Assembly (NCBI GenBank): GCA_017549815.1
Contig: JAFYNH010000021.1
Span: forward strand, 1 to 64,000
Direction: 5' to 3'
DNA length: 64,000 bases
Source of the DNA: Selenomonadaceae bacterium
Lineage (GTDB): Bacteria > Bacillota > Negativicutes > Selenomonadales > Selenomonadaceae
Part shown: in pieces, positions 1-64,000 of the stretch
Numbering within the stretch: position 1 is the stretch's first letter
How the letters are laid out: each line of letters opens with the position of its first letter
Made by a program: the position numbers and the translations under genes
The notes under the pieces: generated by a model
Told to the model about the DNA's origin: nothing
Databases searched by the model: none
The model's input: the letters and a program-made list of their open reading frames with translations, nothing else

Positions 1-1
1 T

Positions 2-76
<75 letters not shown>

Positions 77-82
77 CTTATT

Positions 83-168
83 GCCGGGGTGGCGGAACTG
101 GCAGACGCACGGGACTTAAAATCCTGCGAGAGTAAAATCTCGTACCGGTTCGATTCCGGTCCTCGGCA
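83..168 (+). tRNA. tRNA-Leu (UAA)
   Basis: A class II tRNA with a long variable arm. The acceptor GCCGGGG pairs with CCTCGGC, and the loop ACTTAAA gives anticodon TAA. The bases after the discriminator read CCT, so the CCA end is not fully encoded. Confidence 0.95.
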
Positions 169-176
169 CCTTACGT

Positions 177-262
177 GCGGTAGTGGCGGAATGGCAGACG
201 CGCTAGCTTCAGGCGCTAGTAGGGGCAACCCTGTGGAGGTTCAAGTCCTCTCTGCCGCACCA
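177..262 (+). tRNA. tRNA-Leu (CAG)
   Basis: A class II tRNA. The acceptor GCGGTAG pairs with CTGCCGC (one G-T pair), the anticodon stem is CTAGC/GCTAG, and the loop TTCAGGC gives anticodon CAG. The CCA end is encoded. Confidence 0.94.
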
Positions 263-291
263 TTAATCTTTAAACATTGAAAATCTAATAT

Positions 292-378
292 GCGGTCGTG
301 GCGGAATAGGCAGACGCGCTGCTTTGAGGGGGCAGTCCTCGTCCGGGGGTATGAGTTCAAGTCTCATCGACCGCACCA
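292..378 (+). tRNA. tRNA-Leu (GAG), copy 1
   Basis: A class II tRNA. The acceptor GCGGTCG pairs with CGACCGC, the loop TTGAGGG gives anticodon GAG, and CCA is encoded. It is a close paralogue of the next tRNA. Confidence 0.94.
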
Positions 379-390
379 TAAACTTTAAAC

Positions 391-473
391 GCGGTTGTGG
401 TGGAATAGGCAGACACGCTGCTTTGAGGGGGCAGTGCTCACAAGGCGTATGAGTTCAAGTCTCATCAACCGCA
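391..473 (+). tRNA. tRNA-Leu (GAG), copy 2
   Basis: A second GAG-anticodon leucine tRNA. The acceptor GCGGTTG pairs with CAACCGC: relative to copy 1, both sides of one pair changed, so the stem is kept. The variable arm differs, and CCA is not encoded (the gene is followed by TTA). The compensated stem argues for a working gene rather than a pseudogene. Confidence 0.9.
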
Positions 474-532
474 TTAATGCAGAAGCTTTCGGCGCGGAGA
501 AAAATCTTCGCGCTTTAAAATTTTATAACAAA

Positions 533-562
533 AAATCTCCTTCCAAACTCGGAGGGAGATTT
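533..562. terminator. Bidirectional intrinsic terminator between the tRNA cluster and ilvE
   Basis: A 12-bp stem (AAATCTCCTTCC with GGAGGGAGATTT, one G-T pair) closes a 6-base loop. On the minus strand it is followed by a run of six T, so it should stop ilvE transcription. On the plus strand it is followed by a shorter T run and can end the tRNA transcript. Confidence 0.85.
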
Positions 563-588
563 TGCTTTATATCACTAAAATTTTTATG

Positions 589-1662
589 TCAGAACGTGCC
601 CGCGACTTCGACAAAGCCAAATGTATCTTCAACTTCGCCGACGTGCAAGCCCTCAATGTAATCGTACATTTTCTGCGCGAACGCTCCGATTTTGCCGTCG
701 CCAATGACGTAATCCTTTTCCTTGTAGCGAAGGACGCCAACAGGTGAAATTACCGCCGCCGTGCCACTGCCGAAAACTTCTTCTAAACGTCCGTCTTCGT
801 AAGCCGCTATAATCTCGTCAATCGAAATTCTGCGCTCAACGACGGGCATTCCCCACGACTTAGCAACTTGATTGACTGTGCGGCGCGTTATGCCGTCTAA
901 AATCGAAGTCTGAATCTGCGGCGACGGTGAAACTATCTCGCCCGAAATTTTGAACAGAATATTCATCGAGCCGACTTCCTCAATATATTTGCGCTCAACG
1001 CCGTCAAGCCATAACACTTGGTCAAAGCCAATTTCATGAGCGACAAGTCCCGCGTGAAGGCTAGCCGCATAATTCGCAGGAGTTTTAGCCGCGCCTAAGC
1101 CGCCACGTACTGCGCGAACGTATTTATCTTCAACGAGAATCTTAACGGGCGAAAAACCATGCGCATAATAAGCCGCGACAGGCGATAAAATTATTATGAA
1201 CTTATACTTCTTGCTGACGCTCACGCCTAAAACTTCATCAGTCGCGAAAACAAACGGGCGAATATACAAGCTCTGCCCTTTCTCCGACGGTATCCAATCC
1301 TTTTCAAGGTCGATAAGTTTCATTAAACCTTCGTGCATTACGTCAAACGGAAGTTCGGGAATGTCCAAAATCTGCGCGGAACGATTAATCCTCTTAAGGT
1401 GGTCAGTAGCTCTGAAGACAACCGCCTTGCCATTATTCCGATAAGCTTTAAGTCCGTCAAAAATCGCTTGCCCGTAATGGAGCGTCGCATTGGCAGGATC
1501 AAGCAGAATCTTTTCGTGAGGAACTATCCGAGCGTCATGCCAACCCTGCGCGGTGTCGTAATCCATAACGAACATATAATCCGTAAAATGCGTCCCGAAT
1601 CCGATTTTGGAAACGTCGGGTTTCGCCTTGAGATTTTTACTTTCGACAAATTTAATCGCCAT
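589..1662 (-). CDS. ilvE: Branched-chain amino acid aminotransferase
   Basis: A PLP-dependent fold-type IV enzyme that transfers an amino group between glutamate and the 2-oxo acids of Leu, Ile and Val, the last step of their synthesis, in the cytoplasm. The 357-residue length fits the larger (type II) BCAT group. The PLP lysine is probably K193 in the GLGAAKTPANYA block, and the cofactor-contact block FGSGTAAVISPV lies near the C-terminus. An upstream in-frame TTG would place the AAAGGAGAG ribosome site inside the gene, so the ATG eight bases after that site is taken as the start. It stands alone, convergent with the tRNA cluster. Confidence 0.95.
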   Translation of the reverse strand: MAIKFVESKNLKAKPDVSKIGFGTHFTDYMFVMDYDTAQGWHDARIVPHEKILLDPANATLHYGQAIFDGLKAYRNNGKAVVFRATDHLKRINRSAQILDIPELPFDVMHEGLMKLIDLEKDWIPSEKGQSLYIRPFVFATDEVLGVSVSKKYKFIIILSPVAAYYAHGFSPVKILVEDKYVRAVRGGLGAAKTPANYAASLHAGLVAHEIGFDQVLWLDGVERKYIEEVGSMNILFKISGEIVSPSPQIQTSILDGITRRTVNQVAKSWGMPVVERRISIDEIIAAYEDGRLEEVFGSGTAAVISPVGVLRYKEKDYVIGDGKIGAFAQKMYDYIEGLHVGEVEDTFGFVEVAGTF

Positions 1663-1726
1663 AAAATAATCTCTCCTTTTCAATTTTCCAATGTTGATTC
1701 TGCCCGCACTAAAATTTTCCTGCCAA

Positions 1727-1762
1727 AATCCTAGTCCCCAGTCCCTAATTCCTTGTCCCTAA
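1727..1762. repeat. Heptamer array (CTAGTCC-type)
   Basis: About five 7-base units (CTAGTCC, CCAGTCC, CTAATTC, CTTGTCC) lie between ilvE and the tRNA-Ser promoter. They are imperfect copies of the GGRACTA heptamer family found at many other intergenic sites in this window. Confidence 0.7.
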
Positions 1763-1770
1763 AAAAAACA

Positions 1771-1799
1771 TTGACATTGCAAAATCTTTTTGTTATTAT
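1771..1799 (+). promoter_or_regulatory. Sigma-70-type promoter of tRNA-Ser
   Basis: TTGACA, 17 bases, then TATTAT, about ten bases before the tRNA 5' end. This is one of the best housekeeping promoters in the window. Confidence 0.85.
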
Positions 1800-1809
1800 C
1801 GGCGCGTTT

Positions 1810-1895
1810 GGAGAGGTGTCCGAGCGGTTTAAGGAGCCGGTCTTGAAAACCGGTGATGCTGAAAGGCACCGTGGGTTCGAATCCCACCCTCTCCG
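1810..1895 (+). tRNA. tRNA-Ser (UGA)
   Basis: A class II tRNA. The acceptor GGAGAGG pairs with CCTCTCC, and the anticodon loop CTTGAAA gives TGA. The discriminator is G, as expected for serine. CCA is not encoded. Confidence 0.95.
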
Positions 1896-1902
1896 CTATG
1901 CA

Positions 1903-1930
1903 TTGATTTTTTCCTGTCGGAATTTATATT
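1903..1930 (+). promoter_or_regulatory. Possible promoter of the receiver-domain gene
   Basis: TTGATT, 16 bases, then TATATT, placed between tRNA-Ser and the receiver gene. The match is moderate and rests on sequence alone. Confidence 0.45.
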
Positions 1931-1955
1931 TTCGCCTTCGGGCGATTATTTTTAG
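1931..1955 (+). terminator. UUCG-tetraloop hairpin, possible tRNA-Ser terminator
   Basis: The stem TCGCC/GGCGA closed by a cUUCGg tetraloop is followed by TTATTTTT. The stem is only 5 bp. It may end the tRNA transcript or sit in the 5' leader of the receiver gene. Confidence 0.45.
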
Positions 1956-1972
1956 GAAGGCGGCAATCTATT

Positions 1973-2395
1973 ATGGACGAGCAAGAAAAATTACGAGTAA
2001 TGATAACCGACGATTCGCGGCTCCTTCGCAAAAAACTGCGCGAGGAACTTGAAAAACAAAATTGCGAAGTTATCGAGGCAGTCAACGGCAAAGAGGCTAT
2101 AACATTCGTCTTGGAACAAGAACCCGACGGCGTTATCTTAGATATAGTTATGCCCGTCGTCGGCGGAATCGAGGCATTGCAATTTATCCGCGAAGTCGCC
2201 CCAGATGTCCCAGTCGTCATGCTCAGTTCAATGAATACGCCGCAAAAATTAATGCAGTGCCTTAAAATGGGCGCGATTGACTTCATAAATAAACCCTACA
2301 CCAAAGAGCAAATAACCAACACGGTTGAAACGTTCAGGAAGTTAAAGGAAAAACGTCAGGATAAATCCCACGCGGAAGAATACGACGATTTTTAA
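1973..2395 (+). CDS. CheY-like single-domain response regulator
   Basis: A stand-alone receiver domain of 140 residues with no output domain. The acidic pocket D13-D14, the phospho-acceptor D57 (in ILDIVMP), S85/S86 and K107 (in NKPY) are all present, so it should take a phosphoryl group from a histidine kinase and act through protein contact, as CheY does. The C-terminal tail is charged (KEKRQDKSHAEEYDDF). An AGGAAGG ribosome site lies upstream. No kinase or chemotaxis gene is next to it, so its partner is unknown. A link to the flagellar genes further on is possible but not shown. Confidence 0.88.
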   Translation: MDEQEKLRVMITDDSRLLRKKLREELEKQNCEVIEAVNGKEAITFVLEQEPDGVILDIVMPVVGGIEALQFIREVAPDVPVVMLSSMNTPQKLMQCLKMGAIDFINKPYTKEQITNTVETFRKLKEKRQDKSHAEEYDDF

Positions 2396-2415
2396 TTTTT
2401 TAGGAGGTTTTAGAT

Positions 2416-2760
2416 ATGCCGATTATTGAACCGAATACAGTTTCAGCGAAGAATAAGGCGGGCGGCAAAGGCGAAATTTTTATCACGCACCTTTTAACGC
2501 CTAAAGAATTGGCTGGTAAATGCGGAATGTTCGCGAGCGTCAGAATTCCTGCGGGCTGTTCAATCGGCGTTCATAAGCACAGCGGCAGTACCGAGACTTA
2601 TCACATTATCAGCGGCACGGCTCTTTATACCGACAACGACGCAACCTATACCGTCAAGGCGGGCGAAACAACCTTCTGCGCGGACGGCGAAACGCACGGT
2701 ATCGAGAATATCGGCGACGACGATTTAATTTTTATCGCGCTTATAATCCTTACAAAATAA
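2416..2760 (+). CDS. Cupin-domain protein
   Basis: A small single-cupin protein of 114 residues. Cupin motif 1 is visible as G-x(n)-HKH-x4-E-x6-G (GVHKHSGSTETYHIISG), giving the two His and one Glu that normally bind a metal. Motif 2 (ADGETHGIENIG) supplies the last His. Such proteins are sugar- or metabolite-binding enzymes or sensors; the substrate here cannot be inferred. It starts at ATG after a strong TAGGAGG site, 20 bases downstream of the receiver gene, and is probably co-transcribed with it. Confidence 0.8.
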   Translation: MPIIEPNTVSAKNKAGGKGEIFITHLLTPKELAGKCGMFASVRIPAGCSIGVHKHSGSTETYHIISGTALYTDNDATYTVKAGETTFCADGETHGIENIGDDDLIFIALIILTK

Positions 2761-2768
2761 TTTGTCTA

Positions 2769-2797
2769 TTGCGCCGCCAAAATTCTTGTGCTAAGAT
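2769..2797 (+). promoter_or_regulatory. Possible promoter of the YjfB-like gene
   Basis: TTGCGC, 17 bases, then TAAGAT, about 30 bases before the ribosome site. The match is modest. Confidence 0.35.
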
Positions 2798-2827
2798 ACA
2801 GCCATCTAAGGAAAGGAGATGGCGGCA

Positions 2828-3007
2828 ATGGATATGGCAATCGCGGCATTATCAGTCGATATGAACGCCGCAAAAGTTCAACAGGAATTGGGCATTTCGG
2901 TTTTGAAAATGGCAATGGAGGCGGACAATTCCGCAGTCGAGGAAGCGTTACAGGTCGTAGAAAGTCTTGATCCAAATATCGGAAATAATCTCGACGTAAC
3001 AGCTTGA
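2828..3007 (+). CDS. YjfB-like putative motility protein
   Basis: A 59-residue Ala/Val/Met-rich protein beginning MDMAIAALSVDMN and ending DPNIGNNLDVTA. The pattern (short hydrophobic start, KVQQELGISVLKMAMEA helix, final N-rich tail) fits the small YjfB family annotated as putative motility proteins, whose biochemical role is unknown. The ATG at 2819 abuts the GGAG site, so the ATG nine bases downstream of that site is preferred. It lies alone in front of the HU gene. Confidence 0.65.
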   Translation: MDMAIAALSVDMNAAKVQQELGISVLKMAMEADNSAVEEALQVVESLDPNIGNNLDVTA

Positions 3008-3017
3008 TAAAAAGTAC

Positions 3018-3046
3018 TTGATTTTTCTATAACATTCTGCTAAATT
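3018..3046 (+). promoter_or_regulatory. Promoter of the HU gene
   Basis: TTGATT, 17 bases, then TAAATT, followed by a short leader and a GGAAGGAGG ribosome site before the ATG at 3082. Confidence 0.6.
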
Positions 3047-3081
3047 CTGCAGGTAATTTTTGGAAGGAGGAAATCTTTTTC

Positions 3082-3357
3082 ATGACAAGAGCTGAATTGA
3101 TAATTAACGTTGCCGAAAAGGCGGGGCTTGATCGCAAAAGCGCGGAGAAAGCCGTTTCCGCAACTTTTGAGGCGATTAAACTTGCGCTTATCGAGGGCGA
3201 CAAAGTTCAAGTATTAGGTTTTGGCACATTCGAGAATCGCACACGCGCACCGCGTAAAGGTCGCAATCCGCGCACCGGCGAAGAAATCGAAATCAAGGCG
3301 TCAAATCTGCCTTCCTTCAAAGCGGGTAAAACCTTGAAAGAAGCAGTCAACCACTAA
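3082..3357 (+). CDS. hup: HU-family DNA-binding protein
   Basis: A 91-residue nucleoid protein with the full HU fold: an N-terminal dimerisation helix (MTRAELIINVAEKAGL), the GFGTFENRTRAPRKGRNPRTGEE beta-arm region with the conserved Arg and RNP residues that insert into the DNA minor groove, and a C-terminal helix (FKAGKTLKEAV). It binds and bends DNA without strict sequence preference. It has its own promoter and terminator, so it is a single-gene unit. Confidence 0.95.
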   Translation: MTRAELIINVAEKAGLDRKSAEKAVSATFEAIKLALIEGDKVQVLGFGTFENRTRAPRKGRNPRTGEEIEIKASNLPSFKAGKTLKEAVNH

Positions 3358-3370
3358 AGAAATTTTTTCG

Positions 3371-3403
3371 CAGAGTCGAGTAATTTGCTCGGCTCTGTTT
3401 TTC
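3371..3403 (+). terminator. Intrinsic terminator of the HU gene
   Basis: The 10-bp stem CAGAGTCGAG/CTCGGCTCTG (one G-T pair), 7-base loop and TTTTT tail lie 14 bases after the HU stop codon. Confidence 0.9.
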
Positions 3404-3407
3404 GTTT

Positions 3408-3500
3408 AGGAATTAGGAGCTAGGAGCTAGGAACTAATTACTACTAGTTCCTAATTCCTAATAACTAGTAACTAGGGGCGAGGAATTGGGAACTAGGGTT
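3408..3500. repeat. Heptamer array with orientation switch
   Basis: Tandem 7-base units of the type TTAGGAA/CTAGGAG/CTAGGAA are followed by units in the opposite sense (TAGTTCC, TAATTCC) and then forward units again. The two senses can pair into a hairpin. The array runs right up to the ATG of the next gene, so its GAGG/AGGG stretches may act as the ribosome-binding region. Confidence 0.85.
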
Positions 3501-4220
3501 ATGAAGACGGCGATTATAACTGGCGGCACGTCGGGCATCGGGCTTGCAACCGCTAAAATTTTTTTGGCGAACGATTTTAATTGCCTATTGGTCGGAAGAA
3601 GTCCTGCGCGGTTTGAAAAGATTAAGTCGGAACTTAGCGGGAAATTTGAATTTATTTCAGCGGACGTTAGGGAAGTTTCCGATTGCGAGAAGATTATTTC
3701 GCGGGCGATTGAACGTTTCGGCGGCGTCGACGTTTTGATAAACTGCGCGGGCATTTACTACGAGGGCGCAATCACTTCAACCGACGAAGAAATTTTCGAC
3801 GACATTTTTGCTACGAACGTTAAAGGGACTTTTTTCTTATCGCGGGCGGCAGTCAACGAACTTATTAAAAGTCGCGGCTCAATCGTCAACGTAGCGAGCG
3901 ACGCGGGCATTAAAGGCAATTATTTCTGCGCGTCGTATTCGGCGAGCAAGGGCGCAGTCGTAGCCTTCACAAAGTCCCTTGCTTTAGAGTTGGCAAGCTT
4001 TTCAATCAAAGTTAATTGCGTCGCGCCCGGTGATATTTTAACGCCGCTAACGATTAATCAGCTTAAAACTTCGGGCAGTACGATTGAGGAGCTGGCGAAA
4101 TTTTATCCGCTGGGTAGAATCGGCACGGCTGAAGAAGTCGCGGAGGCAATTTATTTCTTATCGACGGCAAGCTTTATAACGGGCGCAATCTTAAGCGTCG
4201 ACGGCGGATTAACAGCATGA
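3501..4220 (+). CDS. Short-chain dehydrogenase/reductase (FabG-like)
   Basis: A classical SDR of 239 residues. The NAD(P)-binding TGGTSGIG motif is at the N-terminus, NCAG follows near residue 85, the catalytic Ser lies in the NVASDAG region, and the Y-x3-K pair is in SYSASKGA. The C-terminus has the usual ITGAILSVDGG block. It would reduce a 3-oxo group or oxidise an alcohol with NAD(P)H; the substrate is not evident. The ATG at 3501 gives the canonical MKTAIITGG start. Its stop overlaps the next start (ATGA), so it is translated with the glycosyltransferase, which hints at a lipid or envelope role. Confidence 0.88.
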   Translation: MKTAIITGGTSGIGLATAKIFLANDFNCLLVGRSPARFEKIKSELSGKFEFISADVREVSDCEKIISRAIERFGGVDVLINCAGIYYEGAITSTDEEIFDDIFATNVKGTFFLSRAAVNELIKSRGSIVNVASDAGIKGNYFCASYSASKGAVVAFTKSLALELASFSIKVNCVAPGDILTPLTINQLKTSGSTIEELAKFYPLGRIGTAEEVAEAIYFLSTASFITGAILSVDGGLTA

Positions 4221-5290
4221 ATATTTTAATTCTGTCGGCGTCAATCGGCTCCGGACATACTAAGGCGGCGGAGGCTCTTCAAAAAATTTTGGGTGATTCC
4301 GCGCAGGCTATAGACTTTATGGCAAAAGATATTTCAACGTTGAATTGGCTGACGAAAAAAATTTATCTCGCCGCCCTTAGATTTATCCCCGACCTTTACG
4401 ACAGAATTTATAAATTCGCCGACGGAAGAAAAGTCGGAGTCTCGGCAAGATTTTTAAGCTCCGCGCTTATGTACCTGCCCTTTGCCCGCTTGCTGAATAA
4501 ATTTCGCCCCGACGTTGTAATTTGTACGCACCCTTTCCCAGAAGCCGCCGCGTCGCTATGGAAATTCTTACACGCCAAGTCCGATAAAAATTTTTTACTG
4601 GCGGCTGTGCTTACCGATTATTCGCTACATGAAATTTGGATTTTTGGCGAAGTCGACGCTTACTTTGTCGCTACCGATGAAATGAAATCCGAACTTGCTA
4701 ACCATTGCCGCGCAGGTCAAAAGATTTTCGCGACGGGCATTCCCATTGACGAAAAATTTTCTGCCGTTAAAAAAATCTCCGCGCCCGTCCCGACGATTTT
4801 AATTATGGGCGGCGGATTAGGTCTCGGCTCAATCGAAGAAACTTTATTGGAGCTGGACAAAGTTAAATCGCCGCTGAAAATTATCGTCGTCGCAGGGCTT
4901 AACGAAAACTTATCTGCGCGGCTCAAAAAACTGCGCGGGAAAATTTCTCACCCCGTCGAAGTGCTCGGCTACGTCTCAGACGTTCATAAACTTATGGCGG
5001 CGGCAGATTTATTAATCACGAAACCGGGCGCATTGACGATGACAGAGGCATTCGCGGCGGGCTTGCCGTTAATCTTACATGCGCCAATACCCGGTCCGGA
5101 ATTCAAAAATGCGGCTTATGCAGTCGCTCACGGCGCGGCTATATCAGTCGGCGAACGAAAAATTTCAAACGTCGTCGAAGAACTTTTAAACCAACCTGCG
5201 CGGCTTGCCGAAATGAAAAGTTCCGCTCAAAAACTCGCCCGACCACTCGCGGCAATGGAAATTATTAGGCTGATAAAAAATATCCCTTGA
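4217..5290 (+). CDS. MGDG-synthase-like glycosyltransferase (GT28 type)
   Basis: A 357-residue protein starting MNILILSASIGSGHTKAAEAL, the N-terminal signature of the MGDG synthase / processive diacylglycerol glucosyltransferase (UgtP) family. The C-terminal half has the GT-B nucleotide-sugar site (MGGGLGLGSIEE; ADLLITKPGALTMTEAFAAGLPLIL). The family moves a sugar from a UDP-sugar to a membrane lipid at the cytoplasmic face. Donor and acceptor here are not known. Overlap with the upstream SDR by ATGA shows translational coupling. Its stop codon overlaps the -35 box of the tRNA-Glu promoter. Confidence 0.85.
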   Translation: MNILILSASIGSGHTKAAEALQKILGDSAQAIDFMAKDISTLNWLTKKIYLAALRFIPDLYDRIYKFADGRKVGVSARFLSSALMYLPFARLLNKFRPDVVICTHPFPEAAASLWKFLHAKSDKNFLLAAVLTDYSLHEIWIFGEVDAYFVATDEMKSELANHCRAGQKIFATGIPIDEKFSAVKKISAPVPTILIMGGGLGLGSIEETLLELDKVKSPLKIIVVAGLNENLSARLKKLRGKISHPVEVLGYVSDVHKLMAAADLLITKPGALTMTEAFAAGLPLILHAPIPGPEFKNAAYAVAHGAAISVGERKISNVVEELLNQPARLAEMKSSAQKLARPLAAMEIIRLIKNIP

Positions 5291-5315
5291 CGAAAATTTT
5301 TATCTATGTTAGTAT
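5287..5315 (+). promoter_or_regulatory. Promoter of tRNA-Glu
   Basis: TTGACG, 17 bases, then TAGTAT; the -35 box overlaps the TGA stop of the preceding gene. With no terminator seen after the tRNA, it may also drive the thiamine operon. Confidence 0.75.
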
Positions 5316-5330
5316 TCGCTCTAGTGATTC

Positions 5331-5402
5331 GGCGCCTTCGTCAAGTGGTCAAGACACCGCCCTCTCACGGCGGGTTCAAGGGTTCGAATCCCTTAGGCGT
5401 CA
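5331..5402 (+). tRNA. tRNA-Glu (CUC)
   Basis: The acceptor GGCGCCT pairs with AGGCGTC, the anticodon stem is CCGCC/GGCGG, and the loop CTCTCAC gives anticodon CTC. The bases after the discriminator read CCT, so CCA is not encoded. Confidence 0.93.
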
Positions 5403-5473
5403 CCTAGAAGTTTGAAAGTAACCAAAGGGCGTTGTGTGCGGCAGCGTCCTTTTGAGTTTAGGGAGGGATTACT

Positions 5474-6328
5474 TTGAGAGAAAAACAAATTCGCTCGGCA
5501 ATTAAACAGGCGGTCGAAGAGGTTCGCGAAAAAAATCCGCTGGCTCCTTCGATAACCAATACCGTCACTCAAGACTTCGTGGCGAATGCTCAGCTGGCAG
5601 TGGGCGGCTCGGCGGCTATGCTCTATCTCGCCGACGAGTGCGCAGAAATTGCTAAAATCGCGCCCGCATTTTATATCAACATGGGAACGGCTATGCCTTT
5701 CTATGCGGAAACTCTGCCCAAGACCGCGCAGGCTCTTCACGAAAATAAAAAGTCGTGGGTACTCGACCCAGTCGGTATCGGCTTGTCGAATTTGCGCACG
5801 AATATCTTAAAGCAATTCAAAAATTATCCGCCGTCTATTATTCGCGGCAATGCCTCTGAAATAATCGCGCTTGCAAAACTCTGGGAGCTTATCGAAAGTT
5901 CGGACGCAGGACAAGTTCGCGGCGTAGATACGACTGAAAAAGTTTCTGCGGCTAAGGAATCGGCTATTGCGCTGGCGAAATTTACGGGCGGCGCGGTCGC
6001 GGTTTCGGGCGAAGAAGATTTAGTAACCGACGGCGAAGAAACAATTTACTGCGCGGGCGGCTCGGAACTCTTTACGAAAATCACGGGTAGCGGTTGCGCA
6101 TTGGGCGGCGTCATGGCAATTTATCTGGCGGTTGCCACTCCGTTTATCGCGGCATTGACGGCAACGACTATGTTCAATTTGGCTGGCTCTAAGGCGGCAG
6201 AAGTCGGCGCGCCTGCAAGTTTCAAAGTGCATTTCTTGGATAACTTATACGAATTGACGCCCGAAGAAGTCGCCGGCAATTTCCGCGTGGTCGGCTCATT
6301 TGAAAAAATGTTCAATTTCGGCTTATAA
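5474..6328 (+). CDS. thiM: Hydroxyethylthiazole kinase
   Basis: Phosphorylates 4-methyl-5-(2-hydroxyethyl)thiazole with ATP, feeding salvaged thiazole into thiamine phosphate. The 284-residue length fits ThiM. Recognisable blocks are the N-terminal ITNTVTQDFVANAQLAVGGSAAM substrate site, VLDPVGIG, IIRGNASEI and the ATP/anion-hole GSGCALGG near residue 205. The start is TTG after GGGAGGG. The TPP riboswitch often found before thi genes is not visible in the 70-base gap after tRNA-Glu. It leads a four-gene run with a thiamine-binding protein, thiE and a ferredoxin. Confidence 0.95.
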   Translation: MREKQIRSAIKQAVEEVREKNPLAPSITNTVTQDFVANAQLAVGGSAAMLYLADECAEIAKIAPAFYINMGTAMPFYAETLPKTAQALHENKKSWVLDPVGIGLSNLRTNILKQFKNYPPSIIRGNASEIIALAKLWELIESSDAGQVRGVDTTEKVSAAKESAIALAKFTGGAVAVSGEEDLVTDGEETIYCAGGSELFTKITGSGCALGGVMAIYLAVATPFIAALTATTMFNLAGSKAAEVGAPASFKVHFLDNLYELTPEEVAGNFRVVGSFEKMFNFGL

Positions 6329-6341
6329 AGGAGCGATTAAA

Positions 6342-6725
6342 ATGAATACATTGGTCGCGGTGGCGATTGCGCCCGTCGGTGTCGGCGAGGAGCTTAGCAA
6401 ATACGTCGCCGAAGTCGTCAAGATTATTCGCGAATCGGGCTTGAAGAATAAAACTTACTCCATGTTCACCGAGATTGAAGGCGATTGGGATTCGGTTATG
6501 GCAGTCGTTAAAAAGGCAACGTTCGTGCTTGCAGAAAAGGGAATTCGTACCGAAGTCGTCTTGAAGGCTGATATTCGCCCCGGCTTTTCAAACATGATGG
6601 AAGGGAAAATCGACAGGCTCGAAGACGCCATTGACGAAAAGCCACAGCCTAAACCCGTCGAAGAAAAACCCTTGTCGGTCGAAGATAGAATACGCGCAAC
6701 TTTGGGAAGGGTCGGCAGAAAATGA
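6342..6725 (+). CDS. MTH1187/YkoF-family thiamine-binding protein
   Basis: A 127-residue protein whose first 95 residues (MNTLVAVAIAPVGVGEELSKYVAEVV, GLKNKTYSMFTEIEGDWDSVMAVVKKA, ADIRPG) match the small ferredoxin-like-fold thiamine-binding family PF01910. A charged Pro/Glu/Lys tail follows (EKPQPKPVEEKP). The start is set by AAAGGAG upstream of the ATG at 6342. It sits between thiM and thiE with an ATGA overlap into thiE, so it probably binds thiamine or an intermediate for salvage. It has no signal peptide or membrane segment. Confidence 0.82.
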   Translation: MNTLVAVAIAPVGVGEELSKYVAEVVKIIRESGLKNKTYSMFTEIEGDWDSVMAVVKKATFVLAEKGIRTEVVLKADIRPGFSNMMEGKIDRLEDAIDEKPQPKPVEEKPLSVEDRIRATLGRVGRK

Positions 6726-7417
6726 GCATTCGCGATAAATTGGATATTTCGGCTTATCTGGTTATCGGCTCGGAAAATTGCTCGCGTCCCGTTGAAGAAA
6801 TCGTTGCGGCGGCGGTTGCGGAAGGTTTTACTTGCGTACAAATTCGCTCCAAAATCGATTCTGCGCGGGAAATGATTTCCATTCTTGAAAAATCTGCGCG
6901 GGCGATTAAAGAACTCGGCAAAAGTGATTCGGTCGCGTTATTGGTTGATGACAGGCTTGACGTTGTTTTAGCGGCGCGTGAGGCGGGCATTAAAGTTGAC
7001 GGCGTTCACGTCGGGCAAAGTGATATTCCCGTCGAAGTCTGCAGAAAATTTTTGGGCGAAGATTCTATCGTCGGCTTGAGCGCAAGGACGGAAGAGCTTA
7101 TCGATTACGTTAAAAATGCTGACGTTTCGCAGATTGATTATTTCGGCGCGGGACCTCTCCACGAGACGCAGACTAAACCCGATTGCGGAAAAACGGCGGA
7201 CGGGAAAATTATCACGCACGACTTCGCGGAGATTGCTGAACTTGTAAAAGTCAGTCCGATTCCCGTTGTTGTTGGCGGCGGAGTTAAGTTAAAAGATATT
7301 CCTGCCCTTGCCGCAACTAAAGTTCAAGGATTCTTTGTAGTGTCGGCAGTCGCGGGCGCAGATAATCCCCGACTTGCGGCGCGTGAATTAGTTAGGGCTT
7401 GGCATGATAATTTATGA
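6722..7417 (+). CDS. thiE: Thiamine phosphate synthase
   Basis: Joins hydroxymethylpyrimidine pyrophosphate and thiazole phosphate to give thiamine phosphate. The 231-residue TIM-barrel shows the expected blocks: VQIRSK near residue 40, LLVDDRLDVVLAA, DGVHVGQSD, VGLSAR, YFGAGPLHETQTKPD and the C-terminal VVVGGGVKLKDIPAL and VVSAVAGADNPRLAA. It overlaps the thiamine-binding protein by ATGA and the ferredoxin by 14 bases, so all four are translated as one unit. It catalyses the step that uses the ThiM product. Confidence 0.93.
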   Translation: MSIRDKLDISAYLVIGSENCSRPVEEIVAAAVAEGFTCVQIRSKIDSAREMISILEKSARAIKELGKSDSVALLVDDRLDVVLAAREAGIKVDGVHVGQSDIPVEVCRKFLGEDSIVGLSARTEELIDYVKNADVSQIDYFGAGPLHETQTKPDCGKTADGKIITHDFAEIAELVKVSPIPVVVGGGVKLKDIPALAATKVQGFFVVSAVAGADNPRLAARELVRAWHDNL

Positions 7418-7613
7418 CGAAAATATTTGCGTAAAATGTTTGGCTTGCTTGAGCGAGTCCGAATTCGGCGGCGTGACTTATGAACGCAGTCGAATTTTTT
7501 TTAACGAAACCTGCGCGGAAGATTGGGAGAATATCATTTCAATCTGCCCCGTCGGAGCAATAAAAAAGGGACTAGGGTTTAGGGACTGGGGACAAGTAGT
7601 TAATAGTCCCTAG
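7404..7613 (+). CDS. Small single-cluster [4Fe-4S] ferredoxin-like protein
   Basis: A 69-residue protein with C-x2-C-x2-C (CVKCLAC) near residue 9 and a distant CPVGAI about 40 residues later, the spacing of one-cluster ferredoxins of the Thermotoga/Bacillus type. It should bind one [4Fe-4S] cluster and carry one electron. The last 15 or so residues (GLGFRDWGQVVNSP) are encoded by the adjoining heptamer array and lie outside the fold. Its start overlaps thiE by 14 bases. Why a ferredoxin joins thiM and thiE, which need no electrons, is unexplained. Confidence 0.72.
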   Translation: MIIYDENICVKCLACLSESEFGGVTYERSRIFFNETCAEDWENIISICPVGAIKKGLGFRDWGQVVNSP

Positions 7614-7637
7614 TTCCTAGTCCTTAGCCCCTAGATT
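7566..7637. repeat. Heptamer array forming an inverted repeat between convergent genes
   Basis: Forward units (GGGACTA, GGGTTTA, GGGACTG) are followed by reverse-sense units (TAGTCCC, TAGTTCC, TAGTCCT, TAGCCCC). The halves can pair as a long hairpin between the convergent ferredoxin and CorC/HlyC genes, where it may act as a two-way terminator. It codes for the ferredoxin tail. Confidence 0.85.
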
Positions 7638-8896
7638 TTAGTTATTAAAATTTTTCCAATGCGCACGCCGTCCATTTCCTTGACTTTAAAGCGGAAACCG
7701 TTCCATTCGTGAACCTCGCCGACTTTAGGAATATATCCGAAACGCGAAGTCAGAAAGCCACCCATCGTCTGAAAATGATCTTGTTCTTCGTCCGGCAAAG
7801 TCTCAAGGTCAAACCGCTCCTTGAATTCGTCAATATCGCAAAGCCCGTCAACCGTCCACGAATCATCTTTGTTGCGCTTAAATTGTTGCTCAATCTCTTC
7901 GTCGCCCGACGTGTCAACAATTTCGCTTACAATATCGTCCAGCGTAATAAAGCCGATAACTCCACCGTATTCGTCATTAACCATAGCTTCCGTTATGCCG
8001 CTCGACCTGAACTTTTCAACTATCCTGAACGCCTCCATAGTTCGCGGCACGTAGCTTGCCTTCTTAACGAGTTTCTCTAAATCAATCTCGCGCCCGTCCT
8101 TTAATATCGCGTCAAGTAAATCCTTAGCGTAAATCAAGCCGCGACAATCGTCCAAACTCCCGTAGCCAACAGGAAAAATCGTGTATGGACTTTCCTGAAC
8201 GATTTTTAAATTCTTTTCCAAGTCGTCATCAAGGTCGAGCCAAATTATCTTAACTCGCGGCGTCATCAACGAATAGGCAGTTTCGTCGCCAATGTCAAAA
8301 ATTCTGTCGACCATTTCTTGTTCGGATTTCTCAATCGTGCCGTCTTCCGTGCCTTGCTCTATTAAATCTAAAACCTCGTCTTCCGTTACGGCGTCATTTT
8401 TTGAAGAATTCATGCCGAATATAAATCCCACGCCGCCCGCTATCGTCGAAAATAAAACTACAAACGGATTCATTATCGCGACTATCAATCGGAACGTCTT
8501 GTAATTATTTAGCAAAAGATTTTCGGGGTCGCGCTTAGCCGCCTGTTTAGGCAAAAATTCCCCGAACAGTAAAAATATAAATGTCGTAATGCCGATTGAG
8601 ATTGCCAGCGCGGGAGCTATCGACGAATTTATCAGCCCAGCGATTGTCGAGCTTGTCAGTATCGCGCAGACGCCCGCCAATATTCCCGTGAATGTTATTC
8701 CGATTTGTGCGACACTCAACGGCGCGGGTGCCTCCAACATTTTTAAGACGATTTCGGCATTTGCGTCGCCGTCTTCAGATAATTTTTCCAATCGCCCGCG
8801 ATGACTTTCTATCAACGCCGTTTCCATTAGCGAAAAATAGCCGTTCACCGCCGCCAATAAAATTATCAGCGCAGGCGGGATTAGTCCTGTTTCCAA
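7631..8896 (-). CDS. CorC/HlyC-family (CNNM) membrane protein
   Basis: A 421-residue protein of the hemolysin/CNNM family. An N-terminal DUF21 region has about four membrane segments (residues 1-150: IPPALIILLAAVNGYFSLMETALIE, IGITFTGILAGVCAIL, IAPALAISIGITTFIFLLFGEFLPKQAAK, LIVAIMNPFVVLFSTIAGGVGFIFG). Two cytoplasmic CBS domains follow, then a C-terminal CorC/HlyC domain (DSWTVDGLCDIDEF). Family members are linked to Mg2+ or Co2+ efflux; hemolytic activity is rarely real. The start is TTG after TGAGGTG. It stands between two heptamer arrays. Confidence 0.88.
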   Translation of the reverse strand: METGLIPPALIILLAAVNGYFSLMETALIESHRGRLEKLSEDGDANAEIVLKMLEAPAPLSVAQIGITFTGILAGVCAILTSSTIAGLINSSIAPALAISIGITTFIFLLFGEFLPKQAAKRDPENLLLNNYKTFRLIVAIMNPFVVLFSTIAGGVGFIFGMNSSKNDAVTEDEVLDLIEQGTEDGTIEKSEQEMVDRIFDIGDETAYSLMTPRVKIIWLDLDDDLEKNLKIVQESPYTIFPVGYGSLDDCRGLIYAKDLLDAILKDGREIDLEKLVKKASYVPRTMEAFRIVEKFRSSGITEAMVNDEYGGVIGFITLDDIVSEIVDTSGDEEIEQQFKRNKDDSWTVDGLCDIDEFKERFDLETLPDEEQDHFQTMGGFLTSRFGYIPKVGEVHEWNGFRFKVKEMDGVRIGKILITKI

Positions 8897-8910
8897 ACTT
8901 TACACCTCAT

Positions 8911-8982
8911 TTTAGGGACTAGGAGCGAGTTTTTAGGAACTAGTTCCTACCAGTTCCTAGTTCCTCAATCCTAGTTCCTATC
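8911..8982. repeat. Heptamer array with orientation switch
   Basis: Forward units (GGGACTA, GGAGCGA, GGAACTA) meet reverse units (GTTCCTA repeated, with CAATCC) at a GGAACTAGTTCC centre, so the array can fold back on itself. It fills the gap between the proline-rich protein gene and the CorC/HlyC gene. Confidence 0.85.
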
Positions 8983-10219
8983 TTAAAGAAATTCTTCCAT
9001 ATTCCTCAAGCATATCAATAAAAGTCATGTGCCCGCGTTCGCTCGCTTTCGATTTGCCCAAAACTTTTATCGCCGCCTCATAAATCGTCGACTCGACACT
9101 ACCCGGAATTAAATTTTCCCAGTTCTTAGCGTCATAAGCGCGTTCGTTAATCGTATTCTGCGGGCGTCCGAAAACTTCCAGCTCGCAAAGAAATTGTACT
9201 TGCCGAGTCTTCGGGCGCAAATAATAATGCTCCAAAATATAAGCTTGCCGACTCAAAACCTTTATATCTTCGGGCGGATATTCGTAGCCTTTTTCGCGTG
9301 CCAATTCAATTTGCGCCTTGAAATTATCCTCGCCATAAACCGCCATATCGTCATCAAGTTGCTTAGGCTCGCGCTCAACCATACGAATCCACACATCCGC
9401 CATATATTCACTTGATGAATAGGGCAATTTCCGCCACTGAACCGCCTCTTTATCCAAATAATAAACATAGGTGTCGTCGACCGCCAATTTTACGAAACGC
9501 GGCTTGAGCATTTTCAATTCTTGTTGCGGTTGATTCGTCTGTCGCAACGTCGAAGGCTTTAGAATTCGCGGTTCTTCGACAGTCGTCGCGGGCGCGGGAA
9601 CTGGCGGCGGTACAACTTCGACGGGCTTATCAACGCGCTCTTGCAGTCTGTTTGATATTTCGGACGGTTGCTCGAAAGGTCTTTCATATTCGGGCTGTTG
9701 CGGCGGCTGTTCAATCGGTTTTTGTTCGGGCGTCAAGTCGTCGAAAACAAGCGTATCGCCCCATTCGTCGTCGTTTTCAGGCTGAATCTGCATAGGTTGT
9801 TCATTTCCAAGCAACTTAGTTTGCGGCGTATCCTGTGGCTGAATCTGCGGAGGTTCCTCGTTTTCAAATGGCTGAATTTGTGGCGTATCTTGCGGCTCAA
9901 TCTGCGGCGGTTCGTCGTTTTCGAGCGGCTGAATTTCGGGCTTATCCAGCGGTTCAATCTGCGCGGGCGGTTCCTCTTCAATCGGTGGCGGTGGCGCAGG
10001 TTTTTCTTCGGGCGGCAATTCTTTTCGCGGCTCCGGCTTTTTTATTTCTTTCGATTTAGTTTCCGAGTCCTCGAATTCCTCGCCGAATATGACGATTTCA
10101 TCTTCCGCTTTGACTTGCGGCGAATTCATCAGCAACGCAAGAACCGCCGCGCCCGCCATTATTTTTTTTCTCACTGAAAACGCGCCGCCAAAATTCCATT
10201 TAGTGGAAAAGCGGCACAC
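8978..10219 (-). CDS. Exported proline/glutamine-rich protein of unknown function
   Basis: 413 residues. A long n-region is followed by a signal-like core (IMAGAAVLALLMNSPQVKA, residues 20-38) and a probable cut after VKA. Residues 40-230 are low complexity, rich in Pro, Glu and Gln, with 19-residue imperfect repeats of the type NEEPPQIQPQDTPQ. Residues 240-413 look like a folded domain (VKLAVDDTYVYYLDKEAVQW; FLCELEVFGRPQNTINERAY) that I do not recognise. An alternative GTG start at residue 16 would give a conventional signal peptide. It probably spans or lies in the periplasm, with the Pro-rich part as a spacer. Confidence 0.65.
   Translation of the reverse strand: MCRFSTKWNFGGAFSVRKKIMAGAAVLALLMNSPQVKAEDEIVIFGEEFEDSETKSKEIKKPEPRKELPPEEKPAPPPPIEEEPPAQIEPLDKPEIQPLENDEPPQIEPQDTPQIQPFENEEPPQIQPQDTPQTKLLGNEQPMQIQPENDDEWGDTLVFDDLTPEQKPIEQPPQQPEYERPFEQPSEISNRLQERVDKPVEVVPPPVPAPATTVEEPRILKPSTLRQTNQPQQELKMLKPRFVKLAVDDTYVYYLDKEAVQWRKLPYSSSEYMADVWIRMVEREPKQLDDDMAVYGEDNFKAQIELAREKGYEYPPEDIKVLSRQAYILEHYYLRPKTRQVQFLCELEVFGRPQNTINERAYDAKNWENLIPGSVESTIYEAAIKVLGKSKASERGHMTFIDMLEEYGRISLR
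9795..9950 (-). repeat. 57-base imperfect coding repeats
   Basis: About two and a half copies of a 19-codon unit (NDEPPQIEPQDTPQIQPFE type) lie within the proline-rich protein. They are diverged at DNA level. Confidence 0.6.
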
Positions 10220-10261
10220 ACCACCTTTCTTGCATTTTAAAATTTTTTTAGTTATAATTAG

Positions 10262-10420
10262 TTTATCGGGAAAACGGTTGTAGCTTCGGTTAAAGGCACC
10301 CGATTAGTCGTAAGACTTCAATGCTGTAACTGGAAATGTCGGTTGCAGGGCTGTAGTCAACCAGCCGTACGCGGCGAACGTAAGTTTAGTTGCAAGCTCG
10401 CTATGCGAAGCAGTTGACGC
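10262..10420 (+). other. Structured intergenic element, possible IS200/IS605 right-end (omega-RNA-like) remnant
   Basis: A 160-base stretch downstream of rsmG holds two hairpins: GGTTG/CAACC (10341-10362) and GCTCGC/GCGAAGC (10396-10411), the latter followed by AGTTGAC. A terminal hairpin plus a short fixed sequence is how many tnpB-type elements end. No tnpB is adjacent, so if this reading is right it is an orphan end. It matches no riboswitch I know. Resemblance is by eye only. Confidence 0.3.
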
Positions 10421-11127
10421 TAATTCCCCATTCCCAACTTTATTTTCCTAATCAAGCTTTCACGACGCGGATATTTTTCGGGCGTCGACTTTTTTTTATC
10501 GACGTAAATCACGGCTCGCGAATCGTCAAGGGTTGGCAATTTCATTTCGCGAATCAAAATTTCTCCGCCGCCTAAAATTTTAATCGCGGTTTGTGCCTCG
10601 TCAAGTTCTTCACGGAAATTTTTAGCTTTCCACGCAACGAATTTCCCGCCGACTTTTACGAACGGCAAGCAATATTCCGCCAAAATATTTAATCGGGCGA
10701 CGGCTCGCGAAGTCACAACGTCAAATTTCTCTCTGAAATTTTTTTGCTTGGCAAGTTCCTCTGCGCGTCCGTGAAATATTTCTACGTCGGCAAGCTCCAA
10801 TTCCGCAACGACTTTCTTTAAAAATTCCGTGCGCTTATTCAGCGAATCTATCAAGCAAAGTTTCAAATGCGGCTTGAAAATTTTCAGCGGAATTGCGGGA
10901 AAACCTGCGCCCGTTCCTATATCTGCCAAAGTTTCGACGCCTTGAAATATTTTTTCGTCCCACGCGCTCAGCGAATCGATTATGTGTTTGATTGCGAACT
11001 CGTGCGGCTCGGTTATCGCCGTCAAATTCATTACGCGATTTTGTTCAATCACTAGTTCATAAAATTTTTCGCAAAGGCTTATCTGCGCGGCGTCGAGTCC
11101 GAATTTTGCCAATTCGTCGCGAAACAT
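10420..11127 (-). CDS. rsmG: 16S rRNA (guanine-527-N7)-methyltransferase
   Basis: Methylates N7 of G527 in 16S rRNA with S-adenosylmethionine. The 235-residue protein has the RsmG signature: NLTAITEPHEFAIKHIIDSL at the N-terminus, the SAM-binding LADIGTGAGFPAIPLKI near residue 68, LIDSLNKRTEFL and VVTSRAVARL. It starts at ATG after AAAGGAGG. It follows mnmG on the same strand, the common gidA-gidB order, but about 250 bases of structured intergenic DNA separate them. Its final codons (KLGMGN) lie in a short heptamer-like stretch. Confidence 0.95.
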   Translation of the reverse strand: MFRDELAKFGLDAAQISLCEKFYELVIEQNRVMNLTAITEPHEFAIKHIIDSLSAWDEKIFQGVETLADIGTGAGFPAIPLKIFKPHLKLCLIDSLNKRTEFLKKVVAELELADVEIFHGRAEELAKQKNFREKFDVVTSRAVARLNILAEYCLPFVKVGGKFVAWKAKNFREELDEAQTAIKILGGGEILIREMKLPTLDDSRAVIYVDKKKSTPEKYPRRESLIRKIKLGMGN

Positions 11128-11216
11128 CTTTTTATCCTCCTTTCGTTAAGAAAAACTTATAAATTGCCGATTGACATTGTAATAAATAAAAAGTATATTT
11201 CAACTGTGGATGACTA

Positions 11217-11363
11217 CCACGTTAAAAAAGTGTAATTTTAAAAGTAAGCGGAACCCGAAAGGCGACCGTGTACAGGTCTTTTGGACAGACCTTTGAGAAT
11301 AAGGATTGCATAAATCAAACTTCTCATAAATCCCCCGCCTCTTTAGGCTGTGGGAGGTTCAAC
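11217..11363 (+). other. Structured intergenic element between mnmG and rsmG, possible IS-end remnant or RNA
   Basis: The 251-base gap between mnmG and rsmG holds two hairpins read on the plus strand: AGGTCT/AGACCT (11274-11292) and a GC-rich hairpin at 11333-11354 (CCCCGCCT ... AGGC ... GGG) followed by AGGTTCAAC. The last hairpin plus AGGTTCA resembles right ends of IS200/IS605-type elements and tnpB guide-RNA scaffolds. No ORF is present. It could also be an unassigned small RNA. Confidence 0.3.
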
Positions 11364-11378
11364 ATCTCCGAATCAATT

Positions 11379-13250
11379 TTATCTTAACTGTGTAAGAGTT
11401 TCAAGCCATACAAGCAAAACGGAAATATCGGCGGGCGATACTCCAGAAATGCGCGACGCTTGCCCGATTGAACGCGGTCTAATTGCTGAAAGTTTTTCGC
11501 GAGCCTCGACGCGCAGATTTTTCATGGCGTTATAATCCACGCCGTCAGGAATAATTTTATTTTCAAGGCGGTCAAGTTTCTCGGCAAGTTCCGCCTGTTT
11601 TTTTATATAGCCTTCATAGAAAAAAGAAATTTCAACCTGCGCGGCGGCGTCCTTAGAAATTTCGGGCAAATCGAACGCGGCACGAAGTTTTTCATAAGTG
11701 ACATTCGGGCGGCGTAAAAGTTCGGCAAGCGGCATAGCGTTATGAACTTCGCCAACGTCAAGGCTCGAAAGTTTTTGATTAACTTCGGTGCTCGGTGTCA
11801 ACTTAATCTCGTTAAGGCGTTGAGTTGCCGATAAAATTTCTGCGCGTTTAGTCTCGAAAATTTCCCGACGTCCGGGTGAGGCAAGTCCTATTCTGATAGC
11901 GTGTGGCGTCAAGCGCAAGTCCGCGTTGTCCTGCCGTAAAAGCAAACGATATTCTGCGCGGGAAGTCATCATGCGATAAGGTTCGTTGGTGCCCTTAGTT
12001 ACCAAATCATCAATCAAAACGCCGATATAAGCCTCCGAACGTTTTAAAATCAGCGGCTCAGATTTTTTGACGAAAGCCGCCGCATTTATCCCAGCGATTA
12101 ATCCTTGCGCCGCCGCCTCTTCATAGCCGCTTGTGCCGTTCGATTGTCCTGCCGAGAAAAAGCCCGCGATATTTTTAAATTCCAAAGTCGGCTTGAGTTG
12201 CAACGGGTCTATGCAGTCGTATTCAATCGCGTAGCCCGCCCGCATAATCTTTGCCCGCTCCAAGCCCGGTATCGTGTGCAGGAACTCAATCTGAACGTCC
12301 ATTGGCATTGAAGTTGACATGCCCTGAACGTAATATTCTTGCGTGTTCAAACCTTCTGGCTCAAGGAAAAGTTGGTGCCGCTCCTTATCGGGGAAACGAA
12401 TAATCTTCGACTCAATCGACGGACAATAGCGCGGTCCGATACCTTCAATGATTCCGTTCGCCATAGGTGCGCGGTGAAGATTTTTTCTTAAAATTTCGTG
12501 CGTCCGTTCGTTGGTGTAAGTCAAATAACAGTTCACGCGATTTTTAACGGGCGTCTTCGTCATGAACGAAAAATTTTGCGGAGGTTCGTCGCCGCGTTGA
12601 AGTTCCATTTTGTCGAAATCCAAAGTTCTTGCATCGACCCGCGCAGGCGTTCCCGTCTTAAAGCGCATAAGTTTGACACCGAGATTTTTAAGCGAATCGG
12701 AAAGTTTAATCGCGGCTCGCTGACCGTTCGGTCCGCCGTCAAAAATACTTTCGCCGATAATAATTCGCCCGCTTAAATAAGTTCCGCTCGCCAAAATTAC
12801 CGCGTCCGTCAGAAAAGTTTCGCCCGTCTCCGCGCAGACTCCGACAACTTTATTATCCTCAACTAAAATATCTTCAATCAGCAACTGTTTAAGGTCAAGC
12901 CCGTCAACGTTCTCGCAAAAATTTTTCATGACGGCTTGATAAATTTTTTTATCGGCTTGCGCCCGCAACGCTTGAACTGCAAAACCTTTGCCCGTGTTGA
13001 GCGTCCTGAATTGAATACAAGTTTCGTCGGCGGCAATGCCCATTTGCCCTCCGAGCGCGTCAATTTCCCTGACGAGATGACCTTTCGCAGGACCTCCGAT
13101 TGACGGGTTGCAAGGCATCATCGCCAAATTTTCCAATGATAAAGTCGTCAGCAACGTTTTGCAACCCAGCCGCGCAGACGCCAAAGCCGCCTCTATGCCC
13201 GCGTGTCCCGCGCCAATTATTATCACGTCGTACTTGTCAGCTGTAAACAA
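11379..13250 (-). CDS. mnmG: tRNA uridine-5-carboxymethylaminomethyl modification enzyme
   Basis: With MnmE it builds the cmnm5 group on U34 of several tRNAs, using FAD, NADH, glycine and methylene-THF. The 623-residue length is normal. It has the FAD-binding DVIIIGAGHAGIEAALASARLG at the N-terminus, the MPCNPSIGGPAKGHLVREIDALGG block, TGTYLSG, and the C-terminal helical region with SRAEYRLLLRQDNADLRL and AIRPRSIGQASRISGVSPADISVLL. The start is TTG with GAGGAGGA upstream. That ribosome site overlaps the end of the restriction gene, so the modification gene is now read as part of the R-M transcript. mnmE is not in the window. Confidence 0.97.
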   Translation of the reverse strand: MFTADKYDVIIIGAGHAGIEAALASARLGCKTLLTTLSLENLAMMPCNPSIGGPAKGHLVREIDALGGQMGIAADETCIQFRTLNTGKGFAVQALRAQADKKIYQAVMKNFCENVDGLDLKQLLIEDILVEDNKVVGVCAETGETFLTDAVILASGTYLSGRIIIGESIFDGGPNGQRAAIKLSDSLKNLGVKLMRFKTGTPARVDARTLDFDKMELQRGDEPPQNFSFMTKTPVKNRVNCYLTYTNERTHEILRKNLHRAPMANGIIEGIGPRYCPSIESKIIRFPDKERHQLFLEPEGLNTQEYYVQGMSTSMPMDVQIEFLHTIPGLERAKIMRAGYAIEYDCIDPLQLKPTLEFKNIAGFFSAGQSNGTSGYEEAAAQGLIAGINAAAFVKKSEPLILKRSEAYIGVLIDDLVTKGTNEPYRMMTSRAEYRLLLRQDNADLRLTPHAIRIGLASPGRREIFETKRAEILSATQRLNEIKLTPSTEVNQKLSSLDVGEVHNAMPLAELLRRPNVTYEKLRAAFDLPEISKDAAAQVEISFFYEGYIKKQAELAEKLDRLENKIIPDGVDYNAMKNLRVEAREKLSAIRPRSIGQASRISGVSPADISVLLVWLETLTQLR

Positions 13251-13262
13251 ATTTCTTCCTCC

Positions 13263-14225
13263 TCAGACTGTAAAAATATTTATACAAGATTTTTTACTTA
13301 AAGTTGAAATAAGTACATGACGCGGCGGACATACCGACGCCAAAATTATATCTTGAAAACAAGGACGAATTTCTTCGGAAGAATGTATCGCTCCTGCATA
13401 TAACGCCGAATTTTTCAGTAATACTGTCTCATTTGAAATAGGATTTTTATAATCATCGTATGTAAACGATAAAATATTAACTTCGTTCATTTGTTTAGAT
13501 ATAAAATTGTTTAAATTCAAAGCGGTAGTTGACGAAATGTAATCGGCAAGCAAATCCTGTATAAGCCAAACAGCTTTACCACCCCATGTCATGGCAACTT
13601 GAGACTTAACAAGAAGTTGACTCGTCATTCTTGCCCAAACTTGTCGATAATTTATTCCCGGAGCCATGTGATTTTTTCCAAGAATACAATCTTCAAAGGC
13701 TTGTGGAATTGTACTTCGTATTTTTTTATTACCTCCTGATGTGCTTGAAGTCATAATTTCAACAATTACGGGGGAGCCTACAGGAAGATTTTCGACAAGC
13801 GGCATTAAAATATAATCAAAAGTATAGTCAAAAATTCTAGAATTATTGGCTTTATATTTTATCTTTACTTCTGACCAAACACCAATCTGAGTTCTCTTTG
13901 GAAAATTTAAATTACTCATTAGAACTTTCTGAATTTCATTTTTTGTAACTTGTTGCGGGTAAAATAACCTGCGCGGACAAATTATCCAAGGCGGCGTGTC
14001 GTCTCGAAGTTGAATCGAACATATCCCCGAAGGAACTTTTTCCAACTCTGAGAAAAATTTTTGAAGTTCGGAATGAGTCGATAAATTTATTTCTGATTGA
14101 AAACGATTACCTCCACCGTCACACTTTGCCAACATAAAAGGACAAAAAGCCATGCGACGTGATTCGCAAACTTCAAAGCTGTTATTGATTATCGGGTATC
14201 CGAAAAGTTCATAAATTTTGGGCAT
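13263..14225 (-). CDS. NotI-like type II restriction endonuclease
   Basis: 320 residues, directly after and overlapping (37 bases) a C5 cytosine methyltransferase, which marks it as the restriction partner. The N-terminal part has a Cys pattern (C at residue 19, then CPF-x4-C-x-GGG near 28-37, and further Cys at GICS and IICP) that recalls the iron-binding fold of the NotI family. The central IVEIMTSSTSGGNK could carry a PD-(D/E)XK-type site. Family assignment is moderate and the recognition site is unknown. The start is firm: ATG after AAGGAGGT. The gene is more AT-rich to the eye than its housekeeping neighbours, consistent with transfer. Confidence 0.62.
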   Translation of the reverse strand: MPKIYELFGYPIINNSFEVCESRRMAFCPFMLAKCDGGGNRFQSEINLSTHSELQKFFSELEKVPSGICSIQLRDDTPPWIICPRRLFYPQQVTKNEIQKVLMSNLNFPKRTQIGVWSEVKIKYKANNSRIFDYTFDYILMPLVENLPVGSPVIVEIMTSSTSGGNKKIRSTIPQAFEDCILGKNHMAPGINYRQVWARMTSQLLVKSQVAMTWGGKAVWLIQDLLADYISSTTALNLNNFISKQMNEVNILSFTYDDYKNPISNETVLLKNSALYAGAIHSSEEIRPCFQDIILASVCPPRHVLISTLSKKSCINIFTV

Positions 14226-15289
14226 AAAAGAACCTCCTTGATTTTTTCGGCTACGATTTTTGCCAAAGGTGGAGGAACAGAGTTACTTATTTGACGATAT
14301 TGATCCAAAGATTTTACTTTGCCAGAACGCCCGCGAATTGGACCGCACAGAACATAATCGTCTGGATAACCGTGAATCCTCATGTATTCACGAGGCGTCA
14401 AGTAACGATCTTCTGTGGGATGAAAAAATATTTCGCCGCCGCGCAGAGTATTTGAAGGCTTATTTCTGTCGAGCCTTAAAAATTTTGTTGTATCTTTTTT
14501 AGTCAAGCCGCAAATTTGTTCTTTTGGAAGATGAACTTGCGAAGATAAATATTTTCCTTCCGAGACGCCGTGTATACGTTGACGATCTCTTAAAGGAGTA
14601 ATATCAATGTGACTATCTTGAGGAATCTCAATGGTTTCAGATTTTTTAAGAGGCGGAGGTAAATCACTAATAACTTCTCCAACTGTTTTACAAGGAAGAA
14701 AAAATAAATTTCCATGTTCGCTATGAGTGGGAGAAGGAAAATAAAATTTATCACTTGTCATGGCAACCAAGAAAATTCTTTCACGCTTTTGCGGAATCCC
14801 GTATTCAATCGCCGACAATATCTGCCATTTTACTATATATCCCAAGTTTTCAAGTTGTCTTACGAATGTTTTAAAAACGCCGCCTGAGTTACCAACTAAA
14901 TCTTTGGCTGTCAAAAAACCTTTGACTTGTTCAATCATAACTGCTTGCGGTTTAAAAGCACGAACAAATCTTATAAACTCAAAAAGTAATTCACTGCGTT
15001 CATCTTCAAGCGAGAGTTTTTTTCCAGCTAAAGAAAAAGCTTGACATGGAGAACCGCCGAAAATCAAATTTATTTTTCCGACAGCTAAATTTCTCGGATT
15101 AAGTTGCCTGATGTCCTCTTGAAAAATTTTTGTATCTCTATCTAAGCGTAAAATATTATTTCTAAGAGTCTCACAACAGTATTTATCAACTTCAACACAA
15201 GCTGTTATCTCAAAGCCTGCTTGCAAGACGCCGAGATCCATTCCGCCTGCTCCTGAAAATAAAGACAGAGCTTTTAAAATTTCTATCAT
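14189..15289 (-). CDS. DNA (cytosine-5)-methyltransferase
   Basis: A 366-residue C5 methyltransferase that protects host DNA from the downstream nuclease. Motif I is ALSLFSGAGGMDLG, motif IV is FGGSPCQAFS (SPCQ instead of the usual PPCQ, catalytic Cys kept), motif VI reads IEQV instead of ENV (Glu kept), motif VIII is PQKRERIF and motif X is ISNSVPPPLA. The target-recognition domain lies between about 190 and 310. The annotated ATG abuts the TAGGAG site, so the exact start is uncertain by a few codons. It is divergent from flhF. Confidence 0.93.
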   Translation of the reverse strand: MIEILKALSLFSGAGGMDLGVLQAGFEITACVEVDKYCCETLRNNILRLDRDTKIFQEDIRQLNPRNLAVGKINLIFGGSPCQAFSLAGKKLSLEDERSELLFEFIRFVRAFKPQAVMIEQVKGFLTAKDLVGNSGGVFKTFVRQLENLGYIVKWQILSAIEYGIPQKRERIFLVAMTSDKFYFPSPTHSEHGNLFFLPCKTVGEVISDLPPPLKKSETIEIPQDSHIDITPLRDRQRIHGVSEGKYLSSQVHLPKEQICGLTKKDTTKFLRLDRNKPSNTLRGGEIFFHPTEDRYLTPREYMRIHGYPDDYVLCGPIRGRSGKVKSLDQYRQISNSVPPPLAKIVAEKIKEVLLCPKFMNFSDTR

Positions 15290-15343
15290 CTCCTACCAAA
15301 AAATTTTTTTGAGTTTAAACCGCCCAAAAAAAACCGTCAAGCT

Positions 15344-15371
15344 TTGCTACAAAATTATTTTCTGATATAAT
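15344..15371 (+). promoter_or_regulatory. Possible promoter of flhF-flhG
   Basis: A perfect TATAAT (15366-15371) preceded by a weak TTGCTA at 16 bases spacing. It lies about 40 bases before the flhF start. Confidence 0.5.
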
Positions 15372-15412
15372 CCTTCGGCAGAAAATAAAATGGAAATTGG
15401 CGGTGATTTTGT

Positions 15413-17122
15413 TTGCAAATAAAAGTATTCAAAGCGGGCAATATGAAGGACGCGATGGCGGCAATGAAAGCTGAGTTGGGTGATGACGCCGTCATATTGC
15501 ACAGCAAAAAATATAAGGAAGGCGGGCTTTTGGGAATCGGCAGTCGCGAAGTCGTCGAAATAACTGCCGCCGTCGAAGAAAGCTCCATGCCTAAAAAAAT
15601 CGAAACCCCACGCCTTAAACACCCAACTGTCGCTACAAGTTCCGTTATAAATCGCTATAAAACAGACGGAACCGCGCAGGGCGTCGCAGGCGCAGAACGT
15701 TCAGCCGAAAATATTTCTTCGGATAAAAAGGAAGAAACGTCTCACTCTTTGCAGACCGACGACCTTAGCGAAAAAGTTTCCGAACAAAAAAAATCAGCCG
15801 CTCCACAGAAAAATTTTGAAGACATTCTGCAGGAAGTAAAACAAGATTCTCCTTTGGCACCGGTCGAAGAAAAATCCGCGTCTGTTGAGAAAGCTCCTGC
15901 GCCTGAAGAAAAATCTCAACCCGTCGAAAAAACTCCTGCGCCTGAAGAAAAATCTCAACCCGTCGAAAAAGTTTCCGAGCCTGAAGAAAAAATTCAGTCC
16001 GTAGAAAAACCTGCGCCCGAAGATAAACCAGTCGAGAAATCCGCGCCCGAAGATAAATCACAACAACAAGTCACGACTTTTACTCAAGAACAAATGGCGC
16101 AAACTCAAGCAATGATTATGGCGCAGTTCAATCAAATGCAGATGATGCAACAGGCAGCAATCGCGCAGGCACAGGCTCAAGCCGCTGAACAACTTCGACT
16201 TCAACAGGCTCAACAACAAGCTACAATCGCGCAGACTCAACCCGTAATCCAGAACGATGCAAAACTCAAAAAGCTCGAAGAAGAAATCGCGCATATGAAA
16301 GCTTTACTGACAGAAATTTTGGGGCGCGAATCAAATAAGGGCGGCGTCTCACTTCACGAGGCTTTAAAAATGCAAGAGGTCGACGAAGATATTTTAAAGG
16401 AAATGGCGGCGCAAGCTAACGCGGGCGAAACTTTAGCCGATATGCACACGCCAGCCGCAAAGGCAACGTTACTGAATTACCTAAATGAACACGTGAAATT
16501 TTCCGACGGTGTTAAACTCAATCGGCACGGCGTTAGAATAGTCGCTCTGCTCGGCACAACGGGCGTCGGCAAAACTACAACCCTAGCTAAAATCGCCGCG
16601 AAGTTTGTTCTGGAGCAAAGATCGAGCGTTGCGCTAATCACGGCGGACACTTACAGGATTTCAGCCGTCGAACAACTTAAAACTTATTCCGATATTTTGG
16701 AGTTGCCGCTTGAAATTGTCTATAACCCGCCCGAATTAGCGTCGGCTATCGAACGTCACCGCAATAAAGAATTAATTCTAATCGACACGGCGGGGCGCAG
16801 TCAGCACAACGAATATCAAATGCGCGAGCTTGAAGAATTCCTGCGCGTTAATCCGCGTATAGAAAAACATTTGGTCATAAGCGCGACGACTAAATACACC
16901 GACGCCAAGCAGATTATGAATAAATTTGCGCAAGTCAACCCCGACAGGATTATTTTCACAAAGATAGACGAAACTGGCAGTGTCGGCATGATTGTAAATC
17001 TTTTGAACGATAACAGATATTCGTTGTCCTACATAACGACCGGGCAGAGCGTCCCCGACGATATTGAGCGCGCAAATTCCGAAGTGCTCACAAATCTTTT
17101 ACTCCAAAAAGTCGAAGAGTAA
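15413..17122 (+). CDS. flhF: Flagellar biosynthesis GTPase FlhF
   Basis: An SRP-type GTPase that helps place and build flagella at the membrane. The 569-residue protein starts MQIKVFKAGNMKDAMAAMKAELGDDAVIL, the FlhF N-terminal signature. Residues 65-250 are a long linker with 13-residue PAPEEKSQPVEK repeats and a Gln/Ala/Met-rich stretch. The NG domain follows: GTTGVGKTTTLAKIA (G1), ITADTYRISAVEQL, LIDTAGRSQHN (G3), FTKIDETGSVGMI (G4). The start is TTG. The linker is longer than in Bacillus FlhF. flhG follows 16 bases later. Confidence 0.95.
   Translation: MQIKVFKAGNMKDAMAAMKAELGDDAVILHSKKYKEGGLLGIGSREVVEITAAVEESSMPKKIETPRLKHPTVATSSVINRYKTDGTAQGVAGAERSAENISSDKKEETSHSLQTDDLSEKVSEQKKSAAPQKNFEDILQEVKQDSPLAPVEEKSASVEKAPAPEEKSQPVEKTPAPEEKSQPVEKVSEPEEKIQSVEKPAPEDKPVEKSAPEDKSQQQVTTFTQEQMAQTQAMIMAQFNQMQMMQQAAIAQAQAQAAEQLRLQQAQQQATIAQTQPVIQNDAKLKKLEEEIAHMKALLTEILGRESNKGGVSLHEALKMQEVDEDILKEMAAQANAGETLADMHTPAAKATLLNYLNEHVKFSDGVKLNRHGVRIVALLGTTGVGKTTTLAKIAAKFVLEQRSSVALITADTYRISAVEQLKTYSDILELPLEIVYNPPELASAIERHRNKELILIDTAGRSQHNEYQMRELEEFLRVNPRIEKHLVISATTKYTDAKQIMNKFAQVNPDRIIFTKIDETGSVGMIVNLLNDNRYSLSYITTGQSVPDDIERANSEVLTNLLLQKVEE
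15896..16060 (+). repeat. 39-base coding repeat in the flhF linker
   Basis: Two near-identical 39-base units (PAPEEKSQPVEK plus one residue) are followed by shortened, diverged copies (SEPEEKIQSVEK, APEDKPVEKS, APEDKS). The unit is a multiple of three, so copy-number change would alter linker length but not the frame. Confidence 0.75.
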
Positions 17123-17138
17123 TTGAGAGGTATCAAAA

Positions 17139-18038
17139 ATGTCTGACCAAGCATCAAGACTGAGAAATTTGGTTGAGGAACGAGCCGTAGAGGAATCACA
17201 GGCGCGAGAAATTGGCGAACTTTATTTTGATGTCGCGGAAAATACGCGAGTCATCGCCATAACGAGCGGCAAAGGCGGCGTCGGGAAAACCAGCCTCGCA
17301 GTAAATCTTGCCGTCGGCTTTCAAATGGCGGGGCAAAAAGTTATGCTGATTGACGCCGATATTGGCATGGCTAATGTAAATCTTTTAATGGGTTCCGTCA
17401 CAAATCGCAGTCTGATAGATTTATTGAATGATGAAGTTGAACTTGAAGACGTTGTGGAAAACGGCGTCATGGGCGTTAAATATATTTCGGGCGTGGCGGA
17501 GCTTGAGGCAACTTTGAGCTTGAATCGCAACGAGCAAAAGAAATTGCATAAGAAATTGGGTCGCTGTTCTGAAATGGCGAACATAATCATAATCGACACG
17601 GGCGCGGGCTTGAATCGCAACGTGATTGAATTTATTTTGGCGGCTGAAGAAGTTTTGCTGATAACTACGCCCGAACCGACCGCACTCGCCGACGCCTATG
17701 CCGTGATAAAGGCTTATACAACCTACACCGAGCGGCGCAATATCAAGCTGATAATTAATCGCGTTCGTGAGGAAGAAGAATGCGAAGACGTTGCCGAGAA
17801 AATGAATCAGACGACGAAAAAATTTTTGGGCGTGAGCGTTAATTGTCTGGGCTATATTTATGATGACAAGGTAGTTTCGGAGGCGGTTCACAGGCAGGAG
17901 CCGTTTATTATTGCCAATCCGAAATCTCCTGCGGCGCGTTGTGTTTCCGAGCTTGTTAAAATTTTATTGAGCGGCGGGCGCATGGGTTCTGTCTCCAAAG
18001 GTTGGCGCGGCTTTCTGGATAGATTATTTGGCTATTAG
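17139..18038 (+). CDS. flhG: Flagellum site-determining MinD-like ATPase FlhG
   Basis: 299 residues. After an N-terminal RNLVEERAVEESQ helix comes the deviant Walker A SGKGGVGKTSLAVNLA (near residue 48), MLIDADIGMANVN, IIIDTGAGLN and a C-terminal amphipathic tail (GWRGFLDRLFGY) able to touch the membrane. FlhG works with FlhF to set flagellar number and position. It is co-transcribed with flhF and ends at a strong terminator shared with the convergent yvyF. Confidence 0.93.
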   Translation: MSDQASRLRNLVEERAVEESQAREIGELYFDVAENTRVIAITSGKGGVGKTSLAVNLAVGFQMAGQKVMLIDADIGMANVNLLMGSVTNRSLIDLLNDEVELEDVVENGVMGVKYISGVAELEATLSLNRNEQKKLHKKLGRCSEMANIIIIDTGAGLNRNVIEFILAAEEVLLITTPEPTALADAYAVIKAYTTYTERRNIKLIINRVREEEECEDVAEKMNQTTKKFLGVSVNCLGYIYDDKVVSEAVHRQEPFIIANPKSPAARCVSELVKILLSGGRMGSVSKGWRGFLDRLFGY

Positions 18039-18070
18039 AAATGGAAATACCTAATAGATTTTGAGCAACA

Positions 18071-18105
18071 AAAAACCGTCGGGGATAACTCGACGGCTTT
18101 TTTTA
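18071..18105. terminator. Bidirectional terminator between flhG and yvyF
   Basis: The stem CCGTCG/CGACGG with a 9-base loop is flanked by AAAAA on the left and CTTTTTTT on the right, so it can end transcription from both sides. Confidence 0.88.
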
Positions 18106-18108
18106 TTA

Positions 18109-18564
18109 TTAACGACTGCGCGAATTATTTATCTCGTCGTACATTGAGCTTGAAAAAGTTTTTCTGCCAGAGGAGGCTTCCTGAGCTTTTTTCTCTGCGC
18201 GTTTCTTTGAGTTTGCGGCGTTGGCGAATTTTTGCGCATCGGCTCTGAGTTTACTGGCGCATTCATCGCAATAGACGCCCTTTGTTATGAGTTTGCCGCA
18301 GTTACCGCAAGGATATTTGGCGTCGCGCAGAGTCGAATTTTCAAACAGTCCTTGTTGAATCATTCGCCAAACAAAAGCACTCGGCGCGCCCGAACCCTCA
18401 ATGAGTTCCTCTACCGTAATACCGGGGTGGTCGCGAACGTAGCCCTTGACGTGTTCTTCTAGTTTAATTTCCTTATCGCGACATTCGGGGCAAATTTTTT
18501 CGCCAGAAACAGGCATGAAAATTTTTTTGCACCTCACACAATTTCTTATGCCAAGCTTTGCCAC
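18109..18564 (-). CDS. YvyF-like flagellar operon zinc-ribbon protein
   Basis: A protein of about 151 residues with an N-terminal zinc knuckle (CVRCKKIF ... CPEC), a middle helical region (YVRDHPGITVEELIEGSGAPSAFVWRMI) and a second zinc knuckle (CGNCGKL ... YCDEC), ending in an Ala/Lys-rich helix. This layout matches the YvyF/TIGR03826 flagellar operon protein, whose function is not well defined. The GTG at 18564 (MAKLGIRNC) is preferred over the GTG nine bases upstream because a GGTGA site precedes it. It is convergent with flhG, and the tnpB copy sits just upstream of it. Confidence 0.72.
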   Translation of the reverse strand: MAKLGIRNCVRCKKIFMPVSGEKICPECRDKEIKLEEHVKGYVRDHPGITVEELIEGSGAPSAFVWRMIQQGLFENSTLRDAKYPCGNCGKLITKGVYCDECASKLRADAQKFANAANSKKRAEKKAQEASSGRKTFSSSMYDEINNSRSR

Positions 18565-18599
18565 AGGAATCACCGTTACTGAAAACTTGTAAAAAGTTG

Positions 18600-18693
18600 T
18601 AAAAAACTTTATGTTCCATTCCTGCTTCAGCGCGTCCGCTTTTGCCGTAGCTACTAACGTTTGGTCTGACGCTCCACAGGCTTAACTTTCCCG
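18600..18693 (-). pseudogene. Decayed C-terminal coding end of tnpB (frameshifted)
   Basis: Just after the tnpB stop, a different frame reads SGKVKPVERQTK and the third frame reads SYGKSGRAEAGMEHKVF. These look like the usual C-terminal tail of tnpB proteins (KPVER, then an EAG motif), split over two frames. This suggests one or two indels, although the same DNA may instead be conserved as the guide-RNA scaffold that overlaps tnpB 3' ends. Confidence 0.45.
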
Positions 18694-19857
18694 CTAACGA
18701 ACGGGTACATAATTTGCCAGATTTATCGCTGCCTGTAAGTCGCGGTCTATTTCATTTCCGCAATTTTCACAGTGGTAAATTCGCTCCGATAAACGCAAAT
18801 TTTTCTTCACGTGTCCGCAAGCTATGCATTTCTTTGAACTCGGATAATATCTGTCGGCGATGATAACGGTTATTCCAGACCACTGAGCTTTATACTCTAT
18901 CTGCCGCCGAAATTCATAAAATCCTTGTTCCTGCACTGCTTTTGCTAAATGACGATTCTTCATCATGCCCTTCACGTTCAAATCTTCAAGTACTATCAAA
19001 CTTGGTTTTCGTCCGATAAGTCCACTTGTGATTTGGTGCCGATAATTCTGCCTTATATTCGCCAATCGGTGATGTATACCTAAAAGTTTTTTCTCACTCT
19101 TTATAATGTTGCGCGTTTTCTTGTAACTTTCTCCTTTCTTATTATTCATCTCGTATTTGCGCGAGATAGAGCGTTGCAACCGACGCTGTTTCTTTTTTAG
19201 TCGTTTAATCGTCTTCGTCTTGTTAATGTTCGGATAAGTCGTGCCGTCTGAACACGACGCCAAACTTTTTATACCTAAGTCAATGCCGACGACTTCGCCG
19301 CTAAGTTCCGACTTTTCAGCCTCGAATTCAACGGCAACACTTAACCACCAATTTAAACCGTCGAATGTAATTCGTGGTTGTTGATATTTTACACCAATAG
19401 GAATCCGCCCATGCTCGGCAAGTCTGAACCAATTCAACTTTTGCTTATTTCGTTTCTTACTGGTTGCTATCGCCTCAAGCTTAACGTGTGTCGCCGTAAT
19501 TCGGATTTTGTCCGTGTCCTGATAAAAGCTGAAGTCGCCGCGATGTTTGCTCTTGAATCTCGGTCGCCCTGACAATCCTTTGAAAAAATTGGTGTAAGCG
19601 TCAACGCAATCTTTTATCGCTTGCTTTGGCACGTTATTTGAAATCGTCTTGAGCCACTGATACTCGACGGAGTTCCTAAGTATCGTAAATTCTTTTCGTA
19701 GATCGTTGTTGCTGATGAAGTTTTCGCCAGCGTCGTAAGCGTCGATTTCCTTTCGTAATGTCCAGTTGTAAGCAAAGCGAGCTGTCCCCGCGAATTGAAA
19801 TAATCGCGTTCTTTGGCGTTTATTCGGTACGAGCATGACTTTAAACGATTTCAGCAT
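18694..19857 (-). CDS. tnpB: IS200/IS605-family TnpB (RNA-guided nuclease), solo copy
   Basis: A 387-residue TnpB. The N-terminal helix-turn-helix region (SFKVMLVPNKRQRTRLFQFAGTARFAYNW) leads to a RuvC nuclease core with all acidic residues: D193 (GIDLGIKS), E291 (VLEDLNVKGM) and D371 (EIDRDLQAA). A zinc finger C344-x2-C347 ... C363-x2-C366 lies within the core. TnpB uses an omega-RNA from the element's right end to cut target DNA. There is no tnpA beside it, so it cannot move on its own. The ATG at 19857 fits the AAAGGTGA site. The C-terminal tail is lost by frameshift. It sits between meaB and yvyF, on their strand. Confidence 0.92.
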   Translation of the reverse strand: MLKSFKVMLVPNKRQRTRLFQFAGTARFAYNWTLRKEIDAYDAGENFISNNDLRKEFTILRNSVEYQWLKTISNNVPKQAIKDCVDAYTNFFKGLSGRPRFKSKHRGDFSFYQDTDKIRITATHVKLEAIATSKKRNKQKLNWFRLAEHGRIPIGVKYQQPRITFDGLNWWLSVAVEFEAEKSELSGEVVGIDLGIKSLASCSDGTTYPNINKTKTIKRLKKKQRRLQRSISRKYEMNNKKGESYKKTRNIIKSEKKLLGIHHRLANIRQNYRHQITSGLIGRKPSLIVLEDLNVKGMMKNRHLAKAVQEQGFYEFRRQIEYKAQWSGITVIIADRYYPSSKKCIACGHVKKNLRLSERIYHCENCGNEIDRDLQAAINLANYVPVR

Positions 19858-19968
19858 ATTGTTCACCTTTGATAGAACTTTCCTTTAGCTGTTAGTAAGC
19901 CTCCATAAATTTTTAAGGGTAACTTTCCAAGTAGAATTTCTGCAGACATAGAAAATTTTCCTGCAAAG

Positions 19969-21129
19969 TCACACCTCAAATAAATCAACTTTTTTCTGGG
20001 CGGCTCGTGCTATGTCAAACATTTTAACAAGCTCCGCAACCGCTTGCGTCGGCGAAATTATTCCGTTCAAGACAGCCTCTTTTATTTCGGGCATTCGACC
20101 GTTTATCACCGCATCGCCGAAAAATAAATTATGTAAATGTTCGTCAATCATCGCGTGCATCCAATCGAGGAGTTGCGAATCACGTCGCTTTTGGAAAACT
20201 CCGTTGCCAGTCGTAACTTTTTTAAAGAGCTGAATAACCTGCCATAATTCAGGCAGACCCATTTTAGTAACCGCGCTGGCTAAATAAGCGTGAGTTTGCC
20301 AACCTTCGGTCGCGGGGCGTATGAATTCCGTCATGCGTTCATATTCGCCGCGAGTAACTTTGGCGCGAACGAGATTATCGCCGTCAGCCTTATTAACGAC
20401 AATCGCGTCGGCAAGTTCCATTATTCCCTTTTTAATGCCCTGTAAATCGTCGCCCGCGCCCGTCAATACGACCAGCATAAAAAAATCTACCATTGAACGG
20501 ACGGTTGTCTCCGATTGCCCGACGCCGACAGTCTCAATTAAAATTATGTCATAACCTGCCGCCTCACACATAAGCATTGTTTCGCGACTTTTACGAGCGA
20601 CGCCGCCTAAAGTTCCGCCTGCAGGACTTGGACGAATAAAAGCCTCTGCGCGGCGACTCAAAGTTCCCATGCGCGTTTTATCGCCGAGTATGGAGCCTTT
20701 AGTTATCGAGCTTGTCGGGTCAATTGAAAGAACGGCGACTTTATGCCCGTCGTCGCAAAGCATATTGCCGAACGCCTCAATAATCGTGGACTTGCCCGCG
20801 CCCGGTACGCCCGTTATTCCAATCCTTAAAGCTTTACCTGTTCGCGGCAGAAGTCTTTGCAAAACTCGTTGTGCCTTCGCGAAATGTTTAGGACTGTTGC
20901 TTTCGATTAAAGTTATCGCCCGTGAAAGAATCATTCTGTCGCCGTTAGTCACGCCGTCAACAAGTTCGTCTTCGGTTAAAGTCATACGGCGTTTGGGCTT
21001 AAAAGCTCCAGACGTAAACGCAGGATTGATATTCCCGACCGTCGTATCCTTTATGCCCTCAATGCCGCTCATAACCGCCGATTGATTCGAGACCGCCCAT
21101 TCGGGAGTCGTCGTCGTGTAATTAGCCAT
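19969..21129 (-). CDS. meaB: MeaB-type GTPase (methylmalonyl-CoA mutase chaperone)
   Basis: A G3E-family GTPase of 386 residues that loads and protects the B12 cofactor of methylmalonyl-CoA mutase. Walker A is GVPGAGKST (residues 107-115), followed by LSIDPTSSITKGSILGDKTRM, LIETVGVGQSETTV and VNKADGDN. The C-terminal dimerisation arm is present (LDWMHAMIDEHLHNLFFGD). The N-terminal 60 residues are an unusual Thr/Ser-rich extension. No mutase gene is in the window, but propionate formation through methylmalonyl-CoA is common in Negativicutes. It lies 14 bases after the FkbM-like gene. Confidence 0.9.
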   Translation of the reverse strand: MANYTTTTPEWAVSNQSAVMSGIEGIKDTTVGNINPAFTSGAFKPKRRMTLTEDELVDGVTNGDRMILSRAITLIESNSPKHFAKAQRVLQRLLPRTGKALRIGITGVPGAGKSTIIEAFGNMLCDDGHKVAVLSIDPTSSITKGSILGDKTRMGTLSRRAEAFIRPSPAGGTLGGVARKSRETMLMCEAAGYDIILIETVGVGQSETTVRSMVDFFMLVVLTGAGDDLQGIKKGIMELADAIVVNKADGDNLVRAKVTRGEYERMTEFIRPATEGWQTHAYLASAVTKMGLPELWQVIQLFKKVTTGNGVFQKRRDSQLLDWMHAMIDEHLHNLFFGDAVINGRMPEIKEAVLNGIISPTQAVAELVKMFDIARAAQKKVDLFEV

Positions 21130-21143
21130 TTAATCAGCTCCTT

Positions 21144-22331
21144 TCAATCGTTGATTTCAAAGATTATTGCTAAGCCGTGTTCTTTTCCCTGCGTGTTCGT
21201 AAATGTTCTTGAAAGTTCAAAGTTCGCTGTCAAAGGTACGTCCGACGGCGGCAGATTCATTTCGATAACGCCATTAGGTTGAATCGGGAATTGCGAAATT
21301 ATTTGTTCACCTACGGAAATTTTAAGCGACACGCCGAAAACATTTCTCTCATCTTCGGGTAGAACAAAATAAGGCAAGGCAACTTTCCGCTTATTACAAA
21401 CAAGGACTGAAGAACTTTTGCCGCTCATGACGTTAAAGGAAAAATTTTCACTATAAGATTCTCCATAAAAGCCACCTAAAGGAAGGGCGTCATGATTCGG
21501 CTTGTAATTAAATATTCCGAGATTTTCTTTTTGAACGGCTAGACAATATCTAGCGGGGTGATGATTTTGATAAAGAACGTATTTAAAGCGCGAAGGATTA
21601 TAAAGATTTTCTGCAGTCGCAGGCTCGATAAATAAATCTTTCGCCAAATCTTTTCTAACGAAAAAGGCATTGACGCCGCTGAAATTTGTTGCGACGAGTT
21701 GATAACCGAGTTTTCTACCTAAAAGTTCAAAAGCCTTAAGCGACGCGCCTTGCCAATCGGAGCCGTCCCAAATGTGATTCTTATTATAAGCCATTTTCCA
21801 ATCGCAGTTCGGCGGAAACTTCGAGTTGTATTCAACGATAACAACACGCGGCTTGACGATATTAATAGCTTGCCAAATGTAATAATCGTTGCCGTCAACG
21901 TCAATGCTGAGCAAATCAATTTCGCCCGTTACGCCGCCCGTAATAAAAAGTTCGTTGATATTTTCTCGTGTGATGAAGGCTTGCAGGACTTTAAGTTGAC
22001 CATTAGCTATGACGGGTGCGAACTTTTCCTTAATTTTTTTGACATGTTTATCGCCGCCGTCAATCCAAAGCCCGCGCCAATTTTTAAACAGCAGATAATG
22101 ACTGTTGCATTCAAGACCGTTTTCCACGCCGAATTCGATAAAAATTTTGTTCGTCGTGCCTATGCGATTAAAAATTTCTTCGATAATGCCGTCCTCGTCG
22201 TTTTGAGAGTAAACTTTGAATCCATAATACTCCAGACATTTTTTATTTTTAAGGCGTTCTCGCGTCTCGTCCTCAAACTTCATGCAAGAGCCGAAATGCG
22301 CCGTCATAGGGTGTAAATCGTAATCGTTCAT
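21144..22331 (-). CDS. FkbM-like methyltransferase-family protein, unknown substrate
   Basis: 395 residues. Residues 35-230 carry a family signature (SQNDEDGIIEEIFNRIG, IFIEFGVENGLECNS, WRGLWIDGGDKHV, DLLSIDVDGNDYYIW, VVIVEYNSKFPP) of the FkbM-like class I methyltransferase group often found in polysaccharide loci. The C-terminal 150 residues look beta-rich and I do not recognise them. The catalytic role is not established. It is upstream of meaB on the same strand, though a functional link is not obvious. The AAAGGAG site lies 13 bases before the ATG, a long spacing. Confidence 0.6.
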   Translation of the reverse strand: MNDYDLHPMTAHFGSCMKFEDETRERLKNKKCLEYYGFKVYSQNDEDGIIEEIFNRIGTTNKIFIEFGVENGLECNSHYLLFKNWRGLWIDGGDKHVKKIKEKFAPVIANGQLKVLQAFITRENINELFITGGVTGEIDLLSIDVDGNDYYIWQAINIVKPRVVIVEYNSKFPPNCDWKMAYNKNHIWDGSDWQGASLKAFELLGRKLGYQLVATNFSGVNAFFVRKDLAKDLFIEPATAENLYNPSRFKYVLYQNHHPARYCLAVQKENLGIFNYKPNHDALPLGGFYGESYSENFSFNVMSGKSSSVLVCNKRKVALPYFVLPEDERNVFGVSLKISVGEQIISQFPIQPNGVIEMNLPPSDVPLTANFELSRTFTNTQGKEHGLAIIFEIND

Positions 22332-22428
22332 TGGAAATTTTCCGCTCCTTTCTTAGGCAAATTATAAATTACTATCAAACGAAAAGCAATGCGATTAAAT
22401 TCTGTAGCAAATATGGATAAAATTCTGC

Positions 22429-22457
22429 TTGAAAAATATTTTCAGCTATGTTATCTT
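22429..22457 (+). promoter_or_regulatory. Promoter of the OmpM-like porin gene
   Basis: TTGAAA, 17 bases, then TATCTT. It leaves a leader of about 130 bases before the porin start. The leader has a small CTTG/CAAG hairpin and no riboswitch that I recognise. The rest of the 266-base gap (22332-22597) holds nothing else visible. Confidence 0.6.
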
Positions 22458-22597
22458 ATGCGCGGCTTGAGGGAACAAGCGGAGAAGTAAGACGACTTGA
22501 GGAAACACGGCAACTCAATTTTGAAGACTTCCCCAAATGAAAACCGAGAGCCAACAAAAAAAGTTTCAACGGTTAAATTATTTGGAGGGTATTTATC

Positions 22598-23815
22598 ATG
22601 AAGAAAACATTGGCAGCAGCTTTGACGGCGGCTTTCGTAGTCGGAGCAACTTCAACCACATTGGCGGCGGCTAATCCGTTCAGCGATGTTCCTGCGGGTC
22701 ACTGGGCTTATCAGTCCGTTGCAAAACTCGCGTCTTTGGGCGTTGTCGAAGGTTACGGCGACGGCACCTATCGCGGCGACCGCAATATCACCCGTTACGA
22801 AATGGCTCAGATGGTTGCCAAAGCTATGGCGAAGAATCCGGGCGGCGTTGGTAAAGCTGAACTCGACCGTCTCGCGGCTGAATTCCGTGATGAACTCGAC
22901 GCTTTGGGCGTTCGCGTCTCCGAGCTCGAAAAATACGCTGACAAAGTTATTTGGCACGGTGAATTGCGTTATCGCTACATTCATGACAAAACCGATCTCA
23001 AAGGCGGCGGCTCTTTTAAAAAGACCAATAATCCGCTCCAACTCCGTTTCTTGCCAGTTGCTGAAGTCAACGATCATTGGAAAATTAAAGCTCGTTTGAC
23101 GGCAAGCGATAACATGAAAACTAATGAATCGACAAAATTCGACCTGACGTTCGCATATGCAGATGGTACTTATGACAAGTTTAATCTCAAAGTCGGTAAA
23201 ATGCCTCTTTATACCGATGTTGATGACGGTCTTTTGTTCGATGATTTCTTCAGCGGCGCGAAACTTACTTTCGGCAACCAATTCAAAGTTGCACTTCAAG
23301 CTGGTCGTTGGAATGTTACCGATGATCCTTCAAGCTATCAAGGTGCCGAACTTTACTACGACAACGACAAACTCTTTATCGGCGGCGGCTATCATCATTT
23401 GAATAGCGACGACTTTAAAGCAATGTATGGCAAAGAGGACGCTAACATTTGGGCAGCTGGTTTGCGCTATAACTTCGGCGGAAATTTGACGGTTGGCGGT
23501 TCTTACGCTAAAAATACCAAAGCTGACGATTACGACAAGTCTTGGACTGCAGGTCTCAGCTACAAAGGCGCGAGTCAGAAAACGCCGGGTAGCTGGGGTG
23601 TTAGTGCCGATTATCGTTACGTCGGTGAAAATATCAGCTTAGCTCCTACTTATGACGTATACACCTTGAGTTCCAATAAAAAAGGCGTTGATGTCGGTGT
23701 TACTTGGTCTCCGATATTGAATACCAAACTTTACGTGAACTATTTCTGGGGCAAGACGCTCGACACTAAAGAGGATACAAAGACTTTGTTCACTCGCGTC
23801 AGCTGGTTCTTCTAA
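22598..23815 (+). CDS. OmpM-like SLH-domain outer-membrane porin
   Basis: 405 residues. A signal peptide (MKKTLAAALTAAFVVGATSTTLA), an SLH domain (residues 27-75: NPFSDVPAGHWAYQSVAKLASLG ... ITRYEMAQMVAKAM), a short coiled coil (AELDRLAAEFRDELDALGVRVSELEKY) and a beta-barrel of about 280 residues ending in Phe, the usual signal for barrel assembly. In Negativicutes such proteins tether the outer membrane to the peptidoglycan through the SLH domain while forming pores. It is a single-gene unit between its own promoter and terminator. It is strong evidence for a diderm Firmicute. Confidence 0.95.
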   Translation: MKKTLAAALTAAFVVGATSTTLAAANPFSDVPAGHWAYQSVAKLASLGVVEGYGDGTYRGDRNITRYEMAQMVAKAMAKNPGGVGKAELDRLAAEFRDELDALGVRVSELEKYADKVIWHGELRYRYIHDKTDLKGGGSFKKTNNPLQLRFLPVAEVNDHWKIKARLTASDNMKTNESTKFDLTFAYADGTYDKFNLKVGKMPLYTDVDDGLLFDDFFSGAKLTFGNQFKVALQAGRWNVTDDPSSYQGAELYYDNDKLFIGGGYHHLNSDDFKAMYGKEDANIWAAGLRYNFGGNLTVGGSYAKNTKADDYDKSWTAGLSYKGASQKTPGSWGVSADYRYVGENISLAPTYDVYTLSSNKKGVDVGVTWSPILNTKLYVNYFWGKTLDTKEDTKTLFTRVSWFF

Positions 23816-23836
23816 GAAAATAATTTCATTCGATAA

Positions 23837-23870
23837 AAAAAGCTCCTCTGCAAAACGCAGGGGAGTTTTT
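23837..23870. terminator. Bidirectional terminator between the porin and RTX genes
   Basis: The 9-bp stem CTCCTCTGC/GCAGGGGAG (one G-T pair) with a 5-base loop is flanked by an A run and a TTTTT run, serving both convergent genes. Confidence 0.9.
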
Positions 23871-23874
23871 GATT

Positions 23875-26800
23875 TTAGGAACTAGGGACGAGTTTTTTGC
23901 CGCCGATTTTATAATTCGTACCGTTGATATTAAATGTTGAAGTCGAGCCGAAATCTTTTAGTGTTATGGCTTTAGCCGTCGAGCCGACCTTAAAGTAAAT
24001 TTCTTTCTTGGACTTGTTGCAGGACGTAGAGAATTTTCCTGTGATTTGAAGCATGTCATCATTGCCAAAGCCGTAAATGAAATCCTTGCCGTCCCCACCC
24101 TCGTAAATGAAAGTATCCTTGCCAGCGTCGCCGTAAAGCGTATCGTTGCCTTTACCACCCCAGAGCGAATCATTTCCTTTGCCGCCACGAAGAATGTCGT
24201 TGCCTGTTTCGCCGTAGAGTTTATCATTGCCCGCATTGCCAACGATTGAATCATTACCTGCGCCGCCATAAAGTGAATCATTTTTACTTCCGCCGTTGAT
24301 TGTATTGGCAAGACTGTTGCTTGTGATTCTAACGGCAGTCGTGCGCGTCGAAGCGTCAATCGTCCTAATCGCGGAGCCGACAGTCACGGGCGACTTAGTT
24401 TTATCGGTGACGGTTAAAAGCGTCGAAGTCATTTTACCTTTATCAATGACTAAGTTATTGCCGTTTTTGTCAGCAACCGTAATGGATTTTTCTGCCGCGT
24501 TTTGGACAGTTATTTTGCCCGAACCAACTGTAAAGATAACATCGTTGCCGCTCTTATCAACACTTTTTATCGTTCCAGACGCAATTTTAATTTTATCTTC
24601 TTCGGCGTAGTCTACGATTATATCTTTGCCGTCGCCATTATTATAAACGAAAACATCCGCGCCCGTGCCGCCTTGCAATGTATCGTTGCTCTTACCGCCG
24701 TTTATCGTGTCGTTCTCGTAACCGCCAAGTATCAAATTCGCCTTGCCGTTGCCCGTGATTTTAAGCTTGCGAGTGACAGCTGAGGCGTCTATCGTCTCAA
24801 TCGAATTACTGTAGTTTGCGGCGGTAAAATCATTATCGCTATAAGTTTCGCGAAGTATCGCACTTGTGCCCGTCAAGATAACTGGGTTTGTCGGCGTCGT
24901 CGGGAAATAATTCGTCTTATTTTTAGCGTCAATGTAGGTAACTGTCTTATCGGCTGCTCCTTTGACCATAATTTTATTCGAGCCGACAGTTAAGACAACA
25001 TCATTGCCATTTTTCTTAACGCTCTTTATTGTTCCAGACGCAATTTTAATTTTATCCTCGTCGGCATAATCAACAATCAAGTCGTCGCCGTCGCCCGAAT
25101 TATAAACGAAAGTATCGGAGCCATTTCCGCCCTTGAGTGTGTCATTGCCTTTGTCGCCTATCAAAGTATCATTGCCCGTCCCGCCAATTACACTGTTTGC
25201 ATTGGAATTCGCCGTTATTTTAAGGTCGCGAGTGACAGCCGAAGCGTTTATCATCTTCATCGTATTGGCATAATCTGACAAGTCAAAGCTGTCCTCTGTA
25301 TAATTTTCCGTAAGAATGACAGTTTTGCCGCTGACTTCGACGGCAGAAATTGTATCGCCGTAAGTTTTTTTCGCGCCGCCCTCAATATAGCTTACAACCT
25401 TATCAGCCGCACCCTTGACGCTTATTTTTCCGCTCCCGACTGTGAAGATAACATTTTTGCCGTTCGTCTTAATCGTGCTGACTTTGCCATTACTAATTTT
25501 AATCGTATCCTCTTCCTTGTAATCGGTGATAACGTCGTTGCCATCGCCTTTTGCATAAAGGAAAACGTCCGAACCTTCGCCACCTGTCAAGCTGTCGTTG
25601 CCCTTGCCGCCTATGAGCGTATCATTGCCCGCGCCGCCGTCAATGTTATTCATCAGCTTGTTGCCAGTAATTTTTATGTCGTGAAGAACAGCCGCCGCGT
25701 TTATCGTTTGAATTAAATCGCCGTAATTCGCAACGTCAAAGCTTTCCTTCAAGTAGCTCGGCAAAAGTTTAATCGTCGCGCCGCTTATGATCACGTCGGA
25801 TTTGGAATGCGTATGCTCGCCGTTCTTATCAGCATAAGTAAATACTTTATCTTTGCCGTCTATAATAGTGATTTTCCCACTCCCGACAGTAAATATAACG
25901 TCATTGCCGCTAGTTGTAGCGTTCGCGGTGCCCGAAGCTATTTTGAGAGTGTCATTTTCATCAAAGCCGCTAATCGTATCGGAGCCGTCGCCCGAATTAT
26001 AAACAATGACATTATTTTTCGCGGCAGAGCTTAGGCTTACTAAATCATTGCCCTTGCCAGCGTTTATTGTCGTCTTACTACCCGCAACTTTGACGGTATC
26101 ATCATTTGTTCCGACGACGATTGAAAGATTATTTCCCTTGCTAGTTATGGCGTCTTTGTTAGCTCCACCTTTTATCGTAGCATTTGAATAATCGTCTTTC
26201 GCAAAGCTGAATTCATAGCCCTTACCGTTGGTTGTCACAGTTTTAGACGAACCTATAATACTTTTTGGTATCGTGATGACTTTGCCCTTAACGGAAATGC
26301 CTTTGGCAGACTTGACGCCGCTGATTGTTGCAAGGGTCGTGGCGGCTTTTTCTTTCGAGTAAGTAATAACGTTATTTGCGAGGATATAACCCGCCGTCGT
26401 CGAAGCTGATTTGTAAGTCGCGACCTTATTTTTATATGACCAAGCCACCGTTGTAGTTTTAGGCGTCGCAACACCATTGCCAAGCGCAAGGGTATATCCG
26501 TCGTTTATCGTAACTTTATTGGTGCCGAGTGCCGCCTTTGGAACGGTAACGACTTTTCCGCTAATAGAAAGATCGCTTGCCGACTTGACGCCTTTAACCG
26601 TGATTAAATTTTCGATAGTCTTATTGGAATAAGTTATGGTGTTGTTGGCAAGTGTGTAACCTGCCGTTGTCGTCTTATCATAAGTTGCTGTCGAGTTATT
26701 GAGGCTCCAAGCTTTAGTCGTTTTCGGCTTAACAACGTCGGAGCCGAGTGCGAGTTTATAATCTCTGTTAATCGTAACCTTGTCCGCGTTCAAAGCCGCC

Positions 26801-29800
26801 GCCCCGACCGTTACAACTTTGCCGCTAATTGAAAGCGCGTTTGTCGATTTAACGCCGCTGATTGTGAATAAAGTATCGCCGCCACTTGCCGCGCTATAAA
26901 CGATTTGATTATTGGTGAGTTGATAACCTGCGCTGATTGCCGCCGTTTTATAAGTAGCAGTTGATCCGCTAAGCGTCCAGCCTGCCTCCGTAGTTTCGGG
27001 CGGTTTCACGTCATTTGCCAAAGCTAAAGTATAACCACTACTGATTGTGACGTTTGAGTTATTAAGAGATTTTGCCGCTACCGTCACTGTTGAGCCGTTC
27101 AAAGAAAGTCCGTCGAGAGACTTAACTCCGTTGATTTTAATTTGCGCGTTGTTACTTGTGCCGTAAGTGGCAGTGGTGCCGTTAAGCCGCCAAATTGGGA
27201 GTTCAAGAGGAACATTTTCAACGCCTTTTATGTTTATTTTTCCCAAACTTGCCGCGCCAATCAAAAGTATCGAACCGTCGCCAGTATAGACAATAACGTC
27301 GTTGCCGCTCGCAAGTGTTGTATAAGTATCCGTGCCGCCGCCGATTTTCAAAGTCGAAGTAGCGTTGAAACCGACAATGGTATCATTACCGTCGCCCGTC
27401 GCATAATTGAATAAAACGTTCGTGCCACTATTGCTAATTTCATCGTTTCCTTCGCCGCCGAAAATGGAAGCGTTTAAGCCGCTGTTCCAAATGTTATCTT
27501 CGCCACTGCCGCCATTAAGCAAGACATTATTGCCGTCATTGTTTTTAAGAACGTCATTGCCAGAGCCGCCGTCGATTGTAACATTACTACCGCCGATTTC
27601 AGAATATTCTCCTTCTTCGTCGACGCCATAATATCCGTTAATGATAGTATCGTTATCTGCGCCGCCCGTGATTGTAGAATCGGAACCACGATTTGAAATG
27701 TTATCTGCGCCGTCGTCGCCAGAAATGGTTGCCCCTTCGCCTTCATTATAAATGGTGTCGTTGCCCGTGCCACCTTTGATTAAAGGTTTTTTGCCGTCGT
27801 CGTTGGCGACGAATGCATAATTTCTGATAATGTCATTTCCAGCCCCGCCGTCAATCGTGACATTTGAGCCGCCATAATATTCATCTTCATCATCATCGCG
27901 ACCGTTGTTAAGGGTATCGTTATCTGCGCCGCCCGCGATTGAAACGTTCGAGCCGCGATTGAAAACGGTATCTTCATCGGTGCTTCCGTCAAGCGTAACA
28001 TTCGCGCTGTAATTTTCAATGTAATCACGACCTGAACCCGCGTCGATTTTAACTTCTGAACCACTGTTATGAATTGTATCGTTGCCTTCAAGTGCTTGAA
28101 TTTTAACTCCTGTATCGGCGTTGGTAATATCATCAGCTTTTTCCGTATACTTAATAACAATGCTCATGGGTATGGTGTACTCGGAGCTTTTCTCGTTAGC
28201 GTTCATGACGTTTATCGTATTGAGCCGCCCGATATTTCTAAGAATGACGTTGTTTGTGCCAATCGTCAAGGTAGCGTTCGTACCGTCGGCAAATCCGCTT
28301 GAAATACTATTGCCCGACATGATTTGCAAAATGCTTGACGAGTTAAAACCTTCGATAGTGTCGTTACCGCCCTCATATTGGAAAAGAACATTTGCACCAC
28401 TGTTGGTTATGTAATCGTCATCTGTTCCGCTGTTAATTGAGGCATCGGAGCTAACGTTCGTTATATCATTATTTCCCGCACCGGCGAAAATGGAAGCATT
28501 TAAGCCAGAGTTGTAAATAGTATCGTTTCCGTCGCCGCCGTAAATTTCGACATTCAAACCGCTGTTCCAAATGTTATCGTCGCCACTGCCGCCATTGAGC
28601 GATACATTTTCGCCACGATTGTTTTTAAGAACGTCATCGCCTGCGCCGCCGTCGATTATAACGTTATTACCGCCTACTTCCGAATAGTCTTCGCCGTCCT
28701 CGTCGACACCGTAATATCCGTTAATGATAGTATCGTTATCTGCGCCGCCCGTGATTGTAGAATCGGAACCACGATTTGAAATGTTATCTGCGCCGTCATC
28801 GCCAGAAATGTTTGCCTCTTCGCCTTCATTATAAATGGTGTCGTTGCCCGTGCCACCTTTGATTAAAGGTTTTTTGCCGTCGTCGTTGGCGACGAATGCA
28901 TAATTTCTGATAATGTCATTGCCAGCCCCGCCGTCAATCGTGACATTTGAGCCGCCATAATATTCATCTACATCATCATTGCGACCGTTGTTAATGGTGT
29001 CGTTTGCGTCGTTTCCCATTATCAAAACGTTCGAGCCGAGATTGAAAACGGTATCAGTATCAGTGCCGCCGTCTATCGTCACGTTCGAGTCGGAATTTTC
29101 AATGTAATCACGACCTGCGCCAGCATCGATTGAAACTTCTGAATTGCTGTTATGAATTGTATCGTTGCCTTCAAGTGCTTGAATTGTAACTCCCGCATCG
29201 GCGTTGGTAATATCATCAGCTTTGTCCGTATACTTAATAACAATGGGCGGCAAAGTGTATTCAGAGCTTTCCGCGTTGGCGTTCATGACATTTATCTTAT
29301 TGAATCGCCGCCCGATATTTTTAAGGATGACGTTGTTTGTGCCAATCGTCAAGGTGGCGTTCGTACTGTCGGCAAATCCGCTTGAAATACTATTGCCCGA
29401 CATGATTTGCAACGTGCTTGACTCGTTGAAGCCTTCGATAATGTCGTTGCCACCCTCATATTGGAAAAGAACATTTGCGCCGCTGTTGGTGATTGAGTCG
29501 TCACCCGTGCCGCCGTCGATTGAAACTTCGGAGCCATCGTTGGAAATTCTATCGTCGCCCGCGCCGCCGTTAATCGTGACGTTTGAACAGCTCCAGCCGT
29601 TCCAAATGGAATCGTTGCCCGCACCGCCGCTGATTGAAACGTTCGCGCCGTAATTGGTTATGATATCGCTACCGTCGCCGCCTTCTATCGTCGACTCGGT
29701 GCCCAAGTTGTTGATTGCGTCGTCGCCGTCCCCGCCCGTTATCGTAACGTTCACGCCGAAGTTGTTAATGGAATCGTTTCCCGCGCCGCCGTTGATTGTT

Positions 29801-29886
29801 ACCGAGTTGCCTTCATTTTCAATCGAATCGTTGCCTGCGGTACCCGAAACAAGAATGCCTGATTCGTCGTTATACAAATCCGCCAT
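23875..29886 (-). CDS. Giant RTX-like repeat protein (2,003 residues)
   Basis: Starts MADLYNDESGILVSGTAGND after GGGGAGGA; an upstream in-frame ATG overlaps the -10 box and is rejected. Residues 15-850 are dense GGxGND-type repeats in a variant form (VTINGGAGNDSINNFG) with a 361-residue internal duplication. Residues about 900-1240 hold four repeats of 80-90 residues (WSLNNSTATY ... TISGVKS ... GKVVTV). Residues 1300-1830 hold three repeats of about 130 residues, each with GGKGNDSLTGG and a hydrophobic half. The C-terminus has canonical RTX nonapeptides (GGAGNDSIVGNAGNDKLYG). It has no signal peptide, as expected for type I secretion, but no secretion genes are near. It is probably a calcium-binding surface or secreted adhesin. 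Confidence 0.85.
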   Translation of the reverse strand: MADLYNDESGILVSGTAGNDSIENEGNSVTINGGAGNDSINNFGVNVTITGGDGDDAINNLGTESTIEGGDGSDIITNYGANVSISGGAGNDSIWNGWSCSNVTINGGAGDDRISNDGSEVSIDGGTGDDSITNSGANVLFQYEGGNDIIEGFNESSTLQIMSGNSISSGFADSTNATLTIGTNNVILKNIGRRFNKINVMNANAESSEYTLPPIVIKYTDKADDITNADAGVTIQALEGNDTIHNSNSEVSIDAGAGRDYIENSDSNVTIDGGTDTDTVFNLGSNVLIMGNDANDTINNGRNDDVDEYYGGSNVTIDGGAGNDIIRNYAFVANDDGKKPLIKGGTGNDTIYNEGEEANISGDDGADNISNRGSDSTITGGADNDTIINGYYGVDEDGEDYSEVGGNNVIIDGGAGDDVLKNNRGENVSLNGGSGDDNIWNSGLNVEIYGGDGNDTIYNSGLNASIFAGAGNNDITNVSSDASINSGTDDDYITNSGANVLFQYEGGNDTIEGFNSSSILQIMSGNSISSGFADGTNATLTIGTNNVILRNIGRLNTINVMNANEKSSEYTIPMSIVIKYTEKADDITNADTGVKIQALEGNDTIHNSGSEVKIDAGSGRDYIENYSANVTLDGSTDEDTVFNRGSNVSIAGGADNDTLNNGRDDDEDEYYGGSNVTIDGGAGNDIIRNYAFVANDDGKKPLIKGGTGNDTIYNEGEGATISGDDGADNISNRGSDSTITGGADNDTIINGYYGVDEEGEYSEIGGSNVTIDGGSGNDVLKNNDGNNVLLNGGSGEDNIWNSGLNASIFGGEGNDEISNSGTNVLFNYATGDGNDTIVGFNATSTLKIGGGTDTYTTLASGNDVIVYTGDGSILLIGAASLGKINIKGVENVPLELPIWRLNGTTATYGTSNNAQIKINGVKSLDGLSLNGSTVTVAAKSLNNSNVTISSGYTLALANDVKPPETTEAGWTLSGSTATYKTAAISAGYQLTNNQIVYSAASGGDTLFTISGVKSTNALSISGKVVTVGAAALNADKVTINRDYKLALGSDVVKPKTTKAWSLNNSTATYDKTTTAGYTLANNTITYSNKTIENLITVKGVKSASDLSISGKVVTVPKAALGTNKVTINDGYTLALGNGVATPKTTTVAWSYKNKVATYKSASTTAGYILANNVITYSKEKAATTLATISGVKSAKGISVKGKVITIPKSIIGSSKTVTTNGKGYEFSFAKDDYSNATIKGGANKDAITSKGNNLSIVVGTNDDTVKVAGSKTTINAGKGNDLVSLSSAAKNNVIVYNSGDGSDTISGFDENDTLKIASGTANATTSGNDVIFTVGSGKITIIDGKDKVFTYADKNGEHTHSKSDVIISGATIKLLPSYLKESFDVANYGDLIQTINAAAVLHDIKITGNKLMNNIDGGAGNDTLIGGKGNDSLTGGEGSDVFLYAKGDGNDVITDYKEEDTIKISNGKVSTIKTNGKNVIFTVGSGKISVKGAADKVVSYIEGGAKKTYGDTISAVEVSGKTVILTENYTEDSFDLSDYANTMKMINASAVTRDLKITANSNANSVIGGTGNDTLIGDKGNDTLKGGNGSDTFVYNSGDGDDLIVDYADEDKIKIASGTIKSVKKNGNDVVLTVGSNKIMVKGAADKTVTYIDAKNKTNYFPTTPTNPVILTGTSAILRETYSDNDFTAANYSNSIETIDASAVTRKLKITGNGKANLILGGYENDTINGGKSNDTLQGGTGADVFVYNNGDGKDIIVDYAEEDKIKIASGTIKSVDKSGNDVIFTVGSGKITVQNAAEKSITVADKNGNNLVIDKGKMTSTLLTVTDKTKSPVTVGSAIRTIDASTRTTAVRITSNSLANTINGGSKNDSLYGGAGNDSIVGNAGNDKLYGETGNDILRGGKGNDSLWGGKGNDTLYGDAGKDTFIYEGGDGKDFIYGFGNDDMLQITGKFSTSCNKSKKEIYFKVGSTAKAITLKDFGSTSTFNINGTNYKIGGKKLVPSS
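26180..27200 (-). repeat. Four tandem 80-90-codon repeats in the RTX-like protein
   Basis: Each unit has a Trp-led start (WTLSGSTATY, WSLNNSTATY, WSYKNKVATY), then AGYxLxNNxITYS, then ISGVKS, then SISGKVVTVxxAAL, then GYTLALG. They diverge at DNA level. Confidence 0.75.
27415..29490 (-). repeat. 1,083-base tandem duplication in the RTX-like gene
   Basis: Two head-to-tail units of about 361 codons. Matching sites at 27638 and 28721 are 1,083 bases apart. A core of about 240 bases (27630-27870 and 28713-28953) is nearly identical, whereas the flanks have drifted. Both units begin with a GANVLFQYEGGND block. Confidence 0.88.
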
Positions 29887-29932
29887 AGAATCCTCCCCTT
29901 TCCTCAAACCTAAAAGCACAATTTTTTTTGGC

Positions 29933-29938
29933 ATTATA
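29933..29938 (-). promoter_or_regulatory. Extended -10 promoter of the RTX-like gene
   Basis: On the minus strand TGATATAAT gives an extended -10 (TG-A-TATAAT) about 45 bases before the ATG. The -35 region is poor, as is usual for extended -10 promoters. Confidence 0.55.
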
Positions 29939-30007
29939 TCATATCATCTGAAAGTCTGTTAATCATTTTGAAAAATTTTTTATCAAACTTTAATCTTCAC
30001 GGCAAAA

Positions 30008-30040
30008 AAAATCCCGATTCATCATCGGGGATAATTTTTT
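30008..30040 (-). terminator. Terminator of the flagellar ring operon
   Basis: Read on the minus strand, ATCCCCGAT/ATCGGGAT with a short loop (one bulged base) is followed by eight T. It lies just after the flgJ-like stop. Confidence 0.85.
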
Positions 30041-30049
30041 CTTTAAAGC

Positions 30050-30451
30050 TTATCTATTTTGCGTGAGTTGTCTATAAATGAAATCCGCAAGTCCAATGCC
30101 GCCGCCTTCTGCCGCAACTTTCGTGAGTTCCTCGTTGTACATGTCGCGATAAATTTCCATTGCGTTATCGTCGCCGAAAAGTTTATTCTTCGGGACGGTC
30201 TTCCACATTTCGTTATACATTAACTTCAGCATAATCGCTTCGAGTTGGACGCTGGCATCTTTTATTTCCTTATCACGCTTGGTAAGTTCATCGTCCGTCA
30301 GCGTCTTAATTTCACTCTTTTTTTCGAGTCTATCGGTCGCCTCTTTAAGTTGAGCTTGAAAGCTTGACTCGTCATTAATCATTTGCGCACCAGTCGCGCC
30401 CGTATTCGTCGAACTCATTTGCGGTATCAAATTCGCGCCGCTAATCTGCAT
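30050..30451 (-). CDS. FlgJ N-terminal-type rod-binding protein
   Basis: A 133-residue protein corresponding to the rod-binding domain of FlgJ (DASVQLEAIMLKLMYNEMWKTVPKNKLFGDDNAMEIYRDMYNEELTKVAAEGGGIGLADFIYRQL). The muramidase domain of enterobacterial FlgJ is absent, as in many Firmicutes. It is thought to cap the growing rod. It is the last gene of the flgG operon, 12 bases after flgI. A separate enzyme would be needed to open the peptidoglycan. Confidence 0.85.
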   Translation of the reverse strand: MQISGANLIPQMSSTNTGATGAQMINDESSFQAQLKEATDRLEKKSEIKTLTDDELTKRDKEIKDASVQLEAIMLKLMYNEMWKTVPKNKLFGDDNAMEIYRDMYNEELTKVAAEGGGIGLADFIYRQLTQNR

Positions 30452-30463
30452 GTCAATCGCCCC

Positions 30464-31573
30464 TTAAATTATTTCCAATACGGCATGAATCGCCCCCGCC
30501 GCCTTCATCGCCTGCAAAATCGAAATGCAATCGCGCGGCGTAGCTCCGACTGCGTTCAAAGCTCCAACAACGTCGCTAACGCTGGTCGTAGCGGGCAGAA
30601 CTACTGAACTCGACATTTCTTCGCGAACGTCCGTTTCGTCATTGCTAACAACCATAGATGTGCCGTAAGAATAAGGAGCCGCTTGATAAGCCTCGTTTTC
30701 GCGCTCAATACGAATCGACAAGCCGCCTTGAGTTATCGCGCATTCATCGACTCTGACATTACCGCCCATAACGATTGTACCTGTGCGCTCATTGACAACA
30801 ACTTTAGCAATGGCGTCGGGAACAACGGGCAATTCCTCAATCGACGCAATGAATTGAACAATGTTAGCGCGATAGTAGCCCGGAATATTAATGTCAATAC
30901 GACCGGGATTAGCCGCATGTGCAACGTTGCCATAAGCCGCATTAATTGCGTTGGTGACTCGCGACGCCGTTGTAAAATCAGCGTTCGATAAGCTTAAAGA
31001 AAGTTGTCCATTCCTGCCTAAATCGTCTTCGAGCGTCCGCTCAACGATAGCTCCGTTTGGAATATTGCCTGCCGTCGGGAAATTTTTTTGAACGCGATTA
31101 TTGCCTTGTCCTGCAATGAAACCGCCCGTCGAAACCGAGCCTTGAGCGACTGCGTAAACGTCACCATTTGCCGCCAACAACGGCGTTTGCAAAAGTATTC
31201 CGCCTTGTATGCTGTCGGCGTCGCCCATTGAACTAACTGCAACGTCAATAGTATCGCCTTCGCGAATAAACGGCGGCAAAGTTGCAGTGACCATGACAGC
31301 CGCAACGTTCTTTGCCTTCCAATTTATAGCATCCACCGTTATTCCGAAACTCTTCAGCATTGAAACGGTTGAGTTAATCGTTTGCTTAATTTTGTCCGAA
31401 TCGCCTGTGCCCGGTAAACCCATAACTAAGCCGTAGCCTATGAGCTGGTTATTACGCACGCCCTGCACTTTAGCAATATCCTTTATCCGCGTGACTGCCG
31501 ACTCCGCGAAGACTGTCGAAGTCATCAGCGCAAGGCAAGCTATCAGCGTCGCGATTGTTAAAATTTTTTTCAT
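30464..31573 (-). CDS. flgI: Flagellar P-ring protein FlgI
   Basis: 369 residues with an N-terminal signal peptide (MKKILTIATLIACLALMTSTVFA). Conserved blocks include SAVTRIKDIAKVQGVRNNQLIGYGLVMGLPGTGDSD, NWKAKNVAAVMVTATLPPF, DSIQGGILLQTPL, and the C-terminal VVGALNAVGATPRDCISILQAMKAAGAIHAVLEII. It forms the periplasmic ring around the rod at the peptidoglycan layer and occurs only in diderm bacteria. It is separated from flgH by two unknown ORFs and a heptamer array. Confidence 0.96.
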   Translation of the reverse strand: MKKILTIATLIACLALMTSTVFAESAVTRIKDIAKVQGVRNNQLIGYGLVMGLPGTGDSDKIKQTINSTVSMLKSFGITVDAINWKAKNVAAVMVTATLPPFIREGDTIDVAVSSMGDADSIQGGILLQTPLLAANGDVYAVAQGSVSTGGFIAGQGNNRVQKNFPTAGNIPNGAIVERTLEDDLGRNGQLSLSLSNADFTTASRVTNAINAAYGNVAHAANPGRIDINIPGYYRANIVQFIASIEELPVVPDAIAKVVVNERTGTIVMGGNVRVDECAITQGGLSIRIERENEAYQAAPYSYGTSMVVSNDETDVREEMSSSVVLPATTSVSDVVGALNAVGATPRDCISILQAMKAAGAIHAVLEII

Positions 31574-31587
31574 GACATCACCCCTAA

Positions 31588-31624
31588 AAAGGAACTAGGA
31601 ATTAGGAACTAGGGACTAGGGATT
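31588..31624. repeat. Heptamer array (GGRAYTA x5)
   Basis: The cleanest array in the window: GGAACTA, GGAATTA, GGAACTA, GGGACTA, GGGATTA in perfect 7-base register, between flgI and the small ORF upstream of it. Confidence 0.9.
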
Positions 31625-31647
31625 AATTGTGCATTACGCATTGAAGT

Positions 31648-31854
31648 TTAGACTGCGCGGGCGGTCTTAAAATCGTCTTCCGTGACTTCTTCAAAATTCT
31701 CCGCGACAAAATTAATGCCGTAAACATACCAATCGTCGCCTTCGTCAAAGATAGCCCACGCTTCTCCCATATCGTCACAAAATTTTTCAGCCTCGTAATA
31801 ACTGCCTTTAATAAAAGAAACTCTTTGTCCGTCTCCTGTATACCTAAGTAGCAT
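31648..31854 (-). CDS. Small acidic protein inside the flagellar operon, unknown function
   Basis: 68 residues starting MLLRYTGDGQRVSF and rich in Asp, Glu and aromatic residues (AWAIFDEGDDWYVYGINFVAENFEEVTEDD). No signal peptide or membrane segment. The start is taken at the ATG after GGGGTGAG, overlapping the previous gene by 11 bases, so the two are translationally coupled. I do not recognise the family. Its position between flgH and flgI suggests a link to ring assembly, or a passenger pair. Confidence 0.6.
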   Translation of the reverse strand: MLLRYTGDGQRVSFIKGSYYEAEKFCDDMGEAWAIFDEGDDWYVYGINFVAENFEEVTEDDFKTARAV

Positions 31855-32218
31855 TGTTCTCACCCCAACGTTTTTCTTTGAATTCAACTTTGCCTATATT
31901 TTCGCATTGGTACCAATGAATCTCTTTAACTTTTTCAGTTTGACCATCGGTTATAGTTGCCGTGCCGCGACATTTATACCAATCTTGAGCTTGCGTTTTT
32001 TCGCCATTCGGAAGAGGATAAGTTTCAATGAGTCGTTTAATATCATGAATTTTTTCACCCGCCGCAATGACTTTAACTCCTGTGACTTTTGAGCCTTTTT
32101 TAATAAACCAAACACCGTCACGCAATGTTTTTTCTGTCTGCACGAAAAATTTTTTCGCCATCGCGCTCAAGTCTCGTGGCAAAGTAAATTCTTCGCTGAT
32201 TTTAATTTCGTTGTCCAT
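31844..32218 (-). CDS. Hypothetical protein coupled to flgH
   Basis: 124 residues, cytoplasmic by appearance. It starts MDNEIKISEEFTLPRDLSAMAKKFF, and the middle has VWFIKKGSKVTGVKVIAAGEKIHDI. Two Cys lie near the end (WYKCRG, WYQCEN), 25 or so residues apart, possibly a metal or disulfide pair. The ATG comes one base after the flgH stop, and the end overlaps the next small ORF, so the four are read together. No family is recognised. Confidence 0.6.
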   Translation of the reverse strand: MDNEIKISEEFTLPRDLSAMAKKFFVQTEKTLRDGVWFIKKGSKVTGVKVIAAGEKIHDIKRLIETYPLPNGEKTQAQDWYKCRGTATITDGQTEKVKEIHWYQCENIGKVEFKEKRWGENNAT

Positions 32219-32219
32219 G

Positions 32220-32795
32220 TCAGAAGAGGAAGTTGAAAATTTGCGTCAAGATACCCTGCCGCTGTTTAGCATTGAGAGGACCTTTGCCGTCAAATTTCAA
32301 AGTGGCGTCGGCAACCCTCGATGAGAGAACCGTATTATTCATGCTGACATCATCACGACGAATTATCCCGCGCAGAGTAATTTTATGTTCGTCGCGATTT
32401 TGCCAAATGGATTGTGTGCCCTCGATAACCATGTTGTCATTGGGCAGGACTTCGACGACCGTAACGGTTATTTGCCCGCTGTATCTGTTGGTGTCAACTG
32501 CCGAACCGTCTGCCTTGAAATTATCGGAGCCGCTCGCCGAAAACGCCTTGATAAAATCGAAAATGCCCGTGCCCGTTCCAACACTAACCGAACCAGATTT
32601 GGAATTCGAGCGCGACTTAGTAGCCGTCTGCGTTGTCGTTTCGTTAATAACAATCGTTAAAATATCGCCAACGTTGCGAGCCTTTTTATCTGCATACCAA
32701 CTGTTGCCATTGTCGACCCATAACGATTTTGCTTCGACCGCGCCGCCCGCCATTACGAATGCCGCAATCAAAATCGCCGCAAAAAATTTCTTCAT
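32220..32795 (-). CDS. flgH: Flagellar L-ring protein FlgH
   Basis: 191 residues with a signal peptide (MKKFFAAILIAAFVMAGGAVEA). FlgH landmarks are present: ARNVGDILTIVINETTTQTA, SGQITVTVVEVLPNDNMVIEGTQSIW and ITLRGIIRRDDVSMNNTVLSSRVADA. It builds the outer-membrane ring of the flagellar basal body. Unlike the enterobacterial protein it has no lipobox and no Cys at all, so it cannot be a lipoprotein. The start overlaps flgA by ATGA. Confidence 0.94.
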   Translation of the reverse strand: MKKFFAAILIAAFVMAGGAVEAKSLWVDNGNSWYADKKARNVGDILTIVINETTTQTATKSRSNSKSGSVSVGTGTGIFDFIKAFSASGSDNFKADGSAVDTNRYSGQITVTVVEVLPNDNMVIEGTQSIWQNRDEHKITLRGIIRRDDVSMNNTVLSSRVADATLKFDGKGPLNAKQRQGILTQIFNFLF

Positions 32796-33499
32796 AGTTT
32801 CACCTCCACCGTATGAGAATCAATAACCTTTGCTGATAAAATTTTCTCCGAAGATTCATTCTTAACTTTGACTATCGAACCGACCCGTCCGCGTGTCAAG
32901 ACAATTCCCGTCGCCGTCGCCCTTATCCCGCGATAATTTACGATAATCGTTACGCGCTGACTCGGATTAACCGCAACTGGCTGTTGAAAATAACTAAGTG
33001 AAACTGGTGAACCTGCGCGGACAAATCTGTGAGGAACAAGCCCTTCGACTTCCTTAGCGTCTCTGACATATTCGTTGCGCCCGTCAATCCTAACCTCCGC
33101 AAGATGAAAATCGCTCGCCGTAACGGGAACTTCAATTCGCAAATCGTGATTCGCAACAAGCAACATGTCATAAACCCTGACGCTCGCCGTAAAACTTACC
33201 GTCCGATAAGAGCGTCCATTTACAAAAATTATCGTCCGCACAGGCGTTAAGCTCGTATAGTTTATCGCGGTCGGTAACTCCGCCTTTATGTCAATGACGC
33301 CTTCGGGCAATTTTATATCCATTGGATACTGAGTAAAAGAAATTTCGTGCCGACGATATTCGCCGCGTTCGGCAAGAGCATTTTCTAAAGCCTCCATAGC
33401 TATCGCTTGAAGTTCCGCGCCCGATACTGTGTATGCAAAAGCTCGCGGCGTCAAGCTCATAACAAAAATCAACGTCGCGAGTAAAAATAAGTTCTTCAT
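32792..33499 (-). CDS. flgA: Flagellar P-ring assembly chaperone FlgA
   Basis: 235 residues with a signal peptide (MKNLFLLATLIFVMSLTPRAFA). The C-terminal SAF-type domain is clear: LVPHRFVRAGSPVSLSYFQQPVAVNPSQRVTIIVNYRGIRATATGIVLTRGRVGSIVKVKN. FlgA is the periplasmic chaperone that lets FlgI form the P ring. It lies between flgG and flgH, overlapping flgH by four bases. Confidence 0.92.
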   Translation of the reverse strand: MKNLFLLATLIFVMSLTPRAFAYTVSGAELQAIAMEALENALAERGEYRRHEISFTQYPMDIKLPEGVIDIKAELPTAINYTSLTPVRTIIFVNGRSYRTVSFTASVRVYDMLLVANHDLRIEVPVTASDFHLAEVRIDGRNEYVRDAKEVEGLVPHRFVRAGSPVSLSYFQQPVAVNPSQRVTIIVNYRGIRATATGIVLTRGRVGSIVKVKNESSEKILSAKVIDSHTVEVKL

Positions 33500-33505
33500 G
33501 TTAAA

Positions 33506-34297
33506 TTATCGCTTTAACTGGTTGGCAGTCTCAAGCATAGAGTCAGAGGTCGTGACTGCCTTCGCGTTGGATTCGTAGGCGCGTTGAGCAACAATCATAT
33601 TAACCATTTCCTCAACGATTTGGACGCCCGACATTTCCAAAGTATTCTGCGCTAAGACGCCCGCGCCGTCCTGTCCCGGCTCGCTCTCAATCGGAGCACC
33701 TGACGCCGCTGTTTCTAAGAAAAGATTCTTGCCATAAGCATAGAGACCTTCGGGGTTGACAAAGCGCACAAGATTTATCTGTCCAATTTCGGTTTGGTCG
33801 CCGCCCGCCGGTGTATCGGAAACTCGTCCGTCCGAGCTGATAACCAAAGTTTCAATCGGGGCGTTTTCGTCAAGCGTGATATTCGGAACAAGCAAATAAC
33901 CTTCACTGGTCACAAGGCGGCGATTTGAATCAAGTTTAAATGAACCGTCGCGAGTGTAAGCCGTCGTTCCGTCGGGCAACTGAATTTGGAAAAAGCCGTC
34001 GCCTTGAATGCCAACGTCGCTAGGATTATCAGTTGTCTGCAAGGGACCTTGCGTAAAAACTCTGTGCGTTGCCGAAACACGAACGCCCAAGCCGATTTGC
34101 AAACCTTGAGGATATTGCGTGCCATTGCCCGAAGTACCGCCCGCGTCGCGCAGTGTCTGATAAAGCAAGTCTTGAAATTCTGCGCGGACTTTTTTGTTGC
34201 CGTAGCTGTTGACGTTGGAGATATTATGCGCCACCACGTCCATATTTGTCTGTTGCGCCTTCATGCCCGACGCCGCAGACCACAACGATCTCATCAT
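33506..34297 (-). CDS. flgG: Flagellar distal rod protein FlgG
   Basis: 263 residues. The N-terminus (MMRSLWSAASGMKAQQTNMDVVAHNISNVNSYGNKKVRAEFQDLLYQ) and the C-terminus (NTLEMSGVQIVEEMVNMIVAQRAYESNAKAVTTSDSMLETANQLKR) are the paired helices of flagellar rod/hook proteins, and the length and QGDGFFQIQLPDG block fit FlgG. It forms the distal rod crossing the P and L rings encoded by the same operon. It is the first gene; flgF, its usual neighbour, is absent here. Confidence 0.95.
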   Translation of the reverse strand: MMRSLWSAASGMKAQQTNMDVVAHNISNVNSYGNKKVRAEFQDLLYQTLRDAGGTSGNGTQYPQGLQIGLGVRVSATHRVFTQGPLQTTDNPSDVGIQGDGFFQIQLPDGTTAYTRDGSFKLDSNRRLVTSEGYLLVPNITLDENAPIETLVISSDGRVSDTPAGGDQTEIGQINLVRFVNPEGLYAYGKNLFLETAASGAPIESEPGQDGAGVLAQNTLEMSGVQIVEEMVNMIVAQRAYESNAKAVTTSDSMLETANQLKR

Positions 34298-34338
34298 AGT
34301 AAGAGCAACCCCTTTATTTTAAACTAACGTCCCTGTTT

Positions 34339-34365
34339 TTATCGTTTCCAAAATCTATATCGTTA
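34339..34365 (-). promoter_or_regulatory. Possible sigma-28 (FliA/SigD) flagellar promoter of the flgG operon
   Basis: On the minus strand TAAC, 15 bases, AACGATAA, against the flagellar consensus TAAA-N15-GCCGATAA (3 of 4 and 6 of 8 matches with exact spacing). It is about 45 bases before the flgG ATG. Confidence 0.55.
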
Positions 34366-34444
34366 AGATTTTATTCTGCGTTAAAAATTTTTGCAAGCCT
34401 GAATAAAAAAAATCCCTGTTTACCATAAGTTTTTCAGTGTACGT

Positions 34445-34453
34445 TGATATAAT
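34445..34453 (+). promoter_or_regulatory. Extended -10 promoter of the 3D-domain protein
   Basis: TGATATAAT gives TG-A-TATAAT, divergent from the flgG promoter and about 40 bases before the start. No convincing -35 box. Confidence 0.55.
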
Positions 34454-34490
34454 CGCCCAAAATTAAGAAACGATTAAAGGGGTGGATAAA

Positions 34491-35459
34491 ATGAAGTTAG
34501 GGCGAGTTCTTGCGACGCTGGTTTTAATTCTCGCCGTAAGTTTTTCGAGTATTTGCTCGGCGGCAGCGTTGAAGTATGGCGACAGAGGCGACGCGGTCAA
34601 GGAAATTCAATCCTATTTAATTGCACAATGTCTTTTGAACATAAAGGCGAACGGCGTTTACGGCACGGAAACCGTTAATGCTATCAAAGATTTTCAAAGC
34701 GCAATCGGACTCGAAGCGGACGGAGTTTGCGGCGATGAAACTTATAAAATTTTACGTGCGGCGGCATTTGACGAAATTGACATAAATACTTTTAAGCTTG
34801 GCGATTATGTTCCAGATTACGAACTCGAAATAGATGACGAAACTGACACTCCAAAAAGTACGGGCGCGACAATCGGCTCGGTTCTCAGTGCAGTTTCGAC
34901 AGTCAAAGAGGTTGCTCAATATGCGGGCGTCGGCGACGTGATTAAACTCGGTATGCAGGGCGACGGCGTTATCGAACTTCAAAACAAATTGATTGAGCAT
35001 GGTTTTCTTGAAGGCGAGGCTACTGGCGTTTGTGATAAATACACGGTCGACGCGCTGAAAGATTTCCAAAAAAGTCGCGGGTTGACGGCTGACGGCATTT
35101 GTGGCAAAAGAACTTATCGCGCTTTTGACGGTGGTGACGAATCCTACGAACTTAATGATTTAGAAATTCCAAACTGCGTAAGAGTTGTGCGCGTCGAGGC
35201 GACAGCTTACAGCAGTGCGCAAGCGGGTCTTAGTGCTTACACGGCAATGGGCACCCTCTGCCAACACGGTGTCATTGCAACTGATCCACATTTTATCCCG
35301 CTCGGCACGAAGGTTTTCATTCCCGGTTATGGCTACGCGGTTGCTGAGGATACGGGCGGCGCGATTGTCGGAAATAAAATCGACGTGGCGTTTGATACGG
35401 TCGGCGAGTGCTACGAATTCGGCAGACAGTGGATTGACCTTTACATTCTTGAAGATTGA
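34491..35459 (+). CDS. Exported peptidoglycan-binding and 3D-domain cell-wall protein
   Basis: 322 residues. A signal peptide (VLATLVLILAVSFSSICSAA) is followed by two PG_binding_1 repeats (YGDRGDAVKEIQSYLIAQCLL ... DGVCGDETYKIL, and LGMQGDGVIELQNKLIEHGFL ... DGICGKRTYRAF) and a C-terminal 3D domain (VEATAYSSAQAGLSAYTAMGTLCQHGVIATDPHFIPLGTKVFIPGYGYAVAEDTGGAIVGNKIDVAF) with the conserved Asp cluster. Such proteins are thought to be lytic transglycosylases acting on the wall. Since FlgJ here lacks its muramidase domain, this divergent neighbour is a reasonable candidate to open the wall for the rod. The start is ATG after AAAGGGGTGG. Confidence 0.88.
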   Translation: MKLGRVLATLVLILAVSFSSICSAAALKYGDRGDAVKEIQSYLIAQCLLNIKANGVYGTETVNAIKDFQSAIGLEADGVCGDETYKILRAAAFDEIDINTFKLGDYVPDYELEIDDETDTPKSTGATIGSVLSAVSTVKEVAQYAGVGDVIKLGMQGDGVIELQNKLIEHGFLEGEATGVCDKYTVDALKDFQKSRGLTADGICGKRTYRAFDGGDESYELNDLEIPNCVRVVRVEATAYSSAQAGLSAYTAMGTLCQHGVIATDPHFIPLGTKVFIPGYGYAVAEDTGGAIVGNKIDVAFDTVGECYEFGRQWIDLYILED

Positions 35460-35473
35460 TAGACAGATAAAAA

Positions 35474-35507
35474 AAATTTCCCCGATGACGAGTCGGGGAT
35501 TTTTTTT
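35474..35507. terminator. Bidirectional terminator between the 3D-domain protein and lepA
   Basis: The stem TCCCCGA/TCGGGGA with a 7-base loop is flanked by an A run and eight T. Confidence 0.9.
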
Positions 35508-35518
35508 GCGTTGTTAAG

Positions 35519-37318
35519 TTATTCTTCGTCGCCAACGGTTAAAACTGCCATAAAAGCTTCTTGCGGCAATTCGACACTGCCGACGGCTTTCATGCGTTTT
35601 TTACCCGCCTTTTGTTTCTCCAAAAGTTTTCTCTTACGTGAAACGTCTCCGCCGTAACATTTAGCCAAAACGTCTTTGCGCCGCGCCTTAACGGTTTCGC
35701 GAGCAATAATCCTGCCGCCGATTGCCGCTTGGACGGGAATATCAAAAAGTTGTTCGGGAATAATCCGCTTGAGTTTCAGCGCGAGAATCCGCCCAATTTT
35801 AGCGGCGCGACTTTTATGAACAATCGAGCTTAGCGCGTCAACTAAATCGCCGTTCAAAAGAATATCCAACTTCGCGAGGTCGCTCTCCTTGTATTCGCAA
35901 AGTTCGTAGTCAAGGCTGGCATAGCCGCGAGTCATTGACTTCAACTTGTCAAAAAAGTCGTAGATAATTTCGTTAAGCGGCATTTCGTAAACAATCATGA
36001 CGCGGGTTTTGTCGATATAATCCATACTGCGATAAGTGCCGCGCTTGTCCCTGCAAAGCTCCATAACCGCGCCGATATAATCACTCGGCACAATGACGGT
36101 TGCCTTAACCATTGGTTCTTCGATAAATTTAATCTCGGTCGGCGGCGGCAATGCGGCGGGATTGTCAATCGTGAAAACTTCGCCGTCAGTCTTATGAACT
36201 TTATAGACAACGCTCGGCGCGGTCGTAACGAGTTTTAATTTATATTCGCGCTCCAAACGCTCCTGAATAACGTCCATGTGCAAAAGTCCTAAAAAGCCGC
36301 AACGAAAACCGAATCCCAACGCGGCGGAAGTTTCTGGCTCGTAGACAAGGGCGGCGTCATTGAGTTGCAATTTTTCAAGCGCGTCCTTTAAATTGTCGTA
36401 GTCAACGCTGTCAGTCGGATAAAGTCCGCAGAAAACCATTGGCACAGGCGCACGATAACCCGCCAACGGCTCGGCAGGATTTTTGGAAGTCGTAACGGTA
36501 TCGCCAACTCGAACGTCGCGAACGTCTTTAAGACTGCCGCAAATGTAGCCGACTTCGCCCGCGCAGAGTTCATCAAGTTCTGTCATTGCGGGCGCGAAAA
36601 TTCCTATTTCCGTCGCGTCGAATTCTTTGCCTGTCGCCAAAAGTTTCAGCTTATCGCCCTTACGAACACTGCCGTCGAAAATCCGAACGTGAGCCACTGC
36701 GCCTTTATACGAATCAAAATAAGAATCGAAAATCAACGCTTGCAAAGGTTTAGAATCATCACCTTCGGGCGGCGGGATTTTTTTAACAATCGCCTCTAAA
36801 ATTTCGTCAACGCCCTCGCCGGTTTTCGCAGAACATTTAACGGCGTCGCTTGCGTCAAGTCCGATTGCCTCTTCGATTTCTGCGCGGGCACGCTCAACGT
36901 CGGCACTCGGCAAATCAATTTTATTTATGACGGGAACAATTTCCAAGTCGTGTTCCAACGCCAGATAAACATTCGACAAAGTTTGAGCCTCGACGCCTTG
37001 AGTTGAGTCCACGACAAGTAAAGCTCCTTCGCAAGCGGCAAGACTGCGCGAAACTTCGTAGGTAAAATCGACGTGACCGGGCGTGTCGATTAAATTCAGC
37101 TGATAAGTTTCGCCGTCCTGCGCGGTGTATTTCAAGCGAACAGTCTGCGCCTTAATCGTAATGCCGCGTTCGCGTTCAAGCTCCATGTTGTCTAAAAATT
37201 GTTCGCTCATGTCGCGCTTTTCAACCGTGCCTGTCATCTCAATCAAGCGGTCGGCGAGCGTCGACTTCCCGTGATCTATATGCGCTATGATTGAAAAATT
37301 CCTAATCTTATCGTTCAA
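35519..37318 (-). CDS. lepA: Elongation factor 4 (LepA)
   Basis: A 599-residue translational GTPase that back-translocates or remodels stalled ribosomes. G1 is [16 protein letters not shown]2 and G3 include [11 protein letters not shown] and [12 protein letters not shown], and G4 is [13 protein letters not shown]. The LepA-specific C-terminal domain is present ([39 protein letters not shown]). The start is TTG after GGAGG. It follows the glycosyltransferase/MntA operon on the same strand. Confidence 0.97.
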
Positions 37319-37335
37319 AAAATTTTCCTCCGTTT

Positions 37336-37962
37336 CTAATCGCCTAATGCGGCGCGTATTGCCGAAATTTCCTGCGCCGTGAATAAGCCTTCGGGTGATT
37401 CGCGAATCATGATGTCATTAAGTCTGACTTTCAAATTTTCCAATTCGACTGGCGGCGTTGATTCCGACTTTGATAAACTTATCGTCTTTGTCTGCGCGTC
37501 GGCATATTGACGAGTTTTCCGAATTAATTCCTCGACCAATGCGCGACTTTCTCTGTTGAGGCTTTGCGGCGCGACCAGCATATAAATTTTAATCTGCTCT
37601 TCAATCGAATCCTGCTCCAAATTCGCAAGCCGCGTATTAAATGCCTCTGCGTTGAAACTCTGCGCGTCCACCGCCTTTAAGCCCTCAATTATATTGTGAT
37701 ACGACTGCCAATTTCGGTCAAGTCGGTCAATATCCTTTTGATAAGCCGCGTACCATTCGCCAAAAATTTTTTGTTGCTCCTGTAATTCTTCGAGTTGCGT
37801 CCGCGAAAGTTTTTCCTGTTGCCGATACTCGCTTATAAATGCACTCGCGCCGAATACAAACAACAATCCCGCGCAGATTATCATAAATATTCTTTTCGTC
37901 GGCGAAAATTTATAGAGAATTGCCAATGTGACCGCTGTAACGATTAAAATTAAATAAATCAT
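37336..37962 (-). CDS. Membrane-anchored coiled-coil protein of unknown function
   Basis: 208 residues starting [17 protein letters not shown], with two N-terminal membrane segments (residues 1-17 and about 25-43) and then a Gln/Glu-rich helical domain ([40 protein letters not shown]) that should face one side of the membrane. The start is taken at the ATG one base after the upstream stop. No family is recognised. It is the last gene of a five-gene coupled run and directly precedes lepA. Confidence 0.6.
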
Positions 37963-37963
37963 G

Positions 37964-38812
37964 TCAAATATCACTTTCGCAATCAAAATCTAGCTTGCGT
38001 CCGAAATTTTTAGCCCATTCCTTTATAAAATTTTTAGCCGACTCGTGAATCACCACTTGTTCTATAAAATCGCTTAAGTACTCATCAAAAATCCCCTCGC
38101 GCTCGCATATATCCATTAAAAGCCCTAAATTTTTCTCTCTATCAATGTCATATTCAATTCTATGAAGAATTCGCGATAAATCTGCGCGGACTTCGAGCGT
38201 AAAAAAATCTTTCAACGCGGCAACTTCGGCTGTGCACTTGCAAGCCTTCACTAACCAAATTTTTGTCGTCAAATCCTCGCTAAAATTATCAAATCCAAAT
38301 TTTTCCCATTCATCAGCCGAAAAATCTCGTTCGCCTGCTAAAAAATGTATTTCTTTATAAATCGCGTCGTCTAAAAGCTTTACAACGTCTGCTTTCGCCC
38401 AAAATCGCCGCTCATTATTTGAAAATCGTCCTTCCCTTAACTTTTCCAGTACTTTTACGAACCGAACGTTATAAAATTGCGTGAATAATGCCCCAGAATC
38501 CTTGAGTAAATGATTATATGCCATTAATCGCGCATAAAAATTTTCGCCCGTCGTTAAAACGTCTTGAGCTATTATCAGTTCAAAAATTTTCGGCGCGGTC
38601 GGCAATTCGTCAATCAAATCTGCACGGAATTCTTCGCAAAGTTTCTTTATCTTGAGCGTCGGCTCCTCCGTCATGAAAGCTATCTGCGCGGTCGGCAAAA
38701 TTTCTCGCAAGCCCGCCAATAATCCCACCGATTCAATCAGCAAGACTGGTATTTTTAAAAAATTTGGCGGCACGAAATCTAATATCCCGCGCCGCTCGTT
38801 GTAATCATTCAA
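37964..38812 (-). CDS. Degenerate SAM-methyltransferase-like protein
   Basis: About 282 residues starting MNDYNERRGILDFVPPNFLK, which resembles the opening of class I methyltransferases of glycan loci. The middle (FELIIAQDVLTTGENFYARLMAYNHLLKDSGALFTQFYNVR) fits the motif IV/VI region. However, the SAM-binding glycine motif is replaced by PVLLIESVGLLAGL, so catalysis is doubtful. The C-terminal helical part (LSRILHRIEYDIDREKNLGLLMDICEREGIFDEYLSDFIEQ) could be a separate domain. A TTG start just after the hepT-like stop is preferred over the overlapping TTG eight codons upstream. Confidence 0.5.
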   Translation of the reverse strand: MNDYNERRGILDFVPPNFLKIPVLLIESVGLLAGLREILPTAQIAFMTEEPTLKIKKLCEEFRADLIDELPTAPKIFELIIAQDVLTTGENFYARLMAYNHLLKDSGALFTQFYNVRFVKVLEKLREGRFSNNERRFWAKADVVKLLDDAIYKEIHFLAGERDFSADEWEKFGFDNFSEDLTTKIWLVKACKCTAEVAALKDFFTLEVRADLSRILHRIEYDIDREKNLGLLMDICEREGIFDEYLSDFIEQVVIHESAKNFIKEWAKNFGRKLDFDCESDI

Positions 38813-38816
38813 ATTA

Positions 38817-39206
38817 TCAACTCCAATTTTTATCAATTTCTTCCTTTAACGCCTCAAACATCGCAATAAATTTTTCTTGCGAGGCTCTGATAATTTCAAG
38901 TGCAATTTCTTCGTTGTAAGAGTGGGTAACGTCGTTTCGAGCTACCAACGCCTCCAACCAAAGTTTTTCATCGTCTATCATGCCTGCCGCAAATGCCTGT
39001 TTGATTATCACCTTTGGCGAACCAATTTTTTTCTCGCCTATTCCGTGTAGCTCCAAAATTTCCTTTATTGCCTTCCATGACTGTTCAAAACAAATTTCAA
39101 ACAGCGCAACCATTCCCGCCGTCGTTATCGTGTCGTAAGGCGGCGATTTCGTTTCAAGCTCTTTGAGGTTTAGCAATGCTTTACAAAAATTTTCATACTT
39201 TCTCAT
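38817..39206 (-). CDS. HepT-like HEPN protein (toxin of a MntA/HepT pair)
   Basis: 129 residues, all helical, of the HEPN / nucleotidyltransferase-substrate-binding (HI0074) family. The RNase motif R-x4-H-x-Y is intact: R90, H95, Y97 (ARNDVTHSYNEE). In the known type VII pair HepT is an RNA-cleaving toxin and MntA adds AMP to its Tyr to silence it. It overlaps the MntA-like gene by 14 bases, as is usual for the pair. It could instead serve a non-toxic regulatory role within this operon. Confidence 0.82.
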   Translation of the reverse strand: MRKYENFCKALLNLKELETKSPPYDTITTAGMVALFEICFEQSWKAIKEILELHGIGEKKIGSPKVIIKQAFAAGMIDDEKLWLEALVARNDVTHSYNEEIALEIIRASQEKFIAMFEALKEEIDKNWS

Positions 39207-39483
39207 AAAGGATAATGCCGTCCTTTTCTATTTCCGTTCTTAAATCGGGCGATAAATGTTCGTCGATAATAACGAAATCGAACATTAGCAAGGTCGGAAT
39301 TTCTTCATCAGCCGCCAACGAAAATTCTATGCAATCTGCGCGATCGCCCGCTATTGCTAAATCTATGTCACTTCGCTCCTTATTATCGCCGCGTGCTCTC
39401 GAACCAAATAAAATTACTTTCTCTAAATTAAATTTTTCCGCCAAATCCTTTATCCATTGGCTAATGTCTTCACGCAAGTTCAT
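39193..39483 (-). CDS. MntA-like nucleotidyltransferase (antitoxin)
   Basis: 96 residues with the minimal nucleotidyltransferase motif GS-x10-DxD: G27-S28 ... D39-x-D41 (FGSRARGDNKERSDIDLA). A third acidic residue lies in FDFVIID. It is the expected adenylyl-transferring antitoxin of the HepT-like partner. The start at MNLREDISQW is preferred; the gene then overlaps the glycosyltransferase end by 14 bases, so the pair is co-translated with an enzyme of another function. Confidence 0.82.
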   Translation of the reverse strand: MNLREDISQWIKDLAEKFNLEKVILFGSRARGDNKERSDIDLAIAGDRADCIEFSLAADEEIPTLLMFDFVIIDEHLSPDLRTEIEKDGIILYEKV

Positions 39484-40855
39484 AAATCTTTCCATAAAAA
39501 TCATCGACAAAAGTTTTAGTGTCTGTAAGTTTATCAAGGGAAATTTTATTCGTCAAGTCAACGAGACGCGCCCGATTTTCGGCAAATTCAACCGCTTTTT
39601 CTATGTAATCGTCAATATTATTAACAATCAGCTCGTCAACGTCGGCAATTCTTAAAATATCTGCTCCCGTCCGAGTATGCGGCAATTTCCCGCATAAATT
39701 CAGCACAGGCACGCCCATATATAATGCTAAAGCCGTCATCATGCCGCCGGGATAAGGAAATGTATCCAATATCAAATCAATCTCGCTGTAATCCGTGAAG
39801 AAATTATTATCGCCGCGCCTTACTTCTGCACCTTCAATTCCAAAAGTTTTAAGACGTTCAATCAACGCGACTTGCCGACTTTTAAGCGGCGTAGTATCTC
39901 GGAAAATAATCCTTGCGTCGGGCAAAGCGTCCAAAATATTTTTAACAGCCAATAAATAATCGTCGCTTAATTTCATGAAGTTATTCAGACTGCCGAACGT
40001 AAAATTTTTATGTGGGAAAGGTCGGCGAGATTTTTTTTCGTAAATCATGCGTTCATTCGGTCGAAATGCGAACGCATTCTTAAGACGCAATATCTTTTCC
40101 GTAAAAATTTCAGCGTTAGGGATTAAAAATTCGTCACCGATAAAATAATCCATAAAATCTGCGCCTGTCGAATCAAAGTAGCCAATGCCGCAAATTTGAA
40201 TCCGCGCAGGTTTATACGCCGCAATTTGTAAGGTCGTGCCGCCTTCCGTGTGTCCGCCCAAATCTACCAAAATATCCGCGCCAGAATCACGAATTTTAAT
40301 CGCCGCCTCCTCAAAACTCGTCTCTGATATGTCAAAGTAGCCGTCGACGTTTCGGCGAATTTTTTTAGTGAAAGCGTCTTCCTCTTTAGACAGGCTCCAC
40401 GCCGTAACTTTGAATTTTTCGCGGTCGTAGTCTGTCAATAATGCCTCATAAAACCGCGCAGATGATGAATCACAGAAATGCTGAGATATGAACGCTACGG
40501 AAATTTTTTCATTCCTAATTCCTAATTCCTCATTCCTAATTGTTTCCGCGTCGCGATAAAGAGAATTGTAAACGGCAAGTTCGTTAATCAAAATCTGCGC
40601 GTCCACTTGCGGCAAGTAGTGCAACGCAAACAAATAATTCGAGAAATGCGCCCGCTGACTCCGTAAATATTTATCCGTCATCGCCGCATTGAAATATGCC
40701 TGCGCGGCTCCGTTTGCGTCGCTTAAATCGTGAAAACACGCCCCGATTAACTCGTGAACACGCCATTCTTCCTGCGCTGTCGGCAATATCGTCTTCAATC
40801 GTTCCAATGCCTCTTGCGGCTCGCCCGCGTCTAATAACTTTCTTGTTTGCTCCAT
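39470..40855 (-). CDS. OGT/SPINDLY-like (GT41) glycosyltransferase
   Basis: 461 residues. Residues 1-100 are helical and TPR-like (LLDAGEPQEALERLKTILPTAQEEWRVHELIGACFHDLSDANGAAQAYFNAA). Residues 120-461 are the GT41 catalytic region (ISVAFISQHFCDSSSARFYEALL, DILVDLGGHTEGGTTLQIAAYKPARIQICGIGYFDSTG, FGSLNNFMKLSDDYL, DTFPYPGGMMTALALYMGVPVL). Bacterial members transfer GlcNAc or similar sugars to proteins, sometimes flagellin, or act in envelope glycan synthesis. Residues about 105-117 (ETIRNEELGIRNE) are encoded by a heptamer array inserted in frame between the two domains. It heads a five-gene coupled run. Confidence 0.8.
   Translation of the reverse strand: MEQTRKLLDAGEPQEALERLKTILPTAQEEWRVHELIGACFHDLSDANGAAQAYFNAAMTDKYLRSQRAHFSNYLFALHYLPQVDAQILINELAVYNSLYRDAETIRNEELGIRNEKISVAFISQHFCDSSSARFYEALLTDYDREKFKVTAWSLSKEEDAFTKKIRRNVDGYFDISETSFEEAAIKIRDSGADILVDLGGHTEGGTTLQIAAYKPARIQICGIGYFDSTGADFMDYFIGDEFLIPNAEIFTEKILRLKNAFAFRPNERMIYEKKSRRPFPHKNFTFGSLNNFMKLSDDYLLAVKNILDALPDARIIFRDTTPLKSRQVALIERLKTFGIEGAEVRRGDNNFFTDYSEIDLILDTFPYPGGMMTALALYMGVPVLNLCGKLPHTRTGADILRIADVDELIVNNIDDYIEKAVEFAENRARLVDLTNKISLDKLTDTKTFVDDFYGKIYELA
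40511..40545 (-). repeat. Heptamer array inside the OGT-like coding region
   Basis: The units CATTCCTAATTCCTAATTCC and similar (7-base period) are translated in frame as the TIRNEELGIRNE stretch between the TPR-like and catalytic parts of the glycosyltransferase. Confidence 0.85.
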
Positions 40856-40931
40856 GTCAACACCTCCGTAGGAATTTTACAGCATGTATCGAATATAAGC
40901 AAAAATTTTTCTGTGTACGGGTGGGGAATTC

Positions 40932-43826
40932 ATGAGCGAAAAATTAAACAGATTTATAAAATTGCTGAAGGAAATTTTCGAGCTTGATAAAGCCGACCTT
41001 GATTTTGGTATTTATCGCGTGCTGAATCTCCGCAAGTCGCAGATTGAACAATTCCTTGCGCATAGATTGCCCGAAATGGTTAAAGAAACCCTCGCGCCCT
41101 TTGCGGAAGGTGCCGCCCTTGACACACTTGAAACGGACGTATATTCCGCGCTGTATTCTTTCTTCAACCGTTACTATGAAGACGGCGATTTTATTTCCAA
41201 ACGTCGCTACAAGGAAGGCGTCTACGCTATCCCTTACGAGGGCGAGGAAGTTAAACTTTATTGGGCAAATCAGGATCAGTACTATATCAAGACCGGTGAG
41301 AATTTCAAAGATTATACTTTTGTTTTCGACGGTATCAGCGTTCATTTCCGTTTGGTGGACGCTACGACGGAACAGAATAACAACAAGGAAAGTAAGGAAA
41401 GCAAGCGTACCTTTATGCTCTTCACCGAAGACGCGGAAAAATATCCCGACATAAAAACCTTTGAATATAATCCCGACGCGGCGGAGCTTGTGATTCGTTT
41501 TGTTTATGATATTCCCGAAGATAAGAAAAGAAAATATACCGAAGAAAATTACGCCGTCATTAAAAATTGGCTGATTTCTCTTCGGCGCGAAGAATTAAAT
41601 CCGTTGCTCTTGACGAACACCGCCAATAAAGACACTTTACTTGAAAAGCATCTTAAACGTTACGTAGCGAAAAATACTTTCGATTATTTCATTCATAAAG
41701 ATTTGCGCAAGTTCCTGACTCGCGAACTGGATTTCTTCATAAAAAGCGAAGTCATGCACTTGGAGGATTTGGATACCGACAATGAAGCGCGGGTAGAAAC
41801 TTATCTTGCACAGGTTAAAGTTATCAAGCGCGTCGGTAAAATTATTATCGATTTCCTCGCGCAGATTGAAGACTTCCAGAAAAAACTTTGGCTCAAAAAG
41901 AAATTCATCGTGGCAACTGATTGGTGTATTACGCTTGATAAAATCGACGAATCCTTTTGGGCGGAGATTATTGCCAACAAAGTTCAGCTCAACGAGTGGA
42001 TTGACCTTTACGCCATAGACGAGGCAGACGATTGGACGAATCCGCCGACCGTTGATTTTCTGCGCCGCAATAAGAATCTTATCATTGACACCAAACATTT
42101 TTCCGACGCCTTCAAATATGCCCTGTTGGAGACTATCCCGAATTTGGACGAACAGACAAACGGGCTGATGATTAACGGCGATAATTTCCATGCGTTAAAC
42201 TTACTTCAAAGCAAGTACCGCGAAAAGATTAAGTGCGTTTATATTGACCCGCCGTATAACACGAACTCCGCACCGATTCTTTACAAGGACGGCTACAAAG
42301 ACAGTTCGTGGCTTTGCTTAATGGAAAAAAGATTGCACTTGTCGAAAGCACTTTCAGCTGATGACGGCGCGATTTTCATTTCCATTGACGACAACGAGCA
42401 AGCCAATTTGAAACTCCTCTGCGATGATATTTTTGGCGAAAATAATTTCGTTGCCGAATTGATTTGGAAAAGCAAGAGCGGCGGCGCAAATGATTCAAGA
42501 TATTTCGCTATCGACCACGAATATATTTTTACTTATACGAAAGACGCCGATAAATTATTTCTCAACTTAGACACTGAAGCGGCAACGACGACAAGTTACA
42601 ATCGCAAAGACGAACGCGGCGAATATTCTTTGGAACGGCTCGATAAACAAAGTATTCGCTATTCTTCTTCGTTAGATTTTGAAATAATTGCTCCAGACGG
42701 TAAATCTTACTTTCCAAAACATAAAAATCCAGATAAACCGAACGCAACTTGGCGTTGGAGCAAGCAACGTGTTCAAGAAAATTACTCTGAACTTGTTTTT
42801 GAAAACGGGAACGTCTACACGAAAAATTATAAGAAAGTCGGAGCGATTCCGCGCAGTTTATTGATTGATGAACGATTTGGACGGACGCGGACGGGCAAAA
42901 CAGATTTTTTCGCGTTATTCAATGGCGAATTTTTTTCAAACCCGAAACCTGAAAAGCTGATAAAGTTTTTAATTCAAGTGGCGACGGGCGCAGATTCAAT
43001 CGTGCTGGATTATTTTGCAGGGTCTGGGACGACGGGGCACGCTGTAATAAATCTTAATCGCGAAGACGGCGGCAACAGAAAATATATCCTCGTTGAGATG
43101 GGCGAGTACTTCGACACCGTAACCAAGCCGCGTATGCAGAAAGTAATTTACTCCGCTGATTGGAAAAACGGCAAGCCGACAAATCGCGATAAAGGCGTCT
43201 CTCAAATTATCAAGTACATGCGCCTTGAAAGTTACGAGGACGCTCTTTCAAACATTGAACTTTCCGATAAGGGCAGTCAATGGGCGTCGCTTTTGGGCGA
43301 GGATTATATAATCCGCTATATGCTCACTATGGAAAGCCGCGACAACTTGCTGAACATGGAAAATTTTTCTAATCCGTTCGCCTACAGCATGAAGATAACC
43401 GAAAAGAACGAGTGCAAAAGCCGCTCCGTCGATTTAATGGAAACGTTTAATTATCTGATAGGGTTGACCGTCACCCGTCAAAGCGCGATTTCCTATTATC
43501 TCAGCAAACCCGCCACGAATCCCGCTTACGAAGGCGCATTGGAACTTGTCAACGATATTAACGGGGAATATGCTTTTCGTCAGATAGAAGGCACTTTGCC
43601 GGACGGTCGCCGCGCTCTGATTATATGGCGTATCGTGACGGAGGATATTATCGCCTCCAACGCGGCACTGGACGCTTACTTTATCGCCAACGCAGGCAAC
43701 CGCAAGCACGACGTGATTTTTGTAAACGGCGACAGCAACCTTGAAAATCTTCGCGGTAGTAATGAGAATTGGTCGGTTAAAATGACGGAGCTTGAATTTA
43801 AAAAGCGTATGTTCGAGGAGACGTAA
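40932..43826 (+). CDS. mod: Type III restriction-modification methyltransferase (Mod)
   Basis: A 964-residue adenine/cytosine-N-type methyltransferase. Catalytic motif IV is IDPPYNTNSAP (near residue 438) and the SAM-binding motif I follows later (VLDYFAGSGTTGHAVINLNRE), the beta-class order expected for type III Mod subunits. A long helical N-terminal region of about 400 residues and a C-terminal 200 residues frame the enzyme, making it larger than EcoP1I Mod (about 650). It acts with Res, which starts four bases downstream. Divergent from the OGT-like gene. Confidence 0.9.
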   Translation: MSEKLNRFIKLLKEIFELDKADLDFGIYRVLNLRKSQIEQFLAHRLPEMVKETLAPFAEGAALDTLETDVYSALYSFFNRYYEDGDFISKRRYKEGVYAIPYEGEEVKLYWANQDQYYIKTGENFKDYTFVFDGISVHFRLVDATTEQNNNKESKESKRTFMLFTEDAEKYPDIKTFEYNPDAAELVIRFVYDIPEDKKRKYTEENYAVIKNWLISLRREELNPLLLTNTANKDTLLEKHLKRYVAKNTFDYFIHKDLRKFLTRELDFFIKSEVMHLEDLDTDNEARVETYLAQVKVIKRVGKIIIDFLAQIEDFQKKLWLKKKFIVATDWCITLDKIDESFWAEIIANKVQLNEWIDLYAIDEADDWTNPPTVDFLRRNKNLIIDTKHFSDAFKYALLETIPNLDEQTNGLMINGDNFHALNLLQSKYREKIKCVYIDPPYNTNSAPILYKDGYKDSSWLCLMEKRLHLSKALSADDGAIFISIDDNEQANLKLLCDDIFGENNFVAELIWKSKSGGANDSRYFAIDHEYIFTYTKDADKLFLNLDTEAATTTSYNRKDERGEYSLERLDKQSIRYSSSLDFEIIAPDGKSYFPKHKNPDKPNATWRWSKQRVQENYSELVFENGNVYTKNYKKVGAIPRSLLIDERFGRTRTGKTDFFALFNGEFFSNPKPEKLIKFLIQVATGADSIVLDYFAGSGTTGHAVINLNREDGGNRKYILVEMGEYFDTVTKPRMQKVIYSADWKNGKPTNRDKGVSQIIKYMRLESYEDALSNIELSDKGSQWASLLGEDYIIRYMLTMESRDNLLNMENFSNPFAYSMKITEKNECKSRSVDLMETFNYLIGLTVTRQSAISYYLSKPATNPAYEGALELVNDINGEYAFRQIEGTLPDGRRALIIWRIVTEDIIASNAALDAYFIANAGNRKHDVIFVNGDSNLENLRGSNENWSVKMTELEFKKRMFEET

Positions 43827-43829
43827 AGC

Positions 43830-46800
43830 ATGGCAAAGAAAAATATTCCGCAAGTCTCTTTCGACGATCAACTTGTATTGTTCCGATATTTTTTGAACGA
43901 GCTGAAGTTGGATTCCCTTGAATCACTAAGCGCGGAATTAAACAGTACCGATTATGAGGGCGTCAACGAGAGCGGCAATACTTATTATTACGAATATATT
44001 TCGCACGTCTGCAAAATGCGCAATGCCAATATCACGACGGAAAAACTTCGGTTATATGACGAAAATATCTGCCGTCATACACGCCACATAGCAGAGAGGC
44101 GCGGCGGTCTTAAATGGAAATATTTTCAATATATCGCGTTGCTGTTCACGGAAATTTATTTGGACAGGTATTTTTCCGACGCAGAAAATTTTTGTAATGA
44201 TTTAAATGCATGGTTGCAAGAATTCAAGCCGCTTGAGTTTCAACCCTATACAACGGACAAACTTAATAAATTGGCGTTCATGTGCGCGACGGGTAGTGGC
44301 AAAACTTTAATCATGCACATGAATATTTTGCAATACCGACATTATTTCAAGCGTGCCAAACGACTGAACAGCAAATTATCCATTAACAATATTGTCCTTG
44401 CGCCAAACGAGGGCATGAGCAATCAGCATTTGGAGGAGCTGGCTTTATCGTCTATACCTGCGCGGCTGTTCGATAAAAATCAAGGAAGCTTATTCGACAA
44501 AGACGCAGTTATCGTTATCGATATGAACAAGCTCAAGGAAGAGGGTAAAGTTAAAACCGTCTCGGTTGAGAGTTTCGAGGAAAATAATCTTGTCATGGTT
44601 GATGAAGGTCATCGCGGCTTGTCGGGCGACGTATGGTATGATTATCGAACGCGCCTTTCAAAAGAAGGTTTTGCCTTTGAATATTCTGCCACGTTTAAAC
44701 AGGCATTGAATACCAAAAATGAGCGGCTGATTGTCGAAGAATACGGGAAATCTATCATCATGGATTATTCCTACAAATATTTTTACCGTGACGGTTACGG
44801 CAAGGATTATCGCATTTACAATCTTAAGGGCAACATAAATTCGGAGCAAAAAAATTTGTATCTCGTCGGCTGTCTGATGTCGTTTTATCAGCAAATGAAA
44901 CTGTTTAATACACAGGCTGACGAGCTACAAAAATTCCGTATCGAAAAGCCGCTTATGATATTTGTAGGCAATCGAGTCACCGCGCCTGTAAAAAGTAGCG
45001 GCTTGTCGCTGGCAGAAAAAGAACTTTTAACCGACGTGGAAGAAGTACTGCTATTCCTAAACAATTTTCTGAGCAACCGAACACAATCGATTGAACATAT
45101 TCGCGCTATTTTGACGGGTGACAGCGGCTTAATCGACGAACGCGGGCAAGAATTATTCTATCAAAATTTCCGAGCACTGCAGGACATAAATATAAATCCT
45201 ACAGAAATTTTTGCGGATATTCTTTGCGTCGTCTTCAATGTTGACGGAAATGCAGATGAACCGCGCTTGCGTATGAAAAATATTAGCCAAATTTCGGGCG
45301 AGATTGGTTTAAAGGTGGGCGAACACAGCGATTATTTTGGCGTGATTAACATTGGCGATACTTCCGGCTTGATGAAAAATTGCGAGCGGAATGGAATACT
45401 TGTCGGCACTGAAGAATTTCTTTCGACATCTTTGTTTCGGAATATCAATGCGTCGAATTCAAAAATCAACATGCTGATTGGCTCAAGGAAATTTACGGAA
45501 GGTTGGAACAGTTGGCGAGTATCGACAATGGGGCTGATTAACTTTGCCAAAGGCGAAGGCTCACAAGCTATTCAACTTTTTGGGCGCGGAGTCCGTTTAA
45601 AGGGTTATGACGGTTGCTTGAAACGTTCAGGCAAGCTTGATTCATGCTTAGCGATTCCGCCGAAATACATAGATTTATTGGAGACACTGACCATATTCGG
45701 CATAAGGGCGCAATATATGGAAGACTTCAAGAGATATTTGGAGCGGGAAGGCACGCCCATTAACGAAACGATTCGCGAATATACTCTGCCTGTGATAAGC
45801 CGCTTTAATGCCGTCAAGGACAAGAAATTACATACCATCACAGTAAGGCGCGATGCCAAGTTCAAACAACAAGCCGCCCGATTGATTTTGGACAAACCCG
45901 ACGAAGGATTTTTGAGCTATCTTCTCAAGAGCAAAACGGTTATCGATTGTCGCAGTAGAATTCAAACCATAGATTCAACGTTTAGCCTTAAGATAGATTC
46001 TCTGCCGAATGAATTTACAATCCCGACCTATATATCGCCGTTGCTTGATATTCAGAGGATTTTTGAGGAACTGCAGACGTATAAAACCGAAAAACGCTAC
46101 TACAACCTCAGCATAGTCAAGGAAAAGTTGATTGAAATTCTTAATGAGGAGGGTTGGTATGGCTTGCTGATTCCCAAAAATCATTTAGAGATAAATACTC
46201 CCGAAAAGTTGGCGGCGATTACGGATTATGCGATTATGGCACTCAAATCTTACATGGATAAATTTTTTAAGTATGAAAAAGAACGTTGGGAAGCACCGCG
46301 ATTGACATATGCGGTCTTGGAGGCGGACGACAGCAATTTTGTAGACGAATATACTTTGACTTACACTCAGCAAGATGAGCGAGACACGACGGGCGATGAT
46401 TTGGAAAAATTTATTTCAGAAATGGCGGAAGTGTTGAAGTCAAATAACGGTCTTGACGAGTATAAAAAATATTCTTTGCATAACAAACTTGTGCTGTTTG
46501 ATTTTCAGCCGCACTTATACGCTCCGTTGATTTGTTTGGAGAAAAGCAATCTAAAAATGCAGGTGTCACCCGTCGCGCTGAATCATGATGAAATGAAATT
46601 CGTAGATTATCTTAAAACCTACGTGGAGACTCACGAAAGCCTATTGGCGGATAAATCGCTTTACCTGCTCCGCAATAAAAGCAAGGTCGGCATAGGTTTT
46701 TTCGAGGCGGGAAATTTTTATCCTGATTATATCTTATGGATAGACACGCCAGAAAAACAATACATTAACTTCATCGACCCCAAAGGATTGTTACACGTCC

Positions 46801-47039
46801 GCGCAGATGACCCAAAGATTGAATTCTATAAGACGATTAAGGAATTGGAAAAGCGACTTTCCACCACGACAACTGATAAAAAAATCGTACTGAATTCGTT
46901 CATCATGTCGAGTACCTCTTATTCGGAACTGATTAATTGGTGGTCTGTTACGTCGGAATATTTGGCGGCTAGGAATATTTACACGCTGGATAATCCCGAA
47001 TGTGTAAGTCTAATGATTTATAAAATACTTAGAGACTAA
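43830..47039 (+). CDS. res: Type III restriction enzyme helicase/nuclease (Res)
   Basis: A 1,069-residue superfamily 2 helicase with Walker A FMCATGSGKTLIMHMNIL (near residue 150), a DEGH box (VMVDEGHRGLSGD) and motif VI (QAIQLFGRGVRLKG). The C-terminal nuclease region has a PD-(D/E)XK-like pattern (FYPDYILWID ... INFIDPKG). With Mod it cuts unmodified DNA after ATP-driven communication between two sites. The ribosome site GAGGAG overlaps the end of mod, so the two are coupled. The frame is intact throughout, so the system looks active. Confidence 0.9.
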   Translation: MAKKNIPQVSFDDQLVLFRYFLNELKLDSLESLSAELNSTDYEGVNESGNTYYYEYISHVCKMRNANITTEKLRLYDENICRHTRHIAERRGGLKWKYFQYIALLFTEIYLDRYFSDAENFCNDLNAWLQEFKPLEFQPYTTDKLNKLAFMCATGSGKTLIMHMNILQYRHYFKRAKRLNSKLSINNIVLAPNEGMSNQHLEELALSSIPARLFDKNQGSLFDKDAVIVIDMNKLKEEGKVKTVSVESFEENNLVMVDEGHRGLSGDVWYDYRTRLSKEGFAFEYSATFKQALNTKNERLIVEEYGKSIIMDYSYKYFYRDGYGKDYRIYNLKGNINSEQKNLYLVGCLMSFYQQMKLFNTQADELQKFRIEKPLMIFVGNRVTAPVKSSGLSLAEKELLTDVEEVLLFLNNFLSNRTQSIEHIRAILTGDSGLIDERGQELFYQNFRALQDININPTEIFADILCVVFNVDGNADEPRLRMKNISQISGEIGLKVGEHSDYFGVINIGDTSGLMKNCERNGILVGTEEFLSTSLFRNINASNSKINMLIGSRKFTEGWNSWRVSTMGLINFAKGEGSQAIQLFGRGVRLKGYDGCLKRSGKLDSCLAIPPKYIDLLETLTIFGIRAQYMEDFKRYLEREGTPINETIREYTLPVISRFNAVKDKKLHTITVRRDAKFKQQAARLILDKPDEGFLSYLLKSKTVIDCRSRIQTIDSTFSLKIDSLPNEFTIPTYISPLLDIQRIFEELQTYKTEKRYYNLSIVKEKLIEILNEEGWYGLLIPKNHLEINTPEKLAAITDYAIMALKSYMDKFFKYEKERWEAPRLTYAVLEADDSNFVDEYTLTYTQQDERDTTGDDLEKFISEMAEVLKSNNGLDEYKKYSLHNKLVLFDFQPHLYAPLICLEKSNLKMQVSPVALNHDEMKFVDYLKTYVETHESLLADKSLYLLRNKSKVGIGFFEAGNFYPDYILWIDTPEKQYINFIDPKGLLHVRADDPKIEFYKTIKELEKRLSTTTTDKKIVLNSFIMSSTSYSELINWWSVTSEYLAARNIYTLDNPECVSLMIYKILRD

Positions 47040-47073
47040 AAAACTCCCAAGCACTTGCCTGAGAGTTTTTTTT
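47039..47073. terminator. Terminator between res and rnr
   Basis: AAAACTCCCAAGCA with TGCCTGAGAGTTTT forms a 12-14 bp stem with two mismatches and a 2-4 base loop, followed by a run of T. It overlaps the rnr stop on the other strand. Confidence 0.7.
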
Positions 47074-49033
47074 ATATTCTCGCTATCAAGTCCCGATTAG
47101 CTACGTTGCTAACCAATTCAAAGCTTAACTGTCGCAACTTTACATTCGCCGAAATCAATTTAACTCGCACATTGTCGCCGATATGAAAACTTTTTCCCGT
47201 CACGTGACCGATAAGCGCAAATTCCTTTTCGACAAACGCATAAAAATCGCCGTCAATTTCCGACGCCCGAACTAATCCGTCAACGCCGTTGTCCAACTCC
47301 ACGAAAAATCCAAAATTCGTCACGCTGTCTATCACGCCGTCAAAATTTTGCCCGATAAATCTTTGCATGAACTCAACCGCTTTTAAATCCAAAGTTTCGC
47401 GCTCAATTTCTATCGCCCGACGTTCGCGCTCCGAACTTTGCTTGGCTATTTCTTCAAGACGTTTCGCAAAACTCGGTAATTTTTCGGGCATCTCCCAACT
47501 CGCTCTCAACATTCGGTGCACGATTAAATCGGGATAACGTCTTATCGGCGACGTGAAATGTGTATAAAATTTCGCCGCCAAGCCGAAATGTCCCAAATTT
47601 TCGGGCGAATATCGCGCTTGTTGCATCGTTCGCAAGGCGTAGCTTGTTATCACCTTTTCCGCAGGTAAATTTTTAACCTTCGACAAGATTTTTTGGAATT
47701 CTCGCGGCTCCTTGCCCTTGTTTATATGCAAATTGAAATGCGCCAGTAAATTATTCAGCGTCGATACTTTTTCTTCCGTCGGTAAATCATGGACGCGATA
47801 TAAGCTTGGAATTTTTTTCTTAATTGTATGCTCGGCGACGGTTTCATTAGCCAATAACATACATTCTTCGATTATCGATTCGGCTACCGTCTGGATTCTC
47901 TTAGTTATTTCAAGCGGTTTGCCCGCGTCGTTCAAAATTATTTTCATTTCGGGAAGGTCGAAGTCAATCGCGCCGCGTCCCGCGCGAATTTTTTTCCTCA
48001 GCCCGTGTATTTTCTTCAACGTATTTAAATTTTCCGCGCAGTCGGCAAGTTCTTTATCACCGTCCAAAAATTTATTGACTTGCGTATAACTCAGCCGCCT
48101 AAAAACGTGAATAACCGTCGGGAAAATTTTATAATTGACGACTTTGCCCGCCGCAGAAATTTTCATCTCGCAAGCCATAGCTAAACGGTCAACGCCCGCA
48201 TTTAAACTGCAAATCCCGTTCGATAATTCTTTGGGCAACATTGGAACAACTCGGTCAACGGGATAAATACTCGTCCCGCGTTCAAATGCCTCCTTATCCA
48301 GAAAACTGCGCGGGCGAACATAATGACTAACGTCCGCTATGTACACGCCTAAAAAAAATCCGCCGTCAATTTCTTCGGCGTAAACTCCGTCGTCTAAATC
48401 CTTAGCGTCTTCGCCGTCTATCGTAACTATTTTAAAATTTCGGCGGTCGATTCTCTTAGAAATTTCGTTTTTACTCGGTTCAAGCTCAATTTTAGCGGCT
48501 TCGTTTTGTACTTCGGGCGGAAATTCCTCCGCGACGCCGTGACTGCGTAAAATACTGCGAATTTCCACACCGGGCGCATTTTCATTACCCAAAATCTCAA
48601 TAACTTGCCCGCGCAGAGGAGACCAAGAAGTAATTTCTACAACAACCTTTGTTTTAGCTGGAAGTTTTTCATTAAAATTTGGTAGAACAATTTCAGTGTC
48701 AATGCGCTTGTCATCGGGCTTGACGAAGGTTTTCCGCTTAAGTTGCGTAAGAGTGCCGACAATAATTTTATTCGCCCGCTCCAAAATTTCATGAATACAA
48801 CCTACACGACGCGCCCCGTATTGCTCAACTATCCGAACCTTGACTTTATCGCCATTCCACGCGCTACCTAAATCCTCCGGCTCAATAAAAATATCCGTGC
48901 CGCCGTCTTCGGGCGTGACGAAGCCAAATCCTTTGATATTAACTGCGAGCTTGCCCTCAACGTAAACGGGCTTTTTGAAGCGCGGGTCGAAGATAAAATC
49001 ATCATACGGATCGAAATTCTTGCGCCTACTCAT
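47072..49033 (-). CDS. rnr: Ribonuclease R
   Basis: A 653-residue 3'-5' exoribonuclease of the RNB family that degrades structured RNA. Cold-shock domains come first (KGFGFVTPEDGGTDIFIEPEDLGSAWNGD), then the RNB catalytic core with its Asp cluster (TIDGEDAKDLDDGVYAEE) and the family block HFGLAAKFYTHFTSPIRRYPDLIVHRML, then a C-terminal S1 domain (FDGVIDSVTNFGFFVELDNGVDGLVRASEI). It lacks the N-terminal helix-turn-helix and the Lys-rich tail, so it is shorter than the E. coli enzyme. The secG-esterase-rnr order is common in Firmicutes. Confidence 0.95.
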   Translation of the reverse strand: MSRRKNFDPYDDFIFDPRFKKPVYVEGKLAVNIKGFGFVTPEDGGTDIFIEPEDLGSAWNGDKVKVRIVEQYGARRVGCIHEILERANKIIVGTLTQLKRKTFVKPDDKRIDTEIVLPNFNEKLPAKTKVVVEITSWSPLRGQVIEILGNENAPGVEIRSILRSHGVAEEFPPEVQNEAAKIELEPSKNEISKRIDRRNFKIVTIDGEDAKDLDDGVYAEEIDGGFFLGVYIADVSHYVRPRSFLDKEAFERGTSIYPVDRVVPMLPKELSNGICSLNAGVDRLAMACEMKISAAGKVVNYKIFPTVIHVFRRLSYTQVNKFLDGDKELADCAENLNTLKKIHGLRKKIRAGRGAIDFDLPEMKIILNDAGKPLEITKRIQTVAESIIEECMLLANETVAEHTIKKKIPSLYRVHDLPTEEKVSTLNNLLAHFNLHINKGKEPREFQKILSKVKNLPAEKVITSYALRTMQQARYSPENLGHFGLAAKFYTHFTSPIRRYPDLIVHRMLRASWEMPEKLPSFAKRLEEIAKQSSERERRAIEIERETLDLKAVEFMQRFIGQNFDGVIDSVTNFGFFVELDNGVDGLVRASEIDGDFYAFVEKEFALIGHVTGKSFHIGDNVRVKLISANVKLRQLSFELVSNVANRDLIARI

Positions 49034-49036
49034 AAA

Positions 49037-49774
49037 TTAGCCACTCCTTAAAAAATCTAACGTCGCTTCAAAGACAAATTCGCGCTCTTCTGCGAAAGGC
49101 AATAAATGACCTGCATTCGGCACGGTAACAATTTTTTTAACGTTTGAGCCGATATTATCCATAATAAATCGAGCACTGCGCGGCTGAACCGTATGATCTT
49201 CCTCGCCCTGCATGATAAGTATCGGAGAATTAACTTTTGGCAAGATTTTTTTCACGTCGTTAATCAAGTCAACCATTTCATGAACACTTATAAGCGGCGT
49301 TTTCTCGTAAACGTTATTGACGGCGGGCGGCACGTCATTAAGCTTTTTACGCTCAGTGTATATGCAAGCGTCCGAACAGAATTCACGCGGCGGCAAATTC
49401 CGTAATCCGCGCCCCTCATCAATAAAAATCGGAGCCGCTAACGTGACGATTTTAGAAATTTTATACTCTGTCGCAAGTTTTAAAGTTAAAAGTCCACCCA
49501 TAGAGTGACCGACGACATAAATTTTATCACAAAGCCCGCGTAGAATATAAAAGCCGTCCAAAACCGAATTAAACCAATCGTCTTTGGTCGTGCGCATTAA
49601 ATCGCTTTCGCAAGTGCCGTGTCCCGCCAAACGTGGAGCTAAAACGCTGAAACCTGCGCGGTTCAAAACTTCGCCTAATAAAAGCATTCCGGCGGGTAAG
49701 CCCGTAAAGCCATGAATAAGCAATACGCCGCTTGTGCCGCCCTTCATTAAAAAAGGTTCTCCACCTTCAATCAA
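49037..49774 (-). CDS. Carboxylesterase (alpha/beta hydrolase)
   Basis: 245 residues of the Est30-like thermostable esterase family: LLIHGFTGLPAGM oxyanion region, nucleophile Ser in GHSMGG (near residue 93), Asp in QGEEDHTVQ and His in NAGHLLPFAEE. It hydrolyses short-chain esters; the physiological substrate is unknown. The start is TTG after AAGGAGG. It sits between secG and rnr, 13 and 3 bases from its neighbours. Confidence 0.9.
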   Translation of the reverse strand: MIEGGEPFLMKGGTSGVLLIHGFTGLPAGMLLLGEVLNRAGFSVLAPRLAGHGTCESDLMRTTKDDWFNSVLDGFYILRGLCDKIYVVGHSMGGLLTLKLATEYKISKIVTLAAPIFIDEGRGLRNLPPREFCSDACIYTERKKLNDVPPAVNNVYEKTPLISVHEMVDLINDVKKILPKVNSPILIMQGEEDHTVQPRSARFIMDNIGSNVKKIVTVPNAGHLLPFAEEREFVFEATLDFLRSG

Positions 49775-49787
49775 AATAAAATCCTCC

Positions 49788-50015
49788 TTACATACTAAGT
49801 TTAGCGATAATTAGTGTGATAATAGCGAATAAAACGCCGAGAATAACGGTTAAACGGGCTAAAAGTGCGTCCATGCCGCGAGCTTTACCCGAAAAAACGG
49901 TATCGGAGCCGCCGTCCATGCCGCCCATGCCACCAGACTTCGCCTCTTGCCCTAAAATTACTAAAATCAATGCGATAGAGATAATCGCGTCTAAAACCAT
50001 TAAAAAAGTAAGCAT
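49788..50015 (-). CDS. secG: Preprotein translocase subunit SecG
   Basis: 75 residues with two membrane segments (residues 3-22 MVLDAIISIALILVILGQEA and about 53-73 LTVILGVLFAIITLIIAKL) joined by the Gly-rich loop typical of SecG (KSGGMGGMDGGSDTVFSGKARGMD). It aids protein export by SecYE-SecA. It starts at ATG after TGGAGG, following a heptamer-type array that separates it from rex. Confidence 0.92.
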   Translation of the reverse strand: MLTFLMVLDAIISIALILVILGQEAKSGGMGGMDGGSDTVFSGKARGMDALLARLTVILGVLFAIITLIIAKLSM

Positions 50016-50029
50016 TTATAAACCTCCAT

Positions 50030-50108
50030 TTTAAGGATTAAGGTTAAAGGGGTCAGATGTAAGGGAAAAAAAACTTTTTCACTGAATCCTTAATCCTAAT
50101 TCCTAATT
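50030..50108. repeat. Heptamer-type array between rex and secG
   Basis: TTAAGGATTAAGG at the left and TCCTTAATCCTAATTCCTAATT at the right are in opposite sense with a 30-base middle, so they can pair. The array extends to the rex stop. It could attenuate transcription from rex into secG. Confidence 0.65.
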
Positions 50109-50726
50109 TTTCGACATATGATAGCTTAAAGCACTCAAACCGACGGATAAATCTTCATTAACGAGCGGAAAATTGGTAGGAACGGATAATTTAATGGGCG
50201 CGAAGTTCCAAAGTCCTTTTACACCCGCTTTTATAAGATTTTCCGCGACAATTTGCGCCTCACTAGCTGGAACGGTGATAACTCCAATGTCAACCGAATT
50301 TTCCGCGATAATTTCCTTCATGACAGCGGAATTTTCTATTTTAATGCCGTTAATTCGCTTGCCGATTATTTTTTTATTAATATCAAGCAAAGCGACGACG
50401 GAAAAGCCGAGAGAGGCGAAATTACCGTAATTAGCGAGTGCGCCGCCTAAATGACCGACGCCGACAATAGCAAGCCGCCATTTATTATGCAATCCAAGAA
50501 TGTTTCCGATATTATTTCTTAAATCGTGAACGTCATAGCCGATACCTTTACGCCCAAATTGCCCAAAAGTCGCTAAATCCTTCCGAATTTGTTCTGGAGT
50601 AATGTCTAAACGTCTTCCAAGCTCGTCCGAAGAAATTATTTGCAATTCTTCACCTTCCATGAGCCGCAAAGTTCTGAAATACAGCGGCAAGCGGTCTATA
50701 GTCGCCTGCGAAATTAGTTTTTTCAA
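50103..50726 (-). CDS. rex: Redox-sensing transcriptional repressor Rex
   Basis: 207 residues. An N-terminal winged helix (RLPLYFRTLRLMEGEELQIISSDELGRRLDITPEQIRKDLATFGQFGRKGIGYDV) binds DNA, and a C-terminal Rossmann domain (LAIVGVGHLGGALANYGNF ... VVALLDINKKIIG) senses the NADH/NAD+ ratio. Rex normally represses fermentation genes until NADH rises. The start is TTG after GGAGG. It is inside the valS-led operon, whose predicted start site carries a Rex-like palindrome. Confidence 0.96.
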   Translation of the reverse strand: MKKLISQATIDRLPLYFRTLRLMEGEELQIISSDELGRRLDITPEQIRKDLATFGQFGRKGIGYDVHDLRNNIGNILGLHNKWRLAIVGVGHLGGALANYGNFASLGFSVVALLDINKKIIGKRINGIKIENSAVMKEIIAENSVDIGVITVPASEAQIVAENLIKAGVKGLWNFAPIKLSVPTNFPLVNEDLSVGLSALSYHMSKN

Positions 50727-50741
50727 AAGTGCCGCCTCCTA

Positions 50742-52388
50742 TTATTCATTCATTAAATTTATTGACGCGCTCAAGGCTCCGAGTTGCCACATTAGCATTG
50801 AACTCGGTATATTGAAGAGTAAATCGTCTGTAAAGCCGTTTAAAGCCATAGAGAGGAACGCCAGCCCTATTCCAAACCTAAATCCTTCAATAAATTTCAT
50901 ATCTTCAAGGTCGAGAGTCTTTTTTGATTTATTGGAGGACTTTTTAGTTGGTTTAGCGGATTCTTCATCGAAAAATTCTTCATCATCGTCGTCGACAGGA
51001 TTTTTTTCTGCAAAAGAGTTTTCTTCCTCAAGATTTTTATCGGTATTAGCAAATTTTCTGCGCGTATGTTCGCTGAAATTCATTTCCTCATTGTGAATAA
51101 CTTCGCGATGATTCCTGCGCAACTTTTTCAATTTAAGAGGCGTTTTTTTCTTACCGAATAAATCTAAGACATTATTTGAAAAATCCGTAAGCAAAGTTCG
51201 GATTGTATTCCTCATTTCCGCCAAATCCTTTGCGAAAGAGCTTGCGGATAAAAATTCGGCTCGTTTTTTATCGGCAAAGTCTTCAATGAACTCGCGAATC
51301 TTAACGAAACGTTCATTTGCACCCAAAGCAAGCGACATAAACATTGTCCCGAAAAAATACCAGAAAAACGCCAATGCTCCAACAATCCCAGTTTCCGCCG
51401 CGAAATTTAAATAAATATTATGCGCGTGGTAAATTGTGACGTTCGGATCGGCAATATAGTAGTTGTATTGTGGATAAACGTATTGATAAGCTCCCCAACC
51501 AATGCCCGTGAAGGGGTGGTCGGAAATCATCGCGCTTGTACTTACCCAAAGTCCGACGCGAACGCTTTCAGAGGTGTCACTTATCGCGAACGTCGACAAA
51601 ATTCTGTTCATAAAGGACGAATCGCTATAAAAAATTATCCCAGTGACAGCCGCGAACAGAATTAAAATGCGCCAATCTTGTAATAAGCCATAAATCGCAA
51701 AGACAATCGCCAAAGTTAGGAAGGCTCCCCGCGAATAAGTCATCGTTAAACACGCCACGAGCAAAATTATCGCGCCGATTAGGATTAATTTATGCGAGCG
51801 ACGTTCAATTTTTGCCAAAATTCCGAGTGCCAAGCAAATACAAACGTCGAGATAGCCCGCAAGCACATTTGGATTTTCTAGCGTTGAAAAAATTCTTTTC
51901 TTTAATTCGGGGAAGGCTTCAGGGTCTGTCCATTTTACGTCCGCCGCGTCTATGCCGAATATGAATTGAAAAAAGCCACAAAGTACTACTAAAATTGCCG
52001 ACGCGCCTAAAGCTTGCGCGATTTGTTTAATCTGTTCGGGCTTGCGGATAGTTTGTCCGACGATTAGATAAGTTAGGGCGTAAATCCCTACGAGCGTGCA
52101 ATAATTATAGATTAGCTCAAAACTTCGCGCCGATGACAGGAAAACGCTCAACGCGCCGATTAGCAGGAAAATAGCGACGGGCACATCAAAGGGCAACGAG
52201 CGCATTTTATATTTTGAATCGATTTGGGCGCGCAGAAACCACGTTATAACGCCAATCATAACCGCCGCCGCCGCGATTGTTGGGGAAAGCGCGAGGAAAA
52301 ACGCTTCTGTCAAAATGGCGTAAATCGTCCACTGTTCGAGATTATTTATTCGGCGTTGTCTGACGAAAACGCTGACTCTGCTATCCAA
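50742..52388 (-). CDS. O-antigen ligase-like (Wzy_C family) membrane protein
   Basis: 548 residues with about ten to twelve membrane segments. The Wzy_C/WaaL signature is visible in YSRGAFLTLAIVFAIYG and in the large loop with HPFTGIGWGAYQYVYPQYN and YHAHNIYLNFAAETGIVGALAFFWY (conserved His). It would polymerise or attach glycan chains at the outer face of the inner membrane. An unusual charged region of about 150 residues (about 350-505, with DDDDEEFFDEES and many Lys) lies before the last membrane segment. The start is TTG after AAGGAGG. It is 15 bases upstream of rex. Confidence 0.78.
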   Translation of the reverse strand: MDSRVSVFVRQRRINNLEQWTIYAILTEAFFLALSPTIAAAAVMIGVITWFLRAQIDSKYKMRSLPFDVPVAIFLLIGALSVFLSSARSFELIYNYCTLVGIYALTYLIVGQTIRKPEQIKQIAQALGASAILVVLCGFFQFIFGIDAADVKWTDPEAFPELKKRIFSTLENPNVLAGYLDVCICLALGILAKIERRSHKLILIGAIILLVACLTMTYSRGAFLTLAIVFAIYGLLQDWRILILFAAVTGIIFYSDSSFMNRILSTFAISDTSESVRVGLWVSTSAMISDHPFTGIGWGAYQYVYPQYNYYIADPNVTIYHAHNIYLNFAAETGIVGALAFFWYFFGTMFMSLALGANERFVKIREFIEDFADKKRAEFLSASSFAKDLAEMRNTIRTLLTDFSNNVLDLFGKKKTPLKLKKLRRNHREVIHNEEMNFSEHTRRKFANTDKNLEEENSFAEKNPVDDDDEEFFDEESAKPTKKSSNKSKKTLDLEDMKFIEGFRFGIGLAFLSMALNGFTDDLLFNIPSSMLMWQLGALSASINLMNE

Positions 52389-52410
52389 ATCCCCGCCTCC
52401 TTAAAAGTTT

Positions 52411-53262
52411 TCATACAGAATTTTTCGCCGACAGTTCTTTAACTTCCGCGAGCGAAAGCCCAGCATATTCGGCAATTTCTTCGAGAGTCAACTTGCCTTT
52501 TTTAAGCATTTTTAAGGCACTTTCAAACGCAGTTTCGCGACGAATTTCTTCCGCAGTTTCACGACGAACTTCTTCTGCGGTTTCGCGGCGAACTTTTTCT
52601 GCGGTTTCACGACGAACCCGTTCAATAATTTTATCCATAAACCCGGACATTTTATAATCCACCTCTTCCTCTTCTTTGTGAATTCTGACTTTATCGGCAA
52701 TTTCTCTGTAAAACATTTCGTCGGGCACGGCGCAAGCGAAATCATGCATCAATTTTCCGAGAGGAGTATTGTCTTGAATCGAATTGTTGACGTAGACAAT
52801 ATGTGATTCGTCGTTAAAAAGTTTATTCTTGCCGACAATCATTCGTTCAATAAAATAAATTGGCTCATTCAGTTTAAGAACGTCCCGCTCCGTGATAAAG
52901 ATAACGTAAGTTTCGGGCAAGGCGTCGAAATTTGCACTCGTCGGAAGGGAATTCGCATCAAGCATACTGCTGTTATAACGTGCCCTTTTTGCGCCCGCTC
53001 CCTTATTTTGTCGTTGAATTTCAATGTTAATTGCCTTTCCCTCTTCGGATTCCGCATAAATATCAAGTCTGACATCGTGCCCGCGCAGATTTTTAACGCT
53101 GTATTGCGTTTTGACGCTCTTGACCTTGAGATTTTTATTCAAAATAATTTTCAAGACGAATTCGGTTAGCTCAACGTCGTCTTCAAAAACTATCGACATA
53201 AAACCGTCGTCAAGCAAGCGGGCGTTCCTCATTGCCTCGAAATATTCTTCTTTAGTTATCAA
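52411..53262 (-). CDS. Rpn/PD-(D/E)XK nuclease family protein with octapeptide repeats
   Basis: 283 residues. The N-terminal 190 residues fit the PD-(D/E)XK family often labelled transposase (SIVFEDDVELTEFVLKIIL, HDVRLDIYAESEEGKAINIEIQRQN, giving D and E-x-Q acidic sites). Residues about 215-250 are four copies of an octapeptide (VRRETAEE), giving a charged helix, then LTLEEIAEYAGLSLAEVKEL. Such proteins are linked to recombination and are common as multi-copy genes. The start is TTG; it overlaps folC by 11 bases. Confidence 0.75.
   Translation of the reverse strand: MITKEEYFEAMRNARLLDDGFMSIVFEDDVELTEFVLKIILNKNLKVKSVKTQYSVKNLRGHDVRLDIYAESEEGKAINIEIQRQNKGAGAKRARYNSSMLDANSLPTSANFDALPETYVIFITERDVLKLNEPIYFIERMIVGKNKLFNDESHIVYVNNSIQDNTPLGKLMHDFACAVPDEMFYREIADKVRIHKEEEEVDYKMSGFMDKIIERVRRETAEKVRRETAEEVRRETAEEIRRETAFESALKMLKKGKLTLEEIAEYAGLSLAEVKELSAKNSV
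52530..52625 (-). repeat. 24-base tandem coding repeat
   Basis: Four units of 24 bases (CGCAGTTTCACGACGAACTT type) code for VRRETAEK/E. The unit keeps the reading frame, so copy-number change would only lengthen the helix. Confidence 0.85.
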
Positions 53263-54502
53263 AAATTTTTCGCCTCACATTCCCTATTAAATACAACGAA
53301 CCCGCAATAATTTTCACATCGCCCGCAGAATTTTTAAGCCGTTCAATCGCCTCAAGGTTATTTTCGACCGCCGCGCAGGGAATATCATTTTCGTGCAGAG
53401 TTTTGCATAAAATTTCGGTTGTGGCGGCGCGTTCGGAATTTGGCGGCGTTACGATAACAAAATCATCTGCGCGGAATAATATTTTAATCATCTCAGCGAA
53501 ATTTTTATCACGAAGTGCGCCGAAGACCCAAATTCTTTTACCATTCGGGAAATTTTTATCCAAACTGTCGCGAAGAGCCTTTGCGCCGTGAGGATTATGC
53601 GCCCCGTCGATTATAAAAACGCCCGCAGAATTTTTAATGACTTCAAAACGTCCAGCCCATTTGACTTGCGCTAAACCTTTTTCAATCGCCGCGTCATCAA
53701 GCTTTAAAAGCTCCGCCGCCTTAATCGCAATCGCCGCATTAAATTTTTGATATTCGCCGCGCAGGTTGAGCATTAAGCTTGGAGATTTCAGCTTTAAGGG
53801 ATTGACCTCATAAAGCGGAGAATTTTTATCTTTGGCAACTTCGCGGATAATCTCAAGCGGCAAGCCTGTTGCGCCCGTTACGACAGGAACATTTTCCTTG
53901 ATAATGCCCGCCTTATTCCGAGCGATATTTTCCAAATCGCCCAAAATATTTTCGTGGTCAAGCGCAACGTTGGTGATAACGGACAATTCGGGCGTAATAA
54001 TATTGGTTGAATCGAAAGTTCCGCCCAAACCGACTTCAATAACCGCAATATCAACAGCGCGTTCCTTAAAATATTCAAAGGCGGCGGCAGTCAGAACTTC
54101 AAAGTGCGTGGCGACGACGTTACAATCCTTAACGCGGAAAATCATTTCGGCAAAATCGTTTTCGGAAATATTTTCACCGTTGATTTTGATTCGTTCGCAG
54201 TAACTTTCCAAATGCGGCGAAGTAAACAGTCCGACGCGCAACCCTTGAGCCTTAAGCATTTCAGCAAGCATGGCGCAGACAGAACCCTTGCCGTTGGTGC
54301 CCGCAACGTGAATCGTCCGATAAAAATTTTGCGGCTCGCCGAGTGAGGCAGTTAATTCTTTGATTCGTTCAAGCCCTTCCTTTATCCCGAATACGCAAAG
54401 CCAATCGAGATATTTGAGGGAATTAACGTAGCAGGGAAGTAGGGAAGTAGCACTAATTCCCTCATTCCCTATTTCTCTATTTCCCTTATCATAAGTTTTC
54501 AA
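53252..54502 (-). CDS. folC: Folylpolyglutamate synthase / dihydrofolate synthase
   Basis: Adds glutamate to folates (and joins Glu to dihydropteroate) with ATP. The core starts near YVNSLKYLDWL. Key blocks are the P-loop HVAGTNGKGSVCAMLAEML, GLFTSPHLESYCERIKING, GLGGTFDSTNII and IDGAHNPHGAKALRDSL. The start is uncertain: no start codon lies at the family's usual position, and the best is TTG at 54502 after AAAGGA, overlapping valS by 14 bases. This gives a leader of about 25 residues (KTYDKGNREIGNEG and following) encoded by a heptamer array. Confidence 0.9.
   Translation of the reverse strand: MKTYDKGNREIGNEGISATSLLPCYVNSLKYLDWLCVFGIKEGLERIKELTASLGEPQNFYRTIHVAGTNGKGSVCAMLAEMLKAQGLRVGLFTSPHLESYCERIKINGENISENDFAEMIFRVKDCNVVATHFEVLTAAAFEYFKERAVDIAVIEVGLGGTFDSTNIITPELSVITNVALDHENILGDLENIARNKAGIIKENVPVVTGATGLPLEIIREVAKDKNSPLYEVNPLKLKSPSLMLNLRGEYQKFNAAIAIKAAELLKLDDAAIEKGLAQVKWAGRFEVIKNSAGVFIIDGAHNPHGAKALRDSLDKNFPNGKRIWVFGALRDKNFAEMIKILFRADDFVIVTPPNSERAATTEILCKTLHENDIPCAAVENNLEAIERLKNSAGDVKIIAGSLYLIGNVRRKIFDN
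54431..54487. repeat. Heptamer/octamer array inside the folC 5' coding region
   Basis: GGGAAGTA units and the reverse-sense ATTCCCT/ATTTCTC/ATTTCCC units lie between the valS stop and the conserved folC core. They are translated as part of the folC leader if the TTG start is right. Confidence 0.7.
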
Positions 54503-57140
54503 GCTGATTAATCCTTTGTTCGAGCGAAGAAATTTTTTCATTAGCGGCAACAAGTTTATCGCGCTCTGCTTGCACGACATCGGCGGGGGCTTTGCTTAAA
54601 AAGCGTTCGTTGTTGAGTTTGCCTGAAGTCGACGCCGCGCCCTTGCGAACTTTTTCAAGCTCTTTAGTAAGGCGGGCAATTTCTTTTTCAGTGTCGATTA
54701 AACCTTCAAGCGGCAAATAAATTTCGACGCCTTCAATCACGCCGCTCATTGCGTGAGAAGGTTTTTCGTCGGCAAAAATTATCGGCTCGGCAAATGCAAG
54801 TTCGGAAATATAACTAACATGTTCCTGCAAATTAATTTTATTATCAGTGTTGGCGACGCGCAGAATAATTTTAGTTTTCTTGCGCGAATCAATTCCGATT
54901 TCCGATTTCAAGTTGCGGATAGTCTTAACGATTTCCAAAATCTGGTTGGCGAATTTTTCAATGCCGTCTTTATCGTCGGGAATGAACTCGCGCAATTCGT
55001 CTTCCGTAACCCAGTTCACAACCATAATGGAACCTTCGGCGTTGGGGAGCTTTTGACGAATGACTTCCGTTAAAAACGGCATGAACGGATGCAAAAGTCT
55101 TAAAGCCTTTTCAAGCACCGTCGCCAATACGAATAAAGCGGTTGCCTTAGCCCGTGCGTCCGAGCCGTAAAGCCGCGATTTGGTAAGCTCAATATAATAG
55201 TCGCAGTAATAGAACCAAATAAATTCGTAGAGGAGCCGCGCCGCCTCGCCGAGTTCAAATCGCTCAATATTTTTAGTAACGTTTGCGCGAGTTTTCTCAA
55301 GGCAGGAGAATATCCACTTATCGGCGAGTTCAAAGGATAAGGTGTCAGGATTCGGGGGCAAGGGATTTTCTTCCAAGTTCATGAGCAAAAAGCGCGACGC
55401 ATTCCAAATTTTATTCGCAAAGTTCCGCGCAGATTCTACCTTCGACCAATAAAATCTTAAATCATTGCCCGGCGTGTTGCCCGTGACGAGCATAAAGCGT
55501 AAAGAATCCGCGCCGTATTTCTCGATAACTTCAACCGGGTCGACGCCATTATTGAGCGACTTAGACATTTTGCGCCCCAATTCGTCCCTAACCAAGCCAT
55601 GAATAAACACGTATTTAAACGGAACTTTGCCTTGAAATTTCAAGCCCATCATAACCATACGCGCAACCCAGAAGAAAATTATATCGTAGCCCGTCACCAA
55701 AACGCTTGTGGGATAAAATTTCTTAAGCTCCGCCGTGTCGTTCGGATAACCGAGCGTCGAGAAAGGCCATAATCCCGAACTGAACCAAGTATCCAAAACG
55801 TCTTCATCGCGGCGCAAATTCTTTCCGTGACAATGCGGGCATTCGTGAACGTCGGTTTCTGAAACAATCATTTCGCCGCAATCGTCGCAATACCACGCGG
55901 GGATTTGATGCCCCCACCATAACTGCCGACTTATGCACCAGTCGCGAATATTTTCAAGCCAGTTAATATAAATTTTCGTGAAACGTTCGGGCACAAATTT
56001 TAATTCGCCCGACTTAACCGCCTCAATCGCGGGCGCGGCGAGCGTTTCCATTTTAACAAACCATTGCTTGCTGACAAGCGGCTCAATCGTCGTGTGGCAA
56101 CGTTGACAATGCCCGACGGCGTGTTCATGATTTTCAACCTTGACAAGATAGCCGCCCGCCTCCAAATCAGCGACAATTTGCTTGCGGCATTCGTAACGGT
56201 CAAGCCCGCTGTATTTACCCAAACCGTCAGACATTACGCCCGTATTTTCGATAACTTTAACTTGCGGTAGATTATTGCGAAGTCCCATTTCAAAATCGTT
56301 CGGGTCGTGAGCAGGAGTAACTTTAACCGCGCCAGTGCCGAAATTTTTATCGACATAGGAATCGGCGAACAACGGAATTTCGCGATTGACGAGCGGAAGG
56401 ATTAATGTTTTGCCGACAAGATTTTTATAACGTTCGTCGTCGGGGTGAACCGCTACGCCCGTATCGCCCAACATAGTTTCGGGGCGCGTCGTCGCAACTT
56501 CAACATAGCCGCTACCGTCTTTGAACGGATAACGAATATGCCACAAATGCCCTTGTTCGGTCTCGTGTTCGACTTCAATATCACTGAGTGCCGTATTACA
56601 TTTCGGACACCAATTAGTTATACGGGTACCGCGATAAATCAAGCCTTCATTGTAAAGCTGAACGAAAACTTTTCTGACGGCGGCAGAGCAACCTTCGTCC
56701 ATAGTGAAACGTTCGCGCTCCCAATCGCAACTTGAGCCGAGCGTCCGCAGTTGATAAGTGATTCGGTTGCCGTATTTTTCTTTCCATTGCCAAACGCGCT
56801 CCAAAAATTTTTCGCGTCCGAGTTCATAACGATTAGTGCCTTCGCCGCGCAGTTGCTCTTCAACTTTAGCTTGCGTCGCAATGCCTGCGTGGTCGGTGCC
56901 GGGCATCCATAAAGTATTGTCGCCTTTCATGCGGTGATAACGAATCAAAATATCCTGTAAAGTTTCGTCAAGCGCGTGCCCCATGTGAAGTTGCCCCGTG
57001 ACGTTCGGCGGCGGGATAACGATACAATAAGGCTCGCCCTTTGCGTCGGCTGTCGTGTGAAAATGTTTATCGCGTTCCCATGCCGCATAAATTTCTTTTT
57101 CAAAATTCTGCGGCTCGTAGGTCTTAGGAATGTTACTCAA
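54489..57140 (-). CDS. valS: Valyl-tRNA synthetase
   Basis: Charges tRNA-Val. The class I signature HMGH is in PPPNVTGQLHMGHALDETLQ and KMSKS is in GRKMSKSLNNGVDPVEVI. The editing domain, the zinc-ribbon-like CDDCGEMIVSETDVHECPHC insert and a C-terminal coiled coil (LEKVRKGAAS ... ISSLEQRINQLENL) are present. The start is TTG after AGGAGG, giving MSNIPKTYEPQ and 883 residues; an upstream in-frame TTG lies inside the -35 box. No T-box leader is visible. It leads a run that ends with rnr. Confidence 0.97.
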   Translation of the reverse strand: MSNIPKTYEPQNFEKEIYAAWERDKHFHTTADAKGEPYCIVIPPPNVTGQLHMGHALDETLQDILIRYHRMKGDNTLWMPGTDHAGIATQAKVEEQLRGEGTNRYELGREKFLERVWQWKEKYGNRITYQLRTLGSSCDWERERFTMDEGCSAAVRKVFVQLYNEGLIYRGTRITNWCPKCNTALSDIEVEHETEQGHLWHIRYPFKDGSGYVEVATTRPETMLGDTGVAVHPDDERYKNLVGKTLILPLVNREIPLFADSYVDKNFGTGAVKVTPAHDPNDFEMGLRNNLPQVKVIENTGVMSDGLGKYSGLDRYECRKQIVADLEAGGYLVKVENHEHAVGHCQRCHTTIEPLVSKQWFVKMETLAAPAIEAVKSGELKFVPERFTKIYINWLENIRDWCISRQLWWGHQIPAWYCDDCGEMIVSETDVHECPHCHGKNLRRDEDVLDTWFSSGLWPFSTLGYPNDTAELKKFYPTSVLVTGYDIIFFWVARMVMMGLKFQGKVPFKYVFIHGLVRDELGRKMSKSLNNGVDPVEVIEKYGADSLRFMLVTGNTPGNDLRFYWSKVESARNFANKIWNASRFLLMNLEENPLPPNPDTLSFELADKWIFSCLEKTRANVTKNIERFELGEAARLLYEFIWFYYCDYYIELTKSRLYGSDARAKATALFVLATVLEKALRLLHPFMPFLTEVIRQKLPNAEGSIMVVNWVTEDELREFIPDDKDGIEKFANQILEIVKTIRNLKSEIGIDSRKKTKIILRVANTDNKINLQEHVSYISELAFAEPIIFADEKPSHAMSGVIEGVEIYLPLEGLIDTEKEIARLTKELEKVRKGAASTSGKLNNERFLSKAPADVVQAERDKLVAANEKISSLEQRINQLENL

Positions 57141-57157
57141 AATTTGGTTCCTCCTGT

Positions 57158-57175
57158 TTGTGAAAGTATTCTTAA
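57158..57175. promoter_or_regulatory. Rex-like operator at the valS promoter
   Basis: TTGTGAA, 4 bases, TTCTTAA, compared with the Rex palindrome TTGTGAA-N4-TTCACAA: the first half is perfect and the second is 5 of 7. It spans the predicted transcription start of the operon that contains rex, where a repressor would block initiation. Confidence 0.45.
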
Positions 57176-57203
57176 TAATAAACTGCCGCCGCCTTAAAGT
57201 CAA
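57175..57203 (-). promoter_or_regulatory. Sigma-70-type promoter of the valS operon
   Basis: On the minus strand TTGACT, 17 bases, TATTAT, about 35 bases before the valS start codon. This is among the best promoter matches in the window. Confidence 0.8.
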
Positions 57204-57219
57204 TTAGGAATGCGTAATG

Positions 57220-57252
57220 AAAAAAAGAGCCTCGACATTTCTGCCAAGACTC
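57220..57252 (-). terminator. Intrinsic terminator of the giant repeat-protein gene
   Basis: On the minus strand GAGTCTTGGCA, a GAAA tetraloop, TGTCGAGGCTC (11 pairs, three G-T), then seven T. It lies between the giant gene and the valS promoter. Confidence 0.9.
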
Positions 57253-57276
57253 CTTAACTGTTAATCTGCTAATTTA

Positions 57277-60200
57277 TTATCTTTTTTCCCAGTGTCCCTC
57301 ACTGTGATTCGCTGTGTATTTACTGCCGTCATTAAGTCTGTATTCAACGTTTGCGGCGTCGCCCTTAATCTCAAGTGACGAGCCGTCCGTCAATTCAATC
57401 TTCGTGCCGCCCGCATTTACCGTTGTCGACGCAATCTGTTCAAGCCCAATCGTCGTCAAGTCGATAACGTCACCCGCATTAATCGAAGCGATAACGTCGT
57501 TGCCATTTTCCATTCCGAAGAAGAACGTATTATGACCGCTACCGCCGAAAATCGTATCGTTATTCGCACCGAAGCCGCCCCAGATACTGTTGGAAGCCGT
57601 GCCGCCTATTATCACATTGTCCAAATCGTTGCCAACAAGCGTCGTGTTGCCATTCGCCGTCGAAGCGTCAAGATATTTAATTTCGCCGTGATAAATGACG
57701 CCGTGTGTATTAGTAAGGCGGTCGTCAAGCCAAACTTGCGCGTCGCCAACGTCCGCTCCGACTTTCATAGTAGCATTCTTCGCGGCAACAACGTAGAAGT
57801 CAGCAAGATTATCAAATTCACCTTGCGTATCAACTTTTGCAATGCGGTCGTTGAGCTTAAAGTTTTGACCAACTGCGTCTTGCAACCTCAGATAATCGTT
57901 GTCGCTCTCATTAATCGCCATGACAATATCTTTGTCGCGCATAAAGACATTCGTAACGATATTTCCGCTGGACAAGCTGATATTATCCGCGTCGTAATCG
58001 TTCGCGTCAGACATGAAGTCAAAGCCCGTGATTGTATCGCGCCCGTCGCCCGCCGTGTATTGGAAAGTCGTAATGCCGTTTTTATTTTCGGACGTGTTGC
58101 CGACCATAAGGTCTCTGCCTGCCGCCGACCACATACTTGCATTGCCTGTGCCCGCAATAAGTGTATTCTTCGCGCCCGCCTTGCCAATAAGTTTTGAATC
58201 ACCTGCGCCCGCTTGCAATTTATTTATGTTGTAGAATTGCGCGTCGGTGCCGTTTAAGTTGCCCGTGCCTTCATTCAGATTGACTTCGACCGTGCCCGAA
58301 TATTCGCTGAAGTTCAAGCCGCTACCGCCGTTTTTATTGCCGTAGAAAACATTCGCCTCAAGAGAATCATGAACGCCAATATCTTTGCCTTCCTGCGCGA
58401 TTGCGGCGTTGTAAGTGTTCTTGCCGTCGATAACTTTTACTTCATAAGGCGAGGCAACGTCGCTGTCGTCATAACTTACAAGCTCGTCGCCGGGTTCAAG
58501 TCCGTCGAAGGTTAATTGCGCGGTGCCCGAACTCATTACAAGCCCGTCTTCGCCGTAGTTAAACTTAATGCTTGAAAGGTCACTTATATAAATCGCGTCG
58601 CCAGTTTCATAGCCGTTGTTGAAGTTGTGAACTGTATTCCTGCACTTGTTACCGAGTACGATTGTTGCGCCTTCCATTCCGCGCAGGTTTTCATCGGTGA
58701 CGTAGATTTGATTGTCGCCTGCGCCCGCGTTGACGTAATCGCCTTCGCCAGCAAAGGCTGTATCGTTGCCGCTACCGCTAATCAACGTCGAGCCACCTGT
58801 CTTTTGCGTGTCGGAAGAACTCTCGGCGTAATTGCCTTTCATAATCAAATCGTCACCTGAAGTGCTTGCGTTAAGGACGCCGCCTTCTTTATGAGTAAAG
58901 CCTACGCGCAGTTTGTCGCCCGAATAATCGACGAGATTAGCCCACGTGCCGCCTGTCTCGCTAGCATCTGGATCGAAGACAACAACCGCGTCGCCCAAAG
59001 TCATTGCGCCGTTGCCGAATTTTATATCGTTAGTCTTAATCGCTTCGAGCATATCGTGATACTCGAAACTTCTAATATTGGCGTTGTTATTCTCGTCGTA
59101 ATTTTGGAGTGTCACTCTGCCCGAAGTCGGTACAATCGTCGTGTCGCCGTTATTCTCAACGTCAACAGTCGTGCTGGCGTTATGGCGATTAGCTATCGTA
59201 TCGTTGCCTTTGCCTGCCTTGACTGAGACTTTGGCGTCTTTGCCGTCATTAACTACTACGTCGCCGCCGTCGCCGAGTTCAATATTTTTATTGTCAGTCG
59301 CCGTCTCATCAACATACGCCGCATTATTGCCGTCGTCGTTGAATTTGACATCTTGGTCGCCGCCGAGAAGTGTAACACGTTTGGAATATTTGCTGTTGCT
59401 GAAGTCTATATTTTGGACTTTGCCTGTATTGTTATCAAGCGTCAAAGCCATTGGGCTATCAAGATTACCCTTTGCGATTACCGACGCCGCCGAATCGCCG
59501 CTGAGACTTACAGTCTTGTCGGACGGTTCGCCGATAAGGTCAATAATTATATCTTTGTCCTTAGTTTTCTCGGTTATCGATTTATTATTCGGGTCGTAGA
59601 TATAAACGCTGTCGCGCCCCGCAATGAACGTGTCGCCGTCTTTAGCATTGAACGATTGATTGTTGACGCTGTAAGAACCGCCCTTGAAGACTGTTAAGCT
59701 TGCGTCTATGTCGAGTCCGTGAATAATTTGCCCGTCGCCCGAAATGCTGACGCCGTTATCGTCGCCAAGCAGAATGTAGCCTTTATCGTTGACGTTCAAA
59801 GTACCTTCGGGCATAAGGAAAATTGCCTTCGAGAGACTGCCGCTGATTGTGTCGCCGCTTGACAAGCCATAAAGCGCGATAACGTCCGTGCCGTCGTTGG
59901 CGACCGTAATTTTATCGCTCGACGCGGTGAATGGCTTATCGTTCAAATTAATATCTTCAAGGTTGCCGCTGATTGAGCCTTCAAACTCGCCGATATTCGT
60001 TACGTAGCTGTTAAGGTCGGTGGTGAAGACAACTTCGCCGTCGAGAGTGTCATTGATATTAAATTTATTGTCGTGGAAAGTAAACGTGCCGTTTTCAGTC
60101 GTGCGGGCGTTGATTTCGGGGGCACTGCTGACAATCGCGCCATTTTCTAAACCGAAGAGGCTCGGAACTGCGCCGTCGGCAACAATCGCCTCAACGTCGT

Positions 60201-63200
60201 CGCCCGCTATGTCAAAGAATTTGCCGTTAATTGTCGCCGTCGACAAGCCATAAATCGTTGCGTCGTCAAGCCCGTTAATTCCACCGTTCGCGCCGTAAAC
60301 TCCGCTGATTGAGCCGTCGGCAATGGCAAGCGTAACGGGCGTGTTGATGTCCGCCAAGTCGATATTCTTACCATTTACGGCAAGATTATTTTCGTCGTGA
60401 GAAATTATCAAGTTGCCGTTTTCAAGGCTGTCAATGCCCGTGACGGAGCTGTTCTTGAGATTGAACGCGATTGACGGGTCGTCGGTCTCGAAGGTGTGAT
60501 CTCCGAAAGTAAATTTGCCCGCTTCGGTCGGTTCAATCTTGGTAATGCCTTCCGCCGCAATAAGCGTTGACTTACTTCTAAAGCCGCTAAGTTTCCGATT
60601 ATCGGCGGTGTTGGCGGTGAGGCTCATTGTATTGCCCGTGACTTGGAGTTTGCCGCCGTTTACTTTCAAGCCGTCTGTGAAGTCGCCCGTAATTACGCTG
60701 GCAACGTCGTCTGCGGAAACAAGTTTGCTATTTTCTATACCGTAAATGACAGCCGAATCACCAAGTGCAATGAACGTTCTATCCGCGACCGTGAAGTTGC
60801 CGACTTTATCAGTTTTAATGGTTCCGCTGGAGAGTCCGCCGATTGTGACGCCGTCGGAGTTGCCGATATTTTCAAGCCCGCTGATTTTGCCGTCGAGAAT
60901 GTTGACTTTATAGCCGTCTTCGTCGCCCTTAATAGTTACGTCGTCATAACCGACCGAAAGTCCGCTTGCTTTAATCAAAACGTCGGTTGCGGTTGCCGCG
61001 TCGATTGTATTTGCGTCAAGGAGAATAATTCCGTCAAGGTTAAAGGCTTTACCTGTCGCGCCTTCGACACTCGCGCCGCTTGTCAAGCTGATTCCGCCGT
61101 CCTTATCAATAATAGCAGTTGCGGTGCCCTTGCCGTCGAATTTCGTCCCGTCATAAGTTAATACGTCGCTGATAACAAGGTCGAGTTTGACGCCGTCGGA
61201 GGTTATGCTTGCCTGCGCGGTTCCGCTTGTCGAGAAGTCTACGCCATTAACTTTGTAATCGGCATTGCCCAGAGTGAGTTCGGTATTTGTGGGCGCGTCA
61301 ACAGTTGCTGCTTTATCGACGCTTAATGAAGTGCCGCCTTCGCCTATGCCGACTTTGCAATCATTTGCATTGGCGGTAATGGTTGCCGTTTCAGTCTCAA
61401 TGCTCTTGCCAACGTCGAAAGTGAACTCTGCGCCCGCAACGTCTGCGAGTTTTTCAACCATAACGCCCGCCGCGTCGAAGGTGAGGTTTGAAACTTTGCC
61501 GAGATTTTCGACGAGCAGATTATTATCCTTATCGTTAATGGCAATGGAATTGGTGCCGGTATGTGTGACGTTGACATCGACGTTGTTAATATCCGCCGCA
61601 AGTTTAAGCGTGCGATTTTTGGGAAGAGTTTTACCGCTTGCCACAACGTCGGAGAATTTAACGCCCGAATCAACCGTAACATTGCCGCTACCGTCGATTG
61701 TAATGTTGTACTTATTGCCAGTCGGAATGTAGCCGTCGAAATACCAGCCGTCGGAGCTGTTAAATTTAAGCGTCGAATTATCTTTAGGCGAAGTGTAAGT
61801 TTTGCCGTCAATGGTGACTTTGGTATCCTTTTCAAAGCCGCTGACAGTATCGGGGACGCCGTTCGTCATGCCGAAGGTTATATCGTCCTTATTAGCCGCG
61901 ACAGTGAATTGTTCGCCGCCGATATTGAAGGTGCCGTTATTCTGCGCGATAACTTTGGTATTGCCTGAATCGGCTGTTGCGGTGACAGTTTGTTTACTCG
62001 TAGCCGCGATTGTGCCCTTAGAAATTTCGATAGCCTTAGCTTCTTCGCTGATTGAAACGGTATCGCCGGTTGCGTCGACAGTGAAAGCCTCGTCGGTCGT
62101 GACAGTAAAGGTTGCGCCGTCGGCAGTGACAGGAACGTCGGCAAATTCTTTTTCAAGTTTAAGTTTGGTATTGGTGACGGAAACGCTAGAAATTTTTTCT
62201 TCGTCGGCGTCTTTAGTTAAGGAATAAGTGTCGCCTGTTCTGCTCAAAGTGCCGAGCGTCTTAGTTGCGGCGGTTGCGCTGTCGATTACTACTGCGGTTT
62301 CGCCGTCTGTGAGGGTATCGTCTTTGACAGGAAGATTTCCGTCTTGAGCAGGAGCGGTGCGCGTCCAGTTGCTTGCGTTGTTAATGCCGTCGTCGTTTGT
62401 ATCGGAAATTGTGACGCCGCGTTTATAATCGGCGTTGCCCGTCCAGAGGTAATTGGCATCGTTTATAAAGCCAAGTTCCGTGACTCTGTAGGAAGAATCT
62501 TTGTCAATGCTGAAGGTATCGCCCAGCGTCAAGCCGTCGAGTAATACAGAGCCGCTTGTCCGAGCTACGACCGTCATACCGTCGCCGCCGTCTTTGGTGT
62601 AGGTGATTGAACTGCCGCTTGTCGTGGTGACGTTATCAACTTTATCGGTAAGGGAAACTGTGCCGTCGGTTAAGGTTGAAGTTGTGCCGTCGGAGGCGAT
62701 AATCAGCGCGGAGGCGTTCGCCTTATAATCTTTTCTGTTGACGGTAAAAGTATTCGAGCCTTCGGGCGTGTTGACGGTTGCGGTTATATCGGTCGTCAAC
62801 TTTGAAGTTGCGTTGGGCATTTCGATAAATTTAATACCGTCCGCCGCGCCTTCCTTTTTATTGAGCTTATAAGTATTTTTATTCTTATTGAGTTCGCCGT
62901 AAACGTTGGCGGGATTATCAACCTTATCGACGACGAGCGAATCGCCTGCTTTGGCGTCTTCAAGTTTAAGATTACCGGCTTTGTCGATTGCTATGAGTTG
63001 CGTCTCCAGAATATCTGCGAAAGTAAGCGTGCCGTCCGCAATGCCGCCAGTCACGAGTTTATTATCAGTACTGTTGAATAAGCCCGTGTTAAGCATTTCA
63101 TATTCTTTGTCGCCGAACGTGAATTTATCGCCTTTAGTTATGCCGCTGATTGCCGTCGTCCCTATAACCATTGTGCCTTTTATGACGGTCGGCGTTATTG

Positions 63201-64000
63201 CTTTGCCGTTTACCGTGACAGCTTGCTCAACGGCGGCGGTAATAGTTCCTTTTGTCAGCGTGAGCGATACAACATCATTGGAGAGAATCGGATTATCGCC
63301 CGTCGTGTTCAGTGTGAAAGATTTTGCGCCTTCGTTCAAAGCTACTTTGGAGAATTTGGAATCGTTGGCAGTGAAAGTGACGCCCGCATATTCGGGAGCT
63401 ATTTCGATTGTGGTGCCGCTTGCATTTATCGAAGTGAGTTCGGCGTTATTAATCTTGGACTGAGTCAGAGTATATTTGCTGTCGGCTTTGGTCAAGTCGC
63501 CGTAAACTTTCGTCGGGCTGTTGAGAGCGTCGACTAAAACATTTTTATCACCGTCAGCCAAAGTATCCGCTTTAACTTTAAGAGTTGCTTTTGTAGCGAC
63601 CAACATGGGCGTCCAATTACCTGTCGTATCTATCTCCGCCAGCGTTATTCCGTTCGTATAAGAATTGCCTTCCCAGAGTGCGCCGTCCGAATTGACAGGA
63701 CCGACCGCCGAAACTTTATATTCTTTATCGTTGATAGTGAAATTGTCGCCTGTCGTCAAGCCGTCGAATTTTATCGTCTCTTTAGCGGTATTATCAGTTG
63801 TATTTTCTTCGGTAGTATCGTCTGAAGTGTCGTCGGCAACGTCGTCTTCCTCTTCGGTTACGTTTTCATTAGCATTTCCGCCATTATCATCGGCAGTATC
63901 GTCAGCGGCGTCCTCAGCATTATTTTCAAGAGATTCAACTTCAATAGTCATGCCGTCGCCGTTTTCGCTTGTGTAGGTTATAACGTTGCCGCCCGTAGTC
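57277..64000 (-). CDS. Giant repeat-rich surface/secreted protein, 5' end outside the window
   Basis: At least 2,240 residues are present and the frame stays open through the window edge. The ATG at 63951 is internal: the codons before it read TTGGNVITYTSENGDG, matching the internal TTSGSSITYTKDGGDG further on. Repeats of about 110 residues (LTTGDNFTINDKEYKVSAVG ... NWTP; LTLGDTFSIDKDSSYRVTELG ... NWTR) lie in the first third. The middle has many beta-rich units with FTFGDHTF or FTVADRTF cores. The C-terminal 700 residues have RTX-like stretches (GSGNDTAFAGEGDYVNAGAGDN; GGFGANNDTIFGGSGHN). An acidic Asp/Glu/Thr-rich segment lies near the window edge. It is likely secreted or surface-bound; no secretion genes are near. 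Confidence 0.8.
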   Translation of the reverse strand, partial: TTGGNVITYTSENGDGMTIEVESLENNAEDAADDTADDNGGNANENVTEEEDDVADDTSDDTTEENTTDNTAKETIKFDGLTTGDNFTINDKEYKVSAVGPVNSDGALWEGNSYTNGITLAEIDTTGNWTPMLVATKATLKVKADTLADGDKNVLVDALNSPTKVYGDLTKADSKYTLTQSKINNAELTSINASGTTIEIAPEYAGVTFTANDSKFSKVALNEGAKSFTLNTTGDNPILSNDVVSLTLTKGTITAAVEQAVTVNGKAITPTVIKGTMVIGTTAISGITKGDKFTFGDKEYEMLNTGLFNSTDNKLVTGGIADGTLTFADILETQLIAIDKAGNLKLEDAKAGDSLVVDKVDNPANVYGELNKNKNTYKLNKKEGAADGIKFIEMPNATSKLTTDITATVNTPEGSNTFTVNRKDYKANASALIIASDGTTSTLTDGTVSLTDKVDNVTTTSGSSITYTKDGGDGMTVVARTSGSVLLDGLTLGDTFSIDKDSSYRVTELGFINDANYLWTGNADYKRGVTISDTNDDGINNASNWTRTAPAQDGNLPVKDDTLTDGETAVVIDSATAATKTLGTLSRTGDTYSLTKDADEEKISSVSVTNTKLKLEKEFADVPVTADGATFTVTTDEAFTVDATGDTVSISEEAKAIEISKGTIAATSKQTVTATADSGNTKVIAQNNGTFNIGGEQFTVAANKDDITFGMTNGVPDTVSGFEKDTKVTIDGKTYTSPKDNSTLKFNSSDGWYFDGYIPTGNKYNITIDGSGNVTVDSGVKFSDVVASGKTLPKNRTLKLAADINNVDVNVTHTGTNSIAINDKDNNLLVENLGKVSNLTFDAAGVMVEKLADVAGAEFTFDVGKSIETETATITANANDCKVGIGEGGTSLSVDKAATVDAPTNTELTLGNADYKVNGVDFSTSGTAQASITSDGVKLDLVISDVLTYDGTKFDGKGTATAIIDKDGGISLTSGASVEGATGKAFNLDGIILLDANTIDAATATDVLIKASGLSVGYDDVTIKGDEDGYKVNILDGKISGLENIGNSDGVTIGGLSSGTIKTDKVGNFTVADRTFIALGDSAVIYGIENSKLVSADDVASVITGDFTDGLKVNGGKLQVTGNTMSLTANTADNRKLSGFRSKSTLIAAEGITKIEPTEAGKFTFGDHTFETDDPSIAFNLKNSSVTGIDSLENGNLIISHDENNLAVNGKNIDLADINTPVTLAIADGSISGVYGANGGINGLDDATIYGLSTATINGKFFDIAGDDVEAIVADGAVPSLFGLENGAIVSSAPEINARTTENGTFTFHDNKFNINDTLDGEVVFTTDLNSYVTNIGEFEGSISGNLEDINLNDKPFTASSDKITVANDGTDVIALYGLSSGDTISGSLSKAIFLMPEGTLNVNDKGYILLGDDNGVSISGDGQIIHGLDIDASLTVFKGGSYSVNNQSFNAKDGDTFIAGRDSVYIYDPNNKSITEKTKDKDIIIDLIGEPSDKTVSLSGDSAASVIAKGNLDSPMALTLDNNTGKVQNIDFSNSKYSKRVTLLGGDQDVKFNDDGNNAAYVDETATDNKNIELGDGGDVVVNDGKDAKVSVKAGKGNDTIANRHNASTTVDVENNGDTTIVPTSGRVTLQNYDENNNANIRSFEYHDMLEAIKTNDIKFGNGAMTLGDAVVVFDPDASETGGTWANLVDYSGDKLRVGFTHKEGGVLNASTSGDDLIMKGNYAESSSDTQKTGGSTLISGSGNDTAFAGEGDYVNAGAGDNQIYVTDENLRGMEGATIVLGNKCRNTVHNFNNGYETGDAIYISDLSSIKFNYGEDGLVMSSGTAQLTFDGLEPGDELVSYDDSDVASPYEVKVIDGKNTYNAAIAQEGKDIGVHDSLEANVFYGNKNGGSGLNFSEYSGTVEVNLNEGTGNLNGTDAQFYNINKLQAGAGDSKLIGKAGAKNTLIAGTGNASMWSAAGRDLMVGNTSENKNGITTFQYTAGDGRDTITGFDFMSDANDYDADNISLSSGNIVTNVFMRDKDIVMAINESDNDYLRLQDAVGQNFKLNDRIAKVDTQGEFDNLADFYVVAAKNATMKVGADVGDAQVWLDDRLTNTHGVIYHGEIKYLDASTANGNTTLVGNDLDNVIIGGTASNSIWGGFGANNDTIFGGSGHNTFFFGMENGNDVIASINAGDVIDLTTIGLEQIASTTVNAGGTKIELTDGSSLEIKGDAANVEYRLNDGSKYTANHSEGHWEKR

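What the first reader, a model, noticed from the sequence alone, without database searches (positions are those of the whole stretch)
13263..15289. NotI-like restriction-modification pair inserted in front of mnmG
The MTase and REase overlap by 37 bases, and the REase ends 12 bases before mnmG, with the mnmG ribosome site at the REase stop. mnmE, the usual neighbour, is absent. The pair thus appears spliced into a housekeeping transcript. The MTase has variant motifs (SPCQ and EQV), and the nuclease has a Cys-rich NotI-like N-terminus.
Basis: partly seen in the sequence, partly recalled or inferred. Interest (0 to 1): 0.5.

Follow-up and report, generated by a model that had tools for sequence, protein, structure and literature searches.

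The report
Restriction cassette capturing the mnmG promoter
A two-gene DNA-cutting and DNA-protecting defence unit has been slotted exactly between a tRNA-modification gene and that gene's own promoter, and unrelated defence units sit in front of the same gene in related species, so the site looks like a parking slot for swappable defences.

Summary
The pair is a C5-cytosine methyltransferase plus a NotI-fold endonuclease (VIA-align Z 19.1 to NotI, next fold 5.5), a two-gene unit found in many phyla; the nuclease matches no Pfam or NCBIfam model. It was inserted: the near relative G050 has an empty site, mnmG-128 bp-flhF. The empty site's leader, including promoter-like TTGACG-N17-TAAACT, is homologous to the DNA just upstream of the window's methyltransferase, up to 8 bases from the mnmG start. 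So the cassette lies between the mnmG promoter and the mnmG start, and mnmG is probably the third gene of the restriction operon. In congeners unrelated systems lie before mnmG: D12 methyltransferase + DUF6997 nuclease, N6/N4 methyltransferase + nuclease, type IIG, DpnI. RM genes: 8 of 32 species of one clade, against 0 of 40 control regions before recA or mnmE. mnmE had already left: it lies elsewhere, in the empty-site species too. The window's nuclease alone of 65 relatives lacks a winged-helix-like insert. New variant of a known kind (compare NmeDI between pheS and pheT). Activity, target and transcription are untested.

The parts
14189..15289 (-). C5-cytosine DNA methyltransferase (366 aa), first gene of the cassette, with SPCQ (motif IV) and EQV (motif VI)
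   Evidence: PF00145 1.7e-65; PADLOC MTase_II 5.3e-86; a related MTase accompanies the REase in 72 of 77 named loci
13263..14225 (-). NotI-fold restriction endonuclease (320 aa), second gene; Cys28/35/69/83; invariant E119, D133, D137, E156
   Evidence: AF2 pLDDT 92.5; NotI Z 19.1; 65-sequence family
13794..13799 (-). codons 143-144, between which relatives carry about 38 more residues (winged-helix-like); missing only here among 65
   Evidence: fold of this stretch in the G070 relative
15312..15340 (-). captured mnmG promoter-like site TTGACG-N17-TAAACT, homologous to the mnmG leader of the empty-site species G050
15290..15297 (-). left seam: leader Shine-Dalgarno (GGTAGGAG) now directly before the MTase ATG
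13251..13264 (-). right seam: second Shine-Dalgarno (GAGGAGGA) at the REase stop, serving mnmG
11379..13250 (-). mnmG (gidA), tRNA-modification enzyme, followed by rsmG (10420-11127)
   Evidence: PF01134 1.8e-163; PF02527 5.1e-51
15413..17122 (+). flhF, divergent neighbour; its homologue lies directly beside mnmG in G050
   Evidence: SRP54 GTPase domain 5.8e-40

Best explanation
A type II restriction-modification cassette (C5 MTase, then a NotI-fold nuclease with four conserved Cys) was horizontally acquired between the mnmG leader (promoter plus Shine-Dalgarno) and the mnmG start codon. Shown at sequence level: the pair, the predicted fold, the empty site, the captured leader, and unrelated RM systems before mnmG in related species. 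Inferred: one promoter drives MTase, REase and mnmG; the MTase methylates the target and the nuclease cuts unmethylated invading DNA; cassettes change by recombination in the conserved mnmG flank and the leader flank.
For: Leader homology of filled to empty sites: G000 to G050, 88% over 146 columns ending 8 bases before the mnmG start; also G114/G050 ending 6, G070/G109 ending 1, G063/G109 ending 5, G110/G109 ending 11 (longer ranges for the first four). mnmG tree: {G000, G104, G050 empty, G114} 99/99; {G110 C5 pair, (G063 D12 pair, (G109 empty, G070 C5 pair))} 100/100. GC3 of the window's MTase and REase 0.27 each against 0.505 for mnmG. REase dN/dS about 0.10 to G070 and G110. RM dS G000-G070/G110 1.9-2.2 against mnmG 0.96-1.09, which suggests that the window's pair did not simply descend with mnmG, though such dS values are near saturation. 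A related MTase lies on the same strand with the REase in 72 of 77 named loci, three of the other five starting at a contig end. Control: RM genes within 2.4 kb upstream in 8 of 32 mnmG regions and 0 of 40 recA/mnmE regions.
Against: No activity, methylome or transcript data. The slot also holds other genes (14 of 32 species), so it is not RM-only. Species are related: by unrelated RM family it is 5 of 32 against 0 of 40, p 0.014. The window's REase lacks a module that the 64 other aligned relatives have, so it may be altered or inactive. After the invariant E156 the family has an invariant Met (E-x-M), not the usual E-x-K; a Lys is kept at 121 in 64 of 65, so the catalytic site is not the textbook one. 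Local alignment ends in AT-rich DNA can overrun by some bases; in G110 about 110 further bases separate the leader match from the MTase, and its match is weaker (78% over 74 columns). The promoter is a consensus match only; that scan found 11 sites against 6.4 expected.
Confidence: 0.78

Rival explanations
1. The C5 pair was gained once in the ancestor of the clade and lost or replaced many times, so G000, G070 and G110 keep an old insertion.
For: All three REase copies found in the genus lie at the same place. Their MTases are 77-79% identical to the window's, against at most 66% in named relatives outside the genus for hits that cover most of the protein (short stretches reach 70%). G070-G110 RM dS (0.57-0.72) is like mnmG dS (0.68).
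Against: G000-G070/G110 RM dS about twice mnmG dS (near saturation) and low GC3 in G000 only; near relatives are empty or carry other systems.
Confidence: 0.2
2. The slot is a general gene-turnover hotspot opened when mnmE and mnmG separated; RM genes are ordinary passengers, not specially favoured.
For: 14 of 32 species carry other or unassigned genes there (helicase, FkbM methyltransferase, ABC transporter and so on).
Against: 0 of 40 regions before recA and mnmE, whose neighbours also vary, hold RM genes. Only two control genes were used.
Confidence: 0.35
3. The window's nuclease is decaying: loss of the winged-helix-like module made the pair a methylation-only remnant.
For: The 38-residue gap is unique (1 of 65) and the genes are AT-rich.
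Against: Frame open, conserved acidic and Cys residues kept, dN/dS about 0.10, confident model. NotI is matched about equally with and without the insert (Z 19.1 and 18.2).
Confidence: 0.2

Closest known systems
NotI (PDB 3bvq, 3c25)
   Same: Fold over 244 aligned residues, Z 19.1, aligned range 1-294; G-V-C and C-P-x-R segment aligned by profile (E 0.97)
   Different: 16% identity; partner here is a C5 MTase; relatives carry a winged-helix-like insert; target unknown
NmeDI and other RM content between pheS and pheT in Neisseria meningitidis (PMC7973814, PMC3082526; one passage of each read)
   Same: RM content that varies among strains at a housekeeping tRNA-related locus
   Different: Within one species and between two genes of a pair; here between a gene and its own promoter, across species
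DpnI/DpnII of Streptococcus pneumoniae (PMC3573125; abstract start in a listing and passages)
   Same: Strains hold either of two RM systems; a DpnI gene and a D12-MTase pair are both found in front of mnmG here
   Different: Two alternatives in one species; here five unrelated kinds across species; the pneumococcal flanks were not compared here
Hotspots without mobile elements, renewed by recombination at flanking core genes (PMC5635113; passages read)
   Same: Proposed mechanism of turnover
   Different: Here a single slot in a 5' leader, with promoter capture

Membership tests
Type II restriction-modification system | DNA methyltransferase paired with endonuclease | tested here: met
   (by homology and fold)
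Type II restriction-modification system | Same target methylated and cut | not testable with these tools
   needs methylome and cleavage assay
NotI-fold endonuclease | Overall NotI fold | tested here: met
   VIA Z 19.1/18.5, 241-244 residues, rmsd 3.0-3.1; full-length relative Z 18.2; Foldseek itself had no match at E 0.001
NotI-fold endonuclease | Sequence homology to NotI | tested here: inconclusive
   phmmer none up to E 1; profile E 0.97
NotI-fold endonuclease | Four-Cys metal site (that NotI has one is recalled) | tested here: inconclusive
   four Cys conserved in the family; metal and geometry not tested
NotI-fold endonuclease | 8-bp GCGGCCGC specificity (recalled) | not testable with these tools
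C5 DNA methyltransferase | PF00145 domain with PCQ and ENV motifs (motif names recalled) | tested here: met
   PCQ kept; ENV reads EQV here as in 63 of 69 relatives

The most novel reading that the evidence does not exclude
The mnmG leader is a docking slot where RM cassettes take over the promoter and leave mnmG last in the operon, so the cell cannot lose the cassette with its promoter without losing mnmG expression: a hostage arrangement that stabilises swappable defences.
Probability: 0.25. Interest if true: 0.7.

Novelty: new variant of a known kind. Interest (0 to 1): 0.55.

Why it matters
It gives a clear natural example of defence genes lying exactly between a conserved gene and its promoter, with empty and differently filled sites in related species. 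That makes it possible to ask how RM cassettes start safely in a new host and whether linking them to an important gene keeps them. It also points to a widespread NotI-fold nuclease family, without a matching Pfam model, that carries a winged-helix-like insert.

Tried and rejected
Considered and rejected: loss of mnmE linkage caused by the insertion (the empty-site species and the rest of the clade lack it too in the stretches read). Spread by phages or plasmids: no REase relative in plasmids, phages or viral contigs at the sensitivity used, so no support. PDLC03464 in the own genome gave only the window's REase. Foldseek alone gave no PDB match at E 0.001 or better; NotI appeared only in the VIA second look. 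The first genome-contig scan with the single protein found no relative. Literature, listings only: RM with mnmG (four papers, unrelated by title and abstract start), gidA (12 of 17 listed, none with 'upstream of gidA'), Selenomonas/Quinella (10 of 14 listed), purH-purD (none), a general search (15 of 114 listed), defence hotspots (12 of 25 listed): no report of this slot in those listings. A search for NotI metal-site papers gave one unrelated paper.

Rows dropped: 13 of 77 REase loci (short or broken frames) were left out of A2; A5 used 58 of 65 rows. The tree has 55 of 66 genus genomes; upstream stretches were read for 57 besides the window, some very short. Parsimony left out two more rows and scored every species without a recognised RM gene as lacking one. 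Controls: 20 of 32 species for each gene, in 3.1-kb regions, some cut by contig ends. For two mnmG regions (G055, G109) the ORF picker took antisense frames instead of the 5'-nucleotidase; this does not touch the RM count. ResIII helicases of three species hit type IV and other defence models but are not counted as RM. One search shows 25 of 129 matching families, so the RM count rests for single genes. In one search several MTase hits were merged for a few loci (L074, L107), and L135 has a 231-base gap. G108's cassette follows a cupin-like gene (named by eye) and no leader match was found, G112's contig ends just beyond DpnI, and G074's type IIG gene lies about 630 bp from mnmG, so for these three the exact seam is not shown.

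Full report
What is there. On the minus strand lie, in order of transcription, a 366-aa methyltransferase (15289-14189), a 320-aa protein (14225-13263) overlapping it by 37 bases, then mnmG (13250-11379) and rsmG. The first is a C5 DNA methylase (PF00145, 1.7e-65). The second has no Pfam or NCBIfam match and a PADLOC type II nuclease hit at 2.9e-6.

What the nuclease is. A profile of three genus members found 77 loci in named genomes of many phyla, including archaea. A related C5 methyltransferase lies on the same strand with the nuclease in 72 of the 77, in nearly all of them overlapping or abutting it; of the other five, three begin at a contig end. In 65 aligned nucleases (the window's and 64 of the 77) Cys28, Cys35 and Cys83 are invariant, Cys69 is in 64, and E119, D133, D137 and E156 are invariant; the residue two after E156 is an invariant Met, not the usual Lys. 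The predicted structure (pLDDT 92.5) matches NotI with Z 19.1 over 244 residues, the next fold being 5.5, although sequence searches barely see NotI (E 0.97) and Foldseek alone gave nothing at E 0.001. The full-length relative from G070 also matches NotI (Z 18.2). Its residues of about 150-195 resemble winged-helix proteins such as a phage excisionase and BldC (Z 5.1-5.2; weak on its own); about 38 of these residues are missing in the window protein, and only there (1 of 65).

That it was inserted. In G050, which shares a four-species clade with the window's species on the mnmG tree (99/99), mnmG and flhF are 128 bp apart. The G050 leader matches the DNA upstream of the window's methyltransferase over positions -296 to -8 (88% over the last 146 columns), including TTGACG-N17-TAAACT (window 15340-15312). 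The methyltransferase ATG stands directly after the leader's Shine-Dalgarno, and mnmG has a second one at the nuclease stop. Between the methyltransferase start and mnmG the scan lists two promoter-like sites on this strand, both inside the methyltransferase (14861-14832, 14766-14738), and none in the nearly 1.5 kb before mnmG; these are consensus matches only. The cassette is AT-rich (GC3 0.27 against 0.505 for mnmG).

The slot in relatives. I fetched the DNA upstream of mnmG from 57 other genus genomes. On the mnmG tree 32 of 55 rows form one clade (100/98) in which no mnmE was seen upstream of mnmG in the stretches read; of the 23 rows outside it, 14 have mnmE directly upstream (within 182 bp), four have it 1.1-5 kb upstream, and the rest show none or are short. 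mnmE is directly upstream in 17 of 20 regions from other genera. In the clade, eight species have RM genes within 2.4 kb before mnmG: the C5/NotI-like pair in G000, G070 and G110; a D12 methyltransferase plus a nuclease of DUF6996/6997/7226 in G063 and, by homology, G108; an N6/N4 methyltransferase converging on a weakly matched nuclease in G114; a type IIG enzyme in G074; a DpnI in G112. Nine have a divergent 5'-nucleotidase and no insert, one (G050) is empty beside flhF, and 14 have other or unassigned genes. In four species besides the window (G114, G070, G063, G110) the leader match ends within 1-11 bases of the empty site's mnmG start. Parsimony on the mnmG tree needs 7 changes for RM presence and 3 for the C5 pair; changes may be gains or losses.

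Control. With the same ORF picking, 20 regions before mnmE and 20 before recA in this clade (108 ORFs) gave no RM protein at E 1e-10 in PADLOC (five HTH_VI hits and one homing-endonuclease hit); 31 mnmG regions (78 ORFs) gave methyltransferases and nucleases among 129 matching families. 8 of 32 against 0 of 40 gives Fisher p 0.0009, and 5 unrelated RM kinds of 32 against 0 of 40 gives p 0.014. The species are not independent, and the window's and G114's nucleases rest on weaker hits or on fold, beside well-matched methyltransferases.

How it works, and how it compares. Most likely a conventional type II system expressed from the mnmG promoter, with mnmG carried along as the distal gene, and cassettes exchanged by recombination in the flanks, as proposed for hotspots without mobile elements (PMC5635113, passages). 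RM systems inside housekeeping loci are known (NmeDI between pheS and pheT: PMC7973814 and PMC3082526, passages). New here, as far as the listings searched show, are the place, the precise promoter capture, the number of unrelated systems, and the nuclease family.

Noticed in passing
window 18694-19866 (-): 390-aa TnpB/OrfB-like protein with a CxxC zinc ribbon near flagellar genes, named by eye; no family search and no search for a guide RNA was made.
   Followed up: no
REase relatives, e.g. L128:4001-5065, residues about 150-195: A winged-helix-like module sits inside the catalytic core of a NotI-fold nuclease family; its role in target recognition is open.
   Followed up: partly
L142 (G111), upstream of mnmG: Three consecutive same-strand ORFs (262, 124, 165 aa) before mnmG; the 165-aa one next to mnmG has no Pfam or PADLOC match. 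Sister G074 has a type IIG enzyme there.
   Followed up: partly
L149, L145, L147 (G099, G057, G102): A ResIII helicase with a zinc ribbon ends about 30 bases before mnmG in three sister species; PADLOC hits are to type IV restriction helicases and others, but it may be a repair helicase.
   Followed up: partly
window 15413-17122 and L141 (G050): flhF has a long, repeat-rich linker of varying length; in G050 it is split into two overlapping frames, a frameshift or an assembly error.
   Followed up: no
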